Assembly: GCA_020351875.1 (NCBI GenBank) | Contig: CP070671.1 | Coordinates: 2,141,253 to 2,205,252 of the forward strand | Source: Chromatiales bacterium | Lineage (GTDB): Bacteria > Pseudomonadota > Gammaproteobacteria > Steroidobacterales > GCA-2729495 | DNA length: 64,000 nucleotides | Reading direction: 5' to 3' | In this document: positions 1 through 64,000 of the stretch, one piece after another | How positions within the stretch are numbered: position 1 is the first letter of the stretch | Layout: every line of letters begins with the position of its first letter | Translations under genes and position numbers: made by a program | The notes under the pieces: generated by a model | Seen by the model: only the letters and a program-made list of their open reading frames with translations | What the model was told of the DNA's origin: nothing | Database searches by the model: none

Positions 1-332
1 CCGTTCTCCAGCATGCCAAAGTTGAAGTAGTCACGATCGACCGGCGTGAACTCGAAGCTCACCTGGTCCCAGTCGGCGTCCAGTTCTTCGGCCAGCATCA
101 TCGGCAACGCGGTGGTGACGCCCTGGCCCATTTCGACCCGGTGTACGCCGCAGACTATGCGCCCGTCCGGGGCAATCTTGAGCCACGCGTTCAGCGGGCT
201 CATGTCGGGCGTCGAGGCACCAAATTTCTGTGCAGCGTTGCCGTCGTCCAGCCGGTTCGCGCCGTACCACACGGCCAGCCCACCACCGGCGGCAACGCCT
301 GTGAGCAGCAAGGCCCGTCGGCTGATCGGCAT
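1..332 (-). CDS. Molybdopterin-binding subunit of a xanthine dehydrogenase-family hydroxylase (IorB-like), 5' part only
   Basis: The reverse strand opens with an ATG at 332 preceded by a good AAGGAG ribosome site, and the frame stays open to the window edge (about 110 residues seen). The first residues carry a twin-arginine signal (SRRALLL followed by an Ala/Gly-rich hydrophobic run). After it come the patterns WLKIAPDGRI, EMGQGVTTALPMMLAEEL and DADWDQV, which are characteristic of the large Mo-cofactor subunit of isoquinoline 1-oxidoreductase or aldehyde-oxidase-like enzymes. Such proteins are exported folded and work with a small 2Fe-2S subunit and a c-type cytochrome. The substrate cannot be inferred. 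The C-terminal four fifths lies outside the window. Confidence 0.88.
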   Translation of the reverse strand, partial: MPISRRALLLTGVAAGGGLAVWYGANRLDDGNAAQKFGASTPDMSPLNAWLKIAPDGRIVCGVHRVEMGQGVTTALPMMLAEELDADWDQVSFEFTPVDRDYFNFGMLEN

Positions 333-414
333 TCGGCAGCTCCTTCTCGCCCTTCTTGGTGCCAGTGTATATCCTAGCCGCTGTCTTCCCCGCATAGCGA
401 TGGCTGGCCAACGA

Positions 415-885
415 ATGTCACGAACAATCTCAATCTGCGCACTCCTGGTCGGCCTCATCTTTCTCGCCGGGTGCACCAAACCGACTGCGCAACCGGAAAG
501 CAGCTATCGCATCATGCAGCGCACCGAAATACCGCTGCAGCCGTTGGTGCAATCCCAGAAAGGCCAGCCGTTCAGCAGAAGCTTCGACCAGCGAGACAAC
601 GAAGGCTGGATCAGTGACGACGGGCGGTGGTCCTATGAAGGTGTGGTCGAACACACGCGTTTTCGTTGCGGGATCTATGAAGTCGGCATCCAGCTCGGCC
701 GCGGGGTTTCGGCCTGTGCACAGCCGGAGTGGTTCAATGAACCCCAGTACGGAACCCGCGAACGCCAGTGCAACAGCGCGGCCATAATTCATAGCGGTGG
801 CGGGACCCTGCCGGTAACCCGGGAACAGGTGGAAACTGCGAACTGCGTGCGGGTACTGGTTCGTTGCAGCGGCACGTGCGGGTAG
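415..885 (+). CDS. Putative small lipoprotein
   Basis: A 156-residue protein beginning with a lipoprotein signal: MSRTISICALL, a hydrophobic run and the lipobox LAGC at residues 17-20. An upstream in-frame ATG at 400 would add five residues (MAGQR) and is less likely. The mature part is polar and has several cysteines (RFRCG, SACAQ, RQCNS, NCVRVLVRCSGTCG), suggesting disulfides in the periplasm. I do not recognise a family. The next gene starts 8 bases after the stop, so the two are probably co-transcribed. Function unknown. Confidence 0.72.
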   Translation: MSRTISICALLVGLIFLAGCTKPTAQPESSYRIMQRTEIPLQPLVQSQKGQPFSRSFDQRDNEGWISDDGRWSYEGVVEHTRFRCGIYEVGIQLGRGVSACAQPEWFNEPQYGTRERQCNSAAIIHSGGGTLPVTREQVETANCVRVLVRCSGTCG

Positions 886-893
886 ACGAGGAG

Positions 894-2348
894 ATGAAAC
901 CCGTGATGAGGCCCCGCCCGCGGATCCGCCTGGCCGCTATCGTGCAACTGTCGCTCGCCGCGGCGATGCTCGCCGGGTGCGGTGGTGACCCGCTGGAGCC
1001 GTGGCACGAGGAATACCTCGACGAAGAGTTCCGCGTCGGAATGATGAACGACGTGAAGAGCTTCACAGACTACCTGGCCCTGGAAGATCGCCTGTTCCGC
1101 CAGCTCGATCTGGAAGTCTATTCGCAGGTCGCCACCGGCCCGAGATTCGGACTGGTCCGGTTTAGCAAGGGCAGTGCCTCTGACCCGCAGTCGCGGAACC
1201 CGAACTGGAACCGTAGTTTTGAGCTGACCGCCGACAACCCTAAGGGCGGCGTGCTCCTGCTGCACGGCATGTCCGATGCGCCGTACAGCATGCGGACGCT
1301 GGGTGAGTCCCTGAATGCCCGCGGTTACTGGGTGATCGGCCTGCGCCTGCCGGGGCATGGCACAGCGCCATCCGGGCTGTTGCGGGTACGCTGGCAGGAC
1401 ATGGCCGGCGCAGTGGAGCTTGCCGCCCGACATTTGTCGGAGCGGGTCGGTGCGGCGCCGTTGCACATGGTGGGATATTCCAACGGCGCGCCCCTGGCCC
1501 TGAACTACACGCTGGATGCGCTGGACGGCGAGATTGCACCGGTTCCCGCCAGCCTGGTGCTGATCTCGCCCGCCATAGGCCTCGCCACGGGCGCTGGACT
1601 CGCCTCACTGAAACGTGCAATGGCAAACATTCCCGGGCTCGGACGATGGATCTGGATTGACGTGCAGCCGGAGTTCGATCCGTACAAGTACAACTCGTTT
1701 GCAACCAATGCCGGCGCCCAGGTCTTTGCGCTGACCCAACGGGTTGCGGAGCGCATCGCGTCCAGGGCCGATTCCGGTGTTGCACAGGTGCTGCCGCCAG
1801 TCCTGGTGTTCAAGTCGACAGTTGATGCCACGACCTCGACGCTGGCCGTCGTCGACAACCTGCTCAGGCATTTACGCCCCAATCGACACGAACTCGTGCT
1901 TTACGACATCAACAGATTTTCCCGGATTGTGTCAGTGCTGACTGATGATCCGGGGCCGTTGACCAGCGAGTTCATGAACGACGCCACACTCCCGTTTGCC
2001 GTGACGCTGGTGACGAATCACAGCCCGCAAAGTCTGGCGGTCGTTGCGCAACGCAAGCCGCCTTTTTCGAATGGCCTGGCGGCGATCGTCGACCTGGGTC
2101 TCGACTGGCCCCGCGATATCCTGTCCCTGTCCCACGTGGCGTTACCGTTCCCGCCGGACGATCCTTTATACGGGCGCGAGCCGCCGCCAGATGGCTCACT
2201 GTTTCTCGGCCAACAGGCGATCCAGGGCGAACGTGGCCTGATCCGGATTCCAGCCAGCTATTTCATTCGGCTGCGGCACAACCCGTTCTACGAATATCAG
2301 AACGCGCGGACCCTGGCCTGGCTGGAGGCGGCCGGCATCGCCAATTGA
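894..2348 (+). CDS. Lipid-anchored alpha/beta hydrolase
   Basis: A lipoprotein signal ends at LAGC (Cys29, counting from the ATG at 894; an ATG at 906 is equally possible because GAGGAG at 888-893 suits it better by spacing). The mature protein has an alpha/beta hydrolase core: oxyanion strand LLLHGMSDAP (about 122-130), RLPGHGTAPSG, and the nucleophile elbow GYSNG with Ser196. A strand followed by Asp in KSTVDATTST and a late His in TNHSP are candidates for the rest of the triad. The N-terminal 100 residues are an unrecognised extension. Likely an esterase or lipase-like enzyme facing the periplasm; substrate unknown. It shares an operon with the preceding lipoprotein. Confidence 0.8.
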   Translation: MKPVMRPRPRIRLAAIVQLSLAAAMLAGCGGDPLEPWHEEYLDEEFRVGMMNDVKSFTDYLALEDRLFRQLDLEVYSQVATGPRFGLVRFSKGSASDPQSRNPNWNRSFELTADNPKGGVLLLHGMSDAPYSMRTLGESLNARGYWVIGLRLPGHGTAPSGLLRVRWQDMAGAVELAARHLSERVGAAPLHMVGYSNGAPLALNYTLDALDGEIAPVPASLVLISPAIGLATGAGLASLKRAMANIPGLGRWIWIDVQPEFDPYKYNSFATNAGAQVFALTQRVAERIASRADSGVAQVLPPVLVFKSTVDATTSTLAVVDNLLRHLRPNRHELVLYDINRFSRIVSVLTDDPGPLTSEFMNDATLPFAVTLVTNHSPQSLAVVAQRKPPFSNGLAAIVDLGLDWPRDILSLSHVALPFPPDDPLYGREPPPDGSLFLGQQAIQGERGLIRIPASYFIRLRHNPFYEYQNARTLAWLEAAGIAN

Positions 2349-2410
2349 CAGGGCTCCAGTCAAAGGTGGAAGGTTACTGGCCCGAACGACTGGCATAGGG
2401 TGACCGCCTC

Positions 2411-3091
2411 ATGATCAATAACAAGATGCTCCGTGTCGCTGGAATGGCGGTAACGCTGGTGCTGGCGGGTTGTGCCACCAGCCCGACCGAACCCCCCGTA
2501 CTGGGCGACGAGGAAACGTTCGATGGACTGCGGCGCGTGGAGAACTCGCGGGCCAGCGCCGCGTGGGTCCGGCCGGGCATCGACTTGTCCACCTACACCA
2601 AGATTCGCTTGCAGGGTGCCGGCATCAGCTTCCGGCCGGTGAGGAGAAGCGGAGCCTCGGCCCGCGAATTCCCGGTCTCGCCGGCGAACCAGGAACGCAT
2701 GAAAGAGGTCCTGGCCGAGGTCTTCACCGACGAACTGTCGCAGTCGACGCGCTTTCAGCTGGTCCAGGAAGCCGGTCCCGACGTGTTGACCGTGTGGGGC
2801 GGCCTGTACGACGTGGTGTCTTTTGTGCCGCCGGAGCGTGGCGCGCGTGACCGGATCTTCATCGATCGCGTTGGCGAAGCGACACTGGTGCTGGAACTGC
2901 GTGACTCGGAAAGCAACACGACCCTGGCCCGGGCCGTCGACCGGCGCGCCGCGGCCCGGTCGGGCGGCACCATGCAGCGCTCGAACTCTGCGTCGAACTG
3001 GGCCGAGGTCCGCCGGGTCGCACGGCGCTGGGCGACGATGCTGCGGGAGCGCCTCGATGCCGCCGACAGCTGGACGATCGTGGGGTCCTGA
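2411..3091 (+). CDS. DUF3313-like lipoprotein
   Basis: 226 residues with a lipoprotein signal ending in LVLAGC (Cys21). The mature part has the layout of DUF3313 proteins: an early segment giving a Trp-rich start (AAWVRPGIDLSTYTKIRL), a central region on assembly-like beta strands (DVLTVWGGLYDVV), a strand ERGARDRIF, then EATLVLELRDSES and a C-terminal amphipathic helix rich in Arg/Trp. The family is widespread in gammaproteobacterial envelopes and has no assigned function. The gene starts 62 bases after the hydrolase and ends at a GC-rich hairpin, so it is likely the last gene of this strand block. Confidence 0.75.
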   Translation: MINNKMLRVAGMAVTLVLAGCATSPTEPPVLGDEETFDGLRRVENSRASAAWVRPGIDLSTYTKIRLQGAGISFRPVRRSGASAREFPVSPANQERMKEVLAEVFTDELSQSTRFQLVQEAGPDVLTVWGGLYDVVSFVPPERGARDRIFIDRVGEATLVLELRDSESNTTLARAVDRRAAARSGGTMQRSNSASNWAEVRRVARRWATMLRERLDAADSWTIVGS

Positions 3092-3101
3092 ATAAAGAGG
3101 A

Positions 3102-3122
3102 CGCGGGTCCGGCGGACCCGCG
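3102..3122. terminator. GC-rich hairpin between convergent genes
   Basis: Perfect stem of nine pairs (CGCGGGTCC / GGACCCGCG) with a GGC loop, lying between the stop of the DUF3313-like gene and the stop of mscL. There is no clean T-run on the plus side; on the minus side the sequence after the stem reads TCCTCTTTATTC. Position and stem strength suggest a shared transcription end, but the missing U-tract makes it a weak prediction. Confidence 0.5.
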
Positions 3123-3157
3123 CCCGAACTACCACAGCCCGATAACCGTGGCTGCGT

Positions 3158-3580
3158 CTAGCGTGGCGCCTTCAGCGCATCGCGGATCTCGGTGAGCAGT
3201 TTTTCTTCCGCGGACGGTTCCGGCGGCTTCGGCGGCGGCGCCTCTTCTTCCTGCTTCTGCAGTTTGTTCATCGCCTTGATCGCAATGAAGATTGCGAAGG
3301 CCACGATGATGAAATCCAGCAAAGTGTTGATGAACGTCCCGTAGCGGATCACCGCAGCACCCGCCTCTTCGGCCGCGGCCAGGCTCGGGTAGTCCGTGCC
3401 GCTCAGGTTGATGAACAGGCTGCCGAAGTCCACGTTGCCCATCAGCATGCCGATGGGCGGCATGATCACGTCGTTCACGAAGGAACTGACGATCTTGCCG
3501 AAGGCCCCGCCGATAATGATGCCCACGGCCATGTCGACGACATTGCCGCGCATCGCGAATTTTTTGAATTCTTCTAGCAT
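3158..3580 (-). CDS. mscL: Large-conductance mechanosensitive channel
   Basis: 140 residues matching MscL along the whole length. It begins [20 protein letters not shown], then the pore helix [23 protein letters not shown], a periplasmic loop with [14 protein letters not shown], the second helix ([21 protein letters not shown]) and a charged C-terminal tail ending [12 protein letters not shown]. The homopentamer opens under membrane tension and releases solutes during hypo-osmotic shock. The cytoplasmic tail has an acidic and proline insert ([12 protein letters not shown]), normal variation for the family. It lies 25 bases downstream of an Ala-rich lipoprotein gene on the same strand. Confidence 0.98.
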
Positions 3581-3605
3581 GGTTGTGTGCCCCCTGTAGC
3601 CCCTG

Positions 3606-4019
3606 CTAGTTGCCCATCATGTCCTGGGCCTTTTTCGCGGCCTCGTCCTGGGCAGTATCGGCGGCTTCGCCAGCCTTCTCTTCCGCCATGGCCTCGCCCT
3701 GGTCCATGGCTGCGTCGGCAGACTGGCCGGCACTTTCCATTGCCGCATCGCCCGCTGCCTTGGCTGCGTCTTCCATGCTCGCATCCTCTTCGAGCGCGGC
3801 CTGGCCCGCCTGGGCACCGGCGTCCGCGGCGTCAGAGGCAGCCTGGCCGGCTTGCTCCTTCGCGTCGTCCATCATCGCGCCTGCCTGGTCAGTGGTTTCC
3901 GCGGCCTTTTCCTGCATCGCGTCGGCCGCTTCGCCCATCGAGCTCGGCTTGTCGTCGCCACCGCAGGCGGTCAGTGCGAACGACGCGATAAGTATCAGCA
4001 GAGTCGTCAGTGTCTTCAT
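3606..4019 (-). CDS. Ala-rich, low-complexity lipoprotein
   Basis: 137 residues from the ATG at 4019, chosen because it gives a textbook lipoprotein signal ([20 protein letters not shown], Cys19). An upstream in-frame start would place 20 extra residues before it. The mature chain is almost wholly Ala, Gly, Asp, Glu, Gln and Met in short repeats of the type [12 protein letters not shown] and [12 protein letters not shown], predicting a long amphipathic helix or a disordered rod. It is acidic with few basic residues. It recalls LEA-like or Lpp-like envelope spacers, but no family can be assigned. It sits just upstream of mscL on the same strand, hinting at a shared envelope-stress role. Confidence 0.75.
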
Positions 4020-4220
4020 GTGTATGCCCTCGACTATCCGGTTAAAAACCCACCCCTTGGCCGTCAGCTCAATGCACAACCGGCCGTTTCGGTTTGGTCA
4101 AACATTATGTCTTGACGGTGCCAGTGTACGCACTTTGGGTGCCGGTTCCAGATCCGGGGGAATCCCGTATCGCTTCGACAAGTACTTATGCCCCTGTCGG
4201 CCAGCCGCAGGGCGTACGCA
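4020..4220. other. Intergenic stretch without a recognisable gene
   Basis: Between the Ala-rich lipoprotein gene and the permease stub I see no coding frame of any length and no strong promoter. On the minus strand a TTGACC hexamer occurs upstream of the lipoprotein gene without a good -10 partner. The segment may be what is left of a deleted ABC permease gene. Confidence 0.4.
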
Positions 4221-4334
4221 TCATCCGGCGCGGATTCCGAACAGCGGCACCATCACCACCAGCAGGCCAACCAGGGCCAGGTGCTCAGCCGTGTAACGCA
4301 GCAGCCGTGCTGCGCGCGTGTCCACGAGGGTCAT
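4221..4334 (-). pseudogene. Possible remnant of an osmoprotectant ABC permease N-terminus
   Basis: Directly downstream of the ATPase gene the reverse strand encodes 37 residues and then stops. The segment RLLRYTAEHLALVGLL resembles the first membrane helix of OpuBB/OsmW-type permeases (pattern TxEHLxLVxxAL). Nothing downstream continues the permease. In this family the permease gene normally follows the ATPase, so a truncated remnant is plausible. It could also be a chance 37-codon frame; the similarity is short. Confidence 0.4.
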
Positions 4335-4365
4335 CGTGTCCAGGCCGACCGCAGCGCGCAGCGGT

Positions 4366-5115
4366 TCATGTTGGCGTTCCGGTGTTCGGCAGGTGACTGC
4401 GCTGGGCCCGAATGAAGCGCGCCACGAACTCGTCGGCGGGCGCCTGCAGCATGTCGCCGAGGCGGCCGCGCTGGACGACCTGGCCGTCGCGCATCAGCAC
4501 GATCTCGTGGCCGAGGAATGCGGCCTCGGCCAGGTCGTGGGTCACCATGACCACCGTCTTCCCGAGACGGCCGAAGATCTCGCGCAGGTCCTGCTGCAGC
4601 TCGAAGCGAATCATCGGGTCCAGGGCGCCGAGGGGTTCGTCGAGCAGCAGCACTTCGGGGTCGAGCATCAGCGCGCGCATCAACCCGACCCGCTGGTTCT
4701 GGCCACCGGACAGTTCGAGCGGATAGCGGTCGAGACAGTCCGCCGGAAAATGGCTCAGTGCCGCCAGTTCCGCCGTGCGCGCATCCCTGTCGGCGCGATT
4801 CCACTCGAGATATCGCGCCATCAGCTGGATGTTCTGCCGTGCCGTCAGGTGCGGAAACAGGCCCCCGTCCTGCACCACGTAACCGACGCGCCGGCGGATC
4901 GCCAGCACGTTCGATTCGCAGACGGTGTCGCCGTCAAACGCCACGTTGCCGGCATCGGGCACGGCCAGCCCGATCAGCGCGCGCAACAAGGTCGTCTTGC
5001 CGCAGCCGGACGGGCCGATCAGCACCGTCGTCTGGCCCGGCGCAATGTCGAGGCTGACATTGTCCAGTGCGCAGACCTGCGCGTAGCGCTTGGAAATACC
5101 GGTCAGGCGAAACAT
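4366..5115 (-). CDS. ABC transporter ATP-binding protein, glycine betaine/osmoprotectant type (OpuBA/OsmV-like)
   Basis: 249 residues with Walker A GPSGCGKTT (34-42), Q-loop in GYVVQDGGLFPHLT, signature LSGGQNQR, Walker B VLLLDEP and the switch His in VTHD. The pattern FDGDTV..IRRRVGYVVQ and LLDEPLGALDPMIRFELQQDL is typical of the OpuBA/ProV-like quaternary amine ATPases. No CBS domain is present. Partners (permease and substrate-binding protein) are missing: only a 37-codon stub lies downstream, and a divergent oxidoreductase lies upstream. The ATPase may be orphaned or serve permeases encoded elsewhere. Confidence 0.85.
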   Translation of the reverse strand: MFRLTGISKRYAQVCALDNVSLDIAPGQTTVLIGPSGCGKTTLLRALIGLAVPDAGNVAFDGDTVCESNVLAIRRRVGYVVQDGGLFPHLTARQNIQLMARYLEWNRADRDARTAELAALSHFPADCLDRYPLELSGGQNQRVGLMRALMLDPEVLLLDEPLGALDPMIRFELQQDLREIFGRLGKTVVMVTHDLAEAAFLGHEIVLMRDGQVVQRGRLGDMLQAPADEFVARFIRAQRSHLPNTGTPT

Positions 5116-5232
5116 GGGATCTGCAAGCCGGGGAGCGCCCGAGTCTAAGGGATCCGCGGCGGTTTCTCCCGCTGGCAGGCTGGCGCCGCCACGTCGTGCC
5201 CGGCTGTGGGGCTCAGGTTAAGCTTGCCGGCC

Positions 5233-7443
5233 ATGGACAAGCACGGTGCAAGCGGTCCGGTCGATACCCGGGCGCCCGTGGCCGGCGGGGTCAAGAAGGT
5301 CCTGTACACGCTGCAGACCGCGCAGCGCATCGGGCTGAAGAACACCGCCAAGGCGCTGCGTGCCAGGAATACCTGCAAGGCCTGCGGCCTGGGCATGGGC
5401 GGCCAGCTCGGCGGCATGGTGAACGAGCTGGGAGAATTTCCGTCGGTCTGCAACAAGAGCCTGCAGGCCCAGTCCACCGACATTCAGCCACCGATTCCCG
5501 CCGTGATTTTCGACCATCCGCTGCACGAACTGCGGGAACTCGACGGCCATGAGCTCGAGCACCTGGGCCGCCTGGGCTCGCCCATTTACAAGGCGGCCGG
5601 CGGCGACCGCTACCAGCCCGTGGACTGGGGCTTTGCGCTCAATCGCGCGGCGCGGGTGCTGCGGGCGACGGATCCGGACCGCAGTTTTTTCTACTCCTCG
5701 GGCCGGTCGTCCAACGAAGCCGGTTTCCTGCTGCAGCTTTTTGCGCGGCTTTACGGCACGAACAACGTCAACAACTGTTCCTATTACTGTCACCAGGCAA
5801 CCAGTGTCGCGTTGGGCAATACGGTCGGGACCGGCACGTCCACCGTGGAGCTCGCCGACCTGACGGGCTGCGATTTGCTGATCCTGGCGGGCGCGAACCC
5901 GGCATCCAATCACCCGCGCCTGATTCACCAGCTGCAGGCGATCCGCGAACGCGGGGGCGATGTGATCGTGATCAACCCCGCCCGTGAGTCGGGCCTGGTG
6001 CGCTTCGCGGTGCCGAAAAGCCCGAAGTCGATGTTGAGCGGCGGTACGTGGATTGCATCGGATTACCTGCAGCCACGCATCGGGTCCGACGTCACACTGT
6101 TCAAGGCACTGGCGAAGGCGGTGGTGGAGGCCGGGGGACAGGATGATGCGTTCATCGCCGAGCACGCCAACGGCTACGCAGAGTTTCGTGCCGACCTCGA
6201 GACGCTGGACTGGGAAATGCTTTGTACGCAGTGCGGGCTGGAGCGGGCGGACATCGACCGCGTTGCCGACCGTTATTGCCGGGCGGAGCGGGTAATTTTC
6301 GCGTGGGGCATGGGGCTGACCCACCATGTGAACGGCGTGGACAACATCGAAGCGTTGGCCAGCCTGGCTTTGCTGCGCGGCATGGTCGGCAAACGTTTCG
6401 CCGGCCTGCTGCCCCTGCGGGGGCACAGCAACATCCAGGGTATCGGCACGGTCGGCGTAAAGCCGGCGCTGCCCGAAGCCGTCCTCGCCAGCCTGGAGTC
6501 CGAACTGGGCGTGACCCTGCCCCGCAAACCGGGCTTCGACACGATGGCCGCCACGCAGGCGGCGGCCGCCGGTGAAATAGACGCCGCGGTCATCATGGGT
6601 GGGAACCTGTACGGGGCGAATCCCGATGCGGCCTGGGTGGAGAAAGCGCTCGATCGAATCGGTTTCAAGCTTTTCCTGACCACGACGCTGAACCGCTCCC
6701 ACCTGTTCGGCGTCGACACCGGCGAGAGCCTTGTGCTGCCGGTTGCCGCGCGGGACGAGGAGTGGCAGCCGACCACCCAGGAGTCGATGTTCAACTACGT
6801 GCGCATGAGCGACGGCGGCATCACGCGGCTGCGTGATGCGCGCCCGGAAGTGCTGGTGCTCGCCGATCTGGCGGAACGGGTGCTGGACGACTGTCCGGTG
6901 GATCTTCGCCAGTTCCGCAATCATCGCCGCATTCGTCAGGCCATCGCCCGGACCGTGCCCGGCATGCAGGACCTGGCGGACATCGACACCACGCGGCGTG
7001 AATTCCACGTGCGGGGCAGGCTGCTGCACGCACCGAAATTTCCCACGGCTGACGGGCGCGCCGCCTTCCGGGTCGTGCCGATGCCGGCCGTGAGTCGCGC
7101 GCGCCCATTCACGCTCACGACCATCCGCAGCGAAGGGCAGTTCAACACGATCATCTACGAGCGCCAGGACACCTATCGCGGCACGCAGAACCGTTGGGCG
7201 GTGCTGATGAATCCCGACGACATGTCGGCTCTGGGTGTCGGTGAGGGCGCCGAAGTCGACCTGGTTTCCGACCAGGGACGCATGGCCGGGGTCATGGTGC
7301 ACGCCTTCGACCTGCCGGCAGGTGCGATCGGCGCCTATTTCCCGGAGGCGAACGTACTGATCGGCAACGCGGTGGATCGCCGCAGCCAGACGCCCGGGTT
7401 TAAGGCCACCCCCGTTACGGTGGAAGTCGCGGGCACGAACTGA
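5233..7443 (+). CDS. FdhF/YdeP-family molybdopterin oxidoreductase
   Basis: 736 residues from the ATG at 5233 (a GTG at 5206 in frame is possible). The N-terminal cysteines CKACGLGMGG (48-51) and SVCNKS (73) follow the YdeP pattern rather than a classic formate dehydrogenase 4Fe-4S motif. Later blocks are FFYSSGRSSNEAGF, NNCSYYCHQAT, GANPASNHPR, FAWGMGLTHHVNGVDN, LLPLRGHSNIQG and a C-terminal MopB-like domain (IIYERQDTYRGTQNRW, ADQG-type strand). YdeP proteins bind bis-MGD; in enteric bacteria the homologue is linked to acid resistance, but the reaction is unknown. No signal peptide, so cytoplasmic. It diverges from the ABC ATPase with 117 bases between the starts. Confidence 0.9.
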   Translation: MDKHGASGPVDTRAPVAGGVKKVLYTLQTAQRIGLKNTAKALRARNTCKACGLGMGGQLGGMVNELGEFPSVCNKSLQAQSTDIQPPIPAVIFDHPLHELRELDGHELEHLGRLGSPIYKAAGGDRYQPVDWGFALNRAARVLRATDPDRSFFYSSGRSSNEAGFLLQLFARLYGTNNVNNCSYYCHQATSVALGNTVGTGTSTVELADLTGCDLLILAGANPASNHPRLIHQLQAIRERGGDVIVINPARESGLVRFAVPKSPKSMLSGGTWIASDYLQPRIGSDVTLFKALAKAVVEAGGQDDAFIAEHANGYAEFRADLETLDWEMLCTQCGLERADIDRVADRYCRAERVIFAWGMGLTHHVNGVDNIEALASLALLRGMVGKRFAGLLPLRGHSNIQGIGTVGVKPALPEAVLASLESELGVTLPRKPGFDTMAATQAAAAGEIDAAVIMGGNLYGANPDAAWVEKALDRIGFKLFLTTTLNRSHLFGVDTGESLVLPVAARDEEWQPTTQESMFNYVRMSDGGITRLRDARPEVLVLADLAERVLDDCPVDLRQFRNHRRIRQAIARTVPGMQDLADIDTTRREFHVRGRLLHAPKFPTADGRAAFRVVPMPAVSRARPFTLTTIRSEGQFNTIIYERQDTYRGTQNRWAVLMNPDDMSALGVGEGAEVDLVSDQGRMAGVMVHAFDLPAGAIGAYFPEANVLIGNAVDRRSQTPGFKATPVTVEVAGTN

Positions 7444-7526
7444 GCGGCTCGCGCTCGCCGGCCCTTGCAATGCGGCGCTGGGCTTGGCGAAATGCGCGCC
7501 AGGCAAGTAGGGATTGACTGGAACGA

Positions 7527-8387
7527 ATGATGTCAGCAGCAGCGCAGGCGGCCGCCCCGAATCTTGAGAAACTGCACAAGCGCTTGTGCCGCGCGGTCGG
7601 CAAGGCGATTGCCGACTACAACATGGTCGAGGACGGTGACCGGATCATGGTGTGCCTGTCCGGCGGCAAGGATTCCTTCGCGATGCTGGACATCCTGATG
7701 CGGCTGCGTGAGCGCGCGCCGGTGAACTTCGAGCTGGTCGCGGTCAACATGGATCAGAAGCAGCCGGGTTTCCCGGCCGACGTGCTGCCGCGGTATCTCG
7801 ACGGCCTCGACATCGAGTACCACATTGTCGAAAAAGACACCTATTCCATCGTGCGTGACAAGATTCCCGACGGGCGCACGACCTGCGGGCTGTGTTCACG
7901 CCTGCGCCGCGGCACGCTGTACGGGTTCGCCGAGCGGATCGGCGCCGACAAGATCGCGCTGGGTCATCACCGCGACGACATCGTCGAGACGCTGTTCCTG
8001 AACCTGTTTTTCGGTTCCAGGCTGGCCGCGATGCCGCCGAAACTGCGCTCCGATGACGGGCGCAACGTGGTCATCCGTCCGCTGGCCTACTGCGCGGAAC
8101 CGGATCTCGCCCGCTACGCGACGCTGCGCGACTTCCCGATCATTCCGTGCAACCTGTGCGGCTCGCAGCCCAACCTGCAGCGCCAGCAGGTGAAGCAGAT
8201 GCTCGCCGACTGGGAATGTCAGCACCCGGGCCGTACGAACCTGATCTTCGGCGCTTTGCAGAACGTGGCGCCCAGCCAGCTGGCCGACCCGGCACTGTTC
8301 GACTTCGCGTCCCTGCGGCGGGTTAGCGAGGTGGCGGACGGGGCGGCCTTTGCCGGGAATGATGATTGGAGCGTGGCGGCAGGCTGA
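7527..8387 (+). CDS. ttcA: tRNA 2-thiocytidine(32) synthetase TtcA
   Basis: 286 residues. The PP-loop SGGKDS lies at 45-50. Cys120 and Cys123 ([12 protein letters not shown]) are the conserved pair that binds the [4Fe-4S] cluster together with a further Cys in PCNLCGSQ (208-211). [17 protein letters not shown] is the family core. TtcA adenylates cytidine 32 of certain tRNAs and replaces its oxygen with sulfur. Length is normal. Two adjacent ATG codons (7527 and 7530) could start translation. The gene is separated from its neighbours by 63-83 bases, with no clear operon partner. Confidence 0.97.
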
Positions 8388-8450
8388 GTCGCGGCTTGCA
8401 ATCTGCGCCGACTCTCTGAACACTCTGCCGCCGCGAACCCGGACCCACCT

Positions 8451-9884
8451 ATGCCGCGCATTACCGAAGTCGACCTGCATGCTTTGCCGATAGATCGCTA
8501 CGAAGGCGTGGCCAACAGGGGCGTCGTCGAACAGATCCGGGCAACGGCCGCCCAGCTGGCGGAGAAGATCGATGGACGCGTGGTCTGGCATGTGAATTCC
8601 ACGGCCGCGGGCGGCGGGGTCGCTGAAATGCTGCCCGCGCTGCTCGGCTACTGCCGGGGATTGCACCTGAACACTCGCTGGCTGGTCATCAGCGGCGAGA
8701 AGGAATTCTTCAGGGTCACCAAGCGACTGCACCACGGGCTGCACGGTGAAAACGGCGACGGCTCTCTGCTGGACGGCGAGGCGCGGGAGATCTACGAAGC
8801 CACGATGCGGGCCAACGCGCCGGAGATCATGGCGCTGGTGCGGCCCGGCGACATTGCGATCCTGCACGACCCGCAGACCATTGGCCTCGCGCCCGCGCTG
8901 CAGGAGCACGGGGTGCGCGTCATCTGGCGCTGCCACATCGGCCGGGCCGCGCCGACGGATGACTCCAGGGTCGCGTGGCGATTCCTGGAACCGTACCTGG
9001 ACTGCGCCGTGCAGTACGTGTTCTCCCGCGCGGAGTATGTTCCCGAGCGACTGGACCACGGCAAGTCGAAGATCATGCCGCCAAGCATCGATGCGTTTAT
9101 GCCCAAGAACCAGGCGATGAACGACGACGCGGTGCTGACGATCCTGGTTCACATGGGCATCCTGTTCGGGCCGATGCCGGGAAAACCCGATTTTGAATAC
9201 CTGCGCAGCGACGGGTCGCGCGGCCGGGTGGACCGCTACGCTGACATCATTCGCTGCGGGCCCGCATCGGGCAACACCGCGCCGCTGGTGACGCAGGTGT
9301 CGAGATGGGATCCGCTGAAAGACCAGATTGGGCTCATGCACGGTTTTTGCCGCTGGCTCGAACGGGGCAAAGACAATGGCGCCGAACTGATCCTGGCCGG
9401 GCCAAGTGTGAGCGGCGTGGCTGACGACCCCGAGAGCGCCGACACGTTTCGTGAAGTGTTTCTCGCGTGGTGCAACCTGCCCCACGAGACGCGTTCGCGC
9501 GTGCACCTGGTGATGTTGCCAATGGTGGACGTCGAGGAAAATGGGGCCATGGTCAACGCGCTGCAACGCCACTCGGCCGTGGTGGTGCAGAAGAGCCTGC
9601 AGGAAGGGTTCGGCCTCACGGTCACCGAGGCTATGTGGAAAGGCCGGCCGGTCATCGCCAGCCGGGTCGGGGGCATCCAGGACCAGATCACCGATCGGGA
9701 GAACGGCCTGTTGCTGGACGATCCCACCGATCCCGATGCCTTTGCAGCGGCGCTGGAACAGCTGTTCGACGATCCCGCCTTTGCGGCGCACCTGGGCAAC
9801 GCCGCGCAGGCGACGGTGCGTGAGCACTATCTCGAGACGCGCAGCCTGCTCGATCACCTGCAGCTGCTGCTCAGCCACTGCTAA
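8451..9884 (+). CDS. GT4 glycosyltransferase, trehalose synthase (TreT)-like
   Basis: 477 residues with a two-Rossmann GT4 fold. The N-terminal half has HVNSTAAGGGVAEML, the sugar-acceptor loop typical of trehalose glycosyltransferring synthases, then ILHDPQTIGLAPAL and WRCHIG. The C-terminal half has the donor-site pattern VVQKSLQEGFGLTVTEAMWKGRPVIAS (continuing to VGGIQDQI), with the EGFGLTVTEAMW block diagnostic for the family. TreT makes trehalose from a nucleotide-glucose and glucose; related enzymes use other acceptors. Trehalose would fit an osmoadaptation theme with mscL nearby, but that is inference. The next gene starts 24 bases downstream. Confidence 0.88.
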   Translation: MPRITEVDLHALPIDRYEGVANRGVVEQIRATAAQLAEKIDGRVVWHVNSTAAGGGVAEMLPALLGYCRGLHLNTRWLVISGEKEFFRVTKRLHHGLHGENGDGSLLDGEAREIYEATMRANAPEIMALVRPGDIAILHDPQTIGLAPALQEHGVRVIWRCHIGRAAPTDDSRVAWRFLEPYLDCAVQYVFSRAEYVPERLDHGKSKIMPPSIDAFMPKNQAMNDDAVLTILVHMGILFGPMPGKPDFEYLRSDGSRGRVDRYADIIRCGPASGNTAPLVTQVSRWDPLKDQIGLMHGFCRWLERGKDNGAELILAGPSVSGVADDPESADTFREVFLAWCNLPHETRSRVHLVMLPMVDVEENGAMVNALQRHSAVVVQKSLQEGFGLTVTEAMWKGRPVIASRVGGIQDQITDRENGLLLDDPTDPDAFAAALEQLFDDPAFAAHLGNAAQATVREHYLETRSLLDHLQLLLSHC

Positions 9885-9908
9885 GCCAATGCTTGCCGGG
9901 GTCAGGAC

Positions 9909-10664
9909 ATGAGGAGACTGTTGCTGATGGTCACACTGGGTTTGACGACACTGATCACAGCCGGAACCGGTGTGACCGAGGACCGCAGGGAAACCATTGC
10001 GGTGATCGGTACCGGCCGCGTGGGTGGCGCCCTGGGCCCGCGCCTCGGCGCGCTGGGCTACCCGGTGATTTACGGTTCGCGCACGCCCGGCAGCGACAGG
10101 GTGGCGGCGCTGGTGGCCGGGAGCGGCGAGCAGAGTCGCGCGGCCTTGCCCGGTGAATCGGTGAACGGCGCCGACATCGTGATTCTCGCGGTGCCGTGGC
10201 AGGCCATCGATGCAACGCTGACAGGCCTCGGCGCGCTGGACGGCAAGATCGTGATCGACGTGACCAACGCACTGCGGGTGAACGAGCAGCGCATGATGGA
10301 AATGGCGGTCGCCACCTCGGCGGCTGAAATCATCCAGCAGCGGATACCCGGCGCCAGTGTGGTCAAGGCCTTTAACGCGGTGGGGTCACACGTGATGGCC
10401 GACCCGGCGACCGGCGGCGGCCCGGTCACCATTCCGCTGGCCGGGAACGATGCGGCGGCGAAAACCCGGGTGGCCGCGCTGGTCGAAGAACTGGGTTTCG
10501 AGAGCCTGGACGTCGGCCCGCTCGGCAACGCCCGTTACCTGGAAGGCATGGCCGTGCTTTACATGGTGCCGTACATGAGCGGCCGGACCGACGAGGCCTT
10601 CGAGTACTACCTGCGCACCGGGACCGCGCCGAAGCGTGATTTCGAGGTGCGGCCGGCCGAGTAA
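9909..10664 (+). CDS. Exported NAD(P)-binding reductase-like protein (F420-dependent NADP oxidoreductase family)
   Basis: 251 residues. The N-terminus is a hydrophobic export segment (MRRLLLMVTLGLTTLITAGTG) followed by a Rossmann fold: VIGTGRVGGALGPRLGALGY, YGSRTPGSD (the Arg favours NADP), AVPWQAIDATL, IVIDVTNAL and VVKAFNAVGS. The order matches COG2085 (F420H2:NADP reductase-like). An NADP-binding domain behind a signal or membrane anchor is unusual, since the periplasm lacks NADP. Starting at the internal Met residues would break the Rossmann fold, so the leader is real unless translation begins at a non-ATG codon near 9978. It ends 5 bases before the stop of the convergent neighbour. Confidence 0.78.
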   Translation: MRRLLLMVTLGLTTLITAGTGVTEDRRETIAVIGTGRVGGALGPRLGALGYPVIYGSRTPGSDRVAALVAGSGEQSRAALPGESVNGADIVILAVPWQAIDATLTGLGALDGKIVIDVTNALRVNEQRMMEMAVATSAAEIIQQRIPGASVVKAFNAVGSHVMADPATGGGPVTIPLAGNDAAAKTRVAALVEELGFESLDVGPLGNARYLEGMAVLYMVPYMSGRTDEAFEYYLRTGTAPKRDFEVRPAE

Positions 10665-10669
10665 CGCCC

Positions 10670-11293
10670 TCAGAGGCGGGCCTGGGTCGCCTCGTACTCG
10701 CTCAGTTCCTGCCGGCGCTTGGCGCGCTCTATTCTCAGGTTGTCGAGCTCTTCCTCGAGGGTGCCGTACTCTTCTGCCAGGTGCTTCGTCTTGGTCAGCA
10801 GCGCCACCCGTTCCTCGGGCGTGGACTCTTCGCTGATCATGCGCACGCCGGCCTGGGTCACCTCGTCTTCGATATCGTTGAGCCGCCGTTCCTTCGAGCG
10901 AATCTGGGTTTCCACCTGGCTGACCGAGCTGCGCAGGCTGTACAGTCGCTTGCCGTCGCTGTACGCCGCGTAGAAGTCCACGTCCAGGTCCGCCGGGCAC
11001 ACGCCGGAGTAGCTCGCGCCGCGCACGCCGAGGTTGTAGCCGTTTTCCGGCTGGCAGAATTCCCGCAGACCCGCCTCGCGGCCGGTCTGGTAAGCCTTCA
11101 GGTCCGGGGCAATGCCGTGCTTCGCGCAGGCCTTGCGGTGGTTGCCGATGCGGTCGGCGGTGGAGCCGCGCACGCCGTCTTCATAGCCGATGGCCTGCCA
11201 GTCGGCGACCATGCATTCCTGGCCGCTCATGCTCGCGCAGCCCTGCACGACCATGACCATGACAGCCAGCCCAAGAATCTTGCGGTAGTCCAT
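10670..11293 (-). CDS. DUF2799 lipoprotein
   Basis: 207 residues with lipobox VQGC (Cys19). The mature region holds the DUF2799 pattern: WQAIGYEDGVRG, ADRIGNHRKACAKHGIAPDLKAY, GREAGLREFCQPENGYNLG, YSGVCPADLDVDFYAAYSDGKRLYSL. Conserved cysteines fit a disulfide-bonded periplasmic domain. The last 80 residues form a long charged coiled coil (SVSQVETQIRSKERR onward to ELSEYEATQ). Function of the family is unknown. No partner gene on this strand within 150 bases. Confidence 0.88.
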   Translation of the reverse strand: MDYRKILGLAVMVMVVQGCASMSGQECMVADWQAIGYEDGVRGSTADRIGNHRKACAKHGIAPDLKAYQTGREAGLREFCQPENGYNLGVRGASYSGVCPADLDVDFYAAYSDGKRLYSLRSSVSQVETQIRSKERRLNDIEDEVTQAGVRMISEESTPEERVALLTKTKHLAEEYGTLEEELDNLRIERAKRRQELSEYEATQARL

Positions 11294-11442
11294 TTGGGTC
11301 CTCCCGGTGCGCCCATGAAGACTGTGGCTTCATTACGCTAACCCGCGGCCGGACCACCCTCTGTGATGGTGCTCACGTTTCGCCCGGCACCGCGGGGCCC
11401 CGGGGTGCTAAAGGCGACACCGTTCCGGTGCTGGCCGGAGGC

Positions 11443-11934
11443 TCAGCTCTGTTCCGGGCGCCGCTCCTCGTCCGGGTCCCACTCGATCAGGTTGATCAGC
11501 ACGCCGTCCGGGTCCCGGAAGCACATCTCCCGCTGTTTCAGCTGTTCACCGATGCGCAGGCGCACCGGGGCGCACAGAATGTGGTGCCCGCCGGCACGCA
11601 GCGCGGTGGTGACCGGGTCGAGATCGGCGCAATAGAAGACCAGGCAGGTTTCGCCCTGGTTGATGGACTCCGGCCTGCGGCGGGTCGCGGGCGGCTGGGG
11701 GTTGCTGATTTCAAACAGGCCCACCATGCCCCAGGCCGGGCCGGGGGCTTTCAGGATGCAGGCCCGCGTGACGCTGCCCACGGGCATGCCGAGCAGTTCG
11801 TGGGCGTTGCCGTCCGTGAGTTCACCTTCGAACCAGGTCTCATCGAGACCGATGACCTCCCGGTAGAAGGCCCGCGACCGGTCCAGGTCGCTGACGAATA
11901 GCGCGCTGCGCACCATCGGGCTGATTCGGGACAT
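11443..11934 (-). CDS. VOC-family protein (glyoxalase/bleomycin resistance fold)
   Basis: 163 residues with paired beta-alpha-beta-beta-beta units: MVRSALFVSDLDRSRAFYREVIGL at the start and CLVFYCADLDPVTTALRAGG in the second half, ending CFRDPDGVLINLIEWDPDEE. This is the vicinal-oxygen-chelate fold used by lyases, dioxygenases and resistance proteins. Glu in NLIEW and metal ligands are only partly conserved, so the activity cannot be assigned. It stands alone; the 149 bases to the DUF2799 gene contain only a 22-nt GC palindrome (11387-11408) of unclear meaning. Confidence 0.85.
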   Translation of the reverse strand: MSRISPMVRSALFVSDLDRSRAFYREVIGLDETWFEGELTDGNAHELLGMPVGSVTRACILKAPGPAWGMVGLFEISNPQPPATRRRPESINQGETCLVFYCADLDPVTTALRAGGHHILCAPVRLRIGEQLKQREMCFRDPDGVLINLIEWDPDEERRPEQS

Positions 11935-12004
11935 GCTGTTTGCCTCAGGTCAGGGGAACGGTCGGCAGCACCAGCGTGCCGCCGGAAGACTGTTTCGGTG
12001 CCGT

Positions 12005-12010
12005 TATAAT
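12005..12010 (+). promoter_or_regulatory. -10 hexamer, perfect TATAAT
   Basis: TATAAT occurs in the gap between the VOC gene and the small secreted-protein gene, 24 bases before its ATG at 12035. No convincing -35 box lies 16-18 bases upstream, so strength is uncertain. In this GC-rich sequence an exact TATAAT at this position is likely to be functional. Confidence 0.5.
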
Positions 12011-12034
12011 GAAATCAGGCTCTGGAGTACAAGG

Positions 12035-12262
12035 ATGAGAAAAGTTCTGCTGCTTTCGCTGATCGTACTGGTGGGCATGCCGTCTAGCGCATGGTCTGGC
12101 AGCCACGAGCAGGCAGCATCATCAGCGACGGCGACTGCCGGCAACCGGATCGCGCAGGTGGCCGGCGCCCAGACTGTGGAACTCGCGGCGTCGAAGAAAA
12201 CTGCCAAACAGTGGGCCGAGCTGCGGCCCGACTACCAGGCGCTCAGGCCAAAAAAGCGCTAG
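12035..12262 (+). CDS. Small secreted protein of unknown function
   Basis: 75 residues from an ATG preceded by AAGG at 12031-12034. It starts MRKVLLLSLIVLVGMPSSAWSGS, a clear Sec signal peptide with cleavage near AWS-G. The mature 50 residues are rich in Ala, Gln and Lys and end YQALRPKKR. A perfect TATAAT lies upstream. No family recognised. The stop is one base from the stop of the convergent SRPBCC gene. Confidence 0.6.
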   Translation: MRKVLLLSLIVLVGMPSSAWSGSHEQAASSATATAGNRIAQVAGAQTVELAASKKTAKQWAELRPDYQALRPKKR

Positions 12263-12263
12263 C

Positions 12264-12884
12264 TCAGCGCTCGCCCGGCGTGGCGGGGAGCTCCGCCAGG
12301 CTGGTACCGGTGGCGTACAGGTATTCCACGACCTCGCCTATTTCCCGGGCCGTGTAATCGAGTTTCCGTTTCACGGCCCACGGGCCGATGACCGGCGGGA
12401 CCCAGAAGTCCGGTTGCATCATTGCCTTGAATCGCAGCCGGGTACCGCCGGGCGTATCTTCCAGGTGCCAGCGGGTGGTGTAGAAGCGAAAGTCGCTGCG
12501 TTCCGGATCGGCGATGGTCACGATTTCGCTGGTCGGCACCGGCCACATTCGCTCCACTTTCTCGAAGCGCGTGCAGAAAATCCATGCGCAACTGTGCACC
12601 AGGGTATAGCCTACCAGCACGCCGTCGTCGTCCGGCGGCAGGTAGCGGGTCGTCACCATGCCTGCCACCAGCCGATGGAAGTGGTCGAAGTCGACCAGGA
12701 TGTCGAAGACGAAATCCCTCGGCGCGGCGACGACGCTTTCTGCTTCGAGCCGGAAAATCTTGCCCTGCCGGGTGACCTCGATGCGTTCCACCTCGACGGC
12801 CACTGCGTCGCCGGCTGCCAGCAGCAGGCACAGCAGGACCGTGGGACAGCGCCGCAGGCCGGCTTTCCGCTCACCATTCATCAT
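12264..12884 (-). CDS. Exported SRPBCC (START-like) domain protein
   Basis: About 206 residues if started at the ATG at 12884; the frame extends to 12926, and no convincing ribosome site settles the start. A signal peptide (CPTVLLCLLLAAGDAVA) precedes the mature chain. The rest follows the SRPBCC or polyketide-cyclase layout: FRLEAESVVAAPRDFVFDIL, DFDHFHRLV, strands ending TRWHLEDTPGGTRLRFKAMM, and a long C-terminal helix AVKRKLDYTAREIGEVVEYL. Such folds bind hydrophobic ligands. A periplasmic location suggests lipid or quinone-like ligand handling, but this is inference. Confidence 0.72.
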   Translation of the reverse strand: MMNGERKAGLRRCPTVLLCLLLAAGDAVAVEVERIEVTRQGKIFRLEAESVVAAPRDFVFDILVDFDHFHRLVAGMVTTRYLPPDDDGVLVGYTLVHSCAWIFCTRFEKVERMWPVPTSEIVTIADPERSDFRFYTTRWHLEDTPGGTRLRFKAMMQPDFWVPPVIGPWAVKRKLDYTAREIGEVVEYLYATGTSLAELPATPGER

Positions 12885-12940
12885 GTTTGATTTCGGCCTG
12901 CGCCGCCGGGCCGTTTCAGGCCGCAAGTGCCGCCCGGATT

Positions 12941-13702
12941 TCAGGCCGGTGTGCGCACTTTGTAATTGCCGCGTGCTTCATCGAATTCCAGGATCACCTG
13001 GCCCTGCTTCGCGGCATCTTCGAGCAGGTCGGAGAAACTCTTGTAACCGTAACGGGCTTCGCTGAAGTCCGGGTACACGCGCTTGACCGTCTGCTTAATC
13101 ATCGAGCCCCAGACCGGATCGTATTCCGATTCCAGCGATTCGACGATCTCGGCAATGCGGTCCACGGCCTCCTGTTGTTTCGTGGACTTGGCTTTGCCCT
13201 TGGCGCGCTTTTTGCGCGTGCTGCGTTTGCGTGAGACTTCGATCAAGTCGTCGTAGTAGACAAACTCGTCGCAACTCGAGGCGAGGATGTCAGACGTGGA
13301 GTTGCGTACGCCGCAGCCGATGACCCGCTTGTCGTTTTCCTTCAGCTTCGAAACGAGCGGCGAGAAATCGCTATCGCCCGTCAGCAGCGCAAAGATGTCG
13401 ATGTGCGTCTTCGAGTAGCACAGGTCGATCGCGTCCACCACCATCCGGATGTCCGCACTGTTCTTCCCGCTCATGCGTGAGCGCGGAATATCCACCAGCT
13501 CGATGCCCAGGCGATGGAATTCCCGCGTGAACTTCTCGTACTGGCTCCAGTCACAGTAAGCGCGCTTGAAAACAATGCGGCCTTTTTCCAGCAGCCGCTT
13601 CGTGATCAGTTCGATCTTGAATGAGGCGCCCTTGATGTCCTTGACCCCGAGCGCCAGGTTCTCGAAGTCCACGAAGACGGCAATCTTTGGTTCGTCGTTC
13701 AT
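12941..13702 (-). CDS. NYN-domain RNase-like protein with C-terminal LOTUS/OST-HTH domain
   Basis: 253 residues. The N-terminal 150 form a NYN (PIN-like) nuclease domain with the expected acidic residues: VFVDFENL (Asp12), [11 protein letters not shown] (Asp84, Asp90) and [12 protein letters not shown] (Asp110, Asp112). A basic linker ([16 protein letters not shown], about 158-173) leads to a LOTUS/OST-HTH domain (about 195-252, [22 protein letters not shown] to NYKVR) that in other proteins binds RNA or G-quadruplexes. All catalytic aspartates look intact. It diverges from ygiQ. On the minus strand GATAAAAT sits 7 bases before its ATG and may be a -10 element giving a very short leader. Confidence 0.9.
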
Positions 13703-13858
13703 GTGCTCATTTTATCAGCTCGGTCTGGGCCCGTTTGTTCCCATTTGCGATGCACGGCTACCTGGGGCCGTGGGACAATGTGGCCCCGGTCGGCGCCATG
13801 GCCCGCAGACGGCGAGCGCCGGTTGGGATGCTTCTGCCACAGCTGCGAAAATAACCAG

Positions 13859-16015
13859 ATGAAGGCCGCCCGCCCCCTGTTTTCCTACCAGTCGCCCGGT
13901 GCCGCCGAGCCCGCGTGTCCGTTTCTGCCGATGACCGGGGACGAGATGCAGGGGCTCGGTTGGGACGCCTGCGACGTGATCCTGGTGACCGGCGACGCCT
14001 ATGTTGATCACCCGAGCTTTGGCATGGCCATCGTCGGGCGCTTTCTGGAGGCCCAGGGTTTCCGGGTCGGGATCATCGCGCAGCCGGACTGGCGCGACAC
14101 GCAGGCGTTCAGAGAGCTGGGCGCACCCCGCCTGTTCTTCGGCGTGACGGCCGGCAACATGGACTCGATGGTGAATCGCTACACGTCCGACCGCAAGGTC
14201 CGGCGCGACGATGCCTACACGCCCGGGGGTGAAGGCGGCCGGCGGCCCGACCGGTCGGTGATCGTGTACTCGCAGCGCCTGCGTGAAGCCTTTCCCGGTG
14301 TGCCCGTCGTCATCGGCGGTATCGAGGCCAGCCTGCGGCGAATTGCCCACTTCGACTACTGGTCCGACAAGGTACGCCGGTCTGTGCTGCTCGACGCGCG
14401 CGCGGACCTGCTGGTTTATGGCAACGGTGAACGCCAGGTCGCCGAGATCGCGCACCGGATGGCCCAGGGTGAACGCATCGATGAGATTCGTGACATCAGG
14501 GGCACGGCATTCATCAGCAGCGAGTTTCCGGCCGGCTGGGTCGAACTCGATTCCACGCACCTCGACACACCCGGCAAGATCGACGCGCATCCAGATCCCT
14601 ACGCGATGCGGCCCGGTCGGGCAGCGGCGACGGACAAGGCGGCGGCGCCGGACGAGAGCGATTCCGGGCTTCGGGTCGTGCGCTTTGCCCGCGACCTGCC
14701 GCGGGAACGGCGCGACAGGGCGGTGATCAGGCTGCCGGCCTTCGAGCAGGTGCGCGACGATCCCGTGCTGTATGCGCACGCCTCTCGCATCCTGCACACG
14801 GAATCGAATCCCGGTAATGCCCAGGCGCTGGTGCAGCGCCACGGTGACCGCGATGTGTGGCTGAATCCGCCGCCAATCCCGCTGAAGACGGCGGAACTGG
14901 ACGCCGTCTATGAGTTGCCGTACCAGCGGCGTCCGCACCCGTTCTACGGTGACGCGCGAATTCCCGCCTACGAAATGATTCGCTTTTCCGTCGCGATTCA
15001 GCGGGGCTGTTTCGGCGGCTGCACCTTCTGTTCCATCACCGAGCACGAAGGCCGCATTATCCAGAGTCGCTCGGAGCAGTCGGTGCTGCGTGAAATCGAA
15101 ACCGTGCGCGACACGGTACCCGGCTTCACCGGCGTGATTTCCGACCTCGGCGGGCCGACGGCAAACATGTACCGGCTGGCCTGCAAGAGTCGCAAGATCG
15201 AGTCGGCGTGCCGCCGGCCGTCGTGCGTGTTCCCACGCATTTGCCCGAACCTGAATACGAACCACAAGCCACTGATTCGCCTGTACCGCAAGGCCCGGGA
15301 GCTCGACGGCATCAAGAAAGTGCTGATCGCGTCCGGTGTGCGTTACGACCTGGCCGTCGAGTCACCGGAGTACGTGAAGGAACTGGCCCAGCACCACACG
15401 GGCGGTTACCTGAAAATTGCCCCGGAGGCGATTGCCGAAGGCCCGCTGTCGATGATGATGAAGCCGGGCATCGGCACCTACTATCGCTTCAAGGAACTGT
15501 TCGACCGCTACAGCGAGGAAGCCGGCAAGGAGCAGTACCTGATCCCGTACTTCATTGCCGCACATCCGGGCACGTCGGACCAGGACATGCTCGAGCTGGC
15601 CCTGTGGCTGAAGCAGAACGGTTTTCGTGCTGACCAGGTGCAGGCGTTCCTGCCGTCACCGATGGCCACCGCCACGGCGATGTACCACACGCGACGCAAC
15701 CCGTTGCGCCGGGTATCGCGGACCAGCGAGCGCGTGCGCGTTCCCAGGGGCTTGCGGGTGCGCCAGCTGCACAAGGCCTTTTTGCGCTATCACGATCCGG
15801 ATAACTGGCCGCGCCTGCGGGCCGCGCTTCGGCGCATGGGGCGTGCCGACCTGATCGGTGACGGCGACAAGCAGCTGGTGCCGGCCTGGCAGCCCGCCGG
15901 CACCGGTGGACGTTCGCAGCGCCGTCCCGGCAAGGGCCGACCTTTCAGAACGCAACATACCCGGCTGCCGGATGCGAAACCGCGCCGGCGCACGACGCGC
16001 CGACGCGGTAGCTGA
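13859..16015 (+). CDS. ygiQ: YgiQ-family radical SAM protein
   Basis: 718 residues from the ATG at 13859, chosen because family similarity begins [11 protein letters not shown]; the frame is open upstream without similarity. The radical SAM motif CFGGCTFC gives Cys384, Cys388 and Cys391. Other family blocks are [53 protein letters not shown] and the C-terminal [17 protein letters not shown]. The N-terminus resembles a cobalamin-binding-like domain, and the tail is basic ([16 protein letters not shown]). UPF0313/YgiQ proteins are conserved but their reaction is not established. Confidence 0.95.
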
Positions 16016-16056
16016 GCAGGCGACTGTGCGGGTTGATTCGAGTGTGCGAGCCGGTC

Positions 16057-16518
16057 TCAGTTGGCGCCACTGAAGCGACGCCGCAGCCATTCGTCCAGCG
16101 ACAACCGGCCCGGCCCATGGAAGAAGATCATGGCCAGCATCACGCCCCACAGGACGTGGTCCTTGATGCCCACCGCACCCATGTCCGGAAAGGCAACGAC
16201 GGCCACGTAATTCAGGATGAACAGGCCCAGGGCGCCCAGGCGCGTTGCGAGGCCAATGACCAGCAGCACCGGCAGCGCCAGTTCAGCGGCCGTTGCCAGC
16301 CAGGCCGCAAGCGCCGGCGGCAGCACGGGCACCGCGTACACGTCGTTGAACAGGAAAAGCGTGCTGTCCCAACTGTCGATCTTGGTCAGTCCGGACTTGA
16401 AAAACACCTGTGCCACCCACAGGCGGATGCCGAGATCGAATACCTGTCCTAGCCAGCCCAGGCCAGTGCGGGTTTTTTCCACCGAGTCCCAGACCGGGCT
16501 TGCGGTTGCTACGTTCAT
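16057..16518 (-). CDS. DoxX-family membrane protein
   Basis: 153 residues with four predicted membrane helices. Family landmarks are LGIRLWVAQVFFKSGLTKI, AAWLATAAELALPVLLVIGLATRLGALGLFILN and the C-terminal DHVLWGVMLAMIFFHGPGRLSLD. DoxX proteins are associated with quinone or thiosulfate metabolism and with oxidative-stress complexes in other bacteria, but most members are uncharacterised. It is convergent with ygiQ and divergent from the RND operon, and has no same-strand neighbours. Confidence 0.9.
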   Translation of the reverse strand: MNVATASPVWDSVEKTRTGLGWLGQVFDLGIRLWVAQVFFKSGLTKIDSWDSTLFLFNDVYAVPVLPPALAAWLATAAELALPVLLVIGLATRLGALGLFILNYVAVVAFPDMGAVGIKDHVLWGVMLAMIFFHGPGRLSLDEWLRRRFSGAN

Positions 16519-16735
16519 GGTGCTTCGCTCCCTACGTGGCGCGCTGCGCGCGTCGTTGCTGACACGGGTAGACCCTTACTCGTATACGAAGTTCCCGCAA
16601 TCCGGCCCGGAACCTTGCCGTTTTTGTGCAACATACGGCCAGCTGGCAGCCCGCTTTACCGATATATGGGCTGTTGGAGTAGTGTGAACGGCTGGCCTCC
16701 CGGCCGCACCGCACGGAAGTCGAGGGTTTGACACA
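16519..16735. other. Divergent intergenic region upstream of the RND operon
   Basis: 217 bases between the DoxX gene and the RND adaptor gene. It is AT-richer than the coding DNA and contains a perfect 10-base palindrome TCGTATACGA at 16580-16589 and the segment CCGATATATGGGC near 16660. A repressor site for the pump is possible, but no regulator gene adjoins and no consensus promoter is certain. Confidence 0.35.
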
Positions 16736-17896
16736 GTGACCGAGCAGCCGCCCGCCAAGCTGAAAGTGCGCGCTCGTCGCGCACTGTTGCCGCTCGTGAT
16801 CGTTGCCGTCACGGCTGGCGTGATTGCGCTGATGATCGCCACTCGTCCCCGTTTGATTCGGGTGCCCACGCCGGAACGGGTGTGGCCGGTAGAGGTCGTG
16901 GAAGCGCGCTTCGGTCCCCTGCAGCCTCAACTGAGTTTGTTCGGTGAGATCGTCGGCGGGCGGCGCAGCGAGTTGCGGCCGCAGGTCGCCGGACTCGTGG
17001 TGGAAATCGGGCCGAACCTGCAGGAAGGTGGCCAGGTAGAAAAGGGTGAACTCCTGCTGCGAATCGATCCCTTCGATTTCGAAACGGCGCTGGCCGAGCA
17101 GCGTTCGCTGCTGAAGGAATCCGAAGCGCGCCTCGAAAAACTCCGGCGGGACCTGAAAAGAACACAAGATCTCTACGCACAGAAGAACGTCTCGGAGCAG
17201 GCCCTGGATGATGCCGCGCTGGCCGTTATCGAGCAGGAGGCGCTGGTAGAACAGCGGGTGATCGGTGTCCGTCGTGCCGAGCGCGATCTCGCCGACACGC
17301 AGCTCGCCGCGCCCTTTGCCGGCGTGCTCGCCAACGTCGCCGCAGATCTCGGCAAGGAATTTACCGGCTTCGGCAACGAAGCGGTGGCGGATCTGATCGA
17401 CACGAGCGAGCTGGAAGTGCGTTTTTCTGTGACGAACGCGCAGTACGGTCGCCTGGCCGAGGACGGCGAGCCGCTGATCGGTCGACTGGTAGCCGTGTCG
17501 TGGCAGGTTGGTGACGCGACGCTGGTCTACCCGGCCGTGATCGAGCGCGTCGGCGCGGAGGTCACCGCTTCTACAGGTGGGGTGGATGCGTTCGCGGCCA
17601 TCGATTCCAGTGGCGAGCAAACCTTGTTGCGGCCCGGTGTCTTCGTGTCCGTCACGCTGGCCGACCGACGCTACGACAACGTGATCAGCGTGCCGGAGAG
17701 CGCGCTGTACGGCGAAGACACGGTATACGTGATCGAGGCTGGGCGGATGAGCCCGCGCCAGGTGAAAGTCGCTGGCTATTCGGGCGCCGACCTGCTGGTG
17801 ACGAACGCCGGTGACCCTGCGATTCGTGACGGCGACCAGGTCGTGGTCACCCAGTTGCGCGAGGCCGGCGCGGGCGCGCAGGTGACGGTGCGGTGA
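16736..17896 (+). CDS. RND efflux periplasmic adaptor (membrane fusion protein)
   Basis: 386 residues from a GTG start. An N-terminal membrane anchor (ALLPLVIVAVTAGVIALMI) follows a basic segment. The adaptor core contains a split lipoyl domain (VGGRRSELRPQVAGLVVEI; LADTQLAAPFAGVLANV), a coiled-coil hairpin (about 110-190) and a beta-barrel domain ending in VPESALYGEDTVYVIE. It should link the inner-membrane pump to an outer-membrane TolC-like channel. The stop overlaps the GTG start of the permease gene by four bases, so the two are translationally coupled. No outer-membrane channel gene is present nearby. Confidence 0.92.
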   Translation: MTEQPPAKLKVRARRALLPLVIVAVTAGVIALMIATRPRLIRVPTPERVWPVEVVEARFGPLQPQLSLFGEIVGGRRSELRPQVAGLVVEIGPNLQEGGQVEKGELLLRIDPFDFETALAEQRSLLKESEARLEKLRRDLKRTQDLYAQKNVSEQALDDAALAVIEQEALVEQRVIGVRRAERDLADTQLAAPFAGVLANVAADLGKEFTGFGNEAVADLIDTSELEVRFSVTNAQYGRLAEDGEPLIGRLVAVSWQVGDATLVYPAVIERVGAEVTASTGGVDAFAAIDSSGEQTLLRPGVFVSVTLADRRYDNVISVPESALYGEDTVYVIEAGRMSPRQVKVAGYSGADLLVTNAGDPAIRDGDQVVVTQLREAGAGAQVTVR

Positions 17897-20800
17897 CGGC
17901 CCCGGAACAACGTGGCCTGATGGCGTTGTTCGCGCAGCACAAGGTGGCGGGCAACCTGCTGATGATCCTGATGATCCTGTTCGGTGTCTGGGGCCTGACG
18001 AAGCTGAATCGCCAGGTGATGCCGGATATCACGCTGGACGTGATCTCAATTATGGTGCGCTGGCCCGGCGCGAGTCCGGAGGACGTCGAGGTCAACGTGG
18101 TCCAGGCCATCGAGCCGGAGATCCGCTTTATCGAAGGTGTCGATCGAGTCAAGGCAATGGCCTATGAAGGCCGTGCCGAAATCACGATCGAATTCGAACA
18201 GGGCGAGAATCTCGCCCGCGCGCTGACCGACGTGCAGGCGGCGGTGGCACGCATCACCACGTTCCCAACCGACATGGAAAGGCCGATCGTCACCCAGTTC
18301 GTGGCTAGCGACCCGGTTTGCGGTATCGAAGTCAGCGGACCCTTCCCCGAGCAGGCGCTGAAAGTGTACGCGCGCCGGATTCGCGACGACCTGCTGGACC
18401 TCGGCATGGCCCGCGTGACCCTCGTCGGTCAGCGGGACACGGAGATCTGGGTCGAACTGGAGCCCGAAGTCCCGCGCCGGCTCGACCTCACGGTGGCGGA
18501 TATCGCGCGGCGCGTGCAGGAAACCAGCCTGGATCTCCCGTCGGGCAGCATCGAGGGCGCGGGCATGTCGCGCCAGATTCGCAGCGAGTCCCTGGCGCGC
18601 AGCGCGGCTGAGGTCGGTGACATCGAGGTGGTGTCACGGATGACCGGCGAGCGTCTGCGCCTGCGAGACATTGGCCGCATCTACGAAACCTTCGAAGAAG
18701 GCGTGGTGGGCCACCTGCTGGATGGCGAGATCGCGATCGGCTTACGGGTCTGGCGCACCAAGGGCGTTGACTCGATCGATTCACAGCGGCTGATTGCAGA
18801 TTACCTCGAAGAGCTCCGCAAGGAATTGCCACCGACCTTGCGCGTGGACATGTACGACGTATTCGCGGACCAGGTCACGCAGCGCGTGCGCATGCTGCTC
18901 AGAAACCTCGCCAGTGGCCTGGCGCTGGTATTGCTCGTGCTGTTCCTGCTCCTGAACGGCCGCGTGGCTTTCTGGGTGGCGGTGGGCATCCCGGTGGTCA
19001 TCCTGGCGACCTTCGGCGGCATGGCCTTGCTGGGCATGACCATGAACATGATCAGCATGTTCGCGATCATCATGGGGCTCGGCATCATCGTCGACGATGC
19101 GATCGTGGTCGCGGAGCACACGGAGATGCTGTATCGGCGGGGCGTGCCGCCGCAGCAGGCCTCACTGACCGCCGCACGGGTGATGATTGCACCCGTGACG
19201 GCGGCATCCCTGACCACGATAGCCGCCGTGTTTCCGATCCTGACTGTGAGTTCGGTCGTCGGCGAGGTGGTGCGCGAACTGCCGTTGACCATCATGCTGG
19301 TGATCGGCGCCAGCCTGCTGGAATGTTTCCTGGTGTTGCCAACGCACCTGAAACACTCCCTGCAACGCCTGGACCGTTCGGCAAGCAAGGGCGGCGTGCT
19401 GGCCGATCGATTTCTGCACTTCCGCGAGAAGCGGTTTGCCCCGCTGGTCCGGCTTTGCTTCAGACATCGTTACAGCACGGTGGTGGCCACCGTCAGCGCA
19501 TTTTCCCTGGCCCTGACGCTGCTGATATCGGGGCGGGTCGGCTTCGAGTTCTTCGCGTCGCCGCAGACGGACATGTTGTTCGCGAACTTTTCGATGACGC
19601 CGGGTACGCCCCGTGAGCGTGCGGCCGAGATGCTCGATGAGATTCACCGTGCGCTGTACGTCGTGGAAGAAGAGTTGGCGGGAGCCGGTGAACTGGTGCT
19701 CTACGACTACGGCACGATCGGCATCACGGGAGGGCGCCAGGGCGAGAGCGCGCTGAGCGGCGATCATGTCGGTTTCCTGACGGTGGAACTGGTGGCCGGC
19801 GACTTACGCAAGGTGCGCAACACGGAACTGACGGAGGCCTGGCAGGCGGAGATAAGGGAACTGGCCGGCACGGAGCGCCTGACATTGTTCGAGCGCAGCG
19901 CGGGCGGCCCACCGGGCCGCGATCTGGATATCCGGCTGTCCGGTGCGGAATTGCAAGTCCTGAAGGCCGCCGCGCTGGAGATCAAGAGTGGGCTGCGGGA
20001 GTTTCCCGGCACCATGGCGGTGGAAGACAACCTGCCTTGGGGCAAGGAGGAAATTATCCTTGAGGTCACGCCGGCCGGCCGGGCGATGGGCTTTACCACC
20101 GAGTCGGTTGCGCGGCAGGTGCGCGACGATTTCGAGGGCGCCATTGCGCGCCGGTTTGCGGAAGACCAGGAAGAAGTCATCGTGCGGGTGAAGCTGGCGG
20201 AGTCCGCGTATTCACCGGATTCGATCCGGGACCTCTACCTGCGCGCGCCGGATGGCAGCGAAGTGCCGTTAATCGAGGTCGCAGACCTGCAATCGCGGAT
20301 CGGCTTTTCGCAGATTCGTCGAGAGGACGGTCGCCGGGAGGTGTCGGTCACCGCTGATGTCGACGCCAGTGTCACGACCAGTAACGAGTTGCTGACGAAC
20401 ATCGCAGCCGACCTGGTGCCGCGGGTGCGCCAGAAGTATGGCATCAACATTGATTTCAAGGGCAAGGCTGAAGAGCAGCGCGAAGCGCTCGGCGACACTG
20501 CAGTGGCGCTGGGCGTCGCCTTGGCCACGATGTACATCATCCTGGCCTGGGTGTTTTCGAATTACCTGACGCCGTTGGTCGTGATGTCCGTGATTCCGTT
20601 CGGCCTGGTCGGAGCGATATTCGGCCACTGGGTCCTGGGCTACAACCTGAACATGCTCAGCCTGATGGCACTGCTGGGTCTGGCGGGCGTGATGGTCAAC
20701 GACTCGATCATCCTGATTGCGGCGGTCAAGCGCCTGCACAGGGAAGGACGGCATTTACGGGAGTCCGTTATAGATGCCGCGAAGGAGCGGTTGCGCCCTG

Positions 20801-21030
20801 TGCTGTTGACGACGCTCACCACGATCGGAGGATTGACTCCGCTGTTGTTCGAGCAGAGCATCCAGGCGCAGCTGGTTCAGCCCCTGGCGGTCACCGTAAT
20901 TTTCGGCTTGATGTTCGCGCCGCCACTGGTGCTGCTGTTCGTGCCGTCCCTGATCGGTATCGGCAACGACCTGCGCTCGTTGCGCGGCGGGTTCACGCCG
21001 CAAGCTGATTTCAGTCGTCCGGGAAGCTGA
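17893..21030 (+). CDS. RND efflux pump permease subunit
   Basis: 1045 residues with the RND layout: TM1 (VAGNLLMILMILFGVWGL), a large periplasmic domain, TM2-6, TM7, the second periplasmic domain and TM8-12. The proton-relay region in TM4 reads LGIIVDDAIVVAEHTEML with adjacent Asp residues as in AcrB. The repeat in the second half is LGLAGVMVNDSIILIAAVKRLHREG. The sequence fits the divergent hydrophobe/amphiphile branch typical of marine gammaproteobacteria rather than AcrB proper, so substrates are unknown. It begins in a GTGA overlap with the adaptor gene and ends 31 bases from the convergent nhaA. Confidence 0.95.
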   Translation: MTAPEQRGLMALFAQHKVAGNLLMILMILFGVWGLTKLNRQVMPDITLDVISIMVRWPGASPEDVEVNVVQAIEPEIRFIEGVDRVKAMAYEGRAEITIEFEQGENLARALTDVQAAVARITTFPTDMERPIVTQFVASDPVCGIEVSGPFPEQALKVYARRIRDDLLDLGMARVTLVGQRDTEIWVELEPEVPRRLDLTVADIARRVQETSLDLPSGSIEGAGMSRQIRSESLARSAAEVGDIEVVSRMTGERLRLRDIGRIYETFEEGVVGHLLDGEIAIGLRVWRTKGVDSIDSQRLIADYLEELRKELPPTLRVDMYDVFADQVTQRVRMLLRNLASGLALVLLVLFLLLNGRVAFWVAVGIPVVILATFGGMALLGMTMNMISMFAIIMGLGIIVDDAIVVAEHTEMLYRRGVPPQQASLTAARVMIAPVTAASLTTIAAVFPILTVSSVVGEVVRELPLTIMLVIGASLLECFLVLPTHLKHSLQRLDRSASKGGVLADRFLHFREKRFAPLVRLCFRHRYSTVVATVSAFSLALTLLISGRVGFEFFASPQTDMLFANFSMTPGTPRERAAEMLDEIHRALYVVEEELAGAGELVLYDYGTIGITGGRQGESALSGDHVGFLTVELVAGDLRKVRNTELTEAWQAEIRELAGTERLTLFERSAGGPPGRDLDIRLSGAELQVLKAAALEIKSGLREFPGTMAVEDNLPWGKEEIILEVTPAGRAMGFTTESVARQVRDDFEGAIARRFAEDQEEVIVRVKLAESAYSPDSIRDLYLRAPDGSEVPLIEVADLQSRIGFSQIRREDGRREVSVTADVDASVTTSNELLTNIAADLVPRVRQKYGINIDFKGKAEEQREALGDTAVALGVALATMYIILAWVFSNYLTPLVVMSVIPFGLVGAIFGHWVLGYNLNMLSLMALLGLAGVMVNDSIILIAAVKRLHREGRHLRESVIDAAKERLRPVLLTTLTTIGGLTPLLFEQSIQAQLVQPLAVTVIFGLMFAPPLVLLFVPSLIGIGNDLRSLRGGFTPQADFSRPGS

Positions 21031-21061
21031 CGCCACGCGAGGCGCGAGCGGGCACAGGCGG

Positions 21062-22249
21062 TCAGGCCGGTTCACCGATGGCAATCTTTGCGGATTTGCG
21101 CCCGGCGAGCTTGAGCACCGCGAAACCGAGCACGCCTGAAAGCAGCGAACCCAGCATGATCCCCAAACGCGCTTCCCGGCCGTAGCCGAGGCCGCCTTCC
21201 TCGAAGGCCAGGCTGCCGATGAACATGCTCATCGTGAAGCCCACTCCACAGAGCACCGATGCGCCGTAGATCTGCAGCATGTTCGTGCCGGCCGGGAGTT
21301 TCGCGATGCCGCTCCTGATCGTAATCCACGCGAAGCCGAACGCGCCAACCTGCTTGCCGACGAAAAGACCCAGCGCGATGCCGAGGGGCACGGGCTTCAA
21401 CAGCGCGTCCCAGCCAAAGCCCGCCAGCGGCACGCCGGCGTTAACGAAAGCAAACAGTGGCAACACGCCGAAGGCCACCCACGGGTGCAGGTCGTGCAGC
21501 AGCCGGTCCAGCGGTGAGTCGTTTTCATCTCCGAGGGGAATGAAAAGGCCCAGCACCACGCCCGCCAGCGTCGCGTGAACGCCGGATTTCAGTACCGACG
21601 TCCACAGGATCAGGCCAACGATGATGTAGGGCGCGATGCGCCGGACCTTTTTCAGGGTCAGGAATACCAGCCCGGTGACCGAGGCCATGGCCACCAGCAG
21701 CGAGCCGAGGCTCAGGTCGGAGGAGTAGAACAGCGCAATGATGATGATCGCGCCCAGGTCGTCGATGATCGCCAGCGTCATCAGGAACAGCTTCAGCGCC
21801 GGTGGCGTGTTGCCCACCAGCGCGAGTAGGCCCAGGGCGAAAGCGATGTCCGTGGCCGTCGGCACCGCCCAGCCCTTCAGCGCCATCGGCACGTCCAGGT
21901 TCAACGCGTAGTAGATCACGGCCGGCACGAGGATGCCGCCAATGCCGGCCATGCCGGGCAGCGCCAGCTGGCCCACTTCCGACAGTTCACCCACGAGCAC
22001 TTCGCGTTTGACTTCCATGCCGATCAGGAAGAAAAACACGGCCATCAGGCCGTCGTTCACCCACAGGAACAGCGGCTTGTCGATATCCAGCGCGCCAATA
22101 CGAATCTGGATAGGCACGTTCAGCAGCGCGCTGTACTCCTCGCCGAGGAAAGAGTTCTTCGTCAGCATTGCGAGCACGGCCGCGATCAGCAGCAGCACGC
22201 CGCCTGCGGCTTCGAGCCGGAAAAACTCGCGGAAAGTCTGCGGGAACAT
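21062..22249 (-). CDS. nhaA: Na+/H+ antiporter NhaA
   Basis: 395 residues starting at the ATG at 22249, which has AGGAG 5-10 bases upstream. Family signatures are GMEVKREVLVGELS, VPTATDIAFALGLLALVG (functional Asp) and LAIIDDLGAIIIIALFY (the Asp pair that binds Na+). Twelve helices are expected. NhaA exchanges internal Na+ for external protons and supports pH and salt homeostasis, fitting a saline habitat. It diverges from the polyamine operon with 120 bases between the starts. Confidence 0.97.
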   Translation of the reverse strand: MFPQTFREFFRLEAAGGVLLLIAAVLAMLTKNSFLGEEYSALLNVPIQIRIGALDIDKPLFLWVNDGLMAVFFFLIGMEVKREVLVGELSEVGQLALPGMAGIGGILVPAVIYYALNLDVPMALKGWAVPTATDIAFALGLLALVGNTPPALKLFLMTLAIIDDLGAIIIIALFYSSDLSLGSLLVAMASVTGLVFLTLKKVRRIAPYIIVGLILWTSVLKSGVHATLAGVVLGLFIPLGDENDSPLDRLLHDLHPWVAFGVLPLFAFVNAGVPLAGFGWDALLKPVPLGIALGLFVGKQVGAFGFAWITIRSGIAKLPAGTNMLQIYGASVLCGVGFTMSMFIGSLAFEEGGLGYGREARLGIMLGSLLSGVLGFAVLKLAGRKSAKIAIGEPA

Positions 22250-22369
22250 CAAATCTCCTGGCGATAGCCCGCGCGGCACGGACTGGGGCAGCCTAGCAAC
22301 TCCGTTCGCGCAAAGTGTTTCAAATTGTAGGTCTAGTCTGGCCCGGCCCCGTCTGGCACCTTATGCACG

Positions 22370-23119
22370 ATGCAAGGCAACCGCCCCCTGATTGGTGTGA
22401 TCGCTGACCGGCGCCCGCTGGGTGCCCACGAGTTTCACATGGCGGGCGAAAAGTACCTGCGCGCGGTTGCCGACGCAGCCGGGGGCTGCCCGGTCACCTT
22501 GCCGGTGTTCCCCGATGGATTCGACGTACTGGAGTGTCTGGATCGCCTGGACGGTCTGCTGTTGACAGGCAGCACCTCCGACATCGAGCCGGCGCACTAC
22601 CAGGGGCCACCGGGCGAGCCCGACGCGCTGCGCGATCCGGCCCGGGACGCGGCGGCCCTCGCGCTGATCCCGGCGGTCATCCGGGCCGGGTTGCCGCTGT
22701 TCGGCATTTGCCGGGGTTTCCAGGAAATGAACGTTGCCCTCGGTGGCAGTCTTCACCAGGCCGTGCACGAGCAGCCCGGCCTCGCAGCCCACCACGAGGA
22801 CAAGGACGACCCGGTCGATGTGCAGTACGGGCCCGCCCACGAAGTGCGCTTTACCCCGGGCGGCCTGCTCGAGGAACTGGCGGGCGCGCCGACCGCTGTC
22901 GTGAATTCGGTGCACCACCAGGGGGTGGACCGGCTGGCAGACGGCCTGGTGGTCGAGGCCACCTCGCCGGATGGCCTGGTGGAAGCTTTCACGGTTCGGG
23001 ACGCGCCCGGTTTTGCGCTGGCCGTGCAATGGCATCCGGAATGGAAGGTCATGGACAATGCCTTCTATACCGCACTTTTCCGGGCCTTTGGCGAGGCCTG
23101 CAACAGGTATCGGCAATGA
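22370..23119 (+). CDS. Gamma-glutamyl-GABA hydrolase-like class I amidotransferase (PuuD-like)
   Basis: 249 residues of the peptidase C26 family. The nucleophile is Cys114 in FGICRGFQEMNVALGGSL; the rest of the triad is His222 and Glu224 in VQWHPEW. LDGLLLTGSTSDIEPAHY is the glycine-rich substrate loop. PuuD releases GABA from gamma-glutamyl-GABA in putrescine breakdown. It is the first gene of a run with the GS-like ligase and a polyamine ABC importer, which supports this role. The stop overlaps the next start (ATGA). Confidence 0.9.
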   Translation: MQGNRPLIGVIADRRPLGAHEFHMAGEKYLRAVADAAGGCPVTLPVFPDGFDVLECLDRLDGLLLTGSTSDIEPAHYQGPPGEPDALRDPARDAAALALIPAVIRAGLPLFGICRGFQEMNVALGGSLHQAVHEQPGLAAHHEDKDDPVDVQYGPAHEVRFTPGGLLEELAGAPTAVVNSVHHQGVDRLADGLVVEATSPDGLVEAFTVRDAPGFALAVQWHPEWKVMDNAFYTALFRAFGEACNRYRQ

Positions 23120-24456
23120 CCGCAGACGCGACGCTCAAGGACTGGCTCGAGGCCAACAACATCGACGAGGTCGAGGCGCTGGTACCCGACATGGCCGGTA
23201 TCGCCCGGGGCAAATTCATGCCCGCAGAGACCTTCGCGGCGCAGGGTGGCATGAGGCTGCCGTCATCCGTGTTCATCCAGACGGTGACCGGCGACTACGC
23301 GGTGGAAGAAATCGTCGGCCCCCTGGACGAAGACCTGGACGCGGTGCCTGACCTGGATACGCTGCGTGTCGTGCCGTGGGCCAGGGAGCCGTCGGCCTGT
23401 GTGATACACGACTGTTTCTATCCCGACGGCAAACCCGTCGAGATAGCGCCGCGGCAGATTCTGCGGCGTGTGCTGGCCCTGTACGCGGAACAGGGCTGGA
23501 CGCCGTTCGCGGCGCCCGAGGTGGAGTTTTACCTCGTGCAGCGAAACCCCGACCCGGACTACCCGCTGGAGCCGCCGGTCGGCAGATCCGGACGGCAGGA
23601 ACTGGTGCGCAGCCCGTTCAGCATGGACGCGATCGACGAGTTCGAGCCACTGATCGATGACATCTACGACTATTGCGAGGCCCAGGGCCTGATGGTCGAC
23701 AACCTGGTCCACGAAGCCGGCGCCGCGCAGCTGGAGATCAACTTCCTGCACGGGGACGCACTGGCTTTGTCCGACCAGGTGTTCATGTTCAAGCGCATCG
23801 TGCGTGAGGTGGCGATGCGTCACCAGGTGCACGCGACCTTCATGGCTAAGCCCATGCAGGAGGAGCCAGGCAGCTCAATGCACTGGCACATCAGTGTGAC
23901 TGACGACAATCGCAATGCGAACCTGTTTTCTGCCGACGACGGCAGCGAGGCGCCGGCTTTTCGCCATTTCATTGGCGGCCTGCAACGTCACCTTCCGGAC
24001 CTGCACCTGTTGTGCGCGCCATACGTGAATTCCTACCGGCGCATCGCCCGCTACATGTCGGCGCCGATCAACCTGCAATGGGGTTACGACAACCGCACGG
24101 TCGGTTTGCGCGTGCCGCGGTCTACGCCCGTCAGCCGCCGGGTGGAAAACCGGCTGGCCGGCGCCGATGCCAATCCGTACCTGGCCGCGGCGGCGACACT
24201 GGCCGCAGGTTACCTGGGACTGATGGAAAAACTGGAGCCCGCCCCTCCGGAAACCGGCAATGCCTACAAGCGCCCGCTGGAGTTACCGCGCAATCTAGAC
24301 GTTGCCCTGGCGCAATTGCAGGAGAGCGAGGCGGGGCAGCGGATCCTGGGCACGGATTTCCTGCAGGTGTATGCGGCGATCAAGCGCCGGGAGTTCCAGC
24401 GCTTTTTCGAAGTCATCAGCCCGTGGGAGCGCGAGCACCTGCTGCTGAGCGTCTAG
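23116..24456 (+). CDS. Glutamine synthetase family ligase, probably gamma-glutamylpolyamine synthetase (PuuA-like)
   Basis: 446 residues from the ATG at 23116 (four-base overlap with puuD; an open frame upstream has no similarity). GS landmarks: PEVEFYLV, HEAGAAQLEINF, MHWHISV, CAPYVNSYRRI, WGYDNRTVGLRVP and ENRLAGADANPYLA. The adenylylation Tyr region of housekeeping GS is absent. PuuA-type enzymes attach glutamate to putrescine using ATP. Position between PuuD and a PotF-like importer supports polyamine use. The FAD oxidase (PuuB) and aldehyde dehydrogenase (PuuC) of the full pathway are not in this window. Between it and potF, 24457-24491 has a weak AGTGC/GCACT stem with six Ts in the loop. 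Confidence 0.93.
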   Translation: MTADATLKDWLEANNIDEVEALVPDMAGIARGKFMPAETFAAQGGMRLPSSVFIQTVTGDYAVEEIVGPLDEDLDAVPDLDTLRVVPWAREPSACVIHDCFYPDGKPVEIAPRQILRRVLALYAEQGWTPFAAPEVEFYLVQRNPDPDYPLEPPVGRSGRQELVRSPFSMDAIDEFEPLIDDIYDYCEAQGLMVDNLVHEAGAAQLEINFLHGDALALSDQVFMFKRIVREVAMRHQVHATFMAKPMQEEPGSSMHWHISVTDDNRNANLFSADDGSEAPAFRHFIGGLQRHLPDLHLLCAPYVNSYRRIARYMSAPINLQWGYDNRTVGLRVPRSTPVSRRVENRLAGADANPYLAAAATLAAGYLGLMEKLEPAPPETGNAYKRPLELPRNLDVALAQLQESEAGQRILGTDFLQVYAAIKRREFQRFFEVISPWEREHLLLSV

Positions 24457-24491
24457 TGCTTTTTTCTGCATGCACTGAAGGATGCTTTCTG

Positions 24492-25586
24492 ATGCGTCGA
24501 GCTTACCTGGCGGCTTTATTCTCGCTGGCGCTGCTGGGCTGCGCGGAACAGCCTGCGGGGCCGGAGCTGCGCGTCTACAACTGGAGTGATTACATCGCGC
24601 CGGACACCGTGGCCCGCTTCGAGCGGGAAACGGGCATACGGGTGGTCTACGACGTGTTCGACAGTAACGAAGTGCTGGAAGCGAAGCTCCTGTCCGGTGC
24701 AGCCAGCTACGATATCGTCGTACCAACTTCAGATTTCATGGGCCGGCAAATCATTGCCGGCGTATTTCAGCCCCTGGGCCGGGCGAAATTACCCAATTAC
24801 CGCAATCTCGATCCCCGGCTGATGGAGTTGGTGGCGGAGTTTGACCCCGGCAATCGCTACGGGGTGCCCTACCTCTGGGGCACGTCGGGCATCGGTTACA
24901 ACGTCGGGCTGGTTCGCGCGGCCCTGGGGGAGGGGGCTCCGGTCGACAGCCTCGACCTGGTGCTCCAGCCGGAGTACGCGTCGCAGCTGGCGGACTGCGG
25001 CATCGCGTTCCTGGATGCTCCGAGCGAAGTCTTTTCGGCAGTGTTGCAATACCTGGGTCTGGATCCGAACAGCCAGGTGCCCGAGCACTACCAGCAGCAG
25101 GCGCGCGCGGTGCTGGACGCCGTGCGGCCCTACATTCGTTATTTCCACTCGTCGCAGTACATCAACGACCTGGCAAACGGTGACATCTGTGTGGCTTTCG
25201 GCTGGTCGGGGGACATCCTGCAGGCGCGAGACCGGGCGCTCGAGGCGGGCAACGACATCGACATTGCGTACACGATTGCCAGGGAAGGCGCGCTGATGTG
25301 GTTCGACATGCTGGCCATCCCGGCCGATGCGAGAAACGTCGACAACGCCCACCGGTTCATCGATTACCTGTTGCGCCCGGAAGTGATTGCCGAGGTGACG
25401 GAGTTCGTGAAGTATGCAAATGCGAACGCCGCGGCCACGCCGCTGTTGCCTCCCGCCATCCGCGACGACCCGGCCATTTACCCTCCTGCCGAGGTCCGCG
25501 CCCGCCTGTACTCCGACAAAGTCACGCCGCCCAAGATCGATCGCGTGATGACCCGGGTATGGACGGCCGTGAAGACGGGTCGGTGA
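24492..25586 (+). CDS. potF: Polyamine ABC transporter substrate-binding lipoprotein (PotF/PotD-like)
   Basis: 364 residues from the ATG at 24492 with lipoprotein signal MRRAYLAALFSLALLGC (Cys17). The mature protein is a spermidine/putrescine-binding protein: LRVYNWSDYIAPDTVARFE, YDVFDSNEVLEAKLLSG, DIVVPTSDFMGRQI, YGVPYLWGTSGIGYN, and ALMWFDMLAIPADA near the end. The acidic and aromatic residues expected for diamine binding (WSDY, FDSNE) are visible. Lipid anchoring replaces the free periplasmic form of E. coli. It feeds the PotG-PotH-PotI complex encoded immediately downstream. Confidence 0.94.
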   Translation: MRRAYLAALFSLALLGCAEQPAGPELRVYNWSDYIAPDTVARFERETGIRVVYDVFDSNEVLEAKLLSGAASYDIVVPTSDFMGRQIIAGVFQPLGRAKLPNYRNLDPRLMELVAEFDPGNRYGVPYLWGTSGIGYNVGLVRAALGEGAPVDSLDLVLQPEYASQLADCGIAFLDAPSEVFSAVLQYLGLDPNSQVPEHYQQQARAVLDAVRPYIRYFHSSQYINDLANGDICVAFGWSGDILQARDRALEAGNDIDIAYTIAREGALMWFDMLAIPADARNVDNAHRFIDYLLRPEVIAEVTEFVKYANANAAATPLLPPAIRDDPAIYPPAEVRARLYSDKVTPPKIDRVMTRVWTAVKTGR

Positions 25587-26674
25587 GTTCCACACCTGCA
25601 TTCGTGGAGCTCCAGGGTCTGCAGCGCCACTTCGGCGCCATGGCCGCCGTTGATGACGTCAGCCTGGGCATCAGGCGCGGTGAAATCTTTGCGATACTGG
25701 GCCCGTCCGGCTGCGGCAAGTCCACGTTGCTGCGATTGATGGCAGGGCTGGATGCACCCGACGCGGGCCAGTTGGTGATCGAAGGCCAGACAATGGCCGG
25801 CCTGCCACCTCATCGGCGCCCGGTGAACACGATGTTCCAGTCCTACGCGCTGTTCCCGCACATGACGGTCGCGCAGAACATCGCCTTCGGCCTGAAGCAG
25901 GACCGATTGCCCGCGCAGGAGATTGCGGCACGCAGCGAGCGTGTGATCGCGCTGGTGAAGATGCAGGGCTACGAAGACCGCAAACCGGACCAGCTGTCCG
26001 GCGGCCAGCAGCAGCGCGTGGCCCTCGCGCGAAGCCTGGCGAAAGAGCCGAAACTGCTGCTGCTTGACGAGCCGATGGCAGCGCTGGACCGCAAACTGCG
26101 CGCCGAGATGCAGTTCGAACTGGCAGAGATCATTCGCCAGGTGCGCGTGACCTGCGTGATCGTCACCCACGACCAGGAAGAGGCGATGTCGATGGCCGAC
26201 CGGCTGGCCCTGATGCGCGACGGGCGCATCGTGCAGACCGGCACACCCGAGGCGGTGTACGAAGCGCCGAACTGCCGTTTCGCCGCGGAGTTCCTCGGTG
26301 ACGTGAACCTGTTCGACGGCGAACTGGCGGCCGCGGACGACGGCGCGGCCCTGTTCCACGCACATGACTTCGAGCAGTCGTTGCAGGTGCGGGCGGGTGA
26401 CGAATGGCAGCCCGGCACGCCGGCCAGCCTGGTCGTGCGCCCGGAAAAGCTGGTGCTCAGCCGCACTGCGCTGGATGACGGCCATGTGCAGAGCCCGGCC
26501 GTGGTCGAAGATCTCGCTTACCTGGGCAGCCGCAGCCGCTATCACCTGCGTCTGCCGGCAGGCCGGCTCGTGACCGCGCTGGTTGCTAACGCCGGCGCCG
26601 GCGATTCGCCGGGCCACGGTCAGCAGGTCTACGTGGGCTGGCGCATCCGCGACGGCGTGTTGTTGCCTGACTGA
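25583..26674 (+). CDS. potG: Polyamine ABC transporter ATP-binding protein PotG
   Basis: 363 residues from a GTG overlapping the potF stop (GTGA); an ATG at 25559 would add eight residues and lacks a ribosome site. Walker A GPSGCGKST, Q-loop MFQSYALFPHMTV, signature LSGGQQQR, Walker B LLLLDEP and switch His in VTHDQEEAM are intact. The C-terminal 120 residues form the TOBE regulatory region (SLVVRPEKLVLS, EDLAYLGSRSRYHL). Drives uptake of putrescine-like polyamines. The stop shares one base with the next start (TGATG). Confidence 0.95.
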   Translation: MSSTPAFVELQGLQRHFGAMAAVDDVSLGIRRGEIFAILGPSGCGKSTLLRLMAGLDAPDAGQLVIEGQTMAGLPPHRRPVNTMFQSYALFPHMTVAQNIAFGLKQDRLPAQEIAARSERVIALVKMQGYEDRKPDQLSGGQQQRVALARSLAKEPKLLLLDEPMAALDRKLRAEMQFELAEIIRQVRVTCVIVTHDQEEAMSMADRLALMRDGRIVQTGTPEAVYEAPNCRFAAEFLGDVNLFDGELAAADDGAALFHAHDFEQSLQVRAGDEWQPGTPASLVVRPEKLVLSRTALDDGHVQSPAVVEDLAYLGSRSRYHLRLPAGRLVTALVANAGAGDSPGHGQQVYVGWRIRDGVLLPD

Positions 26675-27615
26675 TGGCTGTGCCAGGCAATCGTTTCAGC
26701 CCGACCGCGCAGCGCGTTATCGGCGCGTTACCGTTCCTGTGGCTGGGGCTGTTTTTCCTGCTGCCCTTCGCCATCGTGTTGAAAATCAGCATGGCCGATG
26801 CACTGATCGCGGTGCCGCCATACACGGAATTCCTGGCGCGCACGGCCGACGGCATCAAGCTGCAGGCGACCCTGGACAACTACCAGTTCCTGTACACCGA
26901 CGAACTCTACGCGCTGGCCTTCCTGAACTCGCTGAAGGTAGCCGCGGTGTCGACATTGCTGTGCCTGCTGATCGGCTATCCACTCGCGTGGGGCGTGGCC
27001 CGGGCCGAGGCGCGCACGCGTAACCTGCTGTTGCTGCTGATCGTGTTGCCGTCCTGGACGTCTTTCCTGATTCGCGTTTACGCGTGGATGGGCATCCTGG
27101 GCAACAATGGCGTTCTGAACCAGCTGTTGCTGGGCCTCGGCATCGTAGACAGCCCGCTGACGCTGCTGCGCACCGATATCGCGGTCTATATCGGCATCGT
27201 CTACACCTACCTGCCGTTCATGGTGCTGCCGTTGTATGCCAACCTGGCAAAGCTCGACCAGCGGTTGCTGGAAGCGGCGGCGGACCTCGGTGCGAATCCA
27301 TGGCGGTGTTTCTGGCTCGTCACGCTGCCGCTGTCACGTATCGGCATCCTGGCGGGGTGCCTGCTGGTGTTCATACCGGCCACCGGTGAGTTCGTGATCC
27401 CGGAGCTGCTCGGTGGCGCCGACACGCTGATGATCGGCAAGCTGCTGTGGCAGGAGTTTTTCAATAACCGTGACTGGCCACTGGCTTCGGCGGTTGCCAT
27501 CGTGCTGCTCGCGTTGCTGCTTGCGCCCATTGCGGTCTACTACCGGGCCCAGGCACCGGGCAGTGCCGCAGTGGCAGTGACCGCCATGCGCGGCCGGCGG
27601 GACGGGGGCGCATGA
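26674..27615 (+). CDS. potH: Polyamine ABC transporter permease PotH
   Basis: 313 residues, six predicted helices. It begins with a cytoplasmic stretch and LPFLWLGLFFLLPFAIVLKISM, then LLCLLIGYPLAWGVARAEARTRNLLLLLIVLPSWTSFLIRVYAW continues in pieces as the first half of the core. The EAA loop that contacts the ATPase reads EAAADLGANPWRCFWLVTLPLS. PotH pairs with PotI to form the channel. It overlaps potG by one base and potI by four. Confidence 0.95.
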   Translation: MAVPGNRFSPTAQRVIGALPFLWLGLFFLLPFAIVLKISMADALIAVPPYTEFLARTADGIKLQATLDNYQFLYTDELYALAFLNSLKVAAVSTLLCLLIGYPLAWGVARAEARTRNLLLLLIVLPSWTSFLIRVYAWMGILGNNGVLNQLLLGLGIVDSPLTLLRTDIAVYIGIVYTYLPFMVLPLYANLAKLDQRLLEAAADLGANPWRCFWLVTLPLSRIGILAGCLLVFIPATGEFVIPELLGGADTLMIGKLLWQEFFNNRDWPLASAVAIVLLALLLAPIAVYYRAQAPGSAAVAVTAMRGRRDGGA

Positions 27616-28439
27616 TGCGGCGCTGGGTCGGACGTCTGCCGTTGCTGGCCGGACTGGCATTTCTGTACCTGCCGATGCTGGTGCTGGTGGTCTACTCGTT
27701 CAACGAGTCGCGCCTGGTGACCGTGTGGGCGGGATTCTCCACCAAGTGGTACGGCGAGTTGCTCCGCGACCGGCAAATCCTGGACGGTATCTGGCTCAGC
27801 CTGCGGGTCGCGGTACTCGCCGCCACGGCGGCCACCGTGCTCGGCACGCTGGCCGGGCTCACGCTGGCGCGGTTCGGCGCTTTTCGGGGCCGCAGCGTGT
27901 TCGGCGTGATGATCGCCGCACCGCTGGTGATGCCCGAAGTCATCACCGGGCTGTCCCTGCTGCTGCTGTTCGTGGCCATGGGCCAGTTGTTTGGCTGGCC
28001 CGCCCAGCGCGGCACCCTGACCATCTGGATCGCGCATGTAACCTTTTGTACCGCTTACGCCACCGTGGTCATCGCCGCACGCCTCGGCGAGCTGGACACT
28101 GCGATCGAGGAAGCCGCGATGGACCTGGGCGCGACACCGGCGCGGGTGTTTTTCGCGATTACCTTGCCGGTAATCGCGCCGGCGCTGATCTCGGCCTGGC
28201 TGCTTGCCTTTACGCTGTCCCTCGACGACCTGGTCATTACCAGCTTCGTGACCGGGCCGGGCGCGTCTACCTTGCCCATCGTCGTGTTCTCGAGCGTGCG
28301 TCTCGGGGTCAGCCCGAAGATCAACGCACTGGCCACGTTGATGATTCTGGCCGTATTCGCAGGTACGCTTGCCGCATGGTGGTGGGCCGGCCGCTTTGGG
28401 CGCGGGTCGCGTGGCCGGCCCCGTGGATCAGTCGAGTAG
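27612..28439 (+). CDS. potI: Polyamine ABC transporter permease PotI
   Basis: 275 residues, six predicted helices. The N-terminal helix (LPLLAGLAFLYLPMLVLVVYSFNESR) is the typical PotI/PotC start. The EAA loop is EEAAMDLGATPARVFFAITLP, and SLDDLVITSFVTGPGASTLP is the conserved late loop. It begins within the potH stop (ATGA) and completes the importer. A small lipoprotein gene follows after eight bases. Confidence 0.95.
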   Translation: MMRRWVGRLPLLAGLAFLYLPMLVLVVYSFNESRLVTVWAGFSTKWYGELLRDRQILDGIWLSLRVAVLAATAATVLGTLAGLTLARFGAFRGRSVFGVMIAAPLVMPEVITGLSLLLLFVAMGQLFGWPAQRGTLTIWIAHVTFCTAYATVVIAARLGELDTAIEEAAMDLGATPARVFFAITLPVIAPALISAWLLAFTLSLDDLVITSFVTGPGASTLPIVVFSSVRLGVSPKINALATLMILAVFAGTLAAWWWAGRFGRGSRGRPRGSVE

Positions 28440-28447
28440 GGAGGTCG

Positions 28448-28804
28448 ATGATGATCGCAGCGCGAGTTCTCGTACCTGGAATAGCCCTGGCCATCGCCGG
28501 CTGCGCCGGCATGCACGAATCGCCAGACTTCGAGCGGCACAGTGCGAGCCAGTTATCGGTGCCTTACGAGCGCGACGACGTGGTGTATTTCGACGTGAAG
28601 CTGTCGCCAACGTACCCCGACGGGGATGCAGCGGCCGAACAGAAGCGAATGGAATGGCTGCAGGCCTGGCTCGATTTCAAGGGGCTTTGCCCCAACGGTT
28701 ACGAAATCGTGGAGCGCCGCAAGTTTCGTTTCGAGGAGTTGAACGCCGGGCGCTATGACCTGCGCTATGAGGTGGCGTGCACACCGGGGGCAGCAAACAG
28801 CTGA
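28448..28804 (+). CDS. Small lipoprotein at the end of the polyamine operon
   Basis: 118 residues. Start at the ATG at 28448 (a second ATG at 28451 is adjacent), with GGGAGG 4-9 bases upstream, a strong ribosome site. Lipoprotein signal MMIAARVLVPGIALAIAGC. The mature part is a small mixed domain (DDVVYFDVKLSPTYPDGD, EWLQAWLDFKGLCPNGYEI, RKFRFEELNAGRYDLRYEVAC) with two cysteines likely disulfide-linked. No known family recognised. Eight bases after potI, so probably co-transcribed; a role in polyamine uptake is only suggested by position. Confidence 0.7.
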   Translation: MMIAARVLVPGIALAIAGCAGMHESPDFERHSASQLSVPYERDDVVYFDVKLSPTYPDGDAAAEQKRMEWLQAWLDFKGLCPNGYEIVERRKFRFEELNAGRYDLRYEVACTPGAANS

Positions 28805-28810
28805 CCCGGG

Positions 28811-29281
28811 CTACTCGACCAGCAGCACACGATTACCCGCCCGCAGTCGCCAGCGACCGGCGAAGCCGCCGTTCAGTTCCAGCACGCCGCTCACCGGTCC
28901 GCCGCTGCTGATTCTCGTTTCGGAGAACGGCGTCGTATTGAAGGCGATTCTCGCAATGCGCTGGTCGGCGCGAACGAACACCATGTCCAGCGGGATATAG
29001 GTGTTCTTCATCCACATATTGATCTCGCTCGGGGGCGCATAGCGGAAATACATGCCCTCGAACTCGTCCATCTGTTCGATGAACATCAGCCCCTGCGACT
29101 GCCGCTCCGGTGTATCCGCGAAGCGCACGTTGATGCGCAGGCACCGGTCGCCGGAAGTCTCCAGCACCAGCGTACCGGTCGGAAAGTTGGCAACCCGCTC
29201 GGCAGGTTCCAGCGCCAGCGCGCCGGACGCAGGCAGCAGGACAGCCGCCAGCCAGCCCAGGCACCGGGCAAGCCCCTTCAT
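28811..29281 (-). CDS. Exported DUF192 protein
   Basis: 156 residues with a Sec signal (LGWLAAVLLPASGALA). The mature chain carries the DUF192 signature: RINVRFADTPERQSQGLMF, FRYAPPSEINMWMKNTYIPLDMVFV and the closing VLELNGGFAGRWRLRAGNRV. The domain is a small beta barrel of unknown function found in periplasmic or secreted proteins. Its start overlaps the stop of the upstream gene by four bases (ATGA), so the two form one unit. It is convergent with the polyamine operon. Confidence 0.92.
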   Translation of the reverse strand: MKGLARCLGWLAAVLLPASGALALEPAERVANFPTGTLVLETSGDRCLRINVRFADTPERQSQGLMFIEQMDEFEGMYFRYAPPSEINMWMKNTYIPLDMVFVRADQRIARIAFNTTPFSETRISSGGPVSGVLELNGGFAGRWRLRAGNRVLLVE

Positions 29282-29874
29282 TCACCAGTCGCCGGCACAC
29301 GCCCGGCGAATTCCAGTTCGCCGGGCGTCACGGCGCCCGGCCCGTTGACCTCGGCGAGTGCACCGGCGCAGTACAGGCGCCCTTCGACGGCATAGCCCCC
29401 GGCCTCCGGCTTCACCCGCGATGCCTGGGCCCAGCAACGTTCGCCACTGCCCGAATTGAAAAACCGGCCGTTGCCTTCATCCACAATCGTGAGATTGGCC
29501 GCCACCTCGCGACCCGGCAACTCTTCCGGTGTCCCGTCCAGTCCGATCACGAGCAGCGGTCCGTCGGCGTCACTGGCGGAGGCGAAAATCAGCCGCAGTC
29601 CCGCCTCGTCCGGGCGCAACATCCCGTCGCAACGCATGCCGTCGTCTGCCCAGTCGATTGTCAGCTGAATGTCGCCGTGAAGTTGGCCCCGCAGGTAGCC
29701 GCCGGAGCCAGTGCCGCAGGGCTCGAAGGCCGGTGGCTGCAGACCTGTGCCGCTCTGTGGCGGTGGTGGCGGCAAGTCCGCCAGGCCGACCAGCACGGCC
29801 AGGCCCGCGGCGGCGACGACCGACAACAGTTCGGTAACAGCCTGTAGCCAGGCGGGGGATGGGCCAGGGTTCAT
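29278..29874 (-). CDS. Membrane-anchored protein of unknown function
   Basis: 198 residues from the ATG at 29874 (the frame is open further upstream, but that part would overlap the divergent ogt-like promoter region and lacks similarity). A hydrophobic segment VTELLSVVAAAGLAVLVGLADL near the N-terminus is followed by a Pro-rich stretch (PPPPPQSG) and a periplasmic beta-rich domain with three cysteines (FEPCGTG, GMRCDGM, ERCWAQAS and LYCAGAL). I do not recognise the family. Translationally coupled to the DUF192 gene. Confidence 0.7.
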   Translation of the reverse strand: MNPGPSPAWLQAVTELLSVVAAAGLAVLVGLADLPPPPPQSGTGLQPPAFEPCGTGSGGYLRGQLHGDIQLTIDWADDGMRCDGMLRPDEAGLRLIFASASDADGPLLVIGLDGTPEELPGREVAANLTIVDEGNGRFFNSGSGERCWAQASRVKPEAGGYAVEGRLYCAGALAEVNGPGAVTPGELEFAGRVPATGE

Positions 29875-30000
29875 AAACTTCGCTTCGCCGGCGCTGGAAG
29901 GTGGCGAGAATAGCGCAGCCGCCACGCGCTGCGTAACGGCTTGCAGCTTCGCCGGCGCGGGCGGATGATTGCCGCACGTCACGCAAGACGGGAGAGTCCC

Positions 30001-30504
30001 ATGTCTGCCAAATCCCCGGTTGTCGAGTATGACTTCTGTGCCACGCGGTTCGGCGACTGCCTGGTCGCACGCACGCGGCGAGGCCTGTGCCGAGTCGAAT
30101 TCACCGACAATGACCGGGCCCGGGTCCTGGCGCGGCTGCAGGCGGCGCATCCGGGCGCCGAGTTGCGACGCGTGTCACTGGTGCAACTGGCAGACCGCGT
30201 GTTTGCAGCGGAGCAGGGCGGCGATTTGCCCGTCGATGCCGCCGGCACGCCGTTCCAGCAACAGGTCTGGCGGGCTCTGCAGCGGATACCTCGCGGCGCG
30301 ACTCGCTCCTACGGCGAACTGGCGACCGCCATCGGCCGGCCGGGTGCCGCGCGCGCGGTGGGCCGGGCGGTGGCCAGTAATCCGGTTGCAGTGGCGGTGC
30401 CGTGTCACCGGGTGCTGCCGGCAGCCGGCGGTCCCGGGGGCTATCGCTGGGGAGCGCAGCGGAAGACGGCCTTGCTGGACTGGGAAGCCTCGAACCCGGC
30501 CTGA
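30001..30504 (+). CDS. ogt: Methylated-DNA--protein-cysteine methyltransferase (Ogt type)
   Basis: 167 residues. The catalytic Cys135 sits in VAVPCHRVLP. The helix-turn-helix minor-groove binder is TPFQQQVWRALQRIPRGATRSYGELA and the active-site helix follows in RAVGRAVASNPVAV. The protein removes O6-methylguanine or O4-methylthymine adducts in a suicide reaction. No AdaA-type regulatory domain is fused. GGGAGAG lies just before the ATG. It stands alone on this strand. Confidence 0.94.
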   Translation: MSAKSPVVEYDFCATRFGDCLVARTRRGLCRVEFTDNDRARVLARLQAAHPGAELRRVSLVQLADRVFAAEQGGDLPVDAAGTPFQQQVWRALQRIPRGATRSYGELATAIGRPGAARAVGRAVASNPVAVAVPCHRVLPAAGGPGGYRWGAQRKTALLDWEASNPA

Positions 30505-30520
30505 CGCCATGTGGGAATCG

Positions 30521-30538
30521 CTGACCATATATGGTCAG
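30521..30538. promoter_or_regulatory. Perfect 18-bp palindrome, putative operator
   Basis: CTGACCATATATGGTCAG is an exact inverted repeat with no spacer, located 17 bases after the ogt stop and 116 bases before the GTG of the diguanylate cyclase gene. It is AT-centred in GC-rich surroundings, which favours a dimeric regulator site over an RNA hairpin. It does not match the spacing of lux-type boxes (16-18 overall with CTG-N10-CAG) because the arms are CTG-N12-CAG. The binding protein is unknown. Confidence 0.6.
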
Positions 30539-30654
30539 TTAACCGGGGTTTCGTCAAAACTGTGATAGCCAACGCAGCCGCAACGCGGCAGCCCCCCTAT
30601 GTTTAGCATCCTCCGCCACCGCGTCGGGCGGGTACGGCTGCGCAGGGAATTTCG

Positions 30655-31869
30655 GTGGGCACGCTCAGCGGGACAACACAGTTAAATTCGCCATTCGGGG
30701 ACCAGCGCCAGCAGGGATTTCACTGGCTCACGTTCGCTCCGTTCGTCGAAGAGGAGTTTCTCCACACTTACGCTCGGGAAACCGCGGGGCGCGCGCGCCT
30801 GCTCGTGGGCCTGGCGCTGGCCACCGTGCTCGTCCTAATCGGCGCGAGCCTGGCGCAGCCCGGCGGCCTCGGTTTCATGGTGGCCTTCGAGGTGCTCCTT
30901 GTGGTGCCGACGCTGCTCGGCACGGTGTACGTGTCGATGTTGCCGGGCCGGCACCGGCTGTATTTCTTCCTGCTGGCCAGCTCCTTGCTGGTGCTCGGGC
31001 TAATGATCAATTCCGTCGTCACCCGGGCGTCGCTGCACGGCATGTCATTCTATTTCTCGTCGACTGTCGCCTGGATCTTCATCGTCTGGGTGACCTGCGG
31101 GCTGCCGTTTCGCCACGCGGCGGTGGCCACCTTGCTGATTTCGGGCACCTATGTCTGGGGCCTGTTCAACTGGAATATCGACAGCACCGAGCGGTTCTTC
31201 GCCATCGCCGCACTGGGCTTTGCCAACCTGATTGGTGCGGTGTGCTGCTACCAGCTCGAGCACGCGTTGCGGCGTTCTTTTCTCGAATCGAAGGTCCTGA
31301 GTGAGCTGGCCGAGCGCGACGGCCTGACCGGGCTGTATAACCGGCGCAGCTACGACCAACACCTGCACCGGCTCTGGCGCCAGTCCCGACGCGAGCACAA
31401 GCAGCTCACCCTGATGCTGATCGACATCGATAACTTCAAGGCCTACAACGATCTGTACGGCCACCAGGCCGGTGACGATGCGCTGAAGCGGGTTGCGGCC
31501 GTGATCAGCCAGGCGGCCAATCGGCCGCTGGACTTCGTGGCCCGCTTCGGCGGCGAAGAATTTGCGCTGGTGCTATATGGGCCAGACACGGAATACGGCC
31601 GCGAATTGCCCGAGACGCTGCGTGTCGCGGTGGTGGATCTGAAGATCCCGCACCAGCGTTCCGCGACCGGTCCCTATCTCACTGTGAGCATCGGCGTGGC
31701 GAACGTGATGCCGGACACCGATCGCAGCCTGGAAGGCGCGATTCAGATGGCCGACGAAGCTCTCTACCAGGCCAAGGAAGAGGGACGTAACCGGACCGTC
31801 GTGCGCGATTCGCCAAACGCATCCGTGCAGACCGGACGCTTTCGCGGGGAGCAGCAGCGCAGCGCCTGA
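30655..31869 (+). CDS. Membrane-bound diguanylate cyclase
   Basis: 404 residues from a GTG with AGGGAA just upstream. Residues 45-205 hold about six membrane helices (LLVGLALATVLVLIGASL, FMVAFEVLLVVPTLLGTVYV, FFLLASSLLVLGLMIN, TVAWIFIVWVTCGL and two more). A short linker leads to the GGDEF domain (about 215-385): RDGLTGLYNRR, DIDNFKAYND, and the active-site loop FGGEEF (299-303). RPLD at 290-293 matches the inhibitory I-site (RxxD five residues ahead of GGEEF), so product inhibition is expected. It makes c-di-GMP at the membrane. The helices have no recognised sensor family. Confidence 0.92.
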   Translation: MGTLSGTTQLNSPFGDQRQQGFHWLTFAPFVEEEFLHTYARETAGRARLLVGLALATVLVLIGASLAQPGGLGFMVAFEVLLVVPTLLGTVYVSMLPGRHRLYFFLLASSLLVLGLMINSVVTRASLHGMSFYFSSTVAWIFIVWVTCGLPFRHAAVATLLISGTYVWGLFNWNIDSTERFFAIAALGFANLIGAVCCYQLEHALRRSFLESKVLSELAERDGLTGLYNRRSYDQHLHRLWRQSRREHKQLTLMLIDIDNFKAYNDLYGHQAGDDALKRVAAVISQAANRPLDFVARFGGEEFALVLYGPDTEYGRELPETLRVAVVDLKIPHQRSATGPYLTVSIGVANVMPDTDRSLEGAIQMADEALYQAKEEGRNRTVVRDSPNASVQTGRFRGEQQRSA

Positions 31870-31876
31870 ACGCCTC

Positions 31877-32296
31877 TTACCAGTGGCCGGTATTGGGCAT
31901 CGACGCCCAGGGTTCGGCAGGCTCCAGCGCTGAGCCGGCCTGTAGCAGTTCAATGGAGATATTGTCCGGCGACCGCACGAAAGCCATGCGGCCGTCGCGC
32001 GGCGGTCGGTTGATGGTCACACCGTTGTCCATCAACCGCTTGCAGGTGGCGTAGATATCTTCTACCTGGTAAGCAATGTGCCCGAAGTTCCGGCCCTCGC
32101 CGTAATCTTCGGGATCCCAGTTGTAGGTCAGTTCCACGCAGGCCGATTCGTCGCCGGGAGCGGCCAGGAACGCCAGCGTGTAACGGCCGCGTTCATCGTC
32201 CCAGCGGCGCAGTTCGCGCAGTCCGAGCTTGTTGCAATAGAAATCCAGGGATGCTTCCAGGTCGCTGACACGCACCATGGTGTGCAGGTATTTCAT
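31877..32296 (-). CDS. gloA: Lactoylglutathione lyase (glyoxalase I)
   Basis: 139 residues from the ATG at 32296, preceded by GAGG. The chain matches GloA of the Ni/Co class: His5 (KYLHTMVRV), Glu55 ([20 protein letters not shown] split over two ligands), His73 (GHIAYQVED) and Glu116 (SIELLQ) fill the metal-ligand positions. It converts the methylglyoxal-glutathione hemithioacetal to S-lactoylglutathione. The C-terminal tail ([14 protein letters not shown]) extends slightly beyond the usual end. Convergent with the diguanylate cyclase, seven bases apart. Confidence 0.93.
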
Positions 32297-32415
32297 CTGC
32301 TGGCCTCTGCCGGGGGATGCTCTTGCGCACCCTTCTTGAATTACGCAGGCACTAAACCTAACGTCCTGCTCATGACACCTCAAGTCGCGCGACGGGTTTC
32401 TGTGAGGACGGGCCG

Positions 32416-33342
32416 GTGAACGGCGGCGAGCGCGTCATTCTTTATATACCTGGCATTAAGCCGAAACCACCGGCCGACGTCCACCGGGAGAACCTGCTGC
32501 GGTGCCTGCAGGAAGGCCTGCGCCGCACGAGTCCCGACGTTGCCGCGGAGCTGGCCGCCGCACCGGAGTGCCTGCGCATTGCGCCGTGGCCGCACCTGTT
32601 CTATCCGGCGCCAAGCGATCCGCGGCCGGACGCCCCCGGTATCGAACGCCTGTTGCGCCTGCCCGGCCCGGAACCGCAGGACCTGGAAGACGCGCGTCAC
32701 TGGCACAAGTCGGTGCTGCGGGTGGGCTACCTGCTGACGGATGCGTTCCCGTTCCTGGTCGACTGGATTGTGGACCCACGCCTGAAGGAGGCCATGCACG
32801 ACAGCCTGATCTACCTGCGCAACCAGGGCGGCGTCGGGTCGCGGGTGCGGGAATTCGTGCGCGGCGCACTGCGCGATACGTGGGGTGAAGGCCGGCGCAT
32901 GCTCGTCATTGCGCACAGCATGGGCTCGGTCATTGCTTTCGACGTGCTGTGGCAGCTCAGCCGGGAGCAGCGTAGCCCGTTGCACGTGGATACTTTCATG
33001 TCGCTGGCCAGCCCGCTCGGATTGAATTTCATGCGTCATCGCCTGCTCGGCAGCCACGCGATTGGCGCTGAACGCTACCCGGCCAACATCCGTCGCTGGC
33101 ACAACCTGGCTGCGGTCGGCGACCTGATCCCGTTGCAGCGCCGAATGGCAACAGACTACCGCGAGATGCTGGAACTCGGCCTGGTCGAAACGATCGTCGA
33201 CGAGGTGGACCTGTACAACTATTTTCGCGGCCAGCACGGTCTGAATGTGCACAAGTGTTATGGGTACATGGTGAATTCGCAGGTTTGTGAGGGGATTGCG
33301 CGGTGGTGGCGGGGGGAGGCGGACCCGGCTTCTGGGGACTGA
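32416..33342 (+). CDS. Alpha/beta hydrolase-like protein of unknown substrate
   Basis: 308 residues from a GTG start. The nucleophile elbow is AHSMGS (166-171, Ser168), preceded by a strand MLVI and followed by helix VIAFDVLWQ. The N-terminal strand VILYIPG opens the fold, and the typical beta-strand Asp/His partners may lie in VGDLIPLQ and [11 protein letters not shown]. There is no signal peptide. The region around residues 100-150 is long and may form a lid. Lipase-class or thioesterase-like folding is plausible, but no specific family. A large inverted repeat follows nine bases after the stop. Confidence 0.72.
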
Positions 33343-33351
33343 GGTTTTTTG

Positions 33352-33435
33352 GGCCCGCCGCGGTCCGGGCTATTCCCCCGTGCTCACGGAAGAGAATGTA
33401 TTCGCTCGGGGAAATAGCCCGGACCGCGACGGGCC
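33352..33435. repeat. Large inverted repeat, 29-nt arms around a 26-nt loop
   Basis: The left arm (33352-33380) pairs with the right arm (33407-33435) at 27 of 29 positions. Both mismatches would be G-U wobbles if the minus strand is transcribed, but C-A clashes on the plus strand. The arms contain GGTCCGGGCTATT / AATAGCCCGGACC. It lies between two convergent genes. Six Ts stand before the left arm on the plus strand, and there is no U-tract after it in either direction, so it is not a standard terminator. Candidates: a bidirectional terminator, an mRNA-stabilising hairpin, or a copy of a genome-wide palindromic element. No second copy seen in this window. Confidence 0.8.
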
Positions 33436-33527
33436 GATTGCACCTTCATTTGTGCTCTGGAAACTATTGACGGCCGGGCCCTGGGGAGAGGCGTTGGTGC
33501 TGTGGTTTGGCGCGGGGGGCGCCCGCT

Positions 33528-34955
33528 TCAGGGGGTGTTGTTGAGTTTTGGGGTTATTACGACGTCGATGCGGCGGTTTTGGGCGCGGCCTTCCCTGGTG
33601 CGGTTGCTGGTGACGGGGCGGCTGTCGCCGTAGCCGGTGGCGGTGACGCGGAATGCCTGGATGCCGGTGGTTTCGACGAGGTAGTTGGCGACGGCGGTGG
33701 CGCGCTCCTGGGACAGGACCTGGTTGCGCTTGGGGCGGCCCGACGAATCGGTGTGGCCTTCTACCTGTATTGCGCAGCGGGGAAATACGTCGATGGCGTT
33801 GTCCAGGCGGTCCAGCAGGGTCTTCGCGTCGTCGTCGAGCTGCGCGGAGCCGCTGGGAAAGCGCAGGCCCACCATGCGGAGGATCAGGTCGTCGCCATCG
33901 CGCAAGACTGCGGCCTCTTGCGGGGCGAACAGGGATTGCACCATTGCGAACTGTTCGCGTACCCGGGCGTCGGCTTCAACCCGTTGCATCAGGTCGCGTC
34001 GTTCGGCGCTCGCGCTGCCAAGGCGCTGATCCAGTTCGCGGATCTCTTCCTCCAGGCCGGCCACCTGGCGCCGGCTTTGCTGGAGTTCGGCTTCCAGCAC
34101 CGGCACGCGCTCGAGTCGTTTGCGCAGTTGCGTCTCTGCTTTCGCGGGGCCCTCGCTGAAGTCAGCACTCGTGCCGGCCGTTTCGGCGAGCCGCCCCAGC
34201 ACCGCCTGGTTTTCCAGGACCAGGTCTTCGACAGTGGCCTCTTTTGCGCGTATCCGCTGCGCCTGCCCCGCGATGTAGCCGGCAAGGCGCGCGTGATAGG
34301 TGGCCTGGTCCGCCAGCTCGGCGGCTTGCGTGTTGTCCTGGGTCCCGCTTGCCAGTGATGTTTCCGCGCTGGCGAGCAGTTCGCGGGCGCGGGCGAGACT
34401 GCGCGGTGCGAGCCGCCCGGCTTTCATCCGCTCGGCTTCGACGATCGCGTCGCGCGCAGTTGTCAGGTAGCGGCCCTTCAGCGCGTTCAATTGCGCTTCC
34501 CGGTACAGCTCCGTGGCGCTTTGCGCCCGTTTCCGGGCGGCCGGCAAATTGCCCCGTTCAAGGGCCCGGACTGCGTCGTTCAGGCGCTTCTCCGCACGGG
34601 CCCAGTCGCCGGTCGCGAGTCTGAAGGCTTCGGCCTCGTTGGCCGCGGCGCGACCGGCGAGAGCGTCGCTGAGCACATCACGGGCCTGCGCGGCGGTATC
34701 GAGTGCCGCGTCGAAAGCGTTCAGTGCGTCGGCCAGGGCCTGTTGCCGGGCGCTGCTGTCCGTGCTCGCCCGCGCGCGACTCATGGCTTCGGTGCCACGC
34801 ACATAACTGCCGGGCGACAACAGGGCTGCCTGGGCCGCTTCGGCCTCGGCTTGGCGTGCTTCGGCTTCCGCCTGCGTGGCTGCGTTCACCGGGCCGCCGG
34901 GCAGGAAAAAAATGCTGGCACACGCAAGCACCCGAAGAAATGCCGTTATTGCCAC
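33528..34955 (-). CDS. OmpA-family envelope protein with DUF4398-like N-terminus
   Basis: About 475 residues. The start is uncertain: GTG at 34955 gives a tidy signal (AITAFLRVLACASIFF, cleavage near VNA-A), while the frame is open up to 35099. The mature N-terminus is an Ala-rich, helical DUF4398-like stretch (SYVRGTEAMSRARAS, AARKRAQSATELYREAQ), then a coiled coil (about 230-320, EEEIRELDQRL type). The C-terminal 120 residues are an OmpA domain: GLRFPSGSAQLDDDAKTLL, VEGHTDSSGRPKRNQVLS, GYGDSRPVTSN and GRAQNRRIDV, with the Asp and Arg that bind peptidoglycan. It probably links the cell wall to an outer-membrane or periplasmic scaffold. Confidence 0.82.
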   Translation of the reverse strand: MAITAFLRVLACASIFFLPGGPVNAATQAEAEARQAEAEAAQAALLSPGSYVRGTEAMSRARASTDSSARQQALADALNAFDAALDTAAQARDVLSDALAGRAAANEAEAFRLATGDWARAEKRLNDAVRALERGNLPAARKRAQSATELYREAQLNALKGRYLTTARDAIVEAERMKAGRLAPRSLARARELLASAETSLASGTQDNTQAAELADQATYHARLAGYIAGQAQRIRAKEATVEDLVLENQAVLGRLAETAGTSADFSEGPAKAETQLRKRLERVPVLEAELQQSRRQVAGLEEEIRELDQRLGSASAERRDLMQRVEADARVREQFAMVQSLFAPQEAAVLRDGDDLILRMVGLRFPSGSAQLDDDAKTLLDRLDNAIDVFPRCAIQVEGHTDSSGRPKRNQVLSQERATAVANYLVETTGIQAFRVTATGYGDSRPVTSNRTREGRAQNRRIDVVITPKLNNTP

Positions 34956-35005
34956 ACGCGGCGGCGGGCCCGAGGCGCGAGTGCTGACGAGGCCTTCAGC
35001 GCATT

Positions 35006-35021
35006 TGTGATGCACGTCACA
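35006..35021. promoter_or_regulatory. CRP-like palindrome TGTGA-N6-TCACA
   Basis: TGTGATGCACGTCACA matches both half-sites of the CRP/Vfr-family consensus with the correct six-base spacer. It lies between the divergent OmpA-like gene and the 65-residue gene, 71 bases before the ATG at 35092. If the GTG at 35015 were the OmpA-gene start it would lie inside this site, which argues for a start further downstream. No well-placed -10 box was found for either direction. Confidence 0.55.
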
Positions 35022-35091
35022 GTGTTTTTCTCGCGCGGTTTTTGTGCGCGCGCTCACAGTATCCGCCACGTTATGCCCGTAGTCTTGAACC

Positions 35092-35289
35092 ATGCGCAAG
35101 AAGTTCTACACCCGCTTTCTGTTGCGCTCCGCCGATGACGGATTCGCGGACGAGTATAGCGGTGTGGTTGAAGTTAGCGCACCGGCCGACCAGGTTCTGG
35201 ACCCTGTCGAGATCGAGTCCCTGCTGGCCAAGAATTTCGAGGCGCACGCCGACGACGTAGAACTACTGAACTGGTCGCGCGTGCACTGA
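35092..35289 (+). CDS. Small conserved-looking protein, function unknown
   Basis: 65 residues starting MRKKFYTRFLLRSADDGF, with no signal peptide and no membrane helix. Mixed alpha/beta composition (VVEVSAPADQVLDPVEIESLLAKNF). The real-gene case rests on: an ATG start free of overlap, a tailored intergenic region with a CRP-like site upstream, and a strong intrinsic terminator 49 bases after the stop. I do not recognise the family. Confidence 0.65.
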   Translation: MRKKFYTRFLLRSADDGFADEYSGVVEVSAPADQVLDPVEIESLLAKNFEAHADDVELLNWSRVH

Positions 35290-35337
35290 TTGACAGGATG
35301 TCGATGCATGGCTGATTAAAGGCTTCCCCCTGTACTT

Positions 35338-35366
35338 GCCCGGCCTTCGCGCCGGGCTTTTTTTTT
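35338..35366 (+). terminator. Intrinsic terminator
   Basis: Stem GCCCGGC / GCCGGGC (seven pairs, 35338-35344 and 35351-35357) with loop CTTCGC, followed by nine Ts at 35358-35366. It ends the transcript of the 65-residue gene just upstream of lipA, so lipA needs its own promoter in 35367-35453, where I find no clear consensus. Confidence 0.92.
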
Positions 35367-35453
35367 GGCCGCCCGCAGTCGCCGGGTTCCCGCTTTCGCC
35401 CCGTCAAGCCCCCGTGCGAGAATACCGGCCCTGTCAGCACATCCGGACAATTC

Positions 35454-36464
35454 GTGAGCGAGTTCAAAGGCATACCCATCGTCCGCAGCGGTGATAAATA
35501 CCGGACCGAGAACGGCTTCTCGGCCGTGAAGAACGGTGTGAATCGGCGGCGGGGCTCGAACGAGATCCCGGTAGAGCGCAAGCCGGACTGGCTGCGCGCC
35601 AGGCTGCCCACGGGCGCCGGCTTCCACCGCGTGCGCAGCAACGTGCGTGAACACCGGTTGAGCACGGTCTGCGAAGAGTCGATTTGCCCGAACATCGGCG
35701 AGTGCTGGAACGCCGGCACTGCGACCCTGATGCTCATGGGCAGCGTCTGCACGCGCGCCTGCCGCTTCTGCGCGGTGGATACCGGCAACCCGTCAGGCTG
35801 GCTCGATGCGGACGAACCGGCGCACGCGGCGCGCTCGGTGGAATTGATGGGGTTGAAATACGTGGTGCTCACGTCGGTGGACCGCGACGACCTCGCCGAC
35901 GGCGGCGCCGCGCACTATGCGGCGGCGGTGAGCGCGATCAAGGCCCGCAATCCGGATACCGCCATCGAAGCGCTGACGCCGGATTTTGGCGGCGACCTGG
36001 GGGCGGTGCGCACGGTCGCCGCTGCACCGCTGGCCGTATTCGCGCACAACCTGGAAACGGTGCGGCGGCTCACGCCCGAAGTCCGTGATCCGCGGGCCGG
36101 TTACGACCAGTCACTGGTGGTGCTGCGCGCCGCAAAGACGGTGCGCGACGACCTGTTGACCAAGAGCAGCCTGATGCTGGGGCTCGGCGAGACCGAGACC
36201 GAGGTCCTCCGGGCGATGGACGGTCTGCGCGACGCCGGCGTGGACATACTCACCTTCGGCCAGTACCTGCGGCCCACCATCAATCATTTGCCCGTGCAGC
36301 GTTTCCTCCCGCCCCGGGAATTTCTGCGTTACCGGGAGCTGGGCCTGCAGCGTGGGTTCACCGAGGTGGTTTCCGGTCCGCTCGTGCGGTCCAGCTATCG
36401 CGCGGAACAGGCGCTGGCACGAAACAACGCCGGGCTCGGCACCGCGACGGGGACGACGGGATGA
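35454..36464 (+). CDS. lipA: Lipoyl synthase
   Basis: 336 residues from a GTG. The auxiliary cluster motif [12 protein letters not shown] gives Cys73, Cys78 and Cys84; the radical SAM motif CTRACRFC gives Cys99, Cys103 and Cys106; the C-terminal RSSY loop is present ([10 protein letters not shown]). LipA inserts two sulfurs into octanoyl groups on lipoyl domains of 2-oxoacid dehydrogenases. The octanoyltransferase LipB, often adjacent, is not in this window. The stop overlaps the sohB start (ATGA). Confidence 0.98.
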
Positions 36465-37480
36465 TGGAGTTTCTGTCCGACTACGGCCTGTTCCTGGCCA
36501 AGACCGCCACCCTGCTCGTGGCCCTGGGCATCGCGATTGCGATGATAGCCGGCGCGTCGCGACGCGGTGGCGTCACCCCCGGTATCCAGGTCGACAAGCT
36601 CAACGATCGCTTTCGCGAACTCGGTCGTGCAGTCAGGCGGGCCGCGCTGAACAAGGCGGCGTTCAGGAAACAGGAAAAGGCCGACAAGAAGGCGCGCAAG
36701 AAAGCGGAGAAGGGGGCGGGTGACGACGACCACCGCAAGCGTTTTTTCGTGCTCGACTTCAAGGGTGACATTCGCGCCACCGCGGTCAGCCACTTGCGCG
36801 AGGAAATCAGCGCGGTGGTCAGCGTGGCCAACGGCAATGATGAAGTCGTGCTGAGACTCGAGAACGCGGGCGGCGCGGTGCACGAGCACGGGCTGGCGGC
36901 CTCACAGCTGCTGCGGCTGAAAAGTCGCAAGATTCCGGTGACGGTGATCGTCGACAAGGTCGCGGCCAGTGGCGGTTACATGATGGCCTGCATCGCCGAT
37001 CGCGTCATCGCTGCCCCGTTCGCCGTGATCGGCTCCATCGGTGTGCTGGCGCAGCTGCCGAACTTCAATCGTGCATTGAAAGACCGCGGCGTGGAGTGGG
37101 AGGAAGTGACAGCCGGCAAGTACAAGCGCACCGTGACCATGTTCGGGTCGAATACCGAGGCAGATCGGGAAAAACTGCGTGAAGAGCTGGAAGAAGTGCA
37201 CCGGCTGTTCAAGGGACTGGTAGCCGAGCACCGGCCGACGCTGAACCTGGACCAGGTGGCGACCGGTGAGCACTGGTACGGCACCCGGGCCCTGGAGCTG
37301 GGCCTGGTGGACGAGCTGGGCGCGAGCGACGATTATCTGCTGAACGCGATCGAGCACGGCGATGTGTACCGCGTGCGCTGGAAAGGCAAGCCATCCCTCC
37401 AGGAGCGCGTCATGCATGCGTTGGACGCGGCCGCGGAGGCCTTCGGGCGGGCCCGCTGGGACGGTACCTGGTTTCGCTAA
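36461..37480 (+). CDS. sohB: Inner-membrane serine protease SohB
   Basis: 339 residues of peptidase family S49. An N-terminal helix ([20 protein letters not shown]) is followed by a basic cytoplasmic segment (KKARKKAEK). The protease domain has the SohB N-terminal extension and the nucleophile Ser170 in [14 protein letters not shown], with the general-base Lys near 220 in [10 protein letters not shown]. It likely trims signal peptides or membrane fragments. Coupled to lipA by a four-base overlap, an unusual pairing that may be local. Confidence 0.95.
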
Positions 37481-37498
37481 GCAGCAACGCGTAGCCTT

Positions 37499-37504
37499 TA
37501 TAAT
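37499..37504 (+). promoter_or_regulatory. -10 hexamer, perfect TATAAT
   Basis: TATAAT lies in the 53-base gap between sohB and the M48 peptidase gene, 29 bases before its ATG. CTAAGC, 16 bases upstream, is a poor -35 box. A promoter here would let the peptidase gene and the L,D-transpeptidase gene be expressed independently of lipA-sohB. Confidence 0.5.
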
Positions 37505-37533
37505 TCGCCCATCGTAGCGACAGGGAAGGCGCA

Positions 37534-38298
37534 ATGGCCTGGCTATACCGCATTGGACTCTTGGTGCTCGTACTCGCGGGCAGTGGCTGCGCGGTGCCCA
37601 TCATCAGCGAGCGCGAATTGCAAGTGCAGTCTGATGCCGAGTTCCAGAAGATGCGCAACCAGATGGTGGAGTCGCGCGACGCTCGCGTGCGCGGCTATGT
37701 CCAGTGCGTATCGGACGCAATCCTGGCGGAGGTGCAGCAACCCTACGCGAGCCTGAACTGGGAAGTGGTGGTATTCGACGACGAAGCGGTCAACGCGTTC
37801 GCGCTGCCGGGTGGCCAGATCGGGGTGTTCACTGGCCTTCTGAAAGTGGCCGAAAACCAGGACCAGCTCGCGGCGGTCATCGGCCACGAGGTAGCCCACG
37901 TCACCGAGCGCCATTCCTACGAGCAGGTCAACCGGCAGGTCACGACACAGGCCGGGGTTTACGCCGGTGCTGCAGTTCTTGGTGGTGGCCAAACCACCTA
38001 CGATCTGCTGTCGATGGGCGCGCAGATCGGCATCACGCTGCCGTATGGCCGCGGTGCGGAGAGCGAAGCCGATGTCGTCGGGCTGCGTTACATGGCCGAG
38101 GCCGGTTTCGATCCGCGGGCCAGCGTGCAGCTGTGGAAAAACATGGATGCGAAGGGGGGTGCATCGCCGCCCGAGTTCCTGTCTACTCACCCGTCGTCCG
38201 GCACGCGCATTTCCGGCCTGATCGCCCTGTTGCCCGAGGCCCTGGACGGGTTCAATGCGGCGCGTGCCGAAGGCAAGCGCCCCGACTGCCGGCGCTGA
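37534..38298 (+). CDS. M48-family metalloprotease, lipoprotein-like
   Basis: 254 residues with a signal ending around GSGC (Cys19), perhaps a lipoprotein anchor. The zinc motif is HEVAH (118-122) and the third ligand Glu178 is in ESEADVVGLRYMAEAG. The order FALPGGQIGVFTGLL, AAVIGHEVAHVTERHS and FLSTHPSSGTRI is the LoiP/YcaL pattern of periplasmic M48 proteases, which cut misfolded outer-membrane proteins. GGGAAGG lies before the ATG. Four bases from the L,D-transpeptidase gene, in line with an envelope-maintenance operon. Confidence 0.94.
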   Translation: MAWLYRIGLLVLVLAGSGCAVPIISERELQVQSDAEFQKMRNQMVESRDARVRGYVQCVSDAILAEVQQPYASLNWEVVVFDDEAVNAFALPGGQIGVFTGLLKVAENQDQLAAVIGHEVAHVTERHSYEQVNRQVTTQAGVYAGAAVLGGGQTTYDLLSMGAQIGITLPYGRGAESEADVVGLRYMAEAGFDPRASVQLWKNMDAKGGASPPEFLSTHPSSGTRISGLIALLPEALDGFNAARAEGKRPDCRR

Positions 38299-38302
38299 CG
38301 GA

Positions 38303-39433
38303 ATGTCCCTGCGCGCGGTTGCAGTGCTGACGGCGGGCACCCTGCTCGCGGGTTGCAGCCTCGTCGATGCGATCTTTACGCCGCCGGAGGGCGCCGGCAG
38401 CCAGTTGCCGACCCGCGCCGAGCAGCCGTCCCAACCCCCGCTGCCGGCGAATCGCTTCGTGCTGGCAGAAGGCCAGGATGTCGTCGGCGAGTTGCAGATT
38501 ACCCGGGCGCGCGGCGAAGACACGTTTGTCGAGTTCGCCCGCACTTACGGCCTGGGTTTCGACGAATTGCGCGACGCCAATCCGGGGGTGGATCCGTGGC
38601 TGCCCGGCGACGAAACGCCCATCGTGCTGCCCACCCGCTTCGTGCTGCCCGATGCGCCGCGCGAAGGCATCGTGCTGAACGTTGCCGCCAAACGTCTCTA
38701 CTACTATCCACCGGTGATCAACGGCGAGCCGAAGGTCGTCGAGACCTATCCCATCGGCATTGGCCGGGAAGACTGGGCGACACCGACGGGCGCCACCACG
38801 GTGGTTGCCCGGACCCGCGATCCGATCTGGTTCGTCCCGGCCTCGATCCGGCAGGAACATGCCGAGATGGGCGACCCGCTGCCCCCCCAGGTGCCGCCCG
38901 GCCCGGATAACCCGCTGGGCAGCCGGGTGCTGCAGCTGGGTTTGCCGGGGTACCTGATTCACGGGACGAACAAACCTGCCGGTGTCGGCATGCGCGTGAG
39001 TCATGGCTGCGTGCGGCTGTACCCGGAAGACATCGAGTCACTCTACGACCGGATCCCGGTCGGGACCCCGGTCAGGATCGTGAATCAGCCGCTGCTGCTG
39101 GGGCGGAGCGGCAACGACCTGTTGCTGGAAGTTCATCCACCGCTGGCCGAGGACGAGCGTGACGTGCTGTCGGAGTTCGGGCAGCGCACGGCCTACCACA
39201 CGAGGGCCATGCCCAACGGCGCGGCGGCGATCGACCTGTCGCGCGTCGATCTCATCGCCGGGGAACGCCGCGGGTTCCCCGTTTCTGTGCTCGCTGGTGG
39301 TGATGACACGGCCGCGATGCTGCGGCAGGCACGGTGGGTTCAGAATGTCATCGTGCCCGAGCCGCTGCCCGAGCCGGAGCCGGAGTCTGAAGCCGGGCCC
39401 GTCGAGCAGATCGCGGACATAGCTGCGGATTGA
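38303..39433 (+). CDS. L,D-transpeptidase (YkuD family), lipoprotein
   Basis: 376 residues from the ATG at 38303, giving lipobox LLAGC (Cys18). An N-terminal LysM-like segment (FVEFARTYGLGFDELRDANPG then PGDETPIVLPTRFVLP) precedes the catalytic YkuD domain: GIVLNVAAKRLYYYPP, YPIGIGRE, LIHGTNKP and the active site SHGCVRLY (His234, Cys236, Arg238). The tail is rich in Pro-Glu (PEPLPEPEPESE). It should form 3-3 peptidoglycan cross-links or attach a lipoprotein to the wall. Coupled closely to the M48 gene. Confidence 0.94.
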   Translation: MSLRAVAVLTAGTLLAGCSLVDAIFTPPEGAGSQLPTRAEQPSQPPLPANRFVLAEGQDVVGELQITRARGEDTFVEFARTYGLGFDELRDANPGVDPWLPGDETPIVLPTRFVLPDAPREGIVLNVAAKRLYYYPPVINGEPKVVETYPIGIGREDWATPTGATTVVARTRDPIWFVPASIRQEHAEMGDPLPPQVPPGPDNPLGSRVLQLGLPGYLIHGTNKPAGVGMRVSHGCVRLYPEDIESLYDRIPVGTPVRIVNQPLLLGRSGNDLLLEVHPPLAEDERDVLSEFGQRTAYHTRAMPNGAAAIDLSRVDLIAGERRGFPVSVLAGGDDTAAMLRQARWVQNVIVPEPLPEPEPESEAGPVEQIADIAAD

Positions 39434-39453
39434 TCTCCGACCGCGTCAGAATC

Positions 39454-39483
39454 CTGACTCCGTGCCGCGGAGCCTGTTAGTAT
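39454..39483 (+). promoter_or_regulatory. Putative promoter of the sheath-like gene
   Basis: CTGACT (39454-39459) and TAGTAT (39478-39483) are separated by 18 bases, each matching four of six consensus positions. The pair lies 33 bases before the GTG of the sheath-like gene. Weak, but it is the best candidate in the 83-base gap. Confidence 0.35.
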
Positions 39484-39516
39484 TTGCTCAGGGTTGTTGT
39501 TGGCGGTGCGCGGTAA

Positions 39517-41040
39517 GTGCCGGACGCTGCGTCGAGCGGAATATTCATACTCGAGGATGATTCCTCGGAAGTTCCTACTTTGCTGGGCCGGGAAACCGTC
39601 GCCGCGTTCGTCGGCCCGGCACCCCGCGGCCCTGTCGATGTGCCGGTGGCAATTCGCAGTGTCGCCGAATACCTGAAACGTTTTGGTTGTCCCGACAAGG
39701 ACAGCCGCCTGCAGCATTACCTGGAGCGCTACTTCGGCAACGGCGGCACGCTTGCGGTGGTCGTCAGGGTTTGCCATTCATCGCGGCGCAACCAGATTCA
39801 CCTGCCCGCCGGTGACGCCACGCTGGTGCTCGAGGCCCAGCACCCGGGCCCGCTGGAATACCTGCGCGCGTCCGTCGACTACGACGGCATCCCGCCGGAC
39901 GAAGATTCCTGTTTCAACCTGACCGTGCATCGCCTCGATGGCGGTAGCAGTCCTGTCGTGGTCGAGCAGGAAATCTATCCCGAGGTGTCGGTGGACGCCG
40001 ACGACCCCAACTACGTGGGCGATGCGTTGCATCACTCCGCGCTGGTTCGCCTGCGCGACACCGGCGTGACGCGGCGCCCGATGCCCACCGTGGGTCCGGG
40101 GGCACTGATGAATCCCGACTACGTCTATGCAGACGGCACGCGGCTGCCGGCGGAAATGCTGACCGACTACGACCTGATCGGTTCGCCGCAGGACTGCACC
40201 GGGCTTTATGCGCTTGAGCAGATCGCACGCCTCGACCTGTTGTGCATCGTGCCGCCGGCAGCCGGGTTTTGTCTTGGCCCGGTGGCCCGGTTCGCGGCCG
40301 AGCGCTACTGCCGTCGGCGCCAGGCCCTGCTGCTGGTCGAGCCGCCCGGCCACTGGCAGCTCGCCCGCGACGTCATTGCGGATCGGCAACGCAGCCAGTT
40401 TGCGAGCCCGAACGTGGTCACGTGTTTTCCGTTACCGGGAGACAGCAGTGTGCTGGGCGCGCTGGCCGGCGCGCTGGCCGCGCAGGACCAGGGAAGTGGG
40501 GCGTGGTCCCTGTCGTCGTCCGCTCCGCTGCGCCTGCGCTGCCCGTGGCGGCCTCACCTGGAGTTGTCGGCCAGCGAGATTTCAGCGCTGGTCCGCGCAG
40601 GCGTGAACCCGCTGACCGCGGCCGGGCCAGGCCGACTCGACATGCACGGCGGGGTGACCACCGCCCGGGGTTCCGGGCTGGCACCGGAATGGTGTGCGCT
40701 GCGCTGGCGGCGCACAGCGCTGTTCGCGGTGTCGGGCATCGTGCAGAACAGCCGCTGGATGCTGTTCCGGCGCGACGCATCCGAGTGTATCGCCGACCTG
40801 CGTGCGCAGCTGCAGGCCTTCCTGGCCGCATTGCAGGCGAACGGCGCCCTGGCGGGCATTCGCGACAAGGAAGGCTGGTTCCTGCAGGAGCCCAGGCTGC
40901 GCGGCGATGAACTCGAAATCGAATTCGGCATCGCGTTGCGGCGGCCGGGTGAGTTCCTGCACTTTCGTGTCATACAGCGTGGCGGCGACGCGGAGGTGCG
41001 CGAGCTTGGCTGGCAGCCGGCTTTGGCCGTCGCGATCTGA
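39517..41040 (+). CDS. Contractile phage-tail-sheath-like protein, orphan
   Basis: 507 residues from a GTG. The N-terminus follows the sheath family: an opening strand SGIFILEDD, then ETVAAFVGPAPRGPVDVPV, SVAEYLKRFG and YFGNGGTLAVVVRV (residues 5-85). The middle is variable and includes DCTGLYALEQIARLDLLCIV. The C-terminal domain (about 381-507) has RRTALFAVSGIVQNSRWMLF, RAQLQAFLAALQANGALAG, GWFLQEPRL and EIEFGIALRRPGEFLHFRV, the helix-plus-strand block that interlocks sheath subunits. No tube, baseplate, spike, ATPase or chaperone gene is near, and no prophage. It shares an operon (12 bases) with a gamma-glutamylcyclotransferase. It is not TssC. Function unknown. Confidence 0.82.
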   Translation: MPDAASSGIFILEDDSSEVPTLLGRETVAAFVGPAPRGPVDVPVAIRSVAEYLKRFGCPDKDSRLQHYLERYFGNGGTLAVVVRVCHSSRRNQIHLPAGDATLVLEAQHPGPLEYLRASVDYDGIPPDEDSCFNLTVHRLDGGSSPVVVEQEIYPEVSVDADDPNYVGDALHHSALVRLRDTGVTRRPMPTVGPGALMNPDYVYADGTRLPAEMLTDYDLIGSPQDCTGLYALEQIARLDLLCIVPPAAGFCLGPVARFAAERYCRRRQALLLVEPPGHWQLARDVIADRQRSQFASPNVVTCFPLPGDSSVLGALAGALAAQDQGSGAWSLSSSAPLRLRCPWRPHLELSASEISALVRAGVNPLTAAGPGRLDMHGGVTTARGSGLAPEWCALRWRRTALFAVSGIVQNSRWMLFRRDASECIADLRAQLQAFLAALQANGALAGIRDKEGWFLQEPRLRGDELEIEFGIALRRPGEFLHFRVIQRGGDAEVRELGWQPALAVAI

Positions 41041-41052
41041 CGCGGCGGCGGC

Positions 41053-41553
41053 ATGACGCTGCATTACTTCGCCTACGGCTCCAACATGCACCCCGGCCGC
41101 TTGCAGGCCCGCATCAGCTCCGCCGTTCCGTTGAGTGTCGCCCGCCTGCCCGACCATCGTCTCGCCTTTCACAAGCGCGGCGCGGACGGGTCCGGCAAGG
41201 GCAACATCGTCGCCGCGGCGAATACCGAGGTCTGGGGCGTCATCTATACCATCAGCGTGGCCCATGCAGTCGCACTGGACGACATCGAGGGTCCGGGGTA
41301 CTCGCGGGTGGACCTGGAGGTTGTAGAGATCACCAACGGTGAGAGCGTGTCCGCTGTCTCCTATCGGGCGCGGACCGGGTCAATCGCTGATGACCTCTAT
41401 CCTTTCGACTGGTACCTCGACTTCCTGCTGCACGGGGCCGCGCATCACGGCCTGCCCGGGCGCTACCTTGAGCAGTTGCGACGCGTGACAACGATCACCG
41501 ATAAGGATTCCGAGCGCGCGCGGCTGGCCGCAGACCTGCTGGTCCCCCGCTGA
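41053..41553 (+). CDS. Gamma-glutamylcyclotransferase-like protein
   Basis: 166 residues with the GGCT fold: HYFAYGSNMHPGRL (substrate loop YGSN, 8-11), NIVAAANTEVWGVIYTI and the catalytic Glu79 in LDDIEGPGYSRV. Family members release 5-oxoproline from gamma-glutamyl compounds. Twelve bases after the sheath-like gene, so co-expressed with it. A gamma-glutamyl link with the PuuA/PuuD enzymes 17 kb away is conceivable, but nothing in the sequence supports a direct connection. Confidence 0.88.
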   Translation: MTLHYFAYGSNMHPGRLQARISSAVPLSVARLPDHRLAFHKRGADGSGKGNIVAAANTEVWGVIYTISVAHAVALDDIEGPGYSRVDLEVVEITNGESVSAVSYRARTGSIADDLYPFDWYLDFLLHGAAHHGLPGRYLEQLRRVTTITDKDSERARLAADLLVPR

Positions 41554-41630
41554 ACTTCGAATTGGCCAGGCGTGCCGACGCGTCGGGCGATAACCGCACG
41601 GTGGACGGGCACCGGCGCGTCGGCGGATGC

Positions 41631-41644
41631 GTGACACAGGTCAC
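41631..41644 (+). promoter_or_regulatory. CRP-like half-sites GTGA-N6-TCAC
   Basis: GTGACACAGGTCAC keeps the inner four bases of both CRP half-sites with the correct six-base spacer. Its centre is about 33 bases before the AT-rich -10-like block at 41668-41673. That places it near -42 for a start site at about 41680, the usual class II activator position. Confidence 0.5.
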
Positions 41645-41667
41645 GCGCAAACGGGTGGCCAATGGGT

Positions 41668-41673
41668 TATTAA
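41668..41673 (+). promoter_or_regulatory. Possible -10 element TATTAA
   Basis: TATTAA lies in the AT-rich block GGGTTATTAACTTAATC just ahead of the ATG at 41684. No -35 hexamer is needed if an activator sits at the CRP-like site. Transcription would begin within a few bases of the start codon, and no Shine-Dalgarno sequence is visible, so the message may be leaderless. Confidence 0.4.
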
Positions 41674-41683
41674 CTTAATCAGC

Positions 41684-42319
41684 ATGAGCACCGATTACGC
41701 GACAGCGGACGGGCTCCAGCCCGTCGCCAGCCTCACGGAGTTTTTTCGCGACTCCGTCGACGCGGCCATGGCCGCGAACCGCGTGGTGCTAGATTCCCAG
41801 ACCTCACACTACGTCGTCACGCTGCTGACTCTCTTTGCCCGCTCGGAAGACTTCTACGAAGCTGGTCCCGACGGCCCGGAACTGAGACCGCTCGCGCTGA
41901 TGCTGGCCGACGCGGCGGAAGCGCGCAGCGAAGAAGAACGCCACTTCGCCCTGCAACGTGTCGGCGATGTCGCGCTGTTCATGGCCGGTTTCTTCGACGA
42001 TTTCCTGCAACGCGCCCCGGTGGGCGTGGGCTACTACGTGAACATGGGCGGCAGCGCGTACCGCACGCTCGCCGGCAGTATCCGGGGCACGCTGCGCGGC
42101 CGGGTGATGTGCGAGGTGTTCGAAGAACTCGGCGCGAAATTCATCGCCATGGTCGATGTCTTGAACGAGGTCCGCGACTCGGCCCGCGGCAATGATGTGG
42201 GTGATGCGTTGCGCTGGTACGAAGCCTGGGTGCGGACCGGCAGCCCCCGCGCGGCGCGGTTGCTGCGCGAGCAGGGTATCGAACCGCTGGAGTCGGCGTG
42301 CAACCGGCACGAGCACTGA
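41684..42319 (+). CDS. Helical protein of unknown function, first of a pair
   Basis: 211 residues from the ATG at 41684 (an upstream in-frame start at 41627 would overlap the CRP-like site). No signal peptide or membrane helix. The chain looks all-helical: TEFFRDSVDAAMAANRV, SHYVVTLLTLFAR, FALQRVGDVALFMAGFFDDFL, GYYVNMGGSAYRTLAG, FEELGAKFIAMVDVLNEV. The GG-SAYR segment and EELG block resemble four-helix metal-binding proteins, but no clear ligand set is visible. Family not recognised. The next gene follows after 10 bases. Confidence 0.68.
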   Translation: MSTDYATADGLQPVASLTEFFRDSVDAAMAANRVVLDSQTSHYVVTLLTLFARSEDFYEAGPDGPELRPLALMLADAAEARSEEERHFALQRVGDVALFMAGFFDDFLQRAPVGVGYYVNMGGSAYRTLAGSIRGTLRGRVMCEVFEELGAKFIAMVDVLNEVRDSARGNDVGDALRWYEAWVRTGSPRAARLLREQGIEPLESACNRHEH

Positions 42320-42329
42320 TCGTCCGGGC

Positions 42330-42983
42330 ATGCTCCGCAACCTGCAGAAATTTCTTGCCCGGCTCTACCGCATCGAGCCGCCGGCGGACGTGCGCGACTA
42401 CCTGATCACCGATGCCCGCCACGCGCGGGCGCTGGAAGGTGACGGCGGCCGGGAGGCCGAAGAGAAGCTGCTGGTTGCCGAAAATGACGACGAACTCCAC
42501 CTGGCGCTGTACCTCGATGCCGAACTCCTCGAGCGCCTCGCATCCCAGGACCCGTTCGAATGCCTGGGTGCCGACAACTTCGAGGATTTCTGCAAGGTGA
42601 TCGAAGGACTCAGTCACTTCAATTACCTGACCTGGAACGCTTTGGCTGATCGGCGCGTGACGTTGCTGGAACTCGAACTGCAGGCGGAAATCGACAAGTA
42701 CATCGGCGCCCGCACGCTGGCTACGCACCAGGCGCGCCCGGAACTCGCGGCCAGGCTGCTCGCGGTGCTGTTCGAATCGCCGCGTTTCCACACGACCCTG
42801 TCAGCAGCCGAGTACGAGCGCTATTTCCACGCCGGGCGCTTCGCCGGCTGGTACTGTCGCAGCCTGGAAGCGCGCTACGCCGGCGGATTGCCGGGCGGCG
42901 ACATGCTCGACGAGCTGCGGGCGTTCTACCGCCTGCCACAACCGGCCAAGCTCAGTCACATCCACAGCGCCGCCTACGCCTGA
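42330..42983 (+). CDS. Protein of unknown function, second of the pair
   Basis: 217 residues from the ATG at 42330. Starts LRNLQKFLARLYRIEPPADVRDYLITD, then ALEGDGGREAEEKLLVAENDDELHLALYLD continues as an acidic helix-rich domain, followed by FEDFCKVIEGLSHFNYLTWNAL and a C-terminal YFHAGRFAGWYCRSLE and LRAFYRLPQPAKLSHIHS block. No signal or membrane segment. I do not recognise the family. Ten bases behind the preceding helical protein, so likely one functional unit. Confidence 0.68.
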   Translation: MLRNLQKFLARLYRIEPPADVRDYLITDARHARALEGDGGREAEEKLLVAENDDELHLALYLDAELLERLASQDPFECLGADNFEDFCKVIEGLSHFNYLTWNALADRRVTLLELELQAEIDKYIGARTLATHQARPELAARLLAVLFESPRFHTTLSAAEYERYFHAGRFAGWYCRSLEARYAGGLPGGDMLDELRAFYRLPQPAKLSHIHSAAYA

Positions 42984-43065
42984 GCCCCGGCGCCCGTGGC
43001 ATTGGCCGGGGTGATGCTCTACAGTCGGGCCACTTTTGCCAGCAGCCCGACCAGTGGAGACACCC

Positions 43066-43950
43066 ATGCGCCTGTGCCGCCTGATCCCTGCCGTTTTTCT
43101 CGCCGTCGCCCTTGCTGCGTGCGGCGCACCCGAGCCGGGCAGTGCCCCGGAAGAAACCGCTGCACCGCCGGCCGAATCCGCTGCCGCTGTCGAGCCTGAA
43201 TCGGCCGGCCCGAGTCTTGCGGCCATCGCGGACGGCGATCACCGCAGCGCAGAAAACCGCGCCCGCAACGCGAGCCGGCACCCTGTCGAAACGCTGGAAT
43301 TTTTCGGCCTGCAGCCAGATATGACGGTGGTGGAAATCTGGCCGAGCGGTGGCTGGTACACTGAGGTGATTGCGCCGTACGTGAACGAGAAGGGCACGTA
43401 TGTCGCTGCACACTGGGACCCGGAAGACGAGCGCGAATTCGTACGCAACGGGGTGAAGGGCTTTACGGACAAGCTGGCGGAACGGCCGGATCTCTATGGC
43501 AACGTGCAGATGGGCGTCCTGATGCCGCCCGAGAAGTGGGACTTTGCGCCGGAAGGCTCCGTCGACATGATCGTGACCTTCCGCAACATCCATAACTGGA
43601 TGCCGCGCGGTTATGCCGAAGACATGTTCGCGCAGTTCTACAAGGTGCTGAAACCTGGCGGCGTGCTCGGCGTGGTGGAACATCGCGGCAACCCGGACGT
43701 GGAACAGGACCCGAAGGCGGCGTCCGGCTACGTCAACGAGGCCTATGCGATTCAGCTGGCGGAAGCCGCGGGCTTCGAGCTGGCGGGCAAAGCGGAAATC
43801 AATGCGAATCCCGCGGACACCAAGGACTACGACACCGGCGTGTGGACGCTGCCGCCAACGCTGCGAAAGAAGGACGAGGATCGCGAGAAGTACCTGGCCA
43901 TCGGCGAAAGTGATCGCTTCACGCTGAAATTCGTCAAGCCGGCTGCCTGA
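43066..43950 (+). CDS. Lipoprotein-anchored class I SAM methyltransferase (COG4798-like)
   Basis: 294 residues from the ATG at 43066 (GGAG seven bases upstream). Lipobox ALAAC (Cys19), then an acidic Pro/Ala linker. The methyltransferase domain has ASRHPVETLEFFGLQPDMTVVEIWPSGGWYTEVIAPYV split around the SAM-binding glycine loop, VDMIVTFRNIHNWM and VLKPGGVLGVVEHR. The family is predicted to methylate unknown substrates. Export of a SAM-dependent enzyme is puzzling because SAM is cytoplasmic. Some homologues carry signal peptides, so the domain may bind other ligands. Confidence 0.82.
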   Translation: MRLCRLIPAVFLAVALAACGAPEPGSAPEETAAPPAESAAAVEPESAGPSLAAIADGDHRSAENRARNASRHPVETLEFFGLQPDMTVVEIWPSGGWYTEVIAPYVNEKGTYVAAHWDPEDEREFVRNGVKGFTDKLAERPDLYGNVQMGVLMPPEKWDFAPEGSVDMIVTFRNIHNWMPRGYAEDMFAQFYKVLKPGGVLGVVEHRGNPDVEQDPKAASGYVNEAYAIQLAEAAGFELAGKAEINANPADTKDYDTGVWTLPPTLRKKDEDREKYLAIGESDRFTLKFVKPAA

Positions 43951-43963
43951 CGGGAGGTTGTCC

Positions 43964-44059
43964 ATGTTGGCCCTGCATCCGCACCGGGAAGGTGGCATCG
44001 GCGCCAATTTCGTCATCGACTGGATCGCGGATCAGAGGCTTGCGCTTCCCCTGACCTGA
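43964..44059 (+). CDS. Possible 31-residue small protein
   Basis: ATG with a strong ribosome site (GGGAGG, seven bases away) and a short frame ending just before the membrane-protein gene. The peptide is polar (LHPHREGGIGANFVIDWIAD QRLALPLT). It could be a real small protein, a leader peptide for the next gene, or a remnant of a larger gene. No family recognised. Confidence 0.3.
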   Translation: MLALHPHREGGIGANFVIDWIADQRLALPLT

Positions 44060-44075
44060 GGACAGCCGGCCACGG

Positions 44076-44852
44076 ATGATCGTCGAAGACGTCAATCTCG
44101 GCATACTGCTGTCGCTGCTGGGCGTTGTCACGCTCTCGCTGGTGCATCTTTTCGTATACCGCTTTCGGTTTCTGCAACAGGAGGCCGGCCCGTGGATCTC
44201 CGCCTCCGCCGGCGTCGCGATCGCTTACGTCTTCGTCGATGTCCTGCCGCTGCTGGCTTCCCAGCAGGCCAGGCTGACCGCCGAGGACGCCACCGGCTGG
44301 CTCCGTTTCCTGAAGCATCATGCCTACCTGGTGGCGATGGCGGGCTTCGCCTTTCATTACGCTATCGCGCTGAGCCGCGATGCGCGGAGCAACCCGGACG
44401 CAGCAGGCAGTCTGATCGGTGGCGCGCTGATGCCGAAATTCAGCCTGATCAGCCTGCTGATCTATGCGTTCCTGATCGGGTACCTGATCGGGGAGAAATG
44501 GGACCACGACGGGCAGCCGGGCTTGTTGTTCGCGCTTGCGATGGCCGTGCACTTTATCGGTTTAAATCACCTCGCTTACGAGGAGGCCCCCAGCATCTAC
44601 ATACGCTGGCTGCGCTTCCAGCTGGCCGCAGTCACACTGATCGGCTGGTTGCTGGGGATCCTGACCCGGGTGTCGGATGCCGTGTTTTTCCTGTCTTTTT
44701 CCTTCCTGGCCGGCGGCATCATCGTGGTCGCGATGGCGGTAGAGTTGCCGCGCATCCGGGCCAGAACCCGCGATTTTCTTGCCTTTAACGGCGGGATGCT
44801 GGGCTTTTCCGGTCTGCTGTTGATCGCGGAGTATGTGCGCGAACTTGGCTGA
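44076..44852 (+). CDS. Multi-pass membrane protein of unknown function
   Basis: 258 residues, about eight hydrophobic segments: NLGILLSLLGVVTLSLVHLF, ISASAGVAIAYVFVDVLPLL, YLVAMAGFAFHYAIALS, FSLISLLIYAFLIGYLIG, LLFALAMAVHFIGLNHLAY, AAVTLIGWLLGILTRV, AVFFLSFSFLAGGIIVVAMA and LGFSGLLLIAEYV. The helix IAYVFVDVLPLL and HFIGLNHL are faintly like ZIP metal transporters, but no His-rich loop is present. Family not assigned. Confidence 0.8.
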   Translation: MIVEDVNLGILLSLLGVVTLSLVHLFVYRFRFLQQEAGPWISASAGVAIAYVFVDVLPLLASQQARLTAEDATGWLRFLKHHAYLVAMAGFAFHYAIALSRDARSNPDAAGSLIGGALMPKFSLISLLIYAFLIGYLIGEKWDHDGQPGLLFALAMAVHFIGLNHLAYEEAPSIYIRWLRFQLAAVTLIGWLLGILTRVSDAVFFLSFSFLAGGIIVVAMAVELPRIRARTRDFLAFNGGMLGFSGLLLIAEYVRELG

Positions 44853-45001
44853 CACGTGCTGCTGCGGTGCAGTTGCTCCCGAGGCACATTCCACCACCGA
44901 GTTTTGTCGCGCGCGTTAGCACTTAGTAGTACAGTGGGGCGGTCCTCCCGCGGTGGTAATTGTTGGCACCGCCACTTCTCACAGAGGGGGTAAAACCCAG
45001 C

Positions 45002-45307
45002 ATGGAAAGGCAGGAGAAAGCGAAGCAGGCCGGTGCGGTTGCGAAGAAGGCAACCAAGCCCACGCGCGATACCAAGCTGCAGGATGTCAGCGTGAAACGC
45101 ACCGGCGTGCGCGAGGCGAAACCGAGCACCCGGGCCCAGGTCAAGAAGTCCGCTGGACCCATTTCGGTCGAGCGGCGTCGCCAGTTAATTGCGGAGGCCG
45201 CCTATTTCCGCGCCCTGAGCCGGGGTTTTGAAGGCGGCGACGCGGTGGAAGACTGGCTCGTTGCAGAGCGTGAGGTAGACAAGTCGCTGGCCAAGTCCGC
45301 CGACTGA
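45002..45307 (+). CDS. DUF2934-like protein with basic N-terminus
   Basis: 101 residues from the ATG at 45002, with GAGGGGG upstream. The N-terminal 55 residues are Lys/Ala-rich (KAKQAGAVAKKATKPTR). The C-terminal half is the DUF2934 motif: RRRQLIAEAAYFRALSRGF then DAVEDWLVAEREVDKSL. The domain is common in proteobacteria and uncharacterised; the basic tail suggests nucleic-acid contact. A possible hairpin follows 19 bases after the stop. Confidence 0.82.
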   Translation: MERQEKAKQAGAVAKKATKPTRDTKLQDVSVKRTGVREAKPSTRAQVKKSAGPISVERRRQLIAEAAYFRALSRGFEGGDAVEDWLVAEREVDKSLAKSAD

Positions 45308-45326
45308 CGGCGCGCTGACCCAGTCA

Positions 45327-45351
45327 GTCCGCCGCGTCGGGGCCGGCGGAC
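45327..45351 (+). terminator. Stem-loop after the DUF2934-like gene
   Basis: GTCCGCCG (45327-45334) pairs with CGGCGGAC (45344-45351) around a nine-base loop. No T-run follows, so it is at best a weak terminator or attenuator before the HAD gene. Confidence 0.35.
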
Positions 45352-45418
45352 GGTGCGGGCTGTCCTCGCGGCCTTCCGGCCACGACCCCGACGGCAGCCT
45401 GTTGCGCAGGATCGCATC

Positions 45419-46180
45419 ATGGCGTTCAAGGCTGTGCTCCTCGACATCGCTGGTGTTCTCCACGACGGTCAGGCGCCATACCCGGGCGCCATCGAAGCCG
45501 TGGAGCGCCTGGCTCGGGCTGCGGTGCCGCTGCGTTTCGTCACCAACACCAGCCGTCGAACCCGCGCGACCACCGTGCAGCGCCTGCGTGACATGGGTTT
45601 CGCCGTCGCTGCCGAGCAGGTGTTTACCGCGCCGCTGGCTGCCCGGGCTTACCTGGAGCGGGAGGGCCTGCGGCCGCTGCTGATCATCCATCCCGACCTG
45701 GCCCCGGACTTTGCCGGCCTGGAGACCCGGGATCCGAACGCGGTGTTCCTGGCCGATGCCGCCGAGTACTGCGGCTATGTGGAACTGGATCAGGCATTCG
45801 GCCTGATCAGCGACGGCGCGCCGCTGGTCGCGGTGGGGCGAAACCGTTACTTCCGCGAGGCGGGCCGGCTGCACCTCGATGCCGGTGCCTTCGTCGCGGC
45901 CCTGGAGTACGCGTCCGGCAAGCCCGCGATCGTGGCCGGCAAGCCCGCGCCGGCCTTCTTCCGGGCGGTACTCGACGACCTTAGCGTTGAGCCCGCCGAG
46001 GCCATCATGATCGGTGACGATGTGGAGGCTGACGTTCTCGGCGCGCTGGACAACGGGTTGCAGGCCTGCCTCGTGCAGACCGGCAAGTACCGGGCCGGTG
46101 ACGAGGCCCGCCTGGCGGGAACTGGCGCCCGACTCGCGGCCGACCTGGTTTCGGCGTTAGACTGTCTTACGGGTTCATAA
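45419..46180 (+). CDS. HAD-superfamily phosphatase of the LHPP type (TIGR01458-like)
   Basis: 253 residues from the ATG at 45419. HAD motif I is LLDIAGVLHDG (nucleophile Asp9; the usual second acidic residue is Ala11, as Ser/Ala is normal in this subfamily). Motif II is RFVTNTSRR, the C2 cap lies between, and motif III/IV is KPAPAFF with MIGDDVEADVLGAL near the end. Close to mammalian phospholysine/phosphohistidine phosphatase in layout. Likely a cytoplasmic phosphatase; substrate unknown. Confidence 0.88.
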   Translation: MAFKAVLLDIAGVLHDGQAPYPGAIEAVERLARAAVPLRFVTNTSRRTRATTVQRLRDMGFAVAAEQVFTAPLAARAYLEREGLRPLLIIHPDLAPDFAGLETRDPNAVFLADAAEYCGYVELDQAFGLISDGAPLVAVGRNRYFREAGRLHLDAGAFVAALEYASGKPAIVAGKPAPAFFRAVLDDLSVEPAEAIMIGDDVEADVLGALDNGLQACLVQTGKYRAGDEARLAGTGARLAADLVSALDCLTGS

Positions 46181-46302
46181 GCGCTGCGGCTGGTGGTAGC
46201 ACGCTACGCGCTTACGCTGACAGGTGGCGGCTTGTTTGCGTATATCTACGAATGCCAATGCGGAACCCGGTTAACAATAATGTATCTAATGAAGGTAAAT
46301 AA

Positions 46303-46317
46303 GGGGTACGTTACCCC
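46303..46317. promoter_or_regulatory. Short palindrome just upstream of the exported PIMT gene
   Basis: GGGGTA-CGT-TACCCC, six-base arms and three-base centre, ends eight bases before the ATG at 46326. It sits in an AT-rich 145-base gap (46181-46325) and would cover the ribosome-binding region, so it could be an operator or a hairpin limiting translation. Confidence 0.4.
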
Positions 46318-46325
46318 GTCGCGAT

Positions 46326-47078
46326 ATGTTTAGGGGGTTAATCGTCATGGCGGCGATGTTTGTTGGTTCGACGGCCCCGGCAAGTGCACTCGAAGCGGTA
46401 GCCGCTGAAGAAGTCCAGTACCGGGAAGCCCGAGAAGAACTGGTTGCAGTGATCGAAAATCGGGTGCGCGAGGCACGCGCCTATCTGAGAAAGAGCGAGC
46501 TCGATCCGCGGGTAATGACGGCCATGGCGACGGTGCGCCGGCACGAGTTCGTGCCGGAGGACCTGCGTTTTGCGGCCTACGAAAACCGGCCGCTGCCCAT
46601 TGGCCTGGGTCAGACAATTTCGCAGCCGTCCCTGGTTGCGATGATGACGGACCTGCTGGAACTGCCGACCGAGTGCAAAGTGCTCGAGGTCGGCACCGGT
46701 TCGGGCTACCAGGCGGCCATACTGGGTGAGTTCTGTACCGAGGTGTACAGCATCGAGATCGTGGAGGCGCTGGGCCTGCGGGCCCGCGAGACCCTGGCAG
46801 ACCAGGGCTACGAGAACGTGCGCGTGAGAATCGGCGACGGCTTCGCCGGCTGGCCCGAGCATGCGCCGTTCGACGGGGTCATAGTGACCGCAGCCGTGGA
46901 CGAGCCGCCGCCGCCGCTGGTGGCGCAGCTCCATACGGGCGGGCGCATGGTGATCCCGCTGCGTCGGGCATCCGGCTACGAAGAGCTGGTGGTGATCCGG
47001 AAGAACTCAGACGGTTCGCTGGCTGAGCGCGTGATTTTCCCGGTCCGTTTCGTCCCGTTCACCCGCGACCGCCACTGA
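46326..47078 (+). CDS. pcm: Exported protein-L-isoaspartate O-methyltransferase
   Basis: 250 residues. From the ATG at 46326 the N-terminus is a signal peptide (MFRGLIVMAAMFVGSTAPASA-L). An ATG at 46347 has the better ribosome site (GGGGG, nine bases) but a shorter, less charged leader. The PIMT domain has the isoaspartate loop RPLPIGLGQTISQPSLVAMM, SAM loop VLEVGTGSGYQAAIL, VYSIEIVEAL and VTAAVDEPPPPLV. It repairs L-isoaspartyl residues in aged proteins. A periplasmic version needs SAM outside the cytoplasm, so export is odd but occurs in annotated homologues. Convergent with the permease gene by three bases. Confidence 0.9.
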   Translation: MFRGLIVMAAMFVGSTAPASALEAVAAEEVQYREAREELVAVIENRVREARAYLRKSELDPRVMTAMATVRRHEFVPEDLRFAAYENRPLPIGLGQTISQPSLVAMMTDLLELPTECKVLEVGTGSGYQAAILGEFCTEVYSIEIVEALGLRARETLADQGYENVRVRIGDGFAGWPEHAPFDGVIVTAAVDEPPPPLVAQLHTGGRMVIPLRRASGYEELVVIRKNSDGSLAERVIFPVRFVPFTRDRH

Positions 47079-47081
47079 TCC

Positions 47082-48389
47082 TCAGGCAGCCGACTGGCGT
47101 TTGAGGTGCCAGGCCGAGGCCGCGATGGCCAGGCCGGCCAGCGTGAGGGCGGCGAAAGCGGCCAGCGGCCTTTCCCGCAGCGCCAGCACCAGCACCGCGG
47201 CGCTGGCGCCGACAAACACCAGCGGCGGCAGCGGGTAAGCCCAGGTGCGCCACGGTCGGGGCAGGCCGGGTTCGGTGACCCGCAACACGATCACACCGAG
47301 GGCAGTCAGTCCCGCGAACAGCGTCAGGGTGAAGCCCGCGAAGGTCAGCACGGCTTCGAAAGAACCGGTCGCGAGAAACAGCAGCGCAATGGCCACCTGC
47401 AGCACTATCGCGCGCGCCGGAGCGCCCCGCGACGTCGCTTTCGCCAGTGGCCTGAGCAACGCGATGTCCTCACCGGCCGCCTGCAGCACGCGTGGTCCGG
47501 CCAGCACCATCGCGCTGATGGTGGAAATCAGCAACAGGCATAGCATGCCGCTCATGACGGCGCCGCCCGTGACCCCGAACAGGCGCTGGGCGGACAACGC
47601 ACCGATTTCCACGGTGCCCGCGAGCGCCGGCAGCGGCACGGTGCGCAGGAACACGTAGTTCAGCAGCAGGTAGGCCACGGTGACGATGGCCGTGCCGTGC
47701 AGCAGGGCCATGGGGAGCACCCGCTGCGGCTGGCGTATTTCCGAGGCCACGTATGCTGCCGCATTCCAGCCTGAGTACGCGTAGAACACGAACACCACTG
47801 CCAGGGACAGCGCCGACCCCGACGGCGCGCCGCCGACGGCGTTCATGGCGCTGGCGGGCAGCGGCGGAGCCGCCAGGCCGGCGACGATAAAGACTGCGAT
47901 CAGCAGGAGCTTCAGCGCGGTAGTGATGACCTGGAAACGCTGACCCACGCGCACGTCGACCAGGTGAAACAGCGTGATGGCGAGCAGGGCCGCGGTCCCG
48001 GTCCAGGCCGGGCTGACGGGGTAGATTGTCGCGGCGTACCGGCCCAGGGCCATCGCGGCCAGAGCCACGGGCGCCGCGAAACCCACCGTCACGGATACCA
48101 GCCCGGCGGCCAGGCCCAGCACCGGGTGATAGATGCGGCCAAGAAAGTGGTACTCGCCGCCGGAGCGGGGCAGCGCGGCACCCAGCTCTGCGTAGCAAAG
48201 GGCCCCGCAAAACGCGATCAGGCCGCCCGCGAGCCAGATGCCCAGGAGCCAGGCGGGGTCCGGGACCAGTTCGGCCTGCAGGCCGAGAGTGGTGAATACG
48301 CCGGTGCCCACCATGTTGGCCACCACGATGGCGGCGGCGGAGAAATACCCGAGCACGCGCGGGTCCTGGCCTGAGTCTGCGCTGGTCAC
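47082..48389 (-). CDS. APC-superfamily amino acid permease
   Basis: 435 residues with twelve predicted helices. The first helix has the APC substrate loop IVVANMVGTGVFTTLG (Gly-rich), with SGGEYHFLGRIYHPVLGL at the end of TM3 and FVFYAYSGWNAAAYVASEIRQPQRVLP in TM6. The C-terminus is a short helical tail. Substrate is probably an amino acid, not further defined. Downstream end nearly touches the pcm stop. A 186-base gap separates its start from the divergent DUF1232 gene. Confidence 0.93.
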   Translation of the reverse strand: MTSADSGQDPRVLGYFSAAAIVVANMVGTGVFTTLGLQAELVPDPAWLLGIWLAGGLIAFCGALCYAELGAALPRSGGEYHFLGRIYHPVLGLAAGLVSVTVGFAAPVALAAMALGRYAATIYPVSPAWTGTAALLAITLFHLVDVRVGQRFQVITTALKLLLIAVFIVAGLAAPPLPASAMNAVGGAPSGSALSLAVVFVFYAYSGWNAAAYVASEIRQPQRVLPMALLHGTAIVTVAYLLLNYVFLRTVPLPALAGTVEIGALSAQRLFGVTGGAVMSGMLCLLLISTISAMVLAGPRVLQAAGEDIALLRPLAKATSRGAPARAIVLQVAIALLFLATGSFEAVLTFAGFTLTLFAGLTALGVIVLRVTEPGLPRPWRTWAYPLPPLVFVGASAAVLVLALRERPLAAFAALTLAGLAIAASAWHLKRQSAA

Positions 48390-48575
48390 GGGATGATTAT
48401 CCGTCGGTATCGGGCTCGATGCGCATCGCCAGCCCGTATCCGCTGGTCGCTCATTCCGCGTCTAGGTAGATGCCCGTATATCTGCCGGCGGGCAGGATGC
48501 CTAAAAACATGGCTGCGATGCGGCTCCGACCGGCGGCTCTGGCCGTGTGAGCGGGCCCGCCACAGGAGAGCCACC
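48390..48575. other. Divergent intergenic region
   Basis: 186 bases between the permease start and the DUF1232 ATG. No strong promoter. A short CTGCC/GGCAG stem lies near 48480. Nothing else is distinctive. Confidence 0.25.
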
Positions 48576-49148
48576 ATGCCGATGCAGATCGCCTTTGAAG
48601 TGCCCGACGCGGATCTGGAGCGCTTCGCCGCTATGGCCCAGCGGGTCAAAGCCCAGATGCCGGCGGACGCCGACCCCAGGACGCTGGCCGAGCTGGTGCG
48701 GGTGAAGCTCGAAGGCGCGCGCCGATCCGGCGAATGTCCCGTTTTCATCCTCGAGCGCATCGAGCGGCTCGAACAGCTCGCCGACATGATCGAGGACGAC
48801 GAATGGGGGTTGGAAGGCGACGAACTGACACGTGTGCAGGGCGCGCTGTTCTATTTCGCCGAACCGGTCGACATGATCCCGGACCGGGTGCCGGTGCTCG
48901 GCTTCCTGGACGACGCGGTGATGGTGGAGCTGACATTGCAGGACTTCGAACCGGAGTTGGCCGCGTATGACAAGTTCTGCGGCTTCCGCACCGCGGAGCA
49001 GGAACGCCGTGCGGAACACGGCAGCTCGGAAACGGTGACCAAGGAAGACTGGCTGGCCGACCAGCGCGCGCTATTGCACCGGCAAATGCGCGAACGTCGC
49101 CGAGTTGGCGAAACCGCGCCCGGGGGCTGGAAGATCACGCTGTGGTGA
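48576..49148 (+). CDS. DUF1232 (YkvA-like) protein
   Basis: 190 residues from the ATG at 48576, AGGAGAG upstream. The DUF1232 core is LFYFAEPVDMIPDRVPVLGFLDDAVMVEL, flanked by an N-terminal acidic helix domain (FEVPDADLERFAAMAQRVKAQ) and a basic C-terminal helix. The core is a short, partly membrane-associated hairpin of unknown function. Codon and layout are ordinary. Confidence 0.85.
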   Translation: MPMQIAFEVPDADLERFAAMAQRVKAQMPADADPRTLAELVRVKLEGARRSGECPVFILERIERLEQLADMIEDDEWGLEGDELTRVQGALFYFAEPVDMIPDRVPVLGFLDDAVMVELTLQDFEPELAAYDKFCGFRTAEQERRAEHGSSETVTKEDWLADQRALLHRQMRERRRVGETAPGGWKITLW

Positions 49149-49222
49149 GCCGGCGCTGACCGCAACGCGCCCGGGCCGTGCCGCGGCCGCCGATGTAAGC
49201 TGCCCCAGGTAACATACTGCCC

Positions 49223-50044
49223 ATGCTGTTCAACGCAGGAGTGGCGCTACTGCTGGTCGCGCTGATCGGTTTGTACTTTGCCCGCTTTCGCGGGCAGAGC
49301 CCTGAGGTCTATTCGCCGGCCGCATCCTGGACCCGCGCCGGGATCTATTTCTGCTGCTGTTTCCTGCTGTGCTGGCTGACGGGCACGCAGGCAATGATTC
49401 TGCAAAGCCCGCTGGCCACACCGGAACAGCTCGCCGACCCGGCCTGGATCACCGCGACCGTGGGCCTCACGCTGCTGATTTTCATCGCCTACTGGGGCCT
49501 CTGGGGCAGATATACCCTGCGCTTCGACCGGCGCCTGCACCTGGCCACACAGATACCGTTTGGCCTCATCTGGGGCGCGAGCGCTGCTCAGCTGATCCTC
49601 ACGGTCTGGCACGTGTGCCGGACCCTCGGCCCGGCTTTGCCGGACTGGCAGGTGTGGATCATCACCTGGTTTGTTGCCGGCAGCTGGCACTGGTGGTTCC
49701 ACGATTTCTACTGGGACCTGTACATTGCGCCGGAACATGACACGCCCTTTACCATCGTGGTGAAGACCGCGTTGCTGCACATTCCGCAAACGTCGCTGTG
49801 CACGTTGTACCTGACGGTCTTCGGCAACGTCTGGGTGCTGATCGGGTTACAGACCATCGCGCTGCTGGCCGCGGCGATCTTCATGCGCCTGCCGCCGTGG
49901 TGGTCTACCACAAGCACCCCCGCAGCGCGTCGGCACCCGTTTGTCTTCGGGCTCGCACGTGGCGGCGGTTACCTGTCTCCCGACCCGGCGAACGACCCGT
50001 ACCTGAAGGCTGCGCACTCGCCGCCGAGGAACACGGTATTCTGA
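49223..50044 (+). CDS. Multi-pass membrane protein of unknown function
   Basis: 273 residues, six or seven hydrophobic segments: GVALLLVALIGLYFARF, YFCCCFLLCWLTGTQAMIL, WITATVGLTLLIFIAYWGLWG, IPFGLIWGASAAQLILTVWHV, WQVWIITWFVAGSWHWWFHD, TLYLTVFGNVWVLIGLQTIALLAA. The WHWWFHDFYWDLYIAPEHD segment is rich in His and aromatic residues and could bind metal or heme. I do not recognise the family. Downstream a convergent small gene begins. Confidence 0.78.
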   Translation: MLFNAGVALLLVALIGLYFARFRGQSPEVYSPAASWTRAGIYFCCCFLLCWLTGTQAMILQSPLATPEQLADPAWITATVGLTLLIFIAYWGLWGRYTLRFDRRLHLATQIPFGLIWGASAAQLILTVWHVCRTLGPALPDWQVWIITWFVAGSWHWWFHDFYWDLYIAPEHDTPFTIVVKTALLHIPQTSLCTLYLTVFGNVWVLIGLQTIALLAAAIFMRLPPWWSTTSTPAARRHPFVFGLARGGGYLSPDPANDPYLKAAHSPPRNTVF

Positions 50045-50116
50045 CTGCCGGGCCCCAATTCGAATGCGGCAAGCCCTGCGCGTGACACAAGGCGCTTGCC
50101 TGAACGCCCACTGGCC

Positions 50117-50488
50117 TTATCCGCTGTGCCGCGGGTAGACCATTTCTCCCCCCAGCCAGACCGCGGGCTGCAGGCAGGCGTGACACACGCTGAGTTCCAT
50201 GCCGGCGACGAACAGGTCCGAGTGAATGGGTGCCCACCGCTCGAGGAACACTTCGCCGCCGTTTACCTTGTTCCAGTACGCGACCTTCTGCTCGCGCACT
50301 TCCGGCGGAAACTGCGGGTTCTCGGCCAGGCGCCTGAGATCGTCTCCCCGGATGCGCAGCGGCACGCCCGCGGGGTTGGTGATTCGATCGGCGTAACAGC
50401 TGAACCAGGCCTGCTCGGCCAGCTCCTTGCAGCTGGGGCAGGTGAACCGGGTACTTTGCAGTGAGGCGGCTGTCGTGTCCTGTGCCAT
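50117..50488 (-). CDS. Zinc-ribbon-like protein resembling the N-terminus of DUF4145 proteins
   Basis: 123 residues with two CxxC pairs: FTCPSCKELAEQAW near the start and SVCHACLQPAVWLGGEMVYP near the end. These are the two halves of the zinc-binding head that precedes the DUF4145 domain in many bacterial proteins, and the chain stops right where that domain would begin. So it is either a stand-alone head or a truncated DUF4145 protein. Middle part EVREQKVAYWNKVNGGEVFLERWAP has no clear match. It starts 23 bases after the stop of the sugar dehydrogenase gene on the same strand. Confidence 0.65.
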   Translation of the reverse strand: MAQDTTAASLQSTRFTCPSCKELAEQAWFSCYADRITNPAGVPLRIRGDDLRRLAENPQFPPEVREQKVAYWNKVNGGEVFLERWAPIHSDLFVAGMELSVCHACLQPAVWLGGEMVYPRHSG

Positions 50489-50511
50489 AAGGGCCCGTGC
50501 CTGCCGATGCT

Positions 50512-52095
50512 TCAGTTGTTAGCTGCGGCCGTTTCTGCCGGCCTCAGGCGGATGATCTGGCTGCCCGTCTTGTGCTCAAGGAGCACGTAGAGTTCGCCAT
50601 TCGGTCCCATTTCTATGTCGCGGAACCGGGCCAGGTCCTCCAGCAGGACTTCGGTGTGCACGACCTGGTTGTCCACGACCTCCATTCGCAGCAGGTCCGT
50701 CGCGCGCAGCGTCCCGACCAGGATGCTGTTGCGCCAGTCGGGAAACTCGTTGCCCGTGTAGAAGATGAAGCTGGAGATCGCAATGGCCGGGGTCCTGTCC
50801 ACGACGGGGAACTCGGTATCGGCCGGATCCAGTTCGATGCCAAGTTTTTCAGCGCCATCCACTGGCCTGCCGTCGTAATTGACGCCCTTTGTGAACACGG
50901 GCCAACCGTAGTTGCCGCCCCGTACCAGGCGATTCAGCTCGTCGCCGCCGCGCGGGCCCATCTCCGTGTTCCACAGGTCACCGGTGCGCGAATTGAACTC
51001 CAGTCCCTGCACGCTGCGGTGTCCGTAGGTCCAGATGGAGTCCAGGGCCTCGCGGACGTCGACGAAGGGGTTGTCCTCAGGGATCTCGCCGTCGTCGCGC
51101 AGGCGATGGATCTTGCCGTACGGCAGGTCGAGCTCCTGGCAGCCCATCCAGTCCAGCGGCGCCTTCATGCCGACGCTGATGTAAACGTTGTTCTCGTCAT
51201 CGAAGGCGATCCGGCCACCCGCGGCCAGGTCCGAGGTATTGGTGTAGGTCTCGAGGTCAGCTTTCCAGAGGACCTCTTCGTCGACCCACTCACCGTCCCG
51301 GATCCGCCCGCGGATCAGCCGGTTCATGGAAACGGGCTGTGCGCCGCGGCGGCTGAGGTCGTTGCAGTCCTCGCACCGGTCCGTGTGATGGATGTACACC
51401 CAGCCGTTCGTTTTGTAGTCGGGGTGTATCGCGACGTCCAGCATCCAGCCCAGGCCCTGCACCTGGCCCAGGAAGCTGCCGGCGTCGTCGTAGACCGGCG
51501 GTGTGCCGCGAACGGGTGCAGATTGCTTGCCGTCCGCAGAGATGATGCTGAGACCGCGCATTCTTTCCGACAGCAGGATACGGCCGTCGGGCAGCGGCGC
51601 GATGGAAAACGGCATCGGATCCAGGCCCTCTGCGAGCACCTCGATACGAAAGCTGTGACGCTCGCTGGCGACAGGCTCGGCCGGGATTGCCAGCGGAATG
51701 TTGTCCCGCTTGTCCAGTATGGTCGTGCCCTGGCGCTGCTCGGCCACGTACAGGGCCAGGTTCCAGATCTGGTCCTCTTTCAGTGTCTCCGACCACGCGG
51801 GCATGCCCTTGTCCGGGAAGCCCCGGGCAATGCTCTCCGAAATGTCTTCGACGGAATCGCCGTGCCGCAGGTCCATGCCCACCAGTGGCGTACCCAGCGG
51901 TGCGCCGCGCAGGTCTTCGCCGTGACAGACCGCGCAGTCCCTGTTGAAGCGCTTGATGAAGAAATCACGCATCGGGATCTTGCTGAGGGCTTCCCAGTTG
52001 ATCGTCGCCGGGTCGAACTCCTGGGCGATCGCCTGCGGCCCGCCCGGCAAGACCGTCATCAGCACGACAAGTACGCGCGAAAACTGTTTGTACAT
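50512..52095 (-). CDS. Cytochrome c-fused PQQ-dependent aldose sugar dehydrogenase
   Basis: 527 residues from the ATG at 52095, with signal peptide (VLVVLMTVLPGGPQAIA). A cytochrome c domain comes first: CAVCH (Cys54, Cys57, His58) and a Met ligand near GMPAW. The rest is a six-bladed Asd/GDH-B beta-propeller: SEFRIEVLAEGL-type start, PLPDGRILLSER, WMLDVAIHPDYKTNGWVYIHHTD, TSDLAAGGRIAFDDENNVYIS, GHRSVQGLEFNSRTGDLWNTEMGPRGGDELN and RGGNYGWPVF. It should oxidise sugars in the periplasm and hand electrons to the fused heme. PQQ synthesis genes are not in view. Confidence 0.9.
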   Translation of the reverse strand: MYKQFSRVLVVLMTVLPGGPQAIAQEFDPATINWEALSKIPMRDFFIKRFNRDCAVCHGEDLRGAPLGTPLVGMDLRHGDSVEDISESIARGFPDKGMPAWSETLKEDQIWNLALYVAEQRQGTTILDKRDNIPLAIPAEPVASERHSFRIEVLAEGLDPMPFSIAPLPDGRILLSERMRGLSIISADGKQSAPVRGTPPVYDDAGSFLGQVQGLGWMLDVAIHPDYKTNGWVYIHHTDRCEDCNDLSRRGAQPVSMNRLIRGRIRDGEWVDEEVLWKADLETYTNTSDLAAGGRIAFDDENNVYISVGMKAPLDWMGCQELDLPYGKIHRLRDDGEIPEDNPFVDVREALDSIWTYGHRSVQGLEFNSRTGDLWNTEMGPRGGDELNRLVRGGNYGWPVFTKGVNYDGRPVDGAEKLGIELDPADTEFPVVDRTPAIAISSFIFYTGNEFPDWRNSILVGTLRATDLLRMEVVDNQVVHTEVLLEDLARFRDIEMGPNGELYVLLEHKTGSQIIRLRPAETAAANN

Positions 52096-52176
52096 GGTTG
52101 CAGACACCGGGCCCCCGCGCGAAACATAGCACGGCATGCCAGCGGCGGACGTCCCGCGCCGTCGTGAGAAGGCCGC

Positions 52177-53025
52177 TTAAAGAAGCTGGGCTTGCTGCGG
52201 CACCGGCCACGGTGCCAGGGGCGGCAGCTCGGCCATGCCCGGCCGGGCCCGCAGCGCACGGTGAAACTGGTCGGCGAGTTCCGGGCAGTACAGGTTGTTG
52301 GGGCAATGGATCATCATGAAGACTTCGTGCCCGTCGCCGAGCCATCCAGCAACCCGGGTTGCCCATTCGGCGATGTACTCGTCGTTCGCGGACAGGTCCG
52401 GGTGCAGGATCAGTCGCACGAAGGCCAGGTGGTTGTTCACATCGGTCAGCACCGGCAGGTCCGGTTTCTTGTGCAGTGCGGCCAGCACTTCCGGGTGGCT
52501 GCGATCGCCGAGGTACAGGGGCCGTGTATCCATGATCACGCGACCGGCACCGTGGTCGTTCAACAGGTCGTGCAGTATTTCCGGCTGGTCGAAGAAGGCC
52601 GGGTGCCGCACCTCCAGGACAAAACGGAATGCCACCGGCAGGTGTGACAGCAGTTCGCGAATCTGTGGCAACTGGGCGGGGCCGACGGTGGCGGGAAACT
52701 GCACCAGCAACGGCCCGAGCTTGTCGCCGAGAGGTTCCACGGTGCGCAGGAAGGCGCCGAGGGTATCGGCGTCGAGCCAGCGCTCGTGGGTGACTTCGCG
52801 CGGCAGCTTGAAGCAGAACCTGAAATCGACATCGGCGACTTCGGCTTGCCACTTCGATATCTGCGTCCGCTCCGGCACGCCGTAGAAGCTGGTGTTGCCC
52901 TCAACCGTGTTGAACACTCGTGCGTAGCCCGCCAGTTGCGACGGCTGAGCGGTGAAGTACCGATCCCGCCAGCCGGGAAAGCCCCACGCGGGGAGGCCGA
53001 GGCGGTACTGGTCGGTTAGTGCCAT
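52177..53025 (-). CDS. DUF72 (YecE-like) protein
   Basis: 282 residues. DUF72 landmarks: LGLPAWGFPGWRDRYFT, YARVFNTVEGNTSFYGVP, FRFCFKLPREVTHER, LGPLLVQFPATVG and FRFVLEVRHPAFFD. The fold is a TIM barrel close to radical-free endonuclease-like proteins; in E. coli YecE has no proven activity. The late GYAE-type WA segment and HCPNNLYCPELAD are present. Eleven bases from the acyl-CoA synthetase gene, on the same strand. Confidence 0.92.
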   Translation of the reverse strand: MALTDQYRLGLPAWGFPGWRDRYFTAQPSQLAGYARVFNTVEGNTSFYGVPERTQISKWQAEVADVDFRFCFKLPREVTHERWLDADTLGAFLRTVEPLGDKLGPLLVQFPATVGPAQLPQIRELLSHLPVAFRFVLEVRHPAFFDQPEILHDLLNDHGAGRVIMDTRPLYLGDRSHPEVLAALHKKPDLPVLTDVNNHLAFVRLILHPDLSANDEYIAEWATRVAGWLGDGHEVFMMIHCPNNLYCPELADQFHRALRARPGMAELPPLAPWPVPQQAQLL

Positions 53026-53035
53026 GTCGTGTGGC

Positions 53036-54835
53036 TCAAGTCTCGCCGTAGAGTTCCTTCACCTGCTCGTTGCAGGCTTCGAGGATTTTCTCCCGCTTCG
53101 GTTTCAGCGTCGGTGTCAGCAGCCCTGACTCCACGGTCCAGGGCTCGTCGATGATCGCCAGGCGGGGAATCCGCGCGTAGCCGGGGAAGTTTTTCAGCCG
53201 TGCCGCGACTCGCTCGACCAGGATTTTCTTCAGCTTCGGGTTGTCTTTTTCATTACCCAGGTCGCCGAGCCCGGCGGTCTTAGCAAATCTTTCGTATTCC
53301 TCCGGTTCCAGCACGACCAGCGCGGCGAGGTTGGCCTTGCCCTCACCAATCACCAGCGCCTGGTGAATCAGTTCGTCCATGCCGATGGCCATTTCCATGT
53401 CACCGGGCGGCACTTTCTCGCCGTTGCCCAGCACGATGATTTCCTTGATACGCCCGGTGATGTAGACGTGACCCTGTTCGATGCGCGCGCAGTCGCCGGT
53501 GTGGAACCAGCCCTGCTCGTCGATACAGTTGGCGGTGGCCTCCGGGTTGTTCCAGTAGCCCAGCATCAGGCTGGGCCCGCGTGTCAGCAGTTCGTCCTTG
53601 TCGCCCACCTTCACTTCGACATCCGCGAGCGGCTGGCCCACGCTTTCCGGAATATTCGACTCGAAACAATTGACTGCCACAACCGGCGAGGTTTCCGTGG
53701 AACCGTATCCCTGCAGGATCGGGATGCCCGCGCCGATGAAAAACTTCGTGACCTCGGGCGCGATCGCCGCGCCGCCGGCCACCGCGCAACGCAGGTTGCC
53801 GCCAAAGGCATTGCGCACCTTCGGGCCCACTGCCTTGTCGAGTTGTTTCCGGAAGGCCAGCGACGGCTTCCACCGGCCGCGCCCCTGCTCGTAGAGGAAG
53901 TGATTCCAGCCGGTCTTTATGGCCTGGGCGAAAATCGCGCGCTTCAATGGCGATTGCTTCGCCACCTGCTCCTGCACCTTGGCGTAGATGCGCTCGAAGA
54001 CCCTGGGCACGCTGATGATTACCGTTGGTCGGACCCGTTCGAAGTCCTTGGCCAGAAACTGGGCGGAGCGCGCAAAGGCAACAGTGGCGCCGGAGGCAAT
54101 CGGCAGGTACAGGCCGCCGGTGCGCTCGAGCATGTGCGACAGTGGCAGGAAAGACAGGAACACGTCGTTCGGGTAGGCCTGCACCCGTTCCAGCACCCCG
54201 AGCACGTTGGCGACGATGTTGCGGTGGCTCAGCATTACACCCTTGGGTCGACCCGTGGTGCCGGACGTGTACACGATGGACGCCAGCTCATTGCCGCCGG
54301 GCGCTTCCACCCGTACGTCGCTGCCCGAGTCCGGCAGCCAGTTGTCCGCGGCCACGGGCTGCAGGCCGCCGGGCAATGCGGTCGCCGGCTCCAGGCTGAC
54401 CACGCGGTGCAGTCGGGACAGCAAGGCCTCGACCGGCGCGAGCGACTGCCACTGCTCGTCGTTGCCTACCAGCAGGAAGCGGGCGCCGCAGTCCTGCAGG
54501 ATCAGGCTCATGTTGTCGGGCCGGTCATTCACGTACAGGGGCACCACGATCAGGCCCAGGCCCTGTGCCGCGAGATCGAAAGCTGCCCAGTCGATGCAGT
54601 TCTGCAGCATCAGTGCGACGCGGTCACCGGACTGCAATCCGTCGCCACTCAGCGCTTGTTGCCAGCAGCTGACCCGGTCTGCGAACTGGCGCCAGGTCAG
54701 TGGTACCCAGTCACGGGTCGCACGCCCATACTGGCTGTAGGCGATGTCGTCCGGTGTGCGTTCCAGCCGCCCGAGCAGAAACTCCGCGAGGTTGCGGTCG
54801 TAATCGAGCTGGACGATGTCGTCGGTTCCGTGCAT
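53036..54835 (-). CDS. Long-chain acyl-CoA synthetase (AMP-binding)
   Basis: 599 residues. The P-loop is YTSGTTGRPKGVMLSHRN. A5-like GYGSTETSPVV and A7/A8-like GWFHTGDCARIEQGHVYITGRIKEII are present. The hinge reads GNGEKVPPGDME. The layout LSFLPLSHMLERTGGLYLP and the C-terminal KNFPGYARIPRLAIIDEPWT are those of the AMP-dependent long-chain fatty-acid CoA ligase subfamily. It activates fatty acids for beta-oxidation or lipid synthesis. The DUF72 gene follows. A hairpin with six-base arms (54890-54907) lies between it and the DUF4340 gene. Confidence 0.93.
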   Translation of the reverse strand: MHGTDDIVQLDYDRNLAEFLLGRLERTPDDIAYSQYGRATRDWVPLTWRQFADRVSCWQQALSGDGLQSGDRVALMLQNCIDWAAFDLAAQGLGLIVVPLYVNDRPDNMSLILQDCGARFLLVGNDEQWQSLAPVEALLSRLHRVVSLEPATALPGGLQPVAADNWLPDSGSDVRVEAPGGNELASIVYTSGTTGRPKGVMLSHRNIVANVLGVLERVQAYPNDVFLSFLPLSHMLERTGGLYLPIASGATVAFARSAQFLAKDFERVRPTVIISVPRVFERIYAKVQEQVAKQSPLKRAIFAQAIKTGWNHFLYEQGRGRWKPSLAFRKQLDKAVGPKVRNAFGGNLRCAVAGGAAIAPEVTKFFIGAGIPILQGYGSTETSPVVAVNCFESNIPESVGQPLADVEVKVGDKDELLTRGPSLMLGYWNNPEATANCIDEQGWFHTGDCARIEQGHVYITGRIKEIIVLGNGEKVPPGDMEMAIGMDELIHQALVIGEGKANLAALVVLEPEEYERFAKTAGLGDLGNEKDNPKLKKILVERVAARLKNFPGYARIPRLAIIDEPWTVESGLLTPTLKPKREKILEACNEQVKELYGET

Positions 54836-54921
54836 TGAGCATCCAGGGTCTGTTCAGCGCCTGGTAGGCACAGGATACCCTCACGGGATGCGGACCACGA
54901 AGTCCGCTGCTGCGGGTGCCG

Positions 54922-56016
54922 CTACTCCGCTGCCGCCAGCAGATCGTCCATGCGCCGGGTGAACTGCTCGGCCTTGAAGCTCGGCGTGGTGTAGATCCAG
55001 CCGTTCAGGCGGGCGTTGATCGTGTCGGCTTCCTGCTGCACCCTGGCGACGGCTTCGGCATCGATCGGGTCATCGCTGCCTTCGGCACCGGCATCACCCT
55101 CGGCTTCACCGGGGGTTTCTTCCGCTGGTTCCGGCGTCGTCACGGTAGCCGCGAAGGCATGCACAGTGCTCTCGTCCCGCTGCCATGTGCGCGCTTCCAC
55201 CACCAGGCCGTCGAAGGTCTCGAAGCTCGCCACCGTTGGCTCCGCATCGCCGGCGTCGAAGCCGGCTGCCGGTTCCACATCGTCCAGCTTCAGGCCGGCG
55301 AGAGCGGCACCGATCGCGTTCGCAACGCCGTCGTAGGTCAGGCTGCGGCCTTCCGGCACATCGGCCACCGTGTAGTTGGTCGATTCGCTGCGCGGTTTGG
55401 CAATCGCCAGGATCTCGCCGTCCGGGTGGCGGATCTGCACCGAGCGCACCCGCGCAGACGGCAGGTCGAGTATCGCTGTGTCGAGCCAGTCGGCCGATTG
55501 GCTGCCCGGGTCGAGGCTGGCCGTCACCAGGTAACTCTGCGCGTCGCCGGCCCGCCGCACGTAGGCCAGGCTGCCGCCACCTTCGTCCGTGCGGCCGATG
55601 ATGACCCTGGCGCTATAGCCGGGTGCCTGGATGTCCAGCTCCGTGCCGGCGGCTTCCGGGTCTGCGATATCACGCACACCCAGTCGCTCGTAGAACTCTG
55701 CATTGGCGGTCTTCGCCTCGAAGATCTGCGCGTCGGCCAGCCCGCGCAGGTTCTGGCGGATCCGGGCGAAGTTGGCCGGGTAGTCGTCCCGGTCGGCGAG
55801 GACCCAACCGCCCTCGTCGCGACGCAATGTCGCCACGGTGGTGTCGCCGGCGCGCCGCACGGTGACGCTGTTGATATCATTCAGCACGGCTGCCAGGCCG
55901 GGCAGCACGGGGTCGCCTTCGCTCAGGCTGCCCGAATCGTCCTCGCTGAGGAGCCACGCGGCCAGGGCTGCCAGCCCGAGGGCCGCGAACAGGATCAGCA
56001 GGTTGCGCTGGTTCAT
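54922..56016 (-). CDS. DUF4340 protein, last gene of the GldAFG-like module
   Basis: 364 residues from the ATG at 56016, with an N-terminal membrane anchor (LLILFAALGLAALAAWLLS). The DUF4340 body has repeats of a small alpha/beta unit: INSVTVRRAGDTTVATLRRDEGGWVLADR, FYERLGVRDIADPEAAGTEL, YLVTASLDPGSQSADWLDTAILDLP and a late TSFKAEQF-type helix. It is the periplasmic partner in these four-gene ABC modules. Its stop lies ahead of the hairpin; its start is 13 bases after gldG. Confidence 0.9.
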   Translation of the reverse strand: MNQRNLLILFAALGLAALAAWLLSEDDSGSLSEGDPVLPGLAAVLNDINSVTVRRAGDTTVATLRRDEGGWVLADRDDYPANFARIRQNLRGLADAQIFEAKTANAEFYERLGVRDIADPEAAGTELDIQAPGYSARVIIGRTDEGGGSLAYVRRAGDAQSYLVTASLDPGSQSADWLDTAILDLPSARVRSVQIRHPDGEILAIAKPRSESTNYTVADVPEGRSLTYDGVANAIGAALAGLKLDDVEPAAGFDAGDAEPTVASFETFDGLVVEARTWQRDESTVHAFAATVTTPEPAEETPGEAEGDAGAEGSDDPIDAEAVARVQQEADTINARLNGWIYTTPSFKAEQFTRRMDDLLAAAE

Positions 56017-56029
56017 TGCAGGTGCCTCC

Positions 56030-57901
56030 TCAGGCGCGCCGCTGCCGCCGCAGCACCAGGAGTGCCAGGCCCAGCAGCGCAATCAGGGCCGGGACCAGGA
56101 AGATGTTCGTGATCTTCAGCTGCATGCCGAGATCTTCGATGCTCTGGTCCAGGTCGCGCTGCACCTGCCGCAGCTCCTTGCGGATGCGCAGGCGCTCGTC
56201 CTGGAACCGGTCGAGCTCGGCTTCCTGTTCCGGGCTCAGCAACAGGTTGCCGCCGTCCTGGCGCTGGGCCTGCAGTTCCGCGAGCTTCGCTTCCAGCGAA
56301 TTCAGCTCCTGGGTCAGCTGCTGTTCCGTTATCCGGAACCTCGCTTCGGCGTCGCGGCGCAGGTTCTGCACCCGCGTAAAGGGCCGGGTATAGGTGGCGC
56401 GACCGCGAATGCTGATCAGTTCGTTGCTGCCGGTGAGGTTGTCCAGCGCGTTGACCGTAAAGTCGCCGTTGCCGGCAAAGGCCGTGGTCAGCGGCTGGCC
56501 GAACAGGTTGCGCACCTGCACCCACAGGCGGTCTGTCAGCAAGTCCGTGTCTGCCACCAGCAGCACGTTAATTGGGCCGTCGGACTGCGCCAAGTGCGCG
56601 CCGCTGTCGACCGTGGTGCCGGTCTCCGGCAGTGGCGGCGGGCCGTCCGGGAACGCACTGGGGGCCACACCCTGCAGTCTTGCCGCGAGCACATAGGGCT
56701 CGCCCGTCGGCTCGAAACTGGCGCGCAGCATCTCCGGGTCCTGGGTGAAAGCCAGTTCTTCGGCCTGCAGCGGGCCAGCCATATCGCTGGACCGCACCAG
56801 GGGCGTCACGGTCACGCTCGGGTCTTCGCCGACCTCTATGTAGCCGGGAAAGCCCAGGTTCAGGTTGCGGATGCCGGCGGTGACGACGTCGTCCGGGTCG
56901 ATGCCCGTCTGGTCAATGCCGAGCAGGGGCAGGTAACGCACCGGGCGGTTGCCGAGCCCGGTCACCTGCAACGCGAAGCGGTCGTCACCGATCACGATGC
57001 CGGGCGGAATCGATACGCCCCACGGCTCGAGCAGGCGGTTCAGGTCCGACGCACCACCACCGGGCTGGCTCATGCCCGGCACCGGCGGTGGCTGCGAATC
57101 GGCCTGGGCGTAGGGGTCGACGAACAGCATTGCGCGACCGCCGCGCATGATGAACTGGTCGATCGCGTACAGCGTGCTGTCGCCGAGGTCTTTCGGGTGC
57201 ACGATCATCAACACGTCGATATCGGCATCGATGCTGTCCGTCCCCGCCGGCAGCGTGCGCAACTCGAACAGCTGCTGTACCTGCTGCGTGATGACCCACG
57301 GCTGGCGCAGCTGCTGCGTGGCCGGGTCGAAGCCCGCCGTCATCTGCAGCGGCGTCAGCAGCCCGATGACCGGTTTGCTGACCACCGCGAGCGTGTGCAC
57401 GAGCTTGGCGAGTTCGTATTCCAGGAAGGCTTCGTTGGTCGGGTCGAGAAAGGCGATGATTTCCTCGTCACCGATGCTGTTGGTGCCGGCAATACCCATG
57501 AAGACCGGGTCTGCGCCCATCCCCAACTCGACACTCTGCAGGCCGAACTCCGAGGCACGATCTTCTTCGTCGGAGAACGGCAGCGGGTCAATGAAGCGCA
57601 CGGCCAGCCGGCCGTCCGCGTTCTGCTCGAACTCTTCCAGCATTTCGCGCACGCGCCCGGCGTAGGTGCGCAGCTGCGGGATGTCCGCGGTGGCCCGTTC
57701 CGAGAAAAAGAAGTACAGGTTGATGGTTTCGGGGATGTCCTCGAGGATCGCGTAGGTGCCCTCGGACAGCGTGTACAGGCGGTTCTCGGTGAGGTCCAGC
57801 CGGATGCCGCGCAGCGCGGCGTTGGCGATGACCACCGCCACGATGAACAGCGCGGCCAGGACCAGCAGCCCGAAGCGTCCCCGGGTTTCGCGTGCACTCA
57901 T
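56030..57901 (-). CDS. GldG-family ABC-associated protein
   Basis: 623 residues. N-terminal anchor FGLLVLAALFIVAVVIANAALRGI, then an ABC-type uncharacterised periplasmic domain (YTLSEGTYAILEDIPETINLYFFFSE, DIPQLRTYAGRVREMLEEFE, GRLAVRFIDPLPF, VIGLLTPLQMTAGFDP, GGRAMLFVDPYAQAD). A charged coiled coil (ELNSLEAKLAELQAQRQ, LSPEQEAELDRFQDERLRIRKELRQV) precedes the C-terminal helix IFLVPALIALLGLALLVL. GldG proteins form the large periplasmic part of the GldAFG transporter, needed for gliding in Bacteroidetes; here no other gliding genes are seen. Confidence 0.9.
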   Translation of the reverse strand: MSARETRGRFGLLVLAALFIVAVVIANAALRGIRLDLTENRLYTLSEGTYAILEDIPETINLYFFFSERATADIPQLRTYAGRVREMLEEFEQNADGRLAVRFIDPLPFSDEEDRASEFGLQSVELGMGADPVFMGIAGTNSIGDEEIIAFLDPTNEAFLEYELAKLVHTLAVVSKPVIGLLTPLQMTAGFDPATQQLRQPWVITQQVQQLFELRTLPAGTDSIDADIDVLMIVHPKDLGDSTLYAIDQFIMRGGRAMLFVDPYAQADSQPPPVPGMSQPGGGASDLNRLLEPWGVSIPPGIVIGDDRFALQVTGLGNRPVRYLPLLGIDQTGIDPDDVVTAGIRNLNLGFPGYIEVGEDPSVTVTPLVRSSDMAGPLQAEELAFTQDPEMLRASFEPTGEPYVLAARLQGVAPSAFPDGPPPLPETGTTVDSGAHLAQSDGPINVLLVADTDLLTDRLWVQVRNLFGQPLTTAFAGNGDFTVNALDNLTGSNELISIRGRATYTRPFTRVQNLRRDAEARFRITEQQLTQELNSLEAKLAELQAQRQDGGNLLLSPEQEAELDRFQDERLRIRKELRQVQRDLDQSIEDLGMQLKITNIFLVPALIALLGLALLVLRRQRRA

Positions 57902-57902
57902 G

Positions 57903-58634
57903 TCAGTCGGCCTTCTTCATTTCCAGCACGATGCTGGTCGCGTATAGCCACGCGATGATTACCAGCAGGAAGTACACGACATCGCGCAGGTCGATGACAC
58001 CCTTGCTCAGCGCGTTGAAGTGCGTCAGGAAGCTCAGGCCCGCGATCGTGTCTACGATGACCTGCGGCGCGCCAGCGAAAAAGTCGAGCACGAGCGGGAA
58101 GCCGCTCAGCAGGAACAAAAAGCAGATCACCACCGTGATGATGAACGCCACCACCTGGTTGCGGTTGGCCGCCGAAATGCACGACCCGATGGCGAGAAAC
58201 GCGCCGGCCATCAGCAGGCTGCCGAGGTACGCGGTCACGATCACGCCGTTATCTGGGTCACCGAGGTAGTTCACGGTGATCCAGATCGGGAAGGTCAGGG
58301 CCAGCGCCACCGCGGTGAACAGCCACGCTGCCAGGAACTTGCCGAGCACCGCGTCCCAGATCGACACCGGCAGGGTCATCAGCAGTTCGATGCTGCCGGA
58401 CTTGCGTTCCTCGGCCCACAGGCGCATGGAAATCGCCGGCACCAGGAACAGGTACAGCCACGAGTGGAACGTGAAGAACGGCTGCAGGTCGGCCTGGCCG
58501 CGCTCGTAGAAGCCGCCGAGATAAAACGTGAACCAGCCGCTGAGCGCCAGGAAGATCACGATGAACACGAAGGCCACCGGCGTGGCGAAATACGCGCGCA
58601 GTTCGCGCCTGGCAATGGTGACTATCGCGCTCAT
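57903..58634 (-). CDS. ABC transporter permease (GldF-like)
   Basis: 243 residues, six hydrophobic segments (YFATPVAFVFIVIFLALSGWFTFYLGGFYERGQAD at the start, WLYLFLVPAISMRLWAEERKSGSIELLMTLPVSIWDAVLGKFLAAW, AIGSCISAANRNQVVAFIITVVICFLFLLSGFPLVL). The ERKSGSIELL and EAA-type loop mark the ABC-2 class. It pairs with the ATPase gene upstream (TGATG overlap) and the GldG-like gene downstream (one-base gap). Confidence 0.93.
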   Translation of the reverse strand: MSAIVTIARRELRAYFATPVAFVFIVIFLALSGWFTFYLGGFYERGQADLQPFFTFHSWLYLFLVPAISMRLWAEERKSGSIELLMTLPVSIWDAVLGKFLAAWLFTAVALALTFPIWITVNYLGDPDNGVIVTAYLGSLLMAGAFLAIGSCISAANRNQVVAFIITVVICFLFLLSGFPLVLDFFAGAPQVIVDTIAGLSFLTHFNALSKGVIDLRDVVYFLLVIIAWLYATSIVLEMKKAD

Positions 58635-59581
58635 CAGGCGGCCTCCGCAGCGCTATCTGGTGCCGTGATCGTGCGAAAGACCTCGTCGAGACGGCCCGAT
58701 TCCAGCTGCAGCTGCTCCAGCGGCCAGCTCTTTTCGCCCGCCAGGTCGCCGATGCTGGGCAGGATCATCGCATCGCCGTCGGGAAAGGCGGTGAGGGAAC
58801 GCGCGTCACTCCTGGTTTCCACGTGGTCGACGCCGGCGACTGCGCGGATGTCGGCCGCGACTGCATCGAGATCGCCGTCGCGTGACAGCCGGAGTGTGAC
58901 CGCGTTGTGATAGCGCGACCGGTGAATCAGGTTCTCTGGCGTTTCGTCAGCCAGGATACGGCCGTGCGCGATGATGATCGCACGATTACACACCGCGTCC
59001 ACTTCTTCGAGGATGTGGGTGGAAATCACAATGATCTTGTTGGCCGACATGTCCGCGATCAGCTGGCGCACCTCGTGCTTCTGGTTCGGGTCGAGGCCGT
59101 CCGTCGGTTCGTCGAGAATCAGCACCGGCGGGTCGTGCAGGATCGCCTGTGCGAGGCCCACGCGCCGCTTGAAGCCCTTCGACAGGGTTTCGATGGGCTG
59201 GTTCAGCACGGTGCCCAGGTTCAGCCTCTCCACCGCTTCGCCAACGCGCGTGCGCAGTTCGTCGCCGTGGTAGCCGCGGATCGCAGCCACGAAATCCAGG
59301 AATTCCCGTGGGCGCATCTCGCCGTAAGACGGGGCGCCCTCAGGGAGGTAACCGAGCTTGGCCTTCGCGGCCAGCGCATCGCTAATGATCGAGTGGCCGC
59401 AGATTTCCGCGGAACCGGCCGTGGGGGGCACGAAGCCGGCGAACATGCGCATCGTGGTGGTCTTGCCGGCACCGTTCGGCCCGAGGAACCCGAGCACCTC
59501 GCCCGGTTCCACCTTGAATGAAATCTGATCTACGGCGGTCAGCGGGCCGTAGTGCTTGGTCAGACCCTCGGCTTTGATCAT
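58634..59581 (-). CDS. ABC transporter ATP-binding protein (GldA-like)
   Basis: 315 residues from the ATG at 59581. Walker A GPNGAGKTT, Q-loop LGYLPEGAPSYGEM, signature LSKGFKRR (variant LSKG), Walker B VLILDEPTDGL and switch His STHILEEV. The first gene of the four-gene ABC-2 module GldA-GldF-GldG-DUF4340. The LPEGAP segment in the Q-loop and DPNQKHEVR are typical of the GldA/CcmA-like group. The C-terminal extension (VDHVETRSDARSLTAFP) may contact the permease or sense a ligand. Confidence 0.93.
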   Translation of the reverse strand: MIKAEGLTKHYGPLTAVDQISFKVEPGEVLGFLGPNGAGKTTTMRMFAGFVPPTAGSAEICGHSIISDALAAKAKLGYLPEGAPSYGEMRPREFLDFVAAIRGYHGDELRTRVGEAVERLNLGTVLNQPIETLSKGFKRRVGLAQAILHDPPVLILDEPTDGLDPNQKHEVRQLIADMSANKIIVISTHILEEVDAVCNRAIIIAHGRILADETPENLIHRSRYHNAVTLRLSRDGDLDAVAADIRAVAGVDHVETRSDARSLTAFPDGDAMILPSIGDLAGEKSWPLEQLQLESGRLDEVFRTITAPDSAAEAA

Positions 59582-59658
59582 CGATCGTCCTCGTCGTGAA
59601 TGTCGCTCTGCGCCCGGCGACCGGGCACCGCGACGCGCGTATTTTCCACAGCTTGATC

Positions 59659-59677
59659 GACCGCGCAAGGCGCGGTC
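59659..59677 (-). terminator. Hairpin after the MFS gene
   Basis: Perfect eight-pair stem GACCGCGC-AAG-GCGCGGTC, seven bases beyond the MFS stop (59684) on the minus strand. No U-tract follows it (AAGCTGTGGAAAATACG), so it is probably a rho-dependent or weak terminator. Confidence 0.45.
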
Positions 59678-59683
59678 TCGCGT

Positions 59684-60970
59684 TTAGTCCCGTGGCGGTA
59701 CCGGGCGGATCAGCAATACGTTAACCACCGCGAAAAAGGCCACCGCGGCGATCACGCCGAAGGGCAGCAGGTACCCGCCCGTGGCGGTCTTCAGCTGGCC
59801 GGTGAGGATGGTACCCAGGGTCGCCCCCAGCGCATCCACCAGCGTGATGCAGCCGAGAATTTTGCCCAGTGACTGCTGGCCGAAGGTTTCCACGGCCACG
59901 AGCTGGATCATCGTGAAGCTGCCGCCGAAGCCGAGCCCGAAAATCACCGCGAAGGTCACCAGCCGCGGCAGCGCTGCGGTCAGCTGCAGCCCGTCGGCGC
60001 CGCGTTCGAACAGCAGCAGGCAGCCGGCCAGCAGGATCAGGCTGGTCACGAGCATGACCCGGCGCTTCGCGATGCGGTCGCTGAGGGCGCCAAACAGGAA
60101 CTTGCCGGCGAAGCTGCACCAGAAAATCACGGAGTACAGCAGCGTTGCCCGGGCCGGCGTGAGCCCGCCCTCCTGTTCGAAGTAGATGGTGACCTGGCTG
60201 TTCATGGCCTGGATCGAATACCAGAGCGCGGCCGAGCCGAAGGCCAGGCACCAGAAGGCGCGGGTGCGCACCGCGACCGACAGGTCGACACCGCTGCTGT
60301 CGACCTGCGCAGAGGGAGGTGGCCTGGCGGCACCGTCCGGGTGCAGCCCGAGGAGGCCGGGCTTCTCGCGCAGCACCGTGTAACCGGGCACGACCGCAAA
60401 CAGGATGAAGCCCACGGCGAGCAGGCCCACGCCCCAGCGCCAGCCGTAGTCCGGCGAGTTCACCAGCGGTGAAATGGCCACCGGCATCAGCGCGCCCGCC
60501 AGGCTGGAACCGGCGGCCAGCATCCCGATCACGAAGCCGCGGCGGGCGGTGAACCAGTTCGACAGCAGTACGACATTCACCAGCAGGCCGGACAGTGCTA
60601 GCCCCAGCGCCAGGAACGCGTGCAGCACGTAGAGATCGGTGATGTTGCGTGCAAATGGATACAGGCAGAAGCTCACCGCCATCACCGCCAGGCCGGTGCG
60701 AATCACCCGCAGCACGCCGGCGCGGTCGACTATCGCGCCGATGAACGGGGCGATCAGCGCGGCCAGGCCCAGTGAGGTCGCCGTGGTCAGGCTGACCTGC
60801 GCAGTCGTGACGTCGAAGGTCTCGATGAACCGCGGGAACAGGTTCTGCGGCACGAACAGTGTCATGCCGTTGGTGAAAAAGTAGATCGCGACGGACGTCG
60901 CTGCGACGTACCAGCCGTAGAACCAGCCTTTTCGCGGCGGCCCCCCCGCGCGTGTATCAGTCGCTGGCAA
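59684..60970 (-). CDS. MFS transporter (monocarboxylate-porter-like)
   Basis: About 428 residues if started at a TTG at 60970, chosen because no ATG or GTG lies between the M16 stop and the first helix; the frame extends to an ATG at 61087 inside the M16 gene. Twelve helices are expected: YVAATSVAIYFFTNGMTLFVP, ATSLGLAALIAPFIGAIVDRAGVLRVIRTG, LLAAGSSLAGALMPVAISPLV, and LFGALSDRIAKRRVMLVTSLI. The RTG and DRxGxR loops identify MFS. The layout resembles oxalate/formate or monocarboxylate antiporters. The stop of M16 overlaps the proposed start. Confidence 0.85.
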   Translation of the reverse strand: MPATDTRAGGPPRKGWFYGWYVAATSVAIYFFTNGMTLFVPQNLFPRFIETFDVTTAQVSLTTATSLGLAALIAPFIGAIVDRAGVLRVIRTGLAVMAVSFCLYPFARNITDLYVLHAFLALGLALSGLLVNVVLLSNWFTARRGFVIGMLAAGSSLAGALMPVAISPLVNSPDYGWRWGVGLLAVGFILFAVVPGYTVLREKPGLLGLHPDGAARPPPSAQVDSSGVDLSVAVRTRAFWCLAFGSAALWYSIQAMNSQVTIYFEQEGGLTPARATLLYSVIFWCSFAGKFLFGALSDRIAKRRVMLVTSLILLAGCLLLFERGADGLQLTAALPRLVTFAVIFGLGFGGSFTMIQLVAVETFGQQSLGKILGCITLVDALGATLGTILTGQLKTATGGYLLPFGVIAAVAFFAVVNVLLIRPVPPRD

Positions 60971-63719
60971 GTTGACCGGTGACGGGCAGCCCGTCCGCGT
61001 CCACTTCGCGTATCTCGTCGAAGCCCAGTTCTTCGAGTCCTGCCTCGATGCTGGCACGGTCGCCCACCACCACCCAGGCCAGTTCATCCGGGTTGATCAG
61101 CGTGCGGGCCACGCGGTCGACGTCTTCGAGCTGCAGCGCGCGCACGCGTTCGGCATAACTCGACCAGTAGTCGTCCGGCAGCCCGAACCGCACGATTTCG
61201 CCGATGGAGCCGAGCACCGCGCTGGAAGTTTCCCAGCGGCCCGGCAGCGACAGCGTGTTGCTATCGACGACGACCTGCAGTTCCGCCGCGGTTGGCGGTG
61301 CATCCCCGCGTATCTCGCTGATTTCGTTGCGGAGTTCTTCGATGGACTGGCGGGTCTTGTCGGTCTGCACCGGCGCGTAGGCCAGCAGGGGCCGTTTGCC
61401 ACGCGCGTTCAGGATCGTGCTGTACGCGCCGTAGGACCAGCCCTTGTCTTCACGCAGGTTCATGTTGATGCGTGCGGTGGACTTGCCGCCGAGGATATCG
61501 TTGACTGCGCGGATCGCGATTTCGTCCGGGTTGGCCCGCGGCGGGATCAGCTGGCCGACGAAGATCACCGACTGGTCGGCGCCGGGCTTGTCGACGACAT
61601 ACAGCGTTTTGCCGCTACCGCCCTGCGCGCCGGTGAGCTGTTTCTCCGGCGTATCGCCCGCCTGCCAGCGGCCAAACAGCTTGTCGATCTGTTTCAGCAA
61701 GCGGTCCGGGTCGGCGTTGCCCACGACCACCAGCGTGGCGTGATTCGGCTTGAACCAGGTGGAGTGAAAGTCTTCCAGGTCCTCGCGGCTCAGCGCCGCC
61801 ACGGTTTGCTCGGTACCGGAGCCCGTCAGGGGTTGCGCGTAGGGATGACCTTCACCGTACAGCAGCCGCGGCAGCACGCGCAGTGCCATGGAGTTCGGGC
61901 GGTTCTTTTCCTGCTGGATGCGCGCGATGGTGATCTTGCGCAGTCGGTCGAGTTCGTTGTCCGGGAACACCGGGTTCAGGATCACGTCGGCGTAGATCTC
62001 GAGCGACGGCTCGAGGTTCTCGGCCAGCGCCGACAGCCTGACGTTGGAGGTGTCGAGACCCGAACCCGCGTTCAGCGACGCGCCCTGCATCGCCAGCGCC
62101 TCGGCGATTTCCAGCGCCGAGCGTTTCCTGGTGCCCTCATCCAGCATGGCCATGGTCATGGCCGACGTGCCCGGCCGGGAAAACTGGTCGGCGGCATAGC
62201 CCGCGTCGATCTGCAGGGACATTTCCACCAGCGGCTGGTCCGGCCGCTGCGCGAAAATGATTTCCAGGCCGTTATCGAGCTTGCGTCGGGTGAATGCCGG
62301 GAAGTTGACGTCGGGGAAAGTCGTGGGCGCCGGCGGGCCGGCGCTGCGGTCCACGCCGTCCGCATCGGCCTGCAATTGGCCTTCCGGTTGCACGGACAGC
62401 ACGAAGGCGCCCTGGCCGAGCCAGCGTGCCGCAACCTCCCGCAGGTCTTCGGTCGTTGCGCCGTCGATGTCGGCCAGTTCCTGCTGCCAGGCGGTCGGGC
62501 TGGCGCCGTAAACGGTGCTCTGCGCCAGCACCCCGGATTTGCCGCCGAAGCCGCCGATTCTCTCTATGCCGCGCAAAAAGCTCGCGCGATGCTGCGTGCG
62601 GGCACGCTCCAGTTCCCGCTCGGTGGGACCTTCAGCGATGAAGCGCTCGAGTTCTTCGCGCGCGGCGGCTTCCACGGCTGCCAGGTCGGTGCCGGGCTGC
62701 GCAGTCGCCACCAGGTAGGTGATGCCGGAGATCTCCAGCGCCAGCGGCGCGAGCGCAGCGTCGGTTGCAATCTGCTCTTCGTAGACCAGCCGCTCGAACA
62801 GTCGCGAGTTCTTGCCGCCGCCGATGATGTCGGCCGCAAGCAGCAGCAGGTGGGCGTCGCGCGAGCCCCACTGCGGCCCGCTCCAGGCCATGTAGACGCG
62901 CGGCTGCGGCACGCGGTCGGTCATCTGCATGCGCCGGTCGGCCACGTGCCGCGGAATCCAATGGCTCGGGCGGCTCAACGGCGGGCCGGCCGGTATGTCG
63001 CCGAAAAACTTCTCGACCCGGGCGAAAGCATCTTCGGGATCGACGTCACCGGCCACCACCAGCACCGCGTTGTTCGGTCCGTACCAGGTCTTGAACCAGT
63101 CGCGCACGTCTTCCAGCGTGGCGGCTTCCAGGTCGCCCATGGAGCCGATGGTTTCCCAGGAATACGGATGTCCGTCCTTGAACACCTGCGGCAGTATGGC
63201 TTCGAAGACCTTGCCGTAGGGCTGGTTCTCGCCCTGCCGTTTCTCGTTTTGCACCACGCCGCGCTGCTCATCGAGTTTGGCCTGCGTGATCGCGCCGGCG
63301 AAATGCCCCATGCGGTCGGATTCCAGCCACAGCACGGTGTCCAGCGCGTTCTTCGGCACGGTCTGGAAATAGTTGGTGCGGTCGAACCAGGTCGTCGCGT
63401 TCAGGTCGGTCGCACCCAGTTCCTGCAGGTATGACAGGTACTCGTCGTCGAAGTTTTCGGTGCCCTGGAACATCAGGTGTTCGAACAGGTGCGCGAAGCC
63501 GGTCTTGCCCTGCGGTTCGTTCTTCGAGCCCACGTGGTACCAGATGTTGACTGCGACCACCGGTGCCTTGCGATCTTCGTGCACGATCACGGTGAGTCCG
63601 TTGTCCAGCACCCGCATCTGGTACGGAATGTCGACATCGGCAACGGCCGGCGGCAGGCACAGGGCCAGCAACAGGCCGGCAAGCCAGGGGCTCGGGGACA
63701 GGAATCTGCGCAACATCAA
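60957..63719 (-). CDS. M16-family zinc metallopeptidase with two domains
   Basis: 920 residues. The signal peptide is LRRFLSPSPWLAGLLLALCLPPAVA. The N-terminal M16 domain has the inverted zinc motif HLFEH (77-81) in TGFAHLFEHLMFQGT, with a Glu ligand in LDEQRGVVQNEKRQ. The C-terminal M16 domain (from about residue 475, FPAFTRRKLDNGLEIIFAQRPDQPLVEM) lacks the zinc motif, as usual for the second half. It probably degrades peptides in the periplasm, and homologues are often annotated as insulinase-like. Confidence 0.94.
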   Translation of the reverse strand: MMLRRFLSPSPWLAGLLLALCLPPAVADVDIPYQMRVLDNGLTVIVHEDRKAPVVAVNIWYHVGSKNEPQGKTGFAHLFEHLMFQGTENFDDEYLSYLQELGATDLNATTWFDRTNYFQTVPKNALDTVLWLESDRMGHFAGAITQAKLDEQRGVVQNEKRQGENQPYGKVFEAILPQVFKDGHPYSWETIGSMGDLEAATLEDVRDWFKTWYGPNNAVLVVAGDVDPEDAFARVEKFFGDIPAGPPLSRPSHWIPRHVADRRMQMTDRVPQPRVYMAWSGPQWGSRDAHLLLLAADIIGGGKNSRLFERLVYEEQIATDAALAPLALEISGITYLVATAQPGTDLAAVEAAAREELERFIAEGPTERELERARTQHRASFLRGIERIGGFGGKSGVLAQSTVYGASPTAWQQELADIDGATTEDLREVAARWLGQGAFVLSVQPEGQLQADADGVDRSAGPPAPTTFPDVNFPAFTRRKLDNGLEIIFAQRPDQPLVEMSLQIDAGYAADQFSRPGTSAMTMAMLDEGTRKRSALEIAEALAMQGASLNAGSGLDTSNVRLSALAENLEPSLEIYADVILNPVFPDNELDRLRKITIARIQQEKNRPNSMALRVLPRLLYGEGHPYAQPLTGSGTEQTVAALSREDLEDFHSTWFKPNHATLVVVGNADPDRLLKQIDKLFGRWQAGDTPEKQLTGAQGGSGKTLYVVDKPGADQSVIFVGQLIPPRANPDEIAIRAVNDILGGKSTARINMNLREDKGWSYGAYSTILNARGKRPLLAYAPVQTDKTRQSIEELRNEISEIRGDAPPTAAELQVVVDSNTLSLPGRWETSSAVLGSIGEIVRFGLPDDYWSSYAERVRALQLEDVDRVARTLINPDELAWVVVGDRASIEAGLEELGFDEIREVDADGLPVTGQLASD

Positions 63720-63811
63720 TAACCTCGGGTCAGGGCGGGGCGTCGGGGGCGGTTGAGTATACTGGCCCCTCGAAACGATTTCGTTCTACCAGACCCGGTT
63801 GGATCCTGCCT

Positions 63812-64000
63812 GTGGCTGAAGATTCCCTGCTGATTACCAACGCCCGGCTCGTTAACGAAGGCCATGTCACCGACGGCGACCTGCGCGTGCGCAACGGCCG
63901 CATCGAGACCATCGCGCCGTCGCTGGCCGCGGCCGGCAGCGAGACGGTGCTCGATGCCGCCGGCCGGCACCTGGTGCCGGGCTTCATCGACGACCAGGTG
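63812..64000 (+). CDS. Dihydroorotase-like amidohydrolase, 5' part only
   Basis: From a GTG at 63812 the frame is open to the window end (63 residues seen). It reads SLLITNARLVNEGHVTDGDL, NGRIETIAPSLAAAG, and then ETVLDAAGRHLVPGFIDDQV, which is the N-terminal barrel entry of dihydroorotases and related D-hydantoinase-type enzymes (the metal motif HxH should follow just past the edge). The IDDQV sequence favours a dihydroorotase. Diverges from the M16 gene across a 92-base gap with a TATACT at about 63758. Confidence 0.8.
   Translation, partial: MAEDSLLITNARLVNEGHVTDGDLRVRNGRIETIAPSLAAAGSETVLDAAGRHLVPGFIDDQV

Follow-up and report, generated by a model that had tools for sequence, protein, structure and literature searches.

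Work on contractile sheaths treats them as components of machines that kill or inject. An excerpt of PMC9230969 describes a shared sheath N/C-terminal core that contacts the tube and is responsible for tail assembly, plus added domains of moderate conservation, and in T6SS sheaths the subunits are interconnected by N- and C-terminal linkers (excerpt of PMC5797969). Domesticated tails are treated as secretion devices in the excerpted part of PMC8987985, and a large survey, as excerpted from PMC12210884, drops gene sets without tube, baseplate or sheath-initiator genes, a filter through which a tube-less sheath family could escape notice. Polysheaths are tube-less polymers formed in vitro: a phage sheath protein can self-assemble into tubes without other phage proteins, and the polysheaths described come from phages with a complete tail (PMC6357053). 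Among openly licensed PMC full texts we recognised no paper reporting a tube-less sheath of the kind described here or this use of one. The orphan protein that we analyzed is a sheath by descent and by fold, and is a contractile system by none of the gene-content tests made.

The protein is encoded in the window, which is the whole 64-kb stretch of DNA analyzed. Its surroundings are given below with counts from 61 orphan loci, namely the window and 60 loci picked from matches in its order (a non-random choice, spread over families and with long contigs preferred); contigs that end within a locus make these counts minimum values.

35454..36464, + strand: lipoyl synthase (LipA), named from Pfam on its cluster representative; cluster in 36 of 61 loci
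36461..37480, + strand: SohB-like S49 peptidase, named from Pfam on its cluster representative; cluster in 32 of 61 loci
37534..38298, + strand: M48 family peptidase; cluster in 28 of 61 loci
38255..39433, + strand: L,D-transpeptidase (YkuD, LdtE-like) with a lipobox-like N-terminus by eye; 47 of 61 loci
39517..41040, + strand: tube-less (orphan) sheath protein, 507 aa, GTG start; assigned from the ORF, PHROG, PDB and AF2
41053..41553, + strand: gamma-glutamylcyclotransferase (GGCT, AIG2-like), 12-base gap after the sheath stop; 6 of 61 loci

The first-pass annotation had named the M48 protease, L,D-transpeptidase and GGCT as neighbors, including the 12-base gap, and had the sheath standing without tube, baseplate or ATPase genes in 64 kb, and both descriptions hold. 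Profiles for the tube, the T4-type baseplate protein, Pvc16, AAA and eCIS_core, all built from eCIS loci, matched nothing in the window at E <= 1, and the sole match of the sheath profile was the sheath itself.

Sequence homology and fold securely identify the product of ORF 39517..41040 as a contractile-sheath homologue. The PHROG family phrog_23 ('tail sheath') matches residues 4-448 (E 3.4e-16), and a phmmer search of PDB sequences returned the Streptomyces coelicolor CIS sheath 8bky_A (E 1.5e-15) and the sheath 9ezm (E 5e-15). As a single sequence the protein falls below the curated Pfam cut-offs (Gp18_domIII_N E 0.028, Phage_sheath_1C E 0.061) and has no match in NCBIfam, so annotation may miss it; Phage_sheath_1C is detected at E <= 0.001 in 25 of the 59 aligned family members. 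The AlphaFold2 model, computed with these 59 members as the alignment, reached a pLDDT of 88.1 and a pTM of 0.89, with a low-scoring N-terminus (mean pLDDT 35 for residues 1-10 and 59 for residues 11-20) in which no signal peptide was apparent by eye. Foldseek searches with the model gave 95 matches at E <= 0.001, led by 9ezm_A (E 1.2e-22), and the best 50 of the 95 were all contractile tails, bacteriocins, injection systems or sheath proteins. Structural alignment with VIA-align to 9gts_2A, the S. coelicolor CIS sheath, covered 313 residues (Z 31.6, rmsd 2.7), so that structure prediction, proposed earlier as a check on the sheath assignment, returned a sheath fold that matches the sheaths of injection systems. 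The corresponding model of an eCIS relative, L121, was poor (pLDDT 62.4 from 11 alignment rows) and was left unused.

The orphan sheath is an order-wide family and no one-off. A contig search with the single window protein found nothing, and the family profile was then used; at least 592 stretches of genome contigs matched, at least 511 of them encoding a relative (80 of these were kept), a set that may include ordinary CIS sheaths. Named loci came from records labelled Woeseiaceae, Steroidobacteraceae, Woeseia and Thioalkalivibrio sp. XN8, and many other records were labelled merely Gammaproteobacteria or Proteobacteria. Within the same family the sheath was present in 38 of 40 genomes and in 28 of 28 of the better ones, the two misses being 70% and 78% complete. 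Across the order 231 of 296 sampled genomes had a match, among them 168 of the 204 better ones, and 56 of 68 genera were represented; some of the 231 matches are weak and could be ordinary CIS sheaths (for example G047 at E 1.4e-6 and G286 at E 1.5e-5). By hand count 218 of the 231 genomes have a single match and 13 have more than one, and among the order matches listed no reading frame contains an internal stop. The same profile matched 49 of 369 genomes in a sample of the class, own order included, and 39 of 398 in a sample of the phylum, with ordinary CIS sheaths among the matches in both.

A search for a tube or a standard sheath gene set elsewhere in the genome, suggested by the first-pass annotation, found neither: the genome (one contig, 3.49 Mb, 95.57% complete) encodes the protein once, with one match to the family profile, and has no match to a tube profile built from eCIS loci. 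This profile replaced PF06841, which had no match in 14 control genomes either and therefore gave no usable negative for the window's own genome; PF17482 also found nothing there, a weak result since it misses the window's own sheath as well. The replacement does find tubes, matching 12 of the 14 IMG/VR sheath loci examined (80 fetched), the five best included. In the order it matched 9 of 296 genomes, 8 of them among the 231 sheath-positive ones; by hand comparison of the two lists the other 223 gave no tube match, including the one-contig genomes G000, G019, G021, G084, G099 and G220. The baseplate wedge family gp25 had no match in the 40 genomes of the family but did match 2 of 14 controls, and five eCIS profiles had no match in 69 orphan loci (60 long and 9 short ones from overlapping genomes). 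One genome of the order, G045, has an orphan sheath and, apart from it, a CIS-like cluster (L133:7687-13053) with two sheath ORFs and a tube ORF of its own.

A tblastn search of 50,697 INPHARED phage records returned no match to the orphan at E <= 1e-5, and its best full-length relatives in IMG/VR share 28-30% identity and have tube ORFs beside them. With no INPHARED match and none in the window to the tail profiles used, the locus does not qualify as a prophage, and with the accompanying parts absent from the window and the 69 orphan loci it does not qualify as an eCIS gene cluster. The orphan shares with the eCIS and CIS sheaths (S. coelicolor 8bky/9gts, Pvc2, Afp2) the same fold over residues from about 15 to 476 and homology by profile and tree, but is encoded without adjacent tube, baseplate, ATPase or effector genes, has lost hallmark arm and core motifs, and is constrained in an outer domain that is variable in eCIS. 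To the phage tail sheaths (P1, T4 gp18, PHROG 23) it is linked by fold and by the PHROG match, whereas it has no INPHARED match at that threshold, sits in a chromosomal housekeeping locus, and has its nearest relatives among those found in eCIS-type clusters. Like a polysheath it is a sheath protein without a tube; unlike one it has degenerate arms, and its polymerization is hypothetical.

We placed the family in two trees, both made with a quick method and supported by SH-aLRT values, without bootstrap. The first tree comprises 90 sheaths. A single branch (SH-aLRT 100, 0.72 changes per column along the stem) sets all 59 orphans apart from the rest, and with nine eCIS sheaths of other orders they make up a group of 68 rows; in a second tree containing 19 eCIS sheaths, including ones from IMG/VR and the tube-less L234, the orphans again form one group. 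An ORF of the tube cluster adjoins the sheath in all nine of these nearest out-of-order relatives, more eCIS clusters follow as far as the contig reaches, and the eCIS_core cluster is present in five of the nine stretches, some of them truncated at the end of a contig. Pfam identified a sheath, a tube (PF06841, E 1.2e-47), T4_baseplate, Pvc16_N, AAA and eCIS_core in L121, from which the part names are taken, with L126 and L129 serving for two parts. The orphan alignment comprises 59 of the 61 loci (L034 and L049, close to retained rows, were omitted), the eCIS sheath alignment 11 of 16 ORFs, the tube alignment 11 of 15 (without L122, which has an over-extended start, and the divergent ORFs of L133 and two of L134), and the transpeptidase alignment the window and 15 of 17 others (without the over-extended L051 and L086); start codons of family members were assigned by script and four by hand.

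Within the orphan gene tree the families f1, f7, f11, f12 and f2 each group together, so that the groups follow taxonomic families, as vertical descent predicts. The surroundings are shared too, as the cluster counts listed above show. The 14 closest of all orphan pairs have dN/dS values of 0.10-0.31, and the 59-sequence alignment has 26 invariant and 36 nearly invariant columns at a mean pairwise identity of 0.38. A single capture, after which the gene was inherited vertically under purifying selection, fits the tree and the dN/dS values. The idea of a domesticated sheath under selection, raised in the first-pass annotation, is well supported by this one origin, by the low dN/dS and by the distribution of sheath and tube matches (38/40 and 231/296 genomes for the sheath, 9/296 for the tube).

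A tube-less sheath was also observed in another family of the class. In G781 an eCIS-type sheath (L234:9233-11463) has an AAA-ATPase fragment of 201 aa as its neighbor, and the 19.5 kb of the locus gave no tube match. We considered and rejected L234 as a member of the orphan group, since it falls outside that group in the tree and keeps the canonical motifs; it may mark a separate, independent step in the decay or capture of an eCIS.

We compared constraint along the protein by dividing the identity of each region by the overall identity of the same pairs, with the following parts of the orphan of particular relevance.

39517..39600, + strand: N-terminal arm, residues 1-28; YPGVYxEE lost, GIxVxE kept in most family members
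39787..40221, + strand: outer domain, residues 91-235; the orphans' second most conserved region after residues 29-90, with DYDxxGS at 217-223
40951..41037, + strand: C-terminal arm, residues 479-507; canonical KPAEF...QQIAG gone, with a tail specific to the lineage (here ELGWQP) in its place

In eCIS cross-group pairs (overall identity 0.37) the relative values are 1.54 for the N-arm, 0.58 for the outer domain, 1.62 for the C-terminal part and 1.45 for the C-arm, and a third, more divergent eCIS group shows a milder form of this canonical pattern (1.10, 0.65, 1.26 and 1.42, respectively). Orphan pairs at 30-40% identity give 0.74 for the N-arm, 1.21 for the outer domain, 0.87 for the C-terminal part and 0.46 for the C-arm, with 1.29 for the N-terminal domain adjoining the outer domain. 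The contrast is weaker in closer orphan pairs of 45-70% identity (outer domain 1.03, C-arm 0.95, N-arm 0.95). Relative to eCIS sheaths, constraint is inverted in distant orphans, with the outer and adjoining N-terminal domains conserved and the arms not.

The motif counts are unambiguous. YPGVYxEE, KAPAG and WGxRT are each absent from all 59 orphans and present in all nine near eCIS sheaths; KPAEF is likewise absent from the 59 orphans and present in eight of the nine, FEPND occurs in one orphan and in eight of the nine, whereas DYDxxGS is present in 51 of 59 orphans and in none of the nine. Eight eCIS rows added to the second tree agree (YPGVYxEE 8/8, KPAEF 7/8, DYDxxGS 0/8); these rows were chosen by KAPAG and WGxRT, and just their other motifs are informative. 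The eCIS motifs are thus missing from both interlocking arms, and what is left is the weaker GIxVxE strand pattern of the N-arm (G8 in 52 of 59 rows, E13 in 47 of 59), while the orphan C-terminal tails are specific to lineages. The first-pass view of a complete sheath holds for the 507-residue length and the homology, but not for an intact C-terminal interlocking block, where the canonical C-arm has been replaced. Together, the inverted constraint and the lost motifs suggest that selection has moved off tube binding and contraction and onto a surface of the outer domain.

We next consider the surroundings of the gene. All 61 loci are housekeeping neighborhoods in which the gene immediately downstream varies by family, and the commonest neighbor of the orphan sheath is the L,D-transpeptidase upstream. 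We rejected this enzyme as an obligate partner, as it was not seen in 14 of the 61 loci and is kept without the sheath in genus g39: eight of nine g39 genomes have no sheath match, yet match the transpeptidase profile at E <= 2e-147. All six g39 loci that were read (L237-L242, compared with L067) have a clean empty site with the transpeptidase surroundings kept and no trace of a sheath, indicating that the sheath is dispensable there. Neighbor conservation across the 61 loci identified no obligate neighbor and no partner.

We propose that a sheath protein, kept without its machine and with its conserved parts changed, has probably taken on a new role in the cell. Our preferred reading, of moderate confidence, is a non-contractile, soluble cytoplasmic scaffold whose outer domain binds a cellular partner. 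The orphan would no longer clamp onto a tube or contract; its mesh-building, tube-facing arms and C-terminal region no longer show the hallmark motifs, and the outer and adjoining N-terminal domains now carry the constraint. The scaffold might be a monomer, a small ring or a short oligomer held by the residual N-arm strand, with an outer-domain partner possibly tied to envelope maintenance. We favor a scaffold because it accounts for two changes at once, the lost arms and the constraint gained by the outer domain. The envelope link is proposed because the usual neighbors are the L,D-transpeptidase and proteases, and it is weak, since the transpeptidase is non-obligate and the immediate neighbors change. 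More tentatively still, and with the odds somewhat against it, the family may be a novel kind of structural protein in the cytoplasm, a ring or filament that does not contract, that acts through the outer domain once exposed on the surface, and that is coupled to envelope upkeep.

The main rival to a scaffold is a tubular filament, in which the orphan polymerizes into hollow, polysheath-like tubes that serve the cytoplasm as a cytoskeletal or structural filament. The model shows a complete sheath fold, the polysheath precedent shows tubes forming from sheath protein alone, and the retained GIxVxE strand means that polymerization could still occur. An ordinary sheath tube, however, needs interlocking arms, and both arms are without canonical motifs in 59 of 59 orphans and have low relative constraint in distant pairs, which counts against such a tube, as do the newly constrained outer domain and the lineage-specific tails; we consider the filament rather unlikely. 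Far less probable is a functional sheath-GGCT pair in gamma-glutamyl metabolism. The first-pass annotation had put forward the sheath-GGCT operon as a specific association on the strength of the 12 bases between the genes, and hydantoinase/oxoprolinase-type genes lie near 21 of the 61 sheaths, but GGCT is downstream in just 6 of 61 loci, from two families, and absent from the other 55, the hydantoinase/oxoprolinase is on the opposite strand, and the downstream gene varies by family, so that the association is a local one.

An injection system distributed over the genome, with tube and baseplate genes away from the sheath, could account for the eight sheath-positive genomes with a tube match and for the separate cluster of G045. 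It is largely refuted, and we give it hardly any weight, by the 223 of 231 genomes without a tube match, one-contig genomes included, by the 0 of 40 result for gp25 in the family, and by a tube profile that does find tubes where expected. Least credible of all is a decaying prophage or eCIS remnant drifting without function: the clean loss in one genus and the fast divergence are in its favor, whereas order-wide retention, open frames among the matches listed, dN/dS of 0.10-0.31, the 62 invariant or nearly invariant columns (26 and 36) and an orphan-specific motif in 51 of 59 members oppose it, and the dN/dS and retention refute decay as a general account. Returning to the scaffold, the reversed constraint points to the outer domain as the first target for mutagenesis. 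The family, from an order that includes Woeseiaceae, offers a direct and testable example of how a component of an injection machine can be rebuilt for a different cellular task, and the clade that has kept and rebuilt the sheath is a large one.

Two further features of the neighborhood were observed. A hydantoinase/5-oxoprolinase-type protein is encoded on the opposite strand near the sheath in the 21 loci mentioned above (e.g. L074:10481-14119); the g39 empty sites are also without it, and G250 of the same genus has both it and the sheath. This protein and the GGCT could both concern 5-oxoproline. Downstream in the window, positions 41627-42983 encode two proteins without a Pfam match, whose clusters (c10 and c18) recur in 18 and 10 of the 61 loci, respectively.
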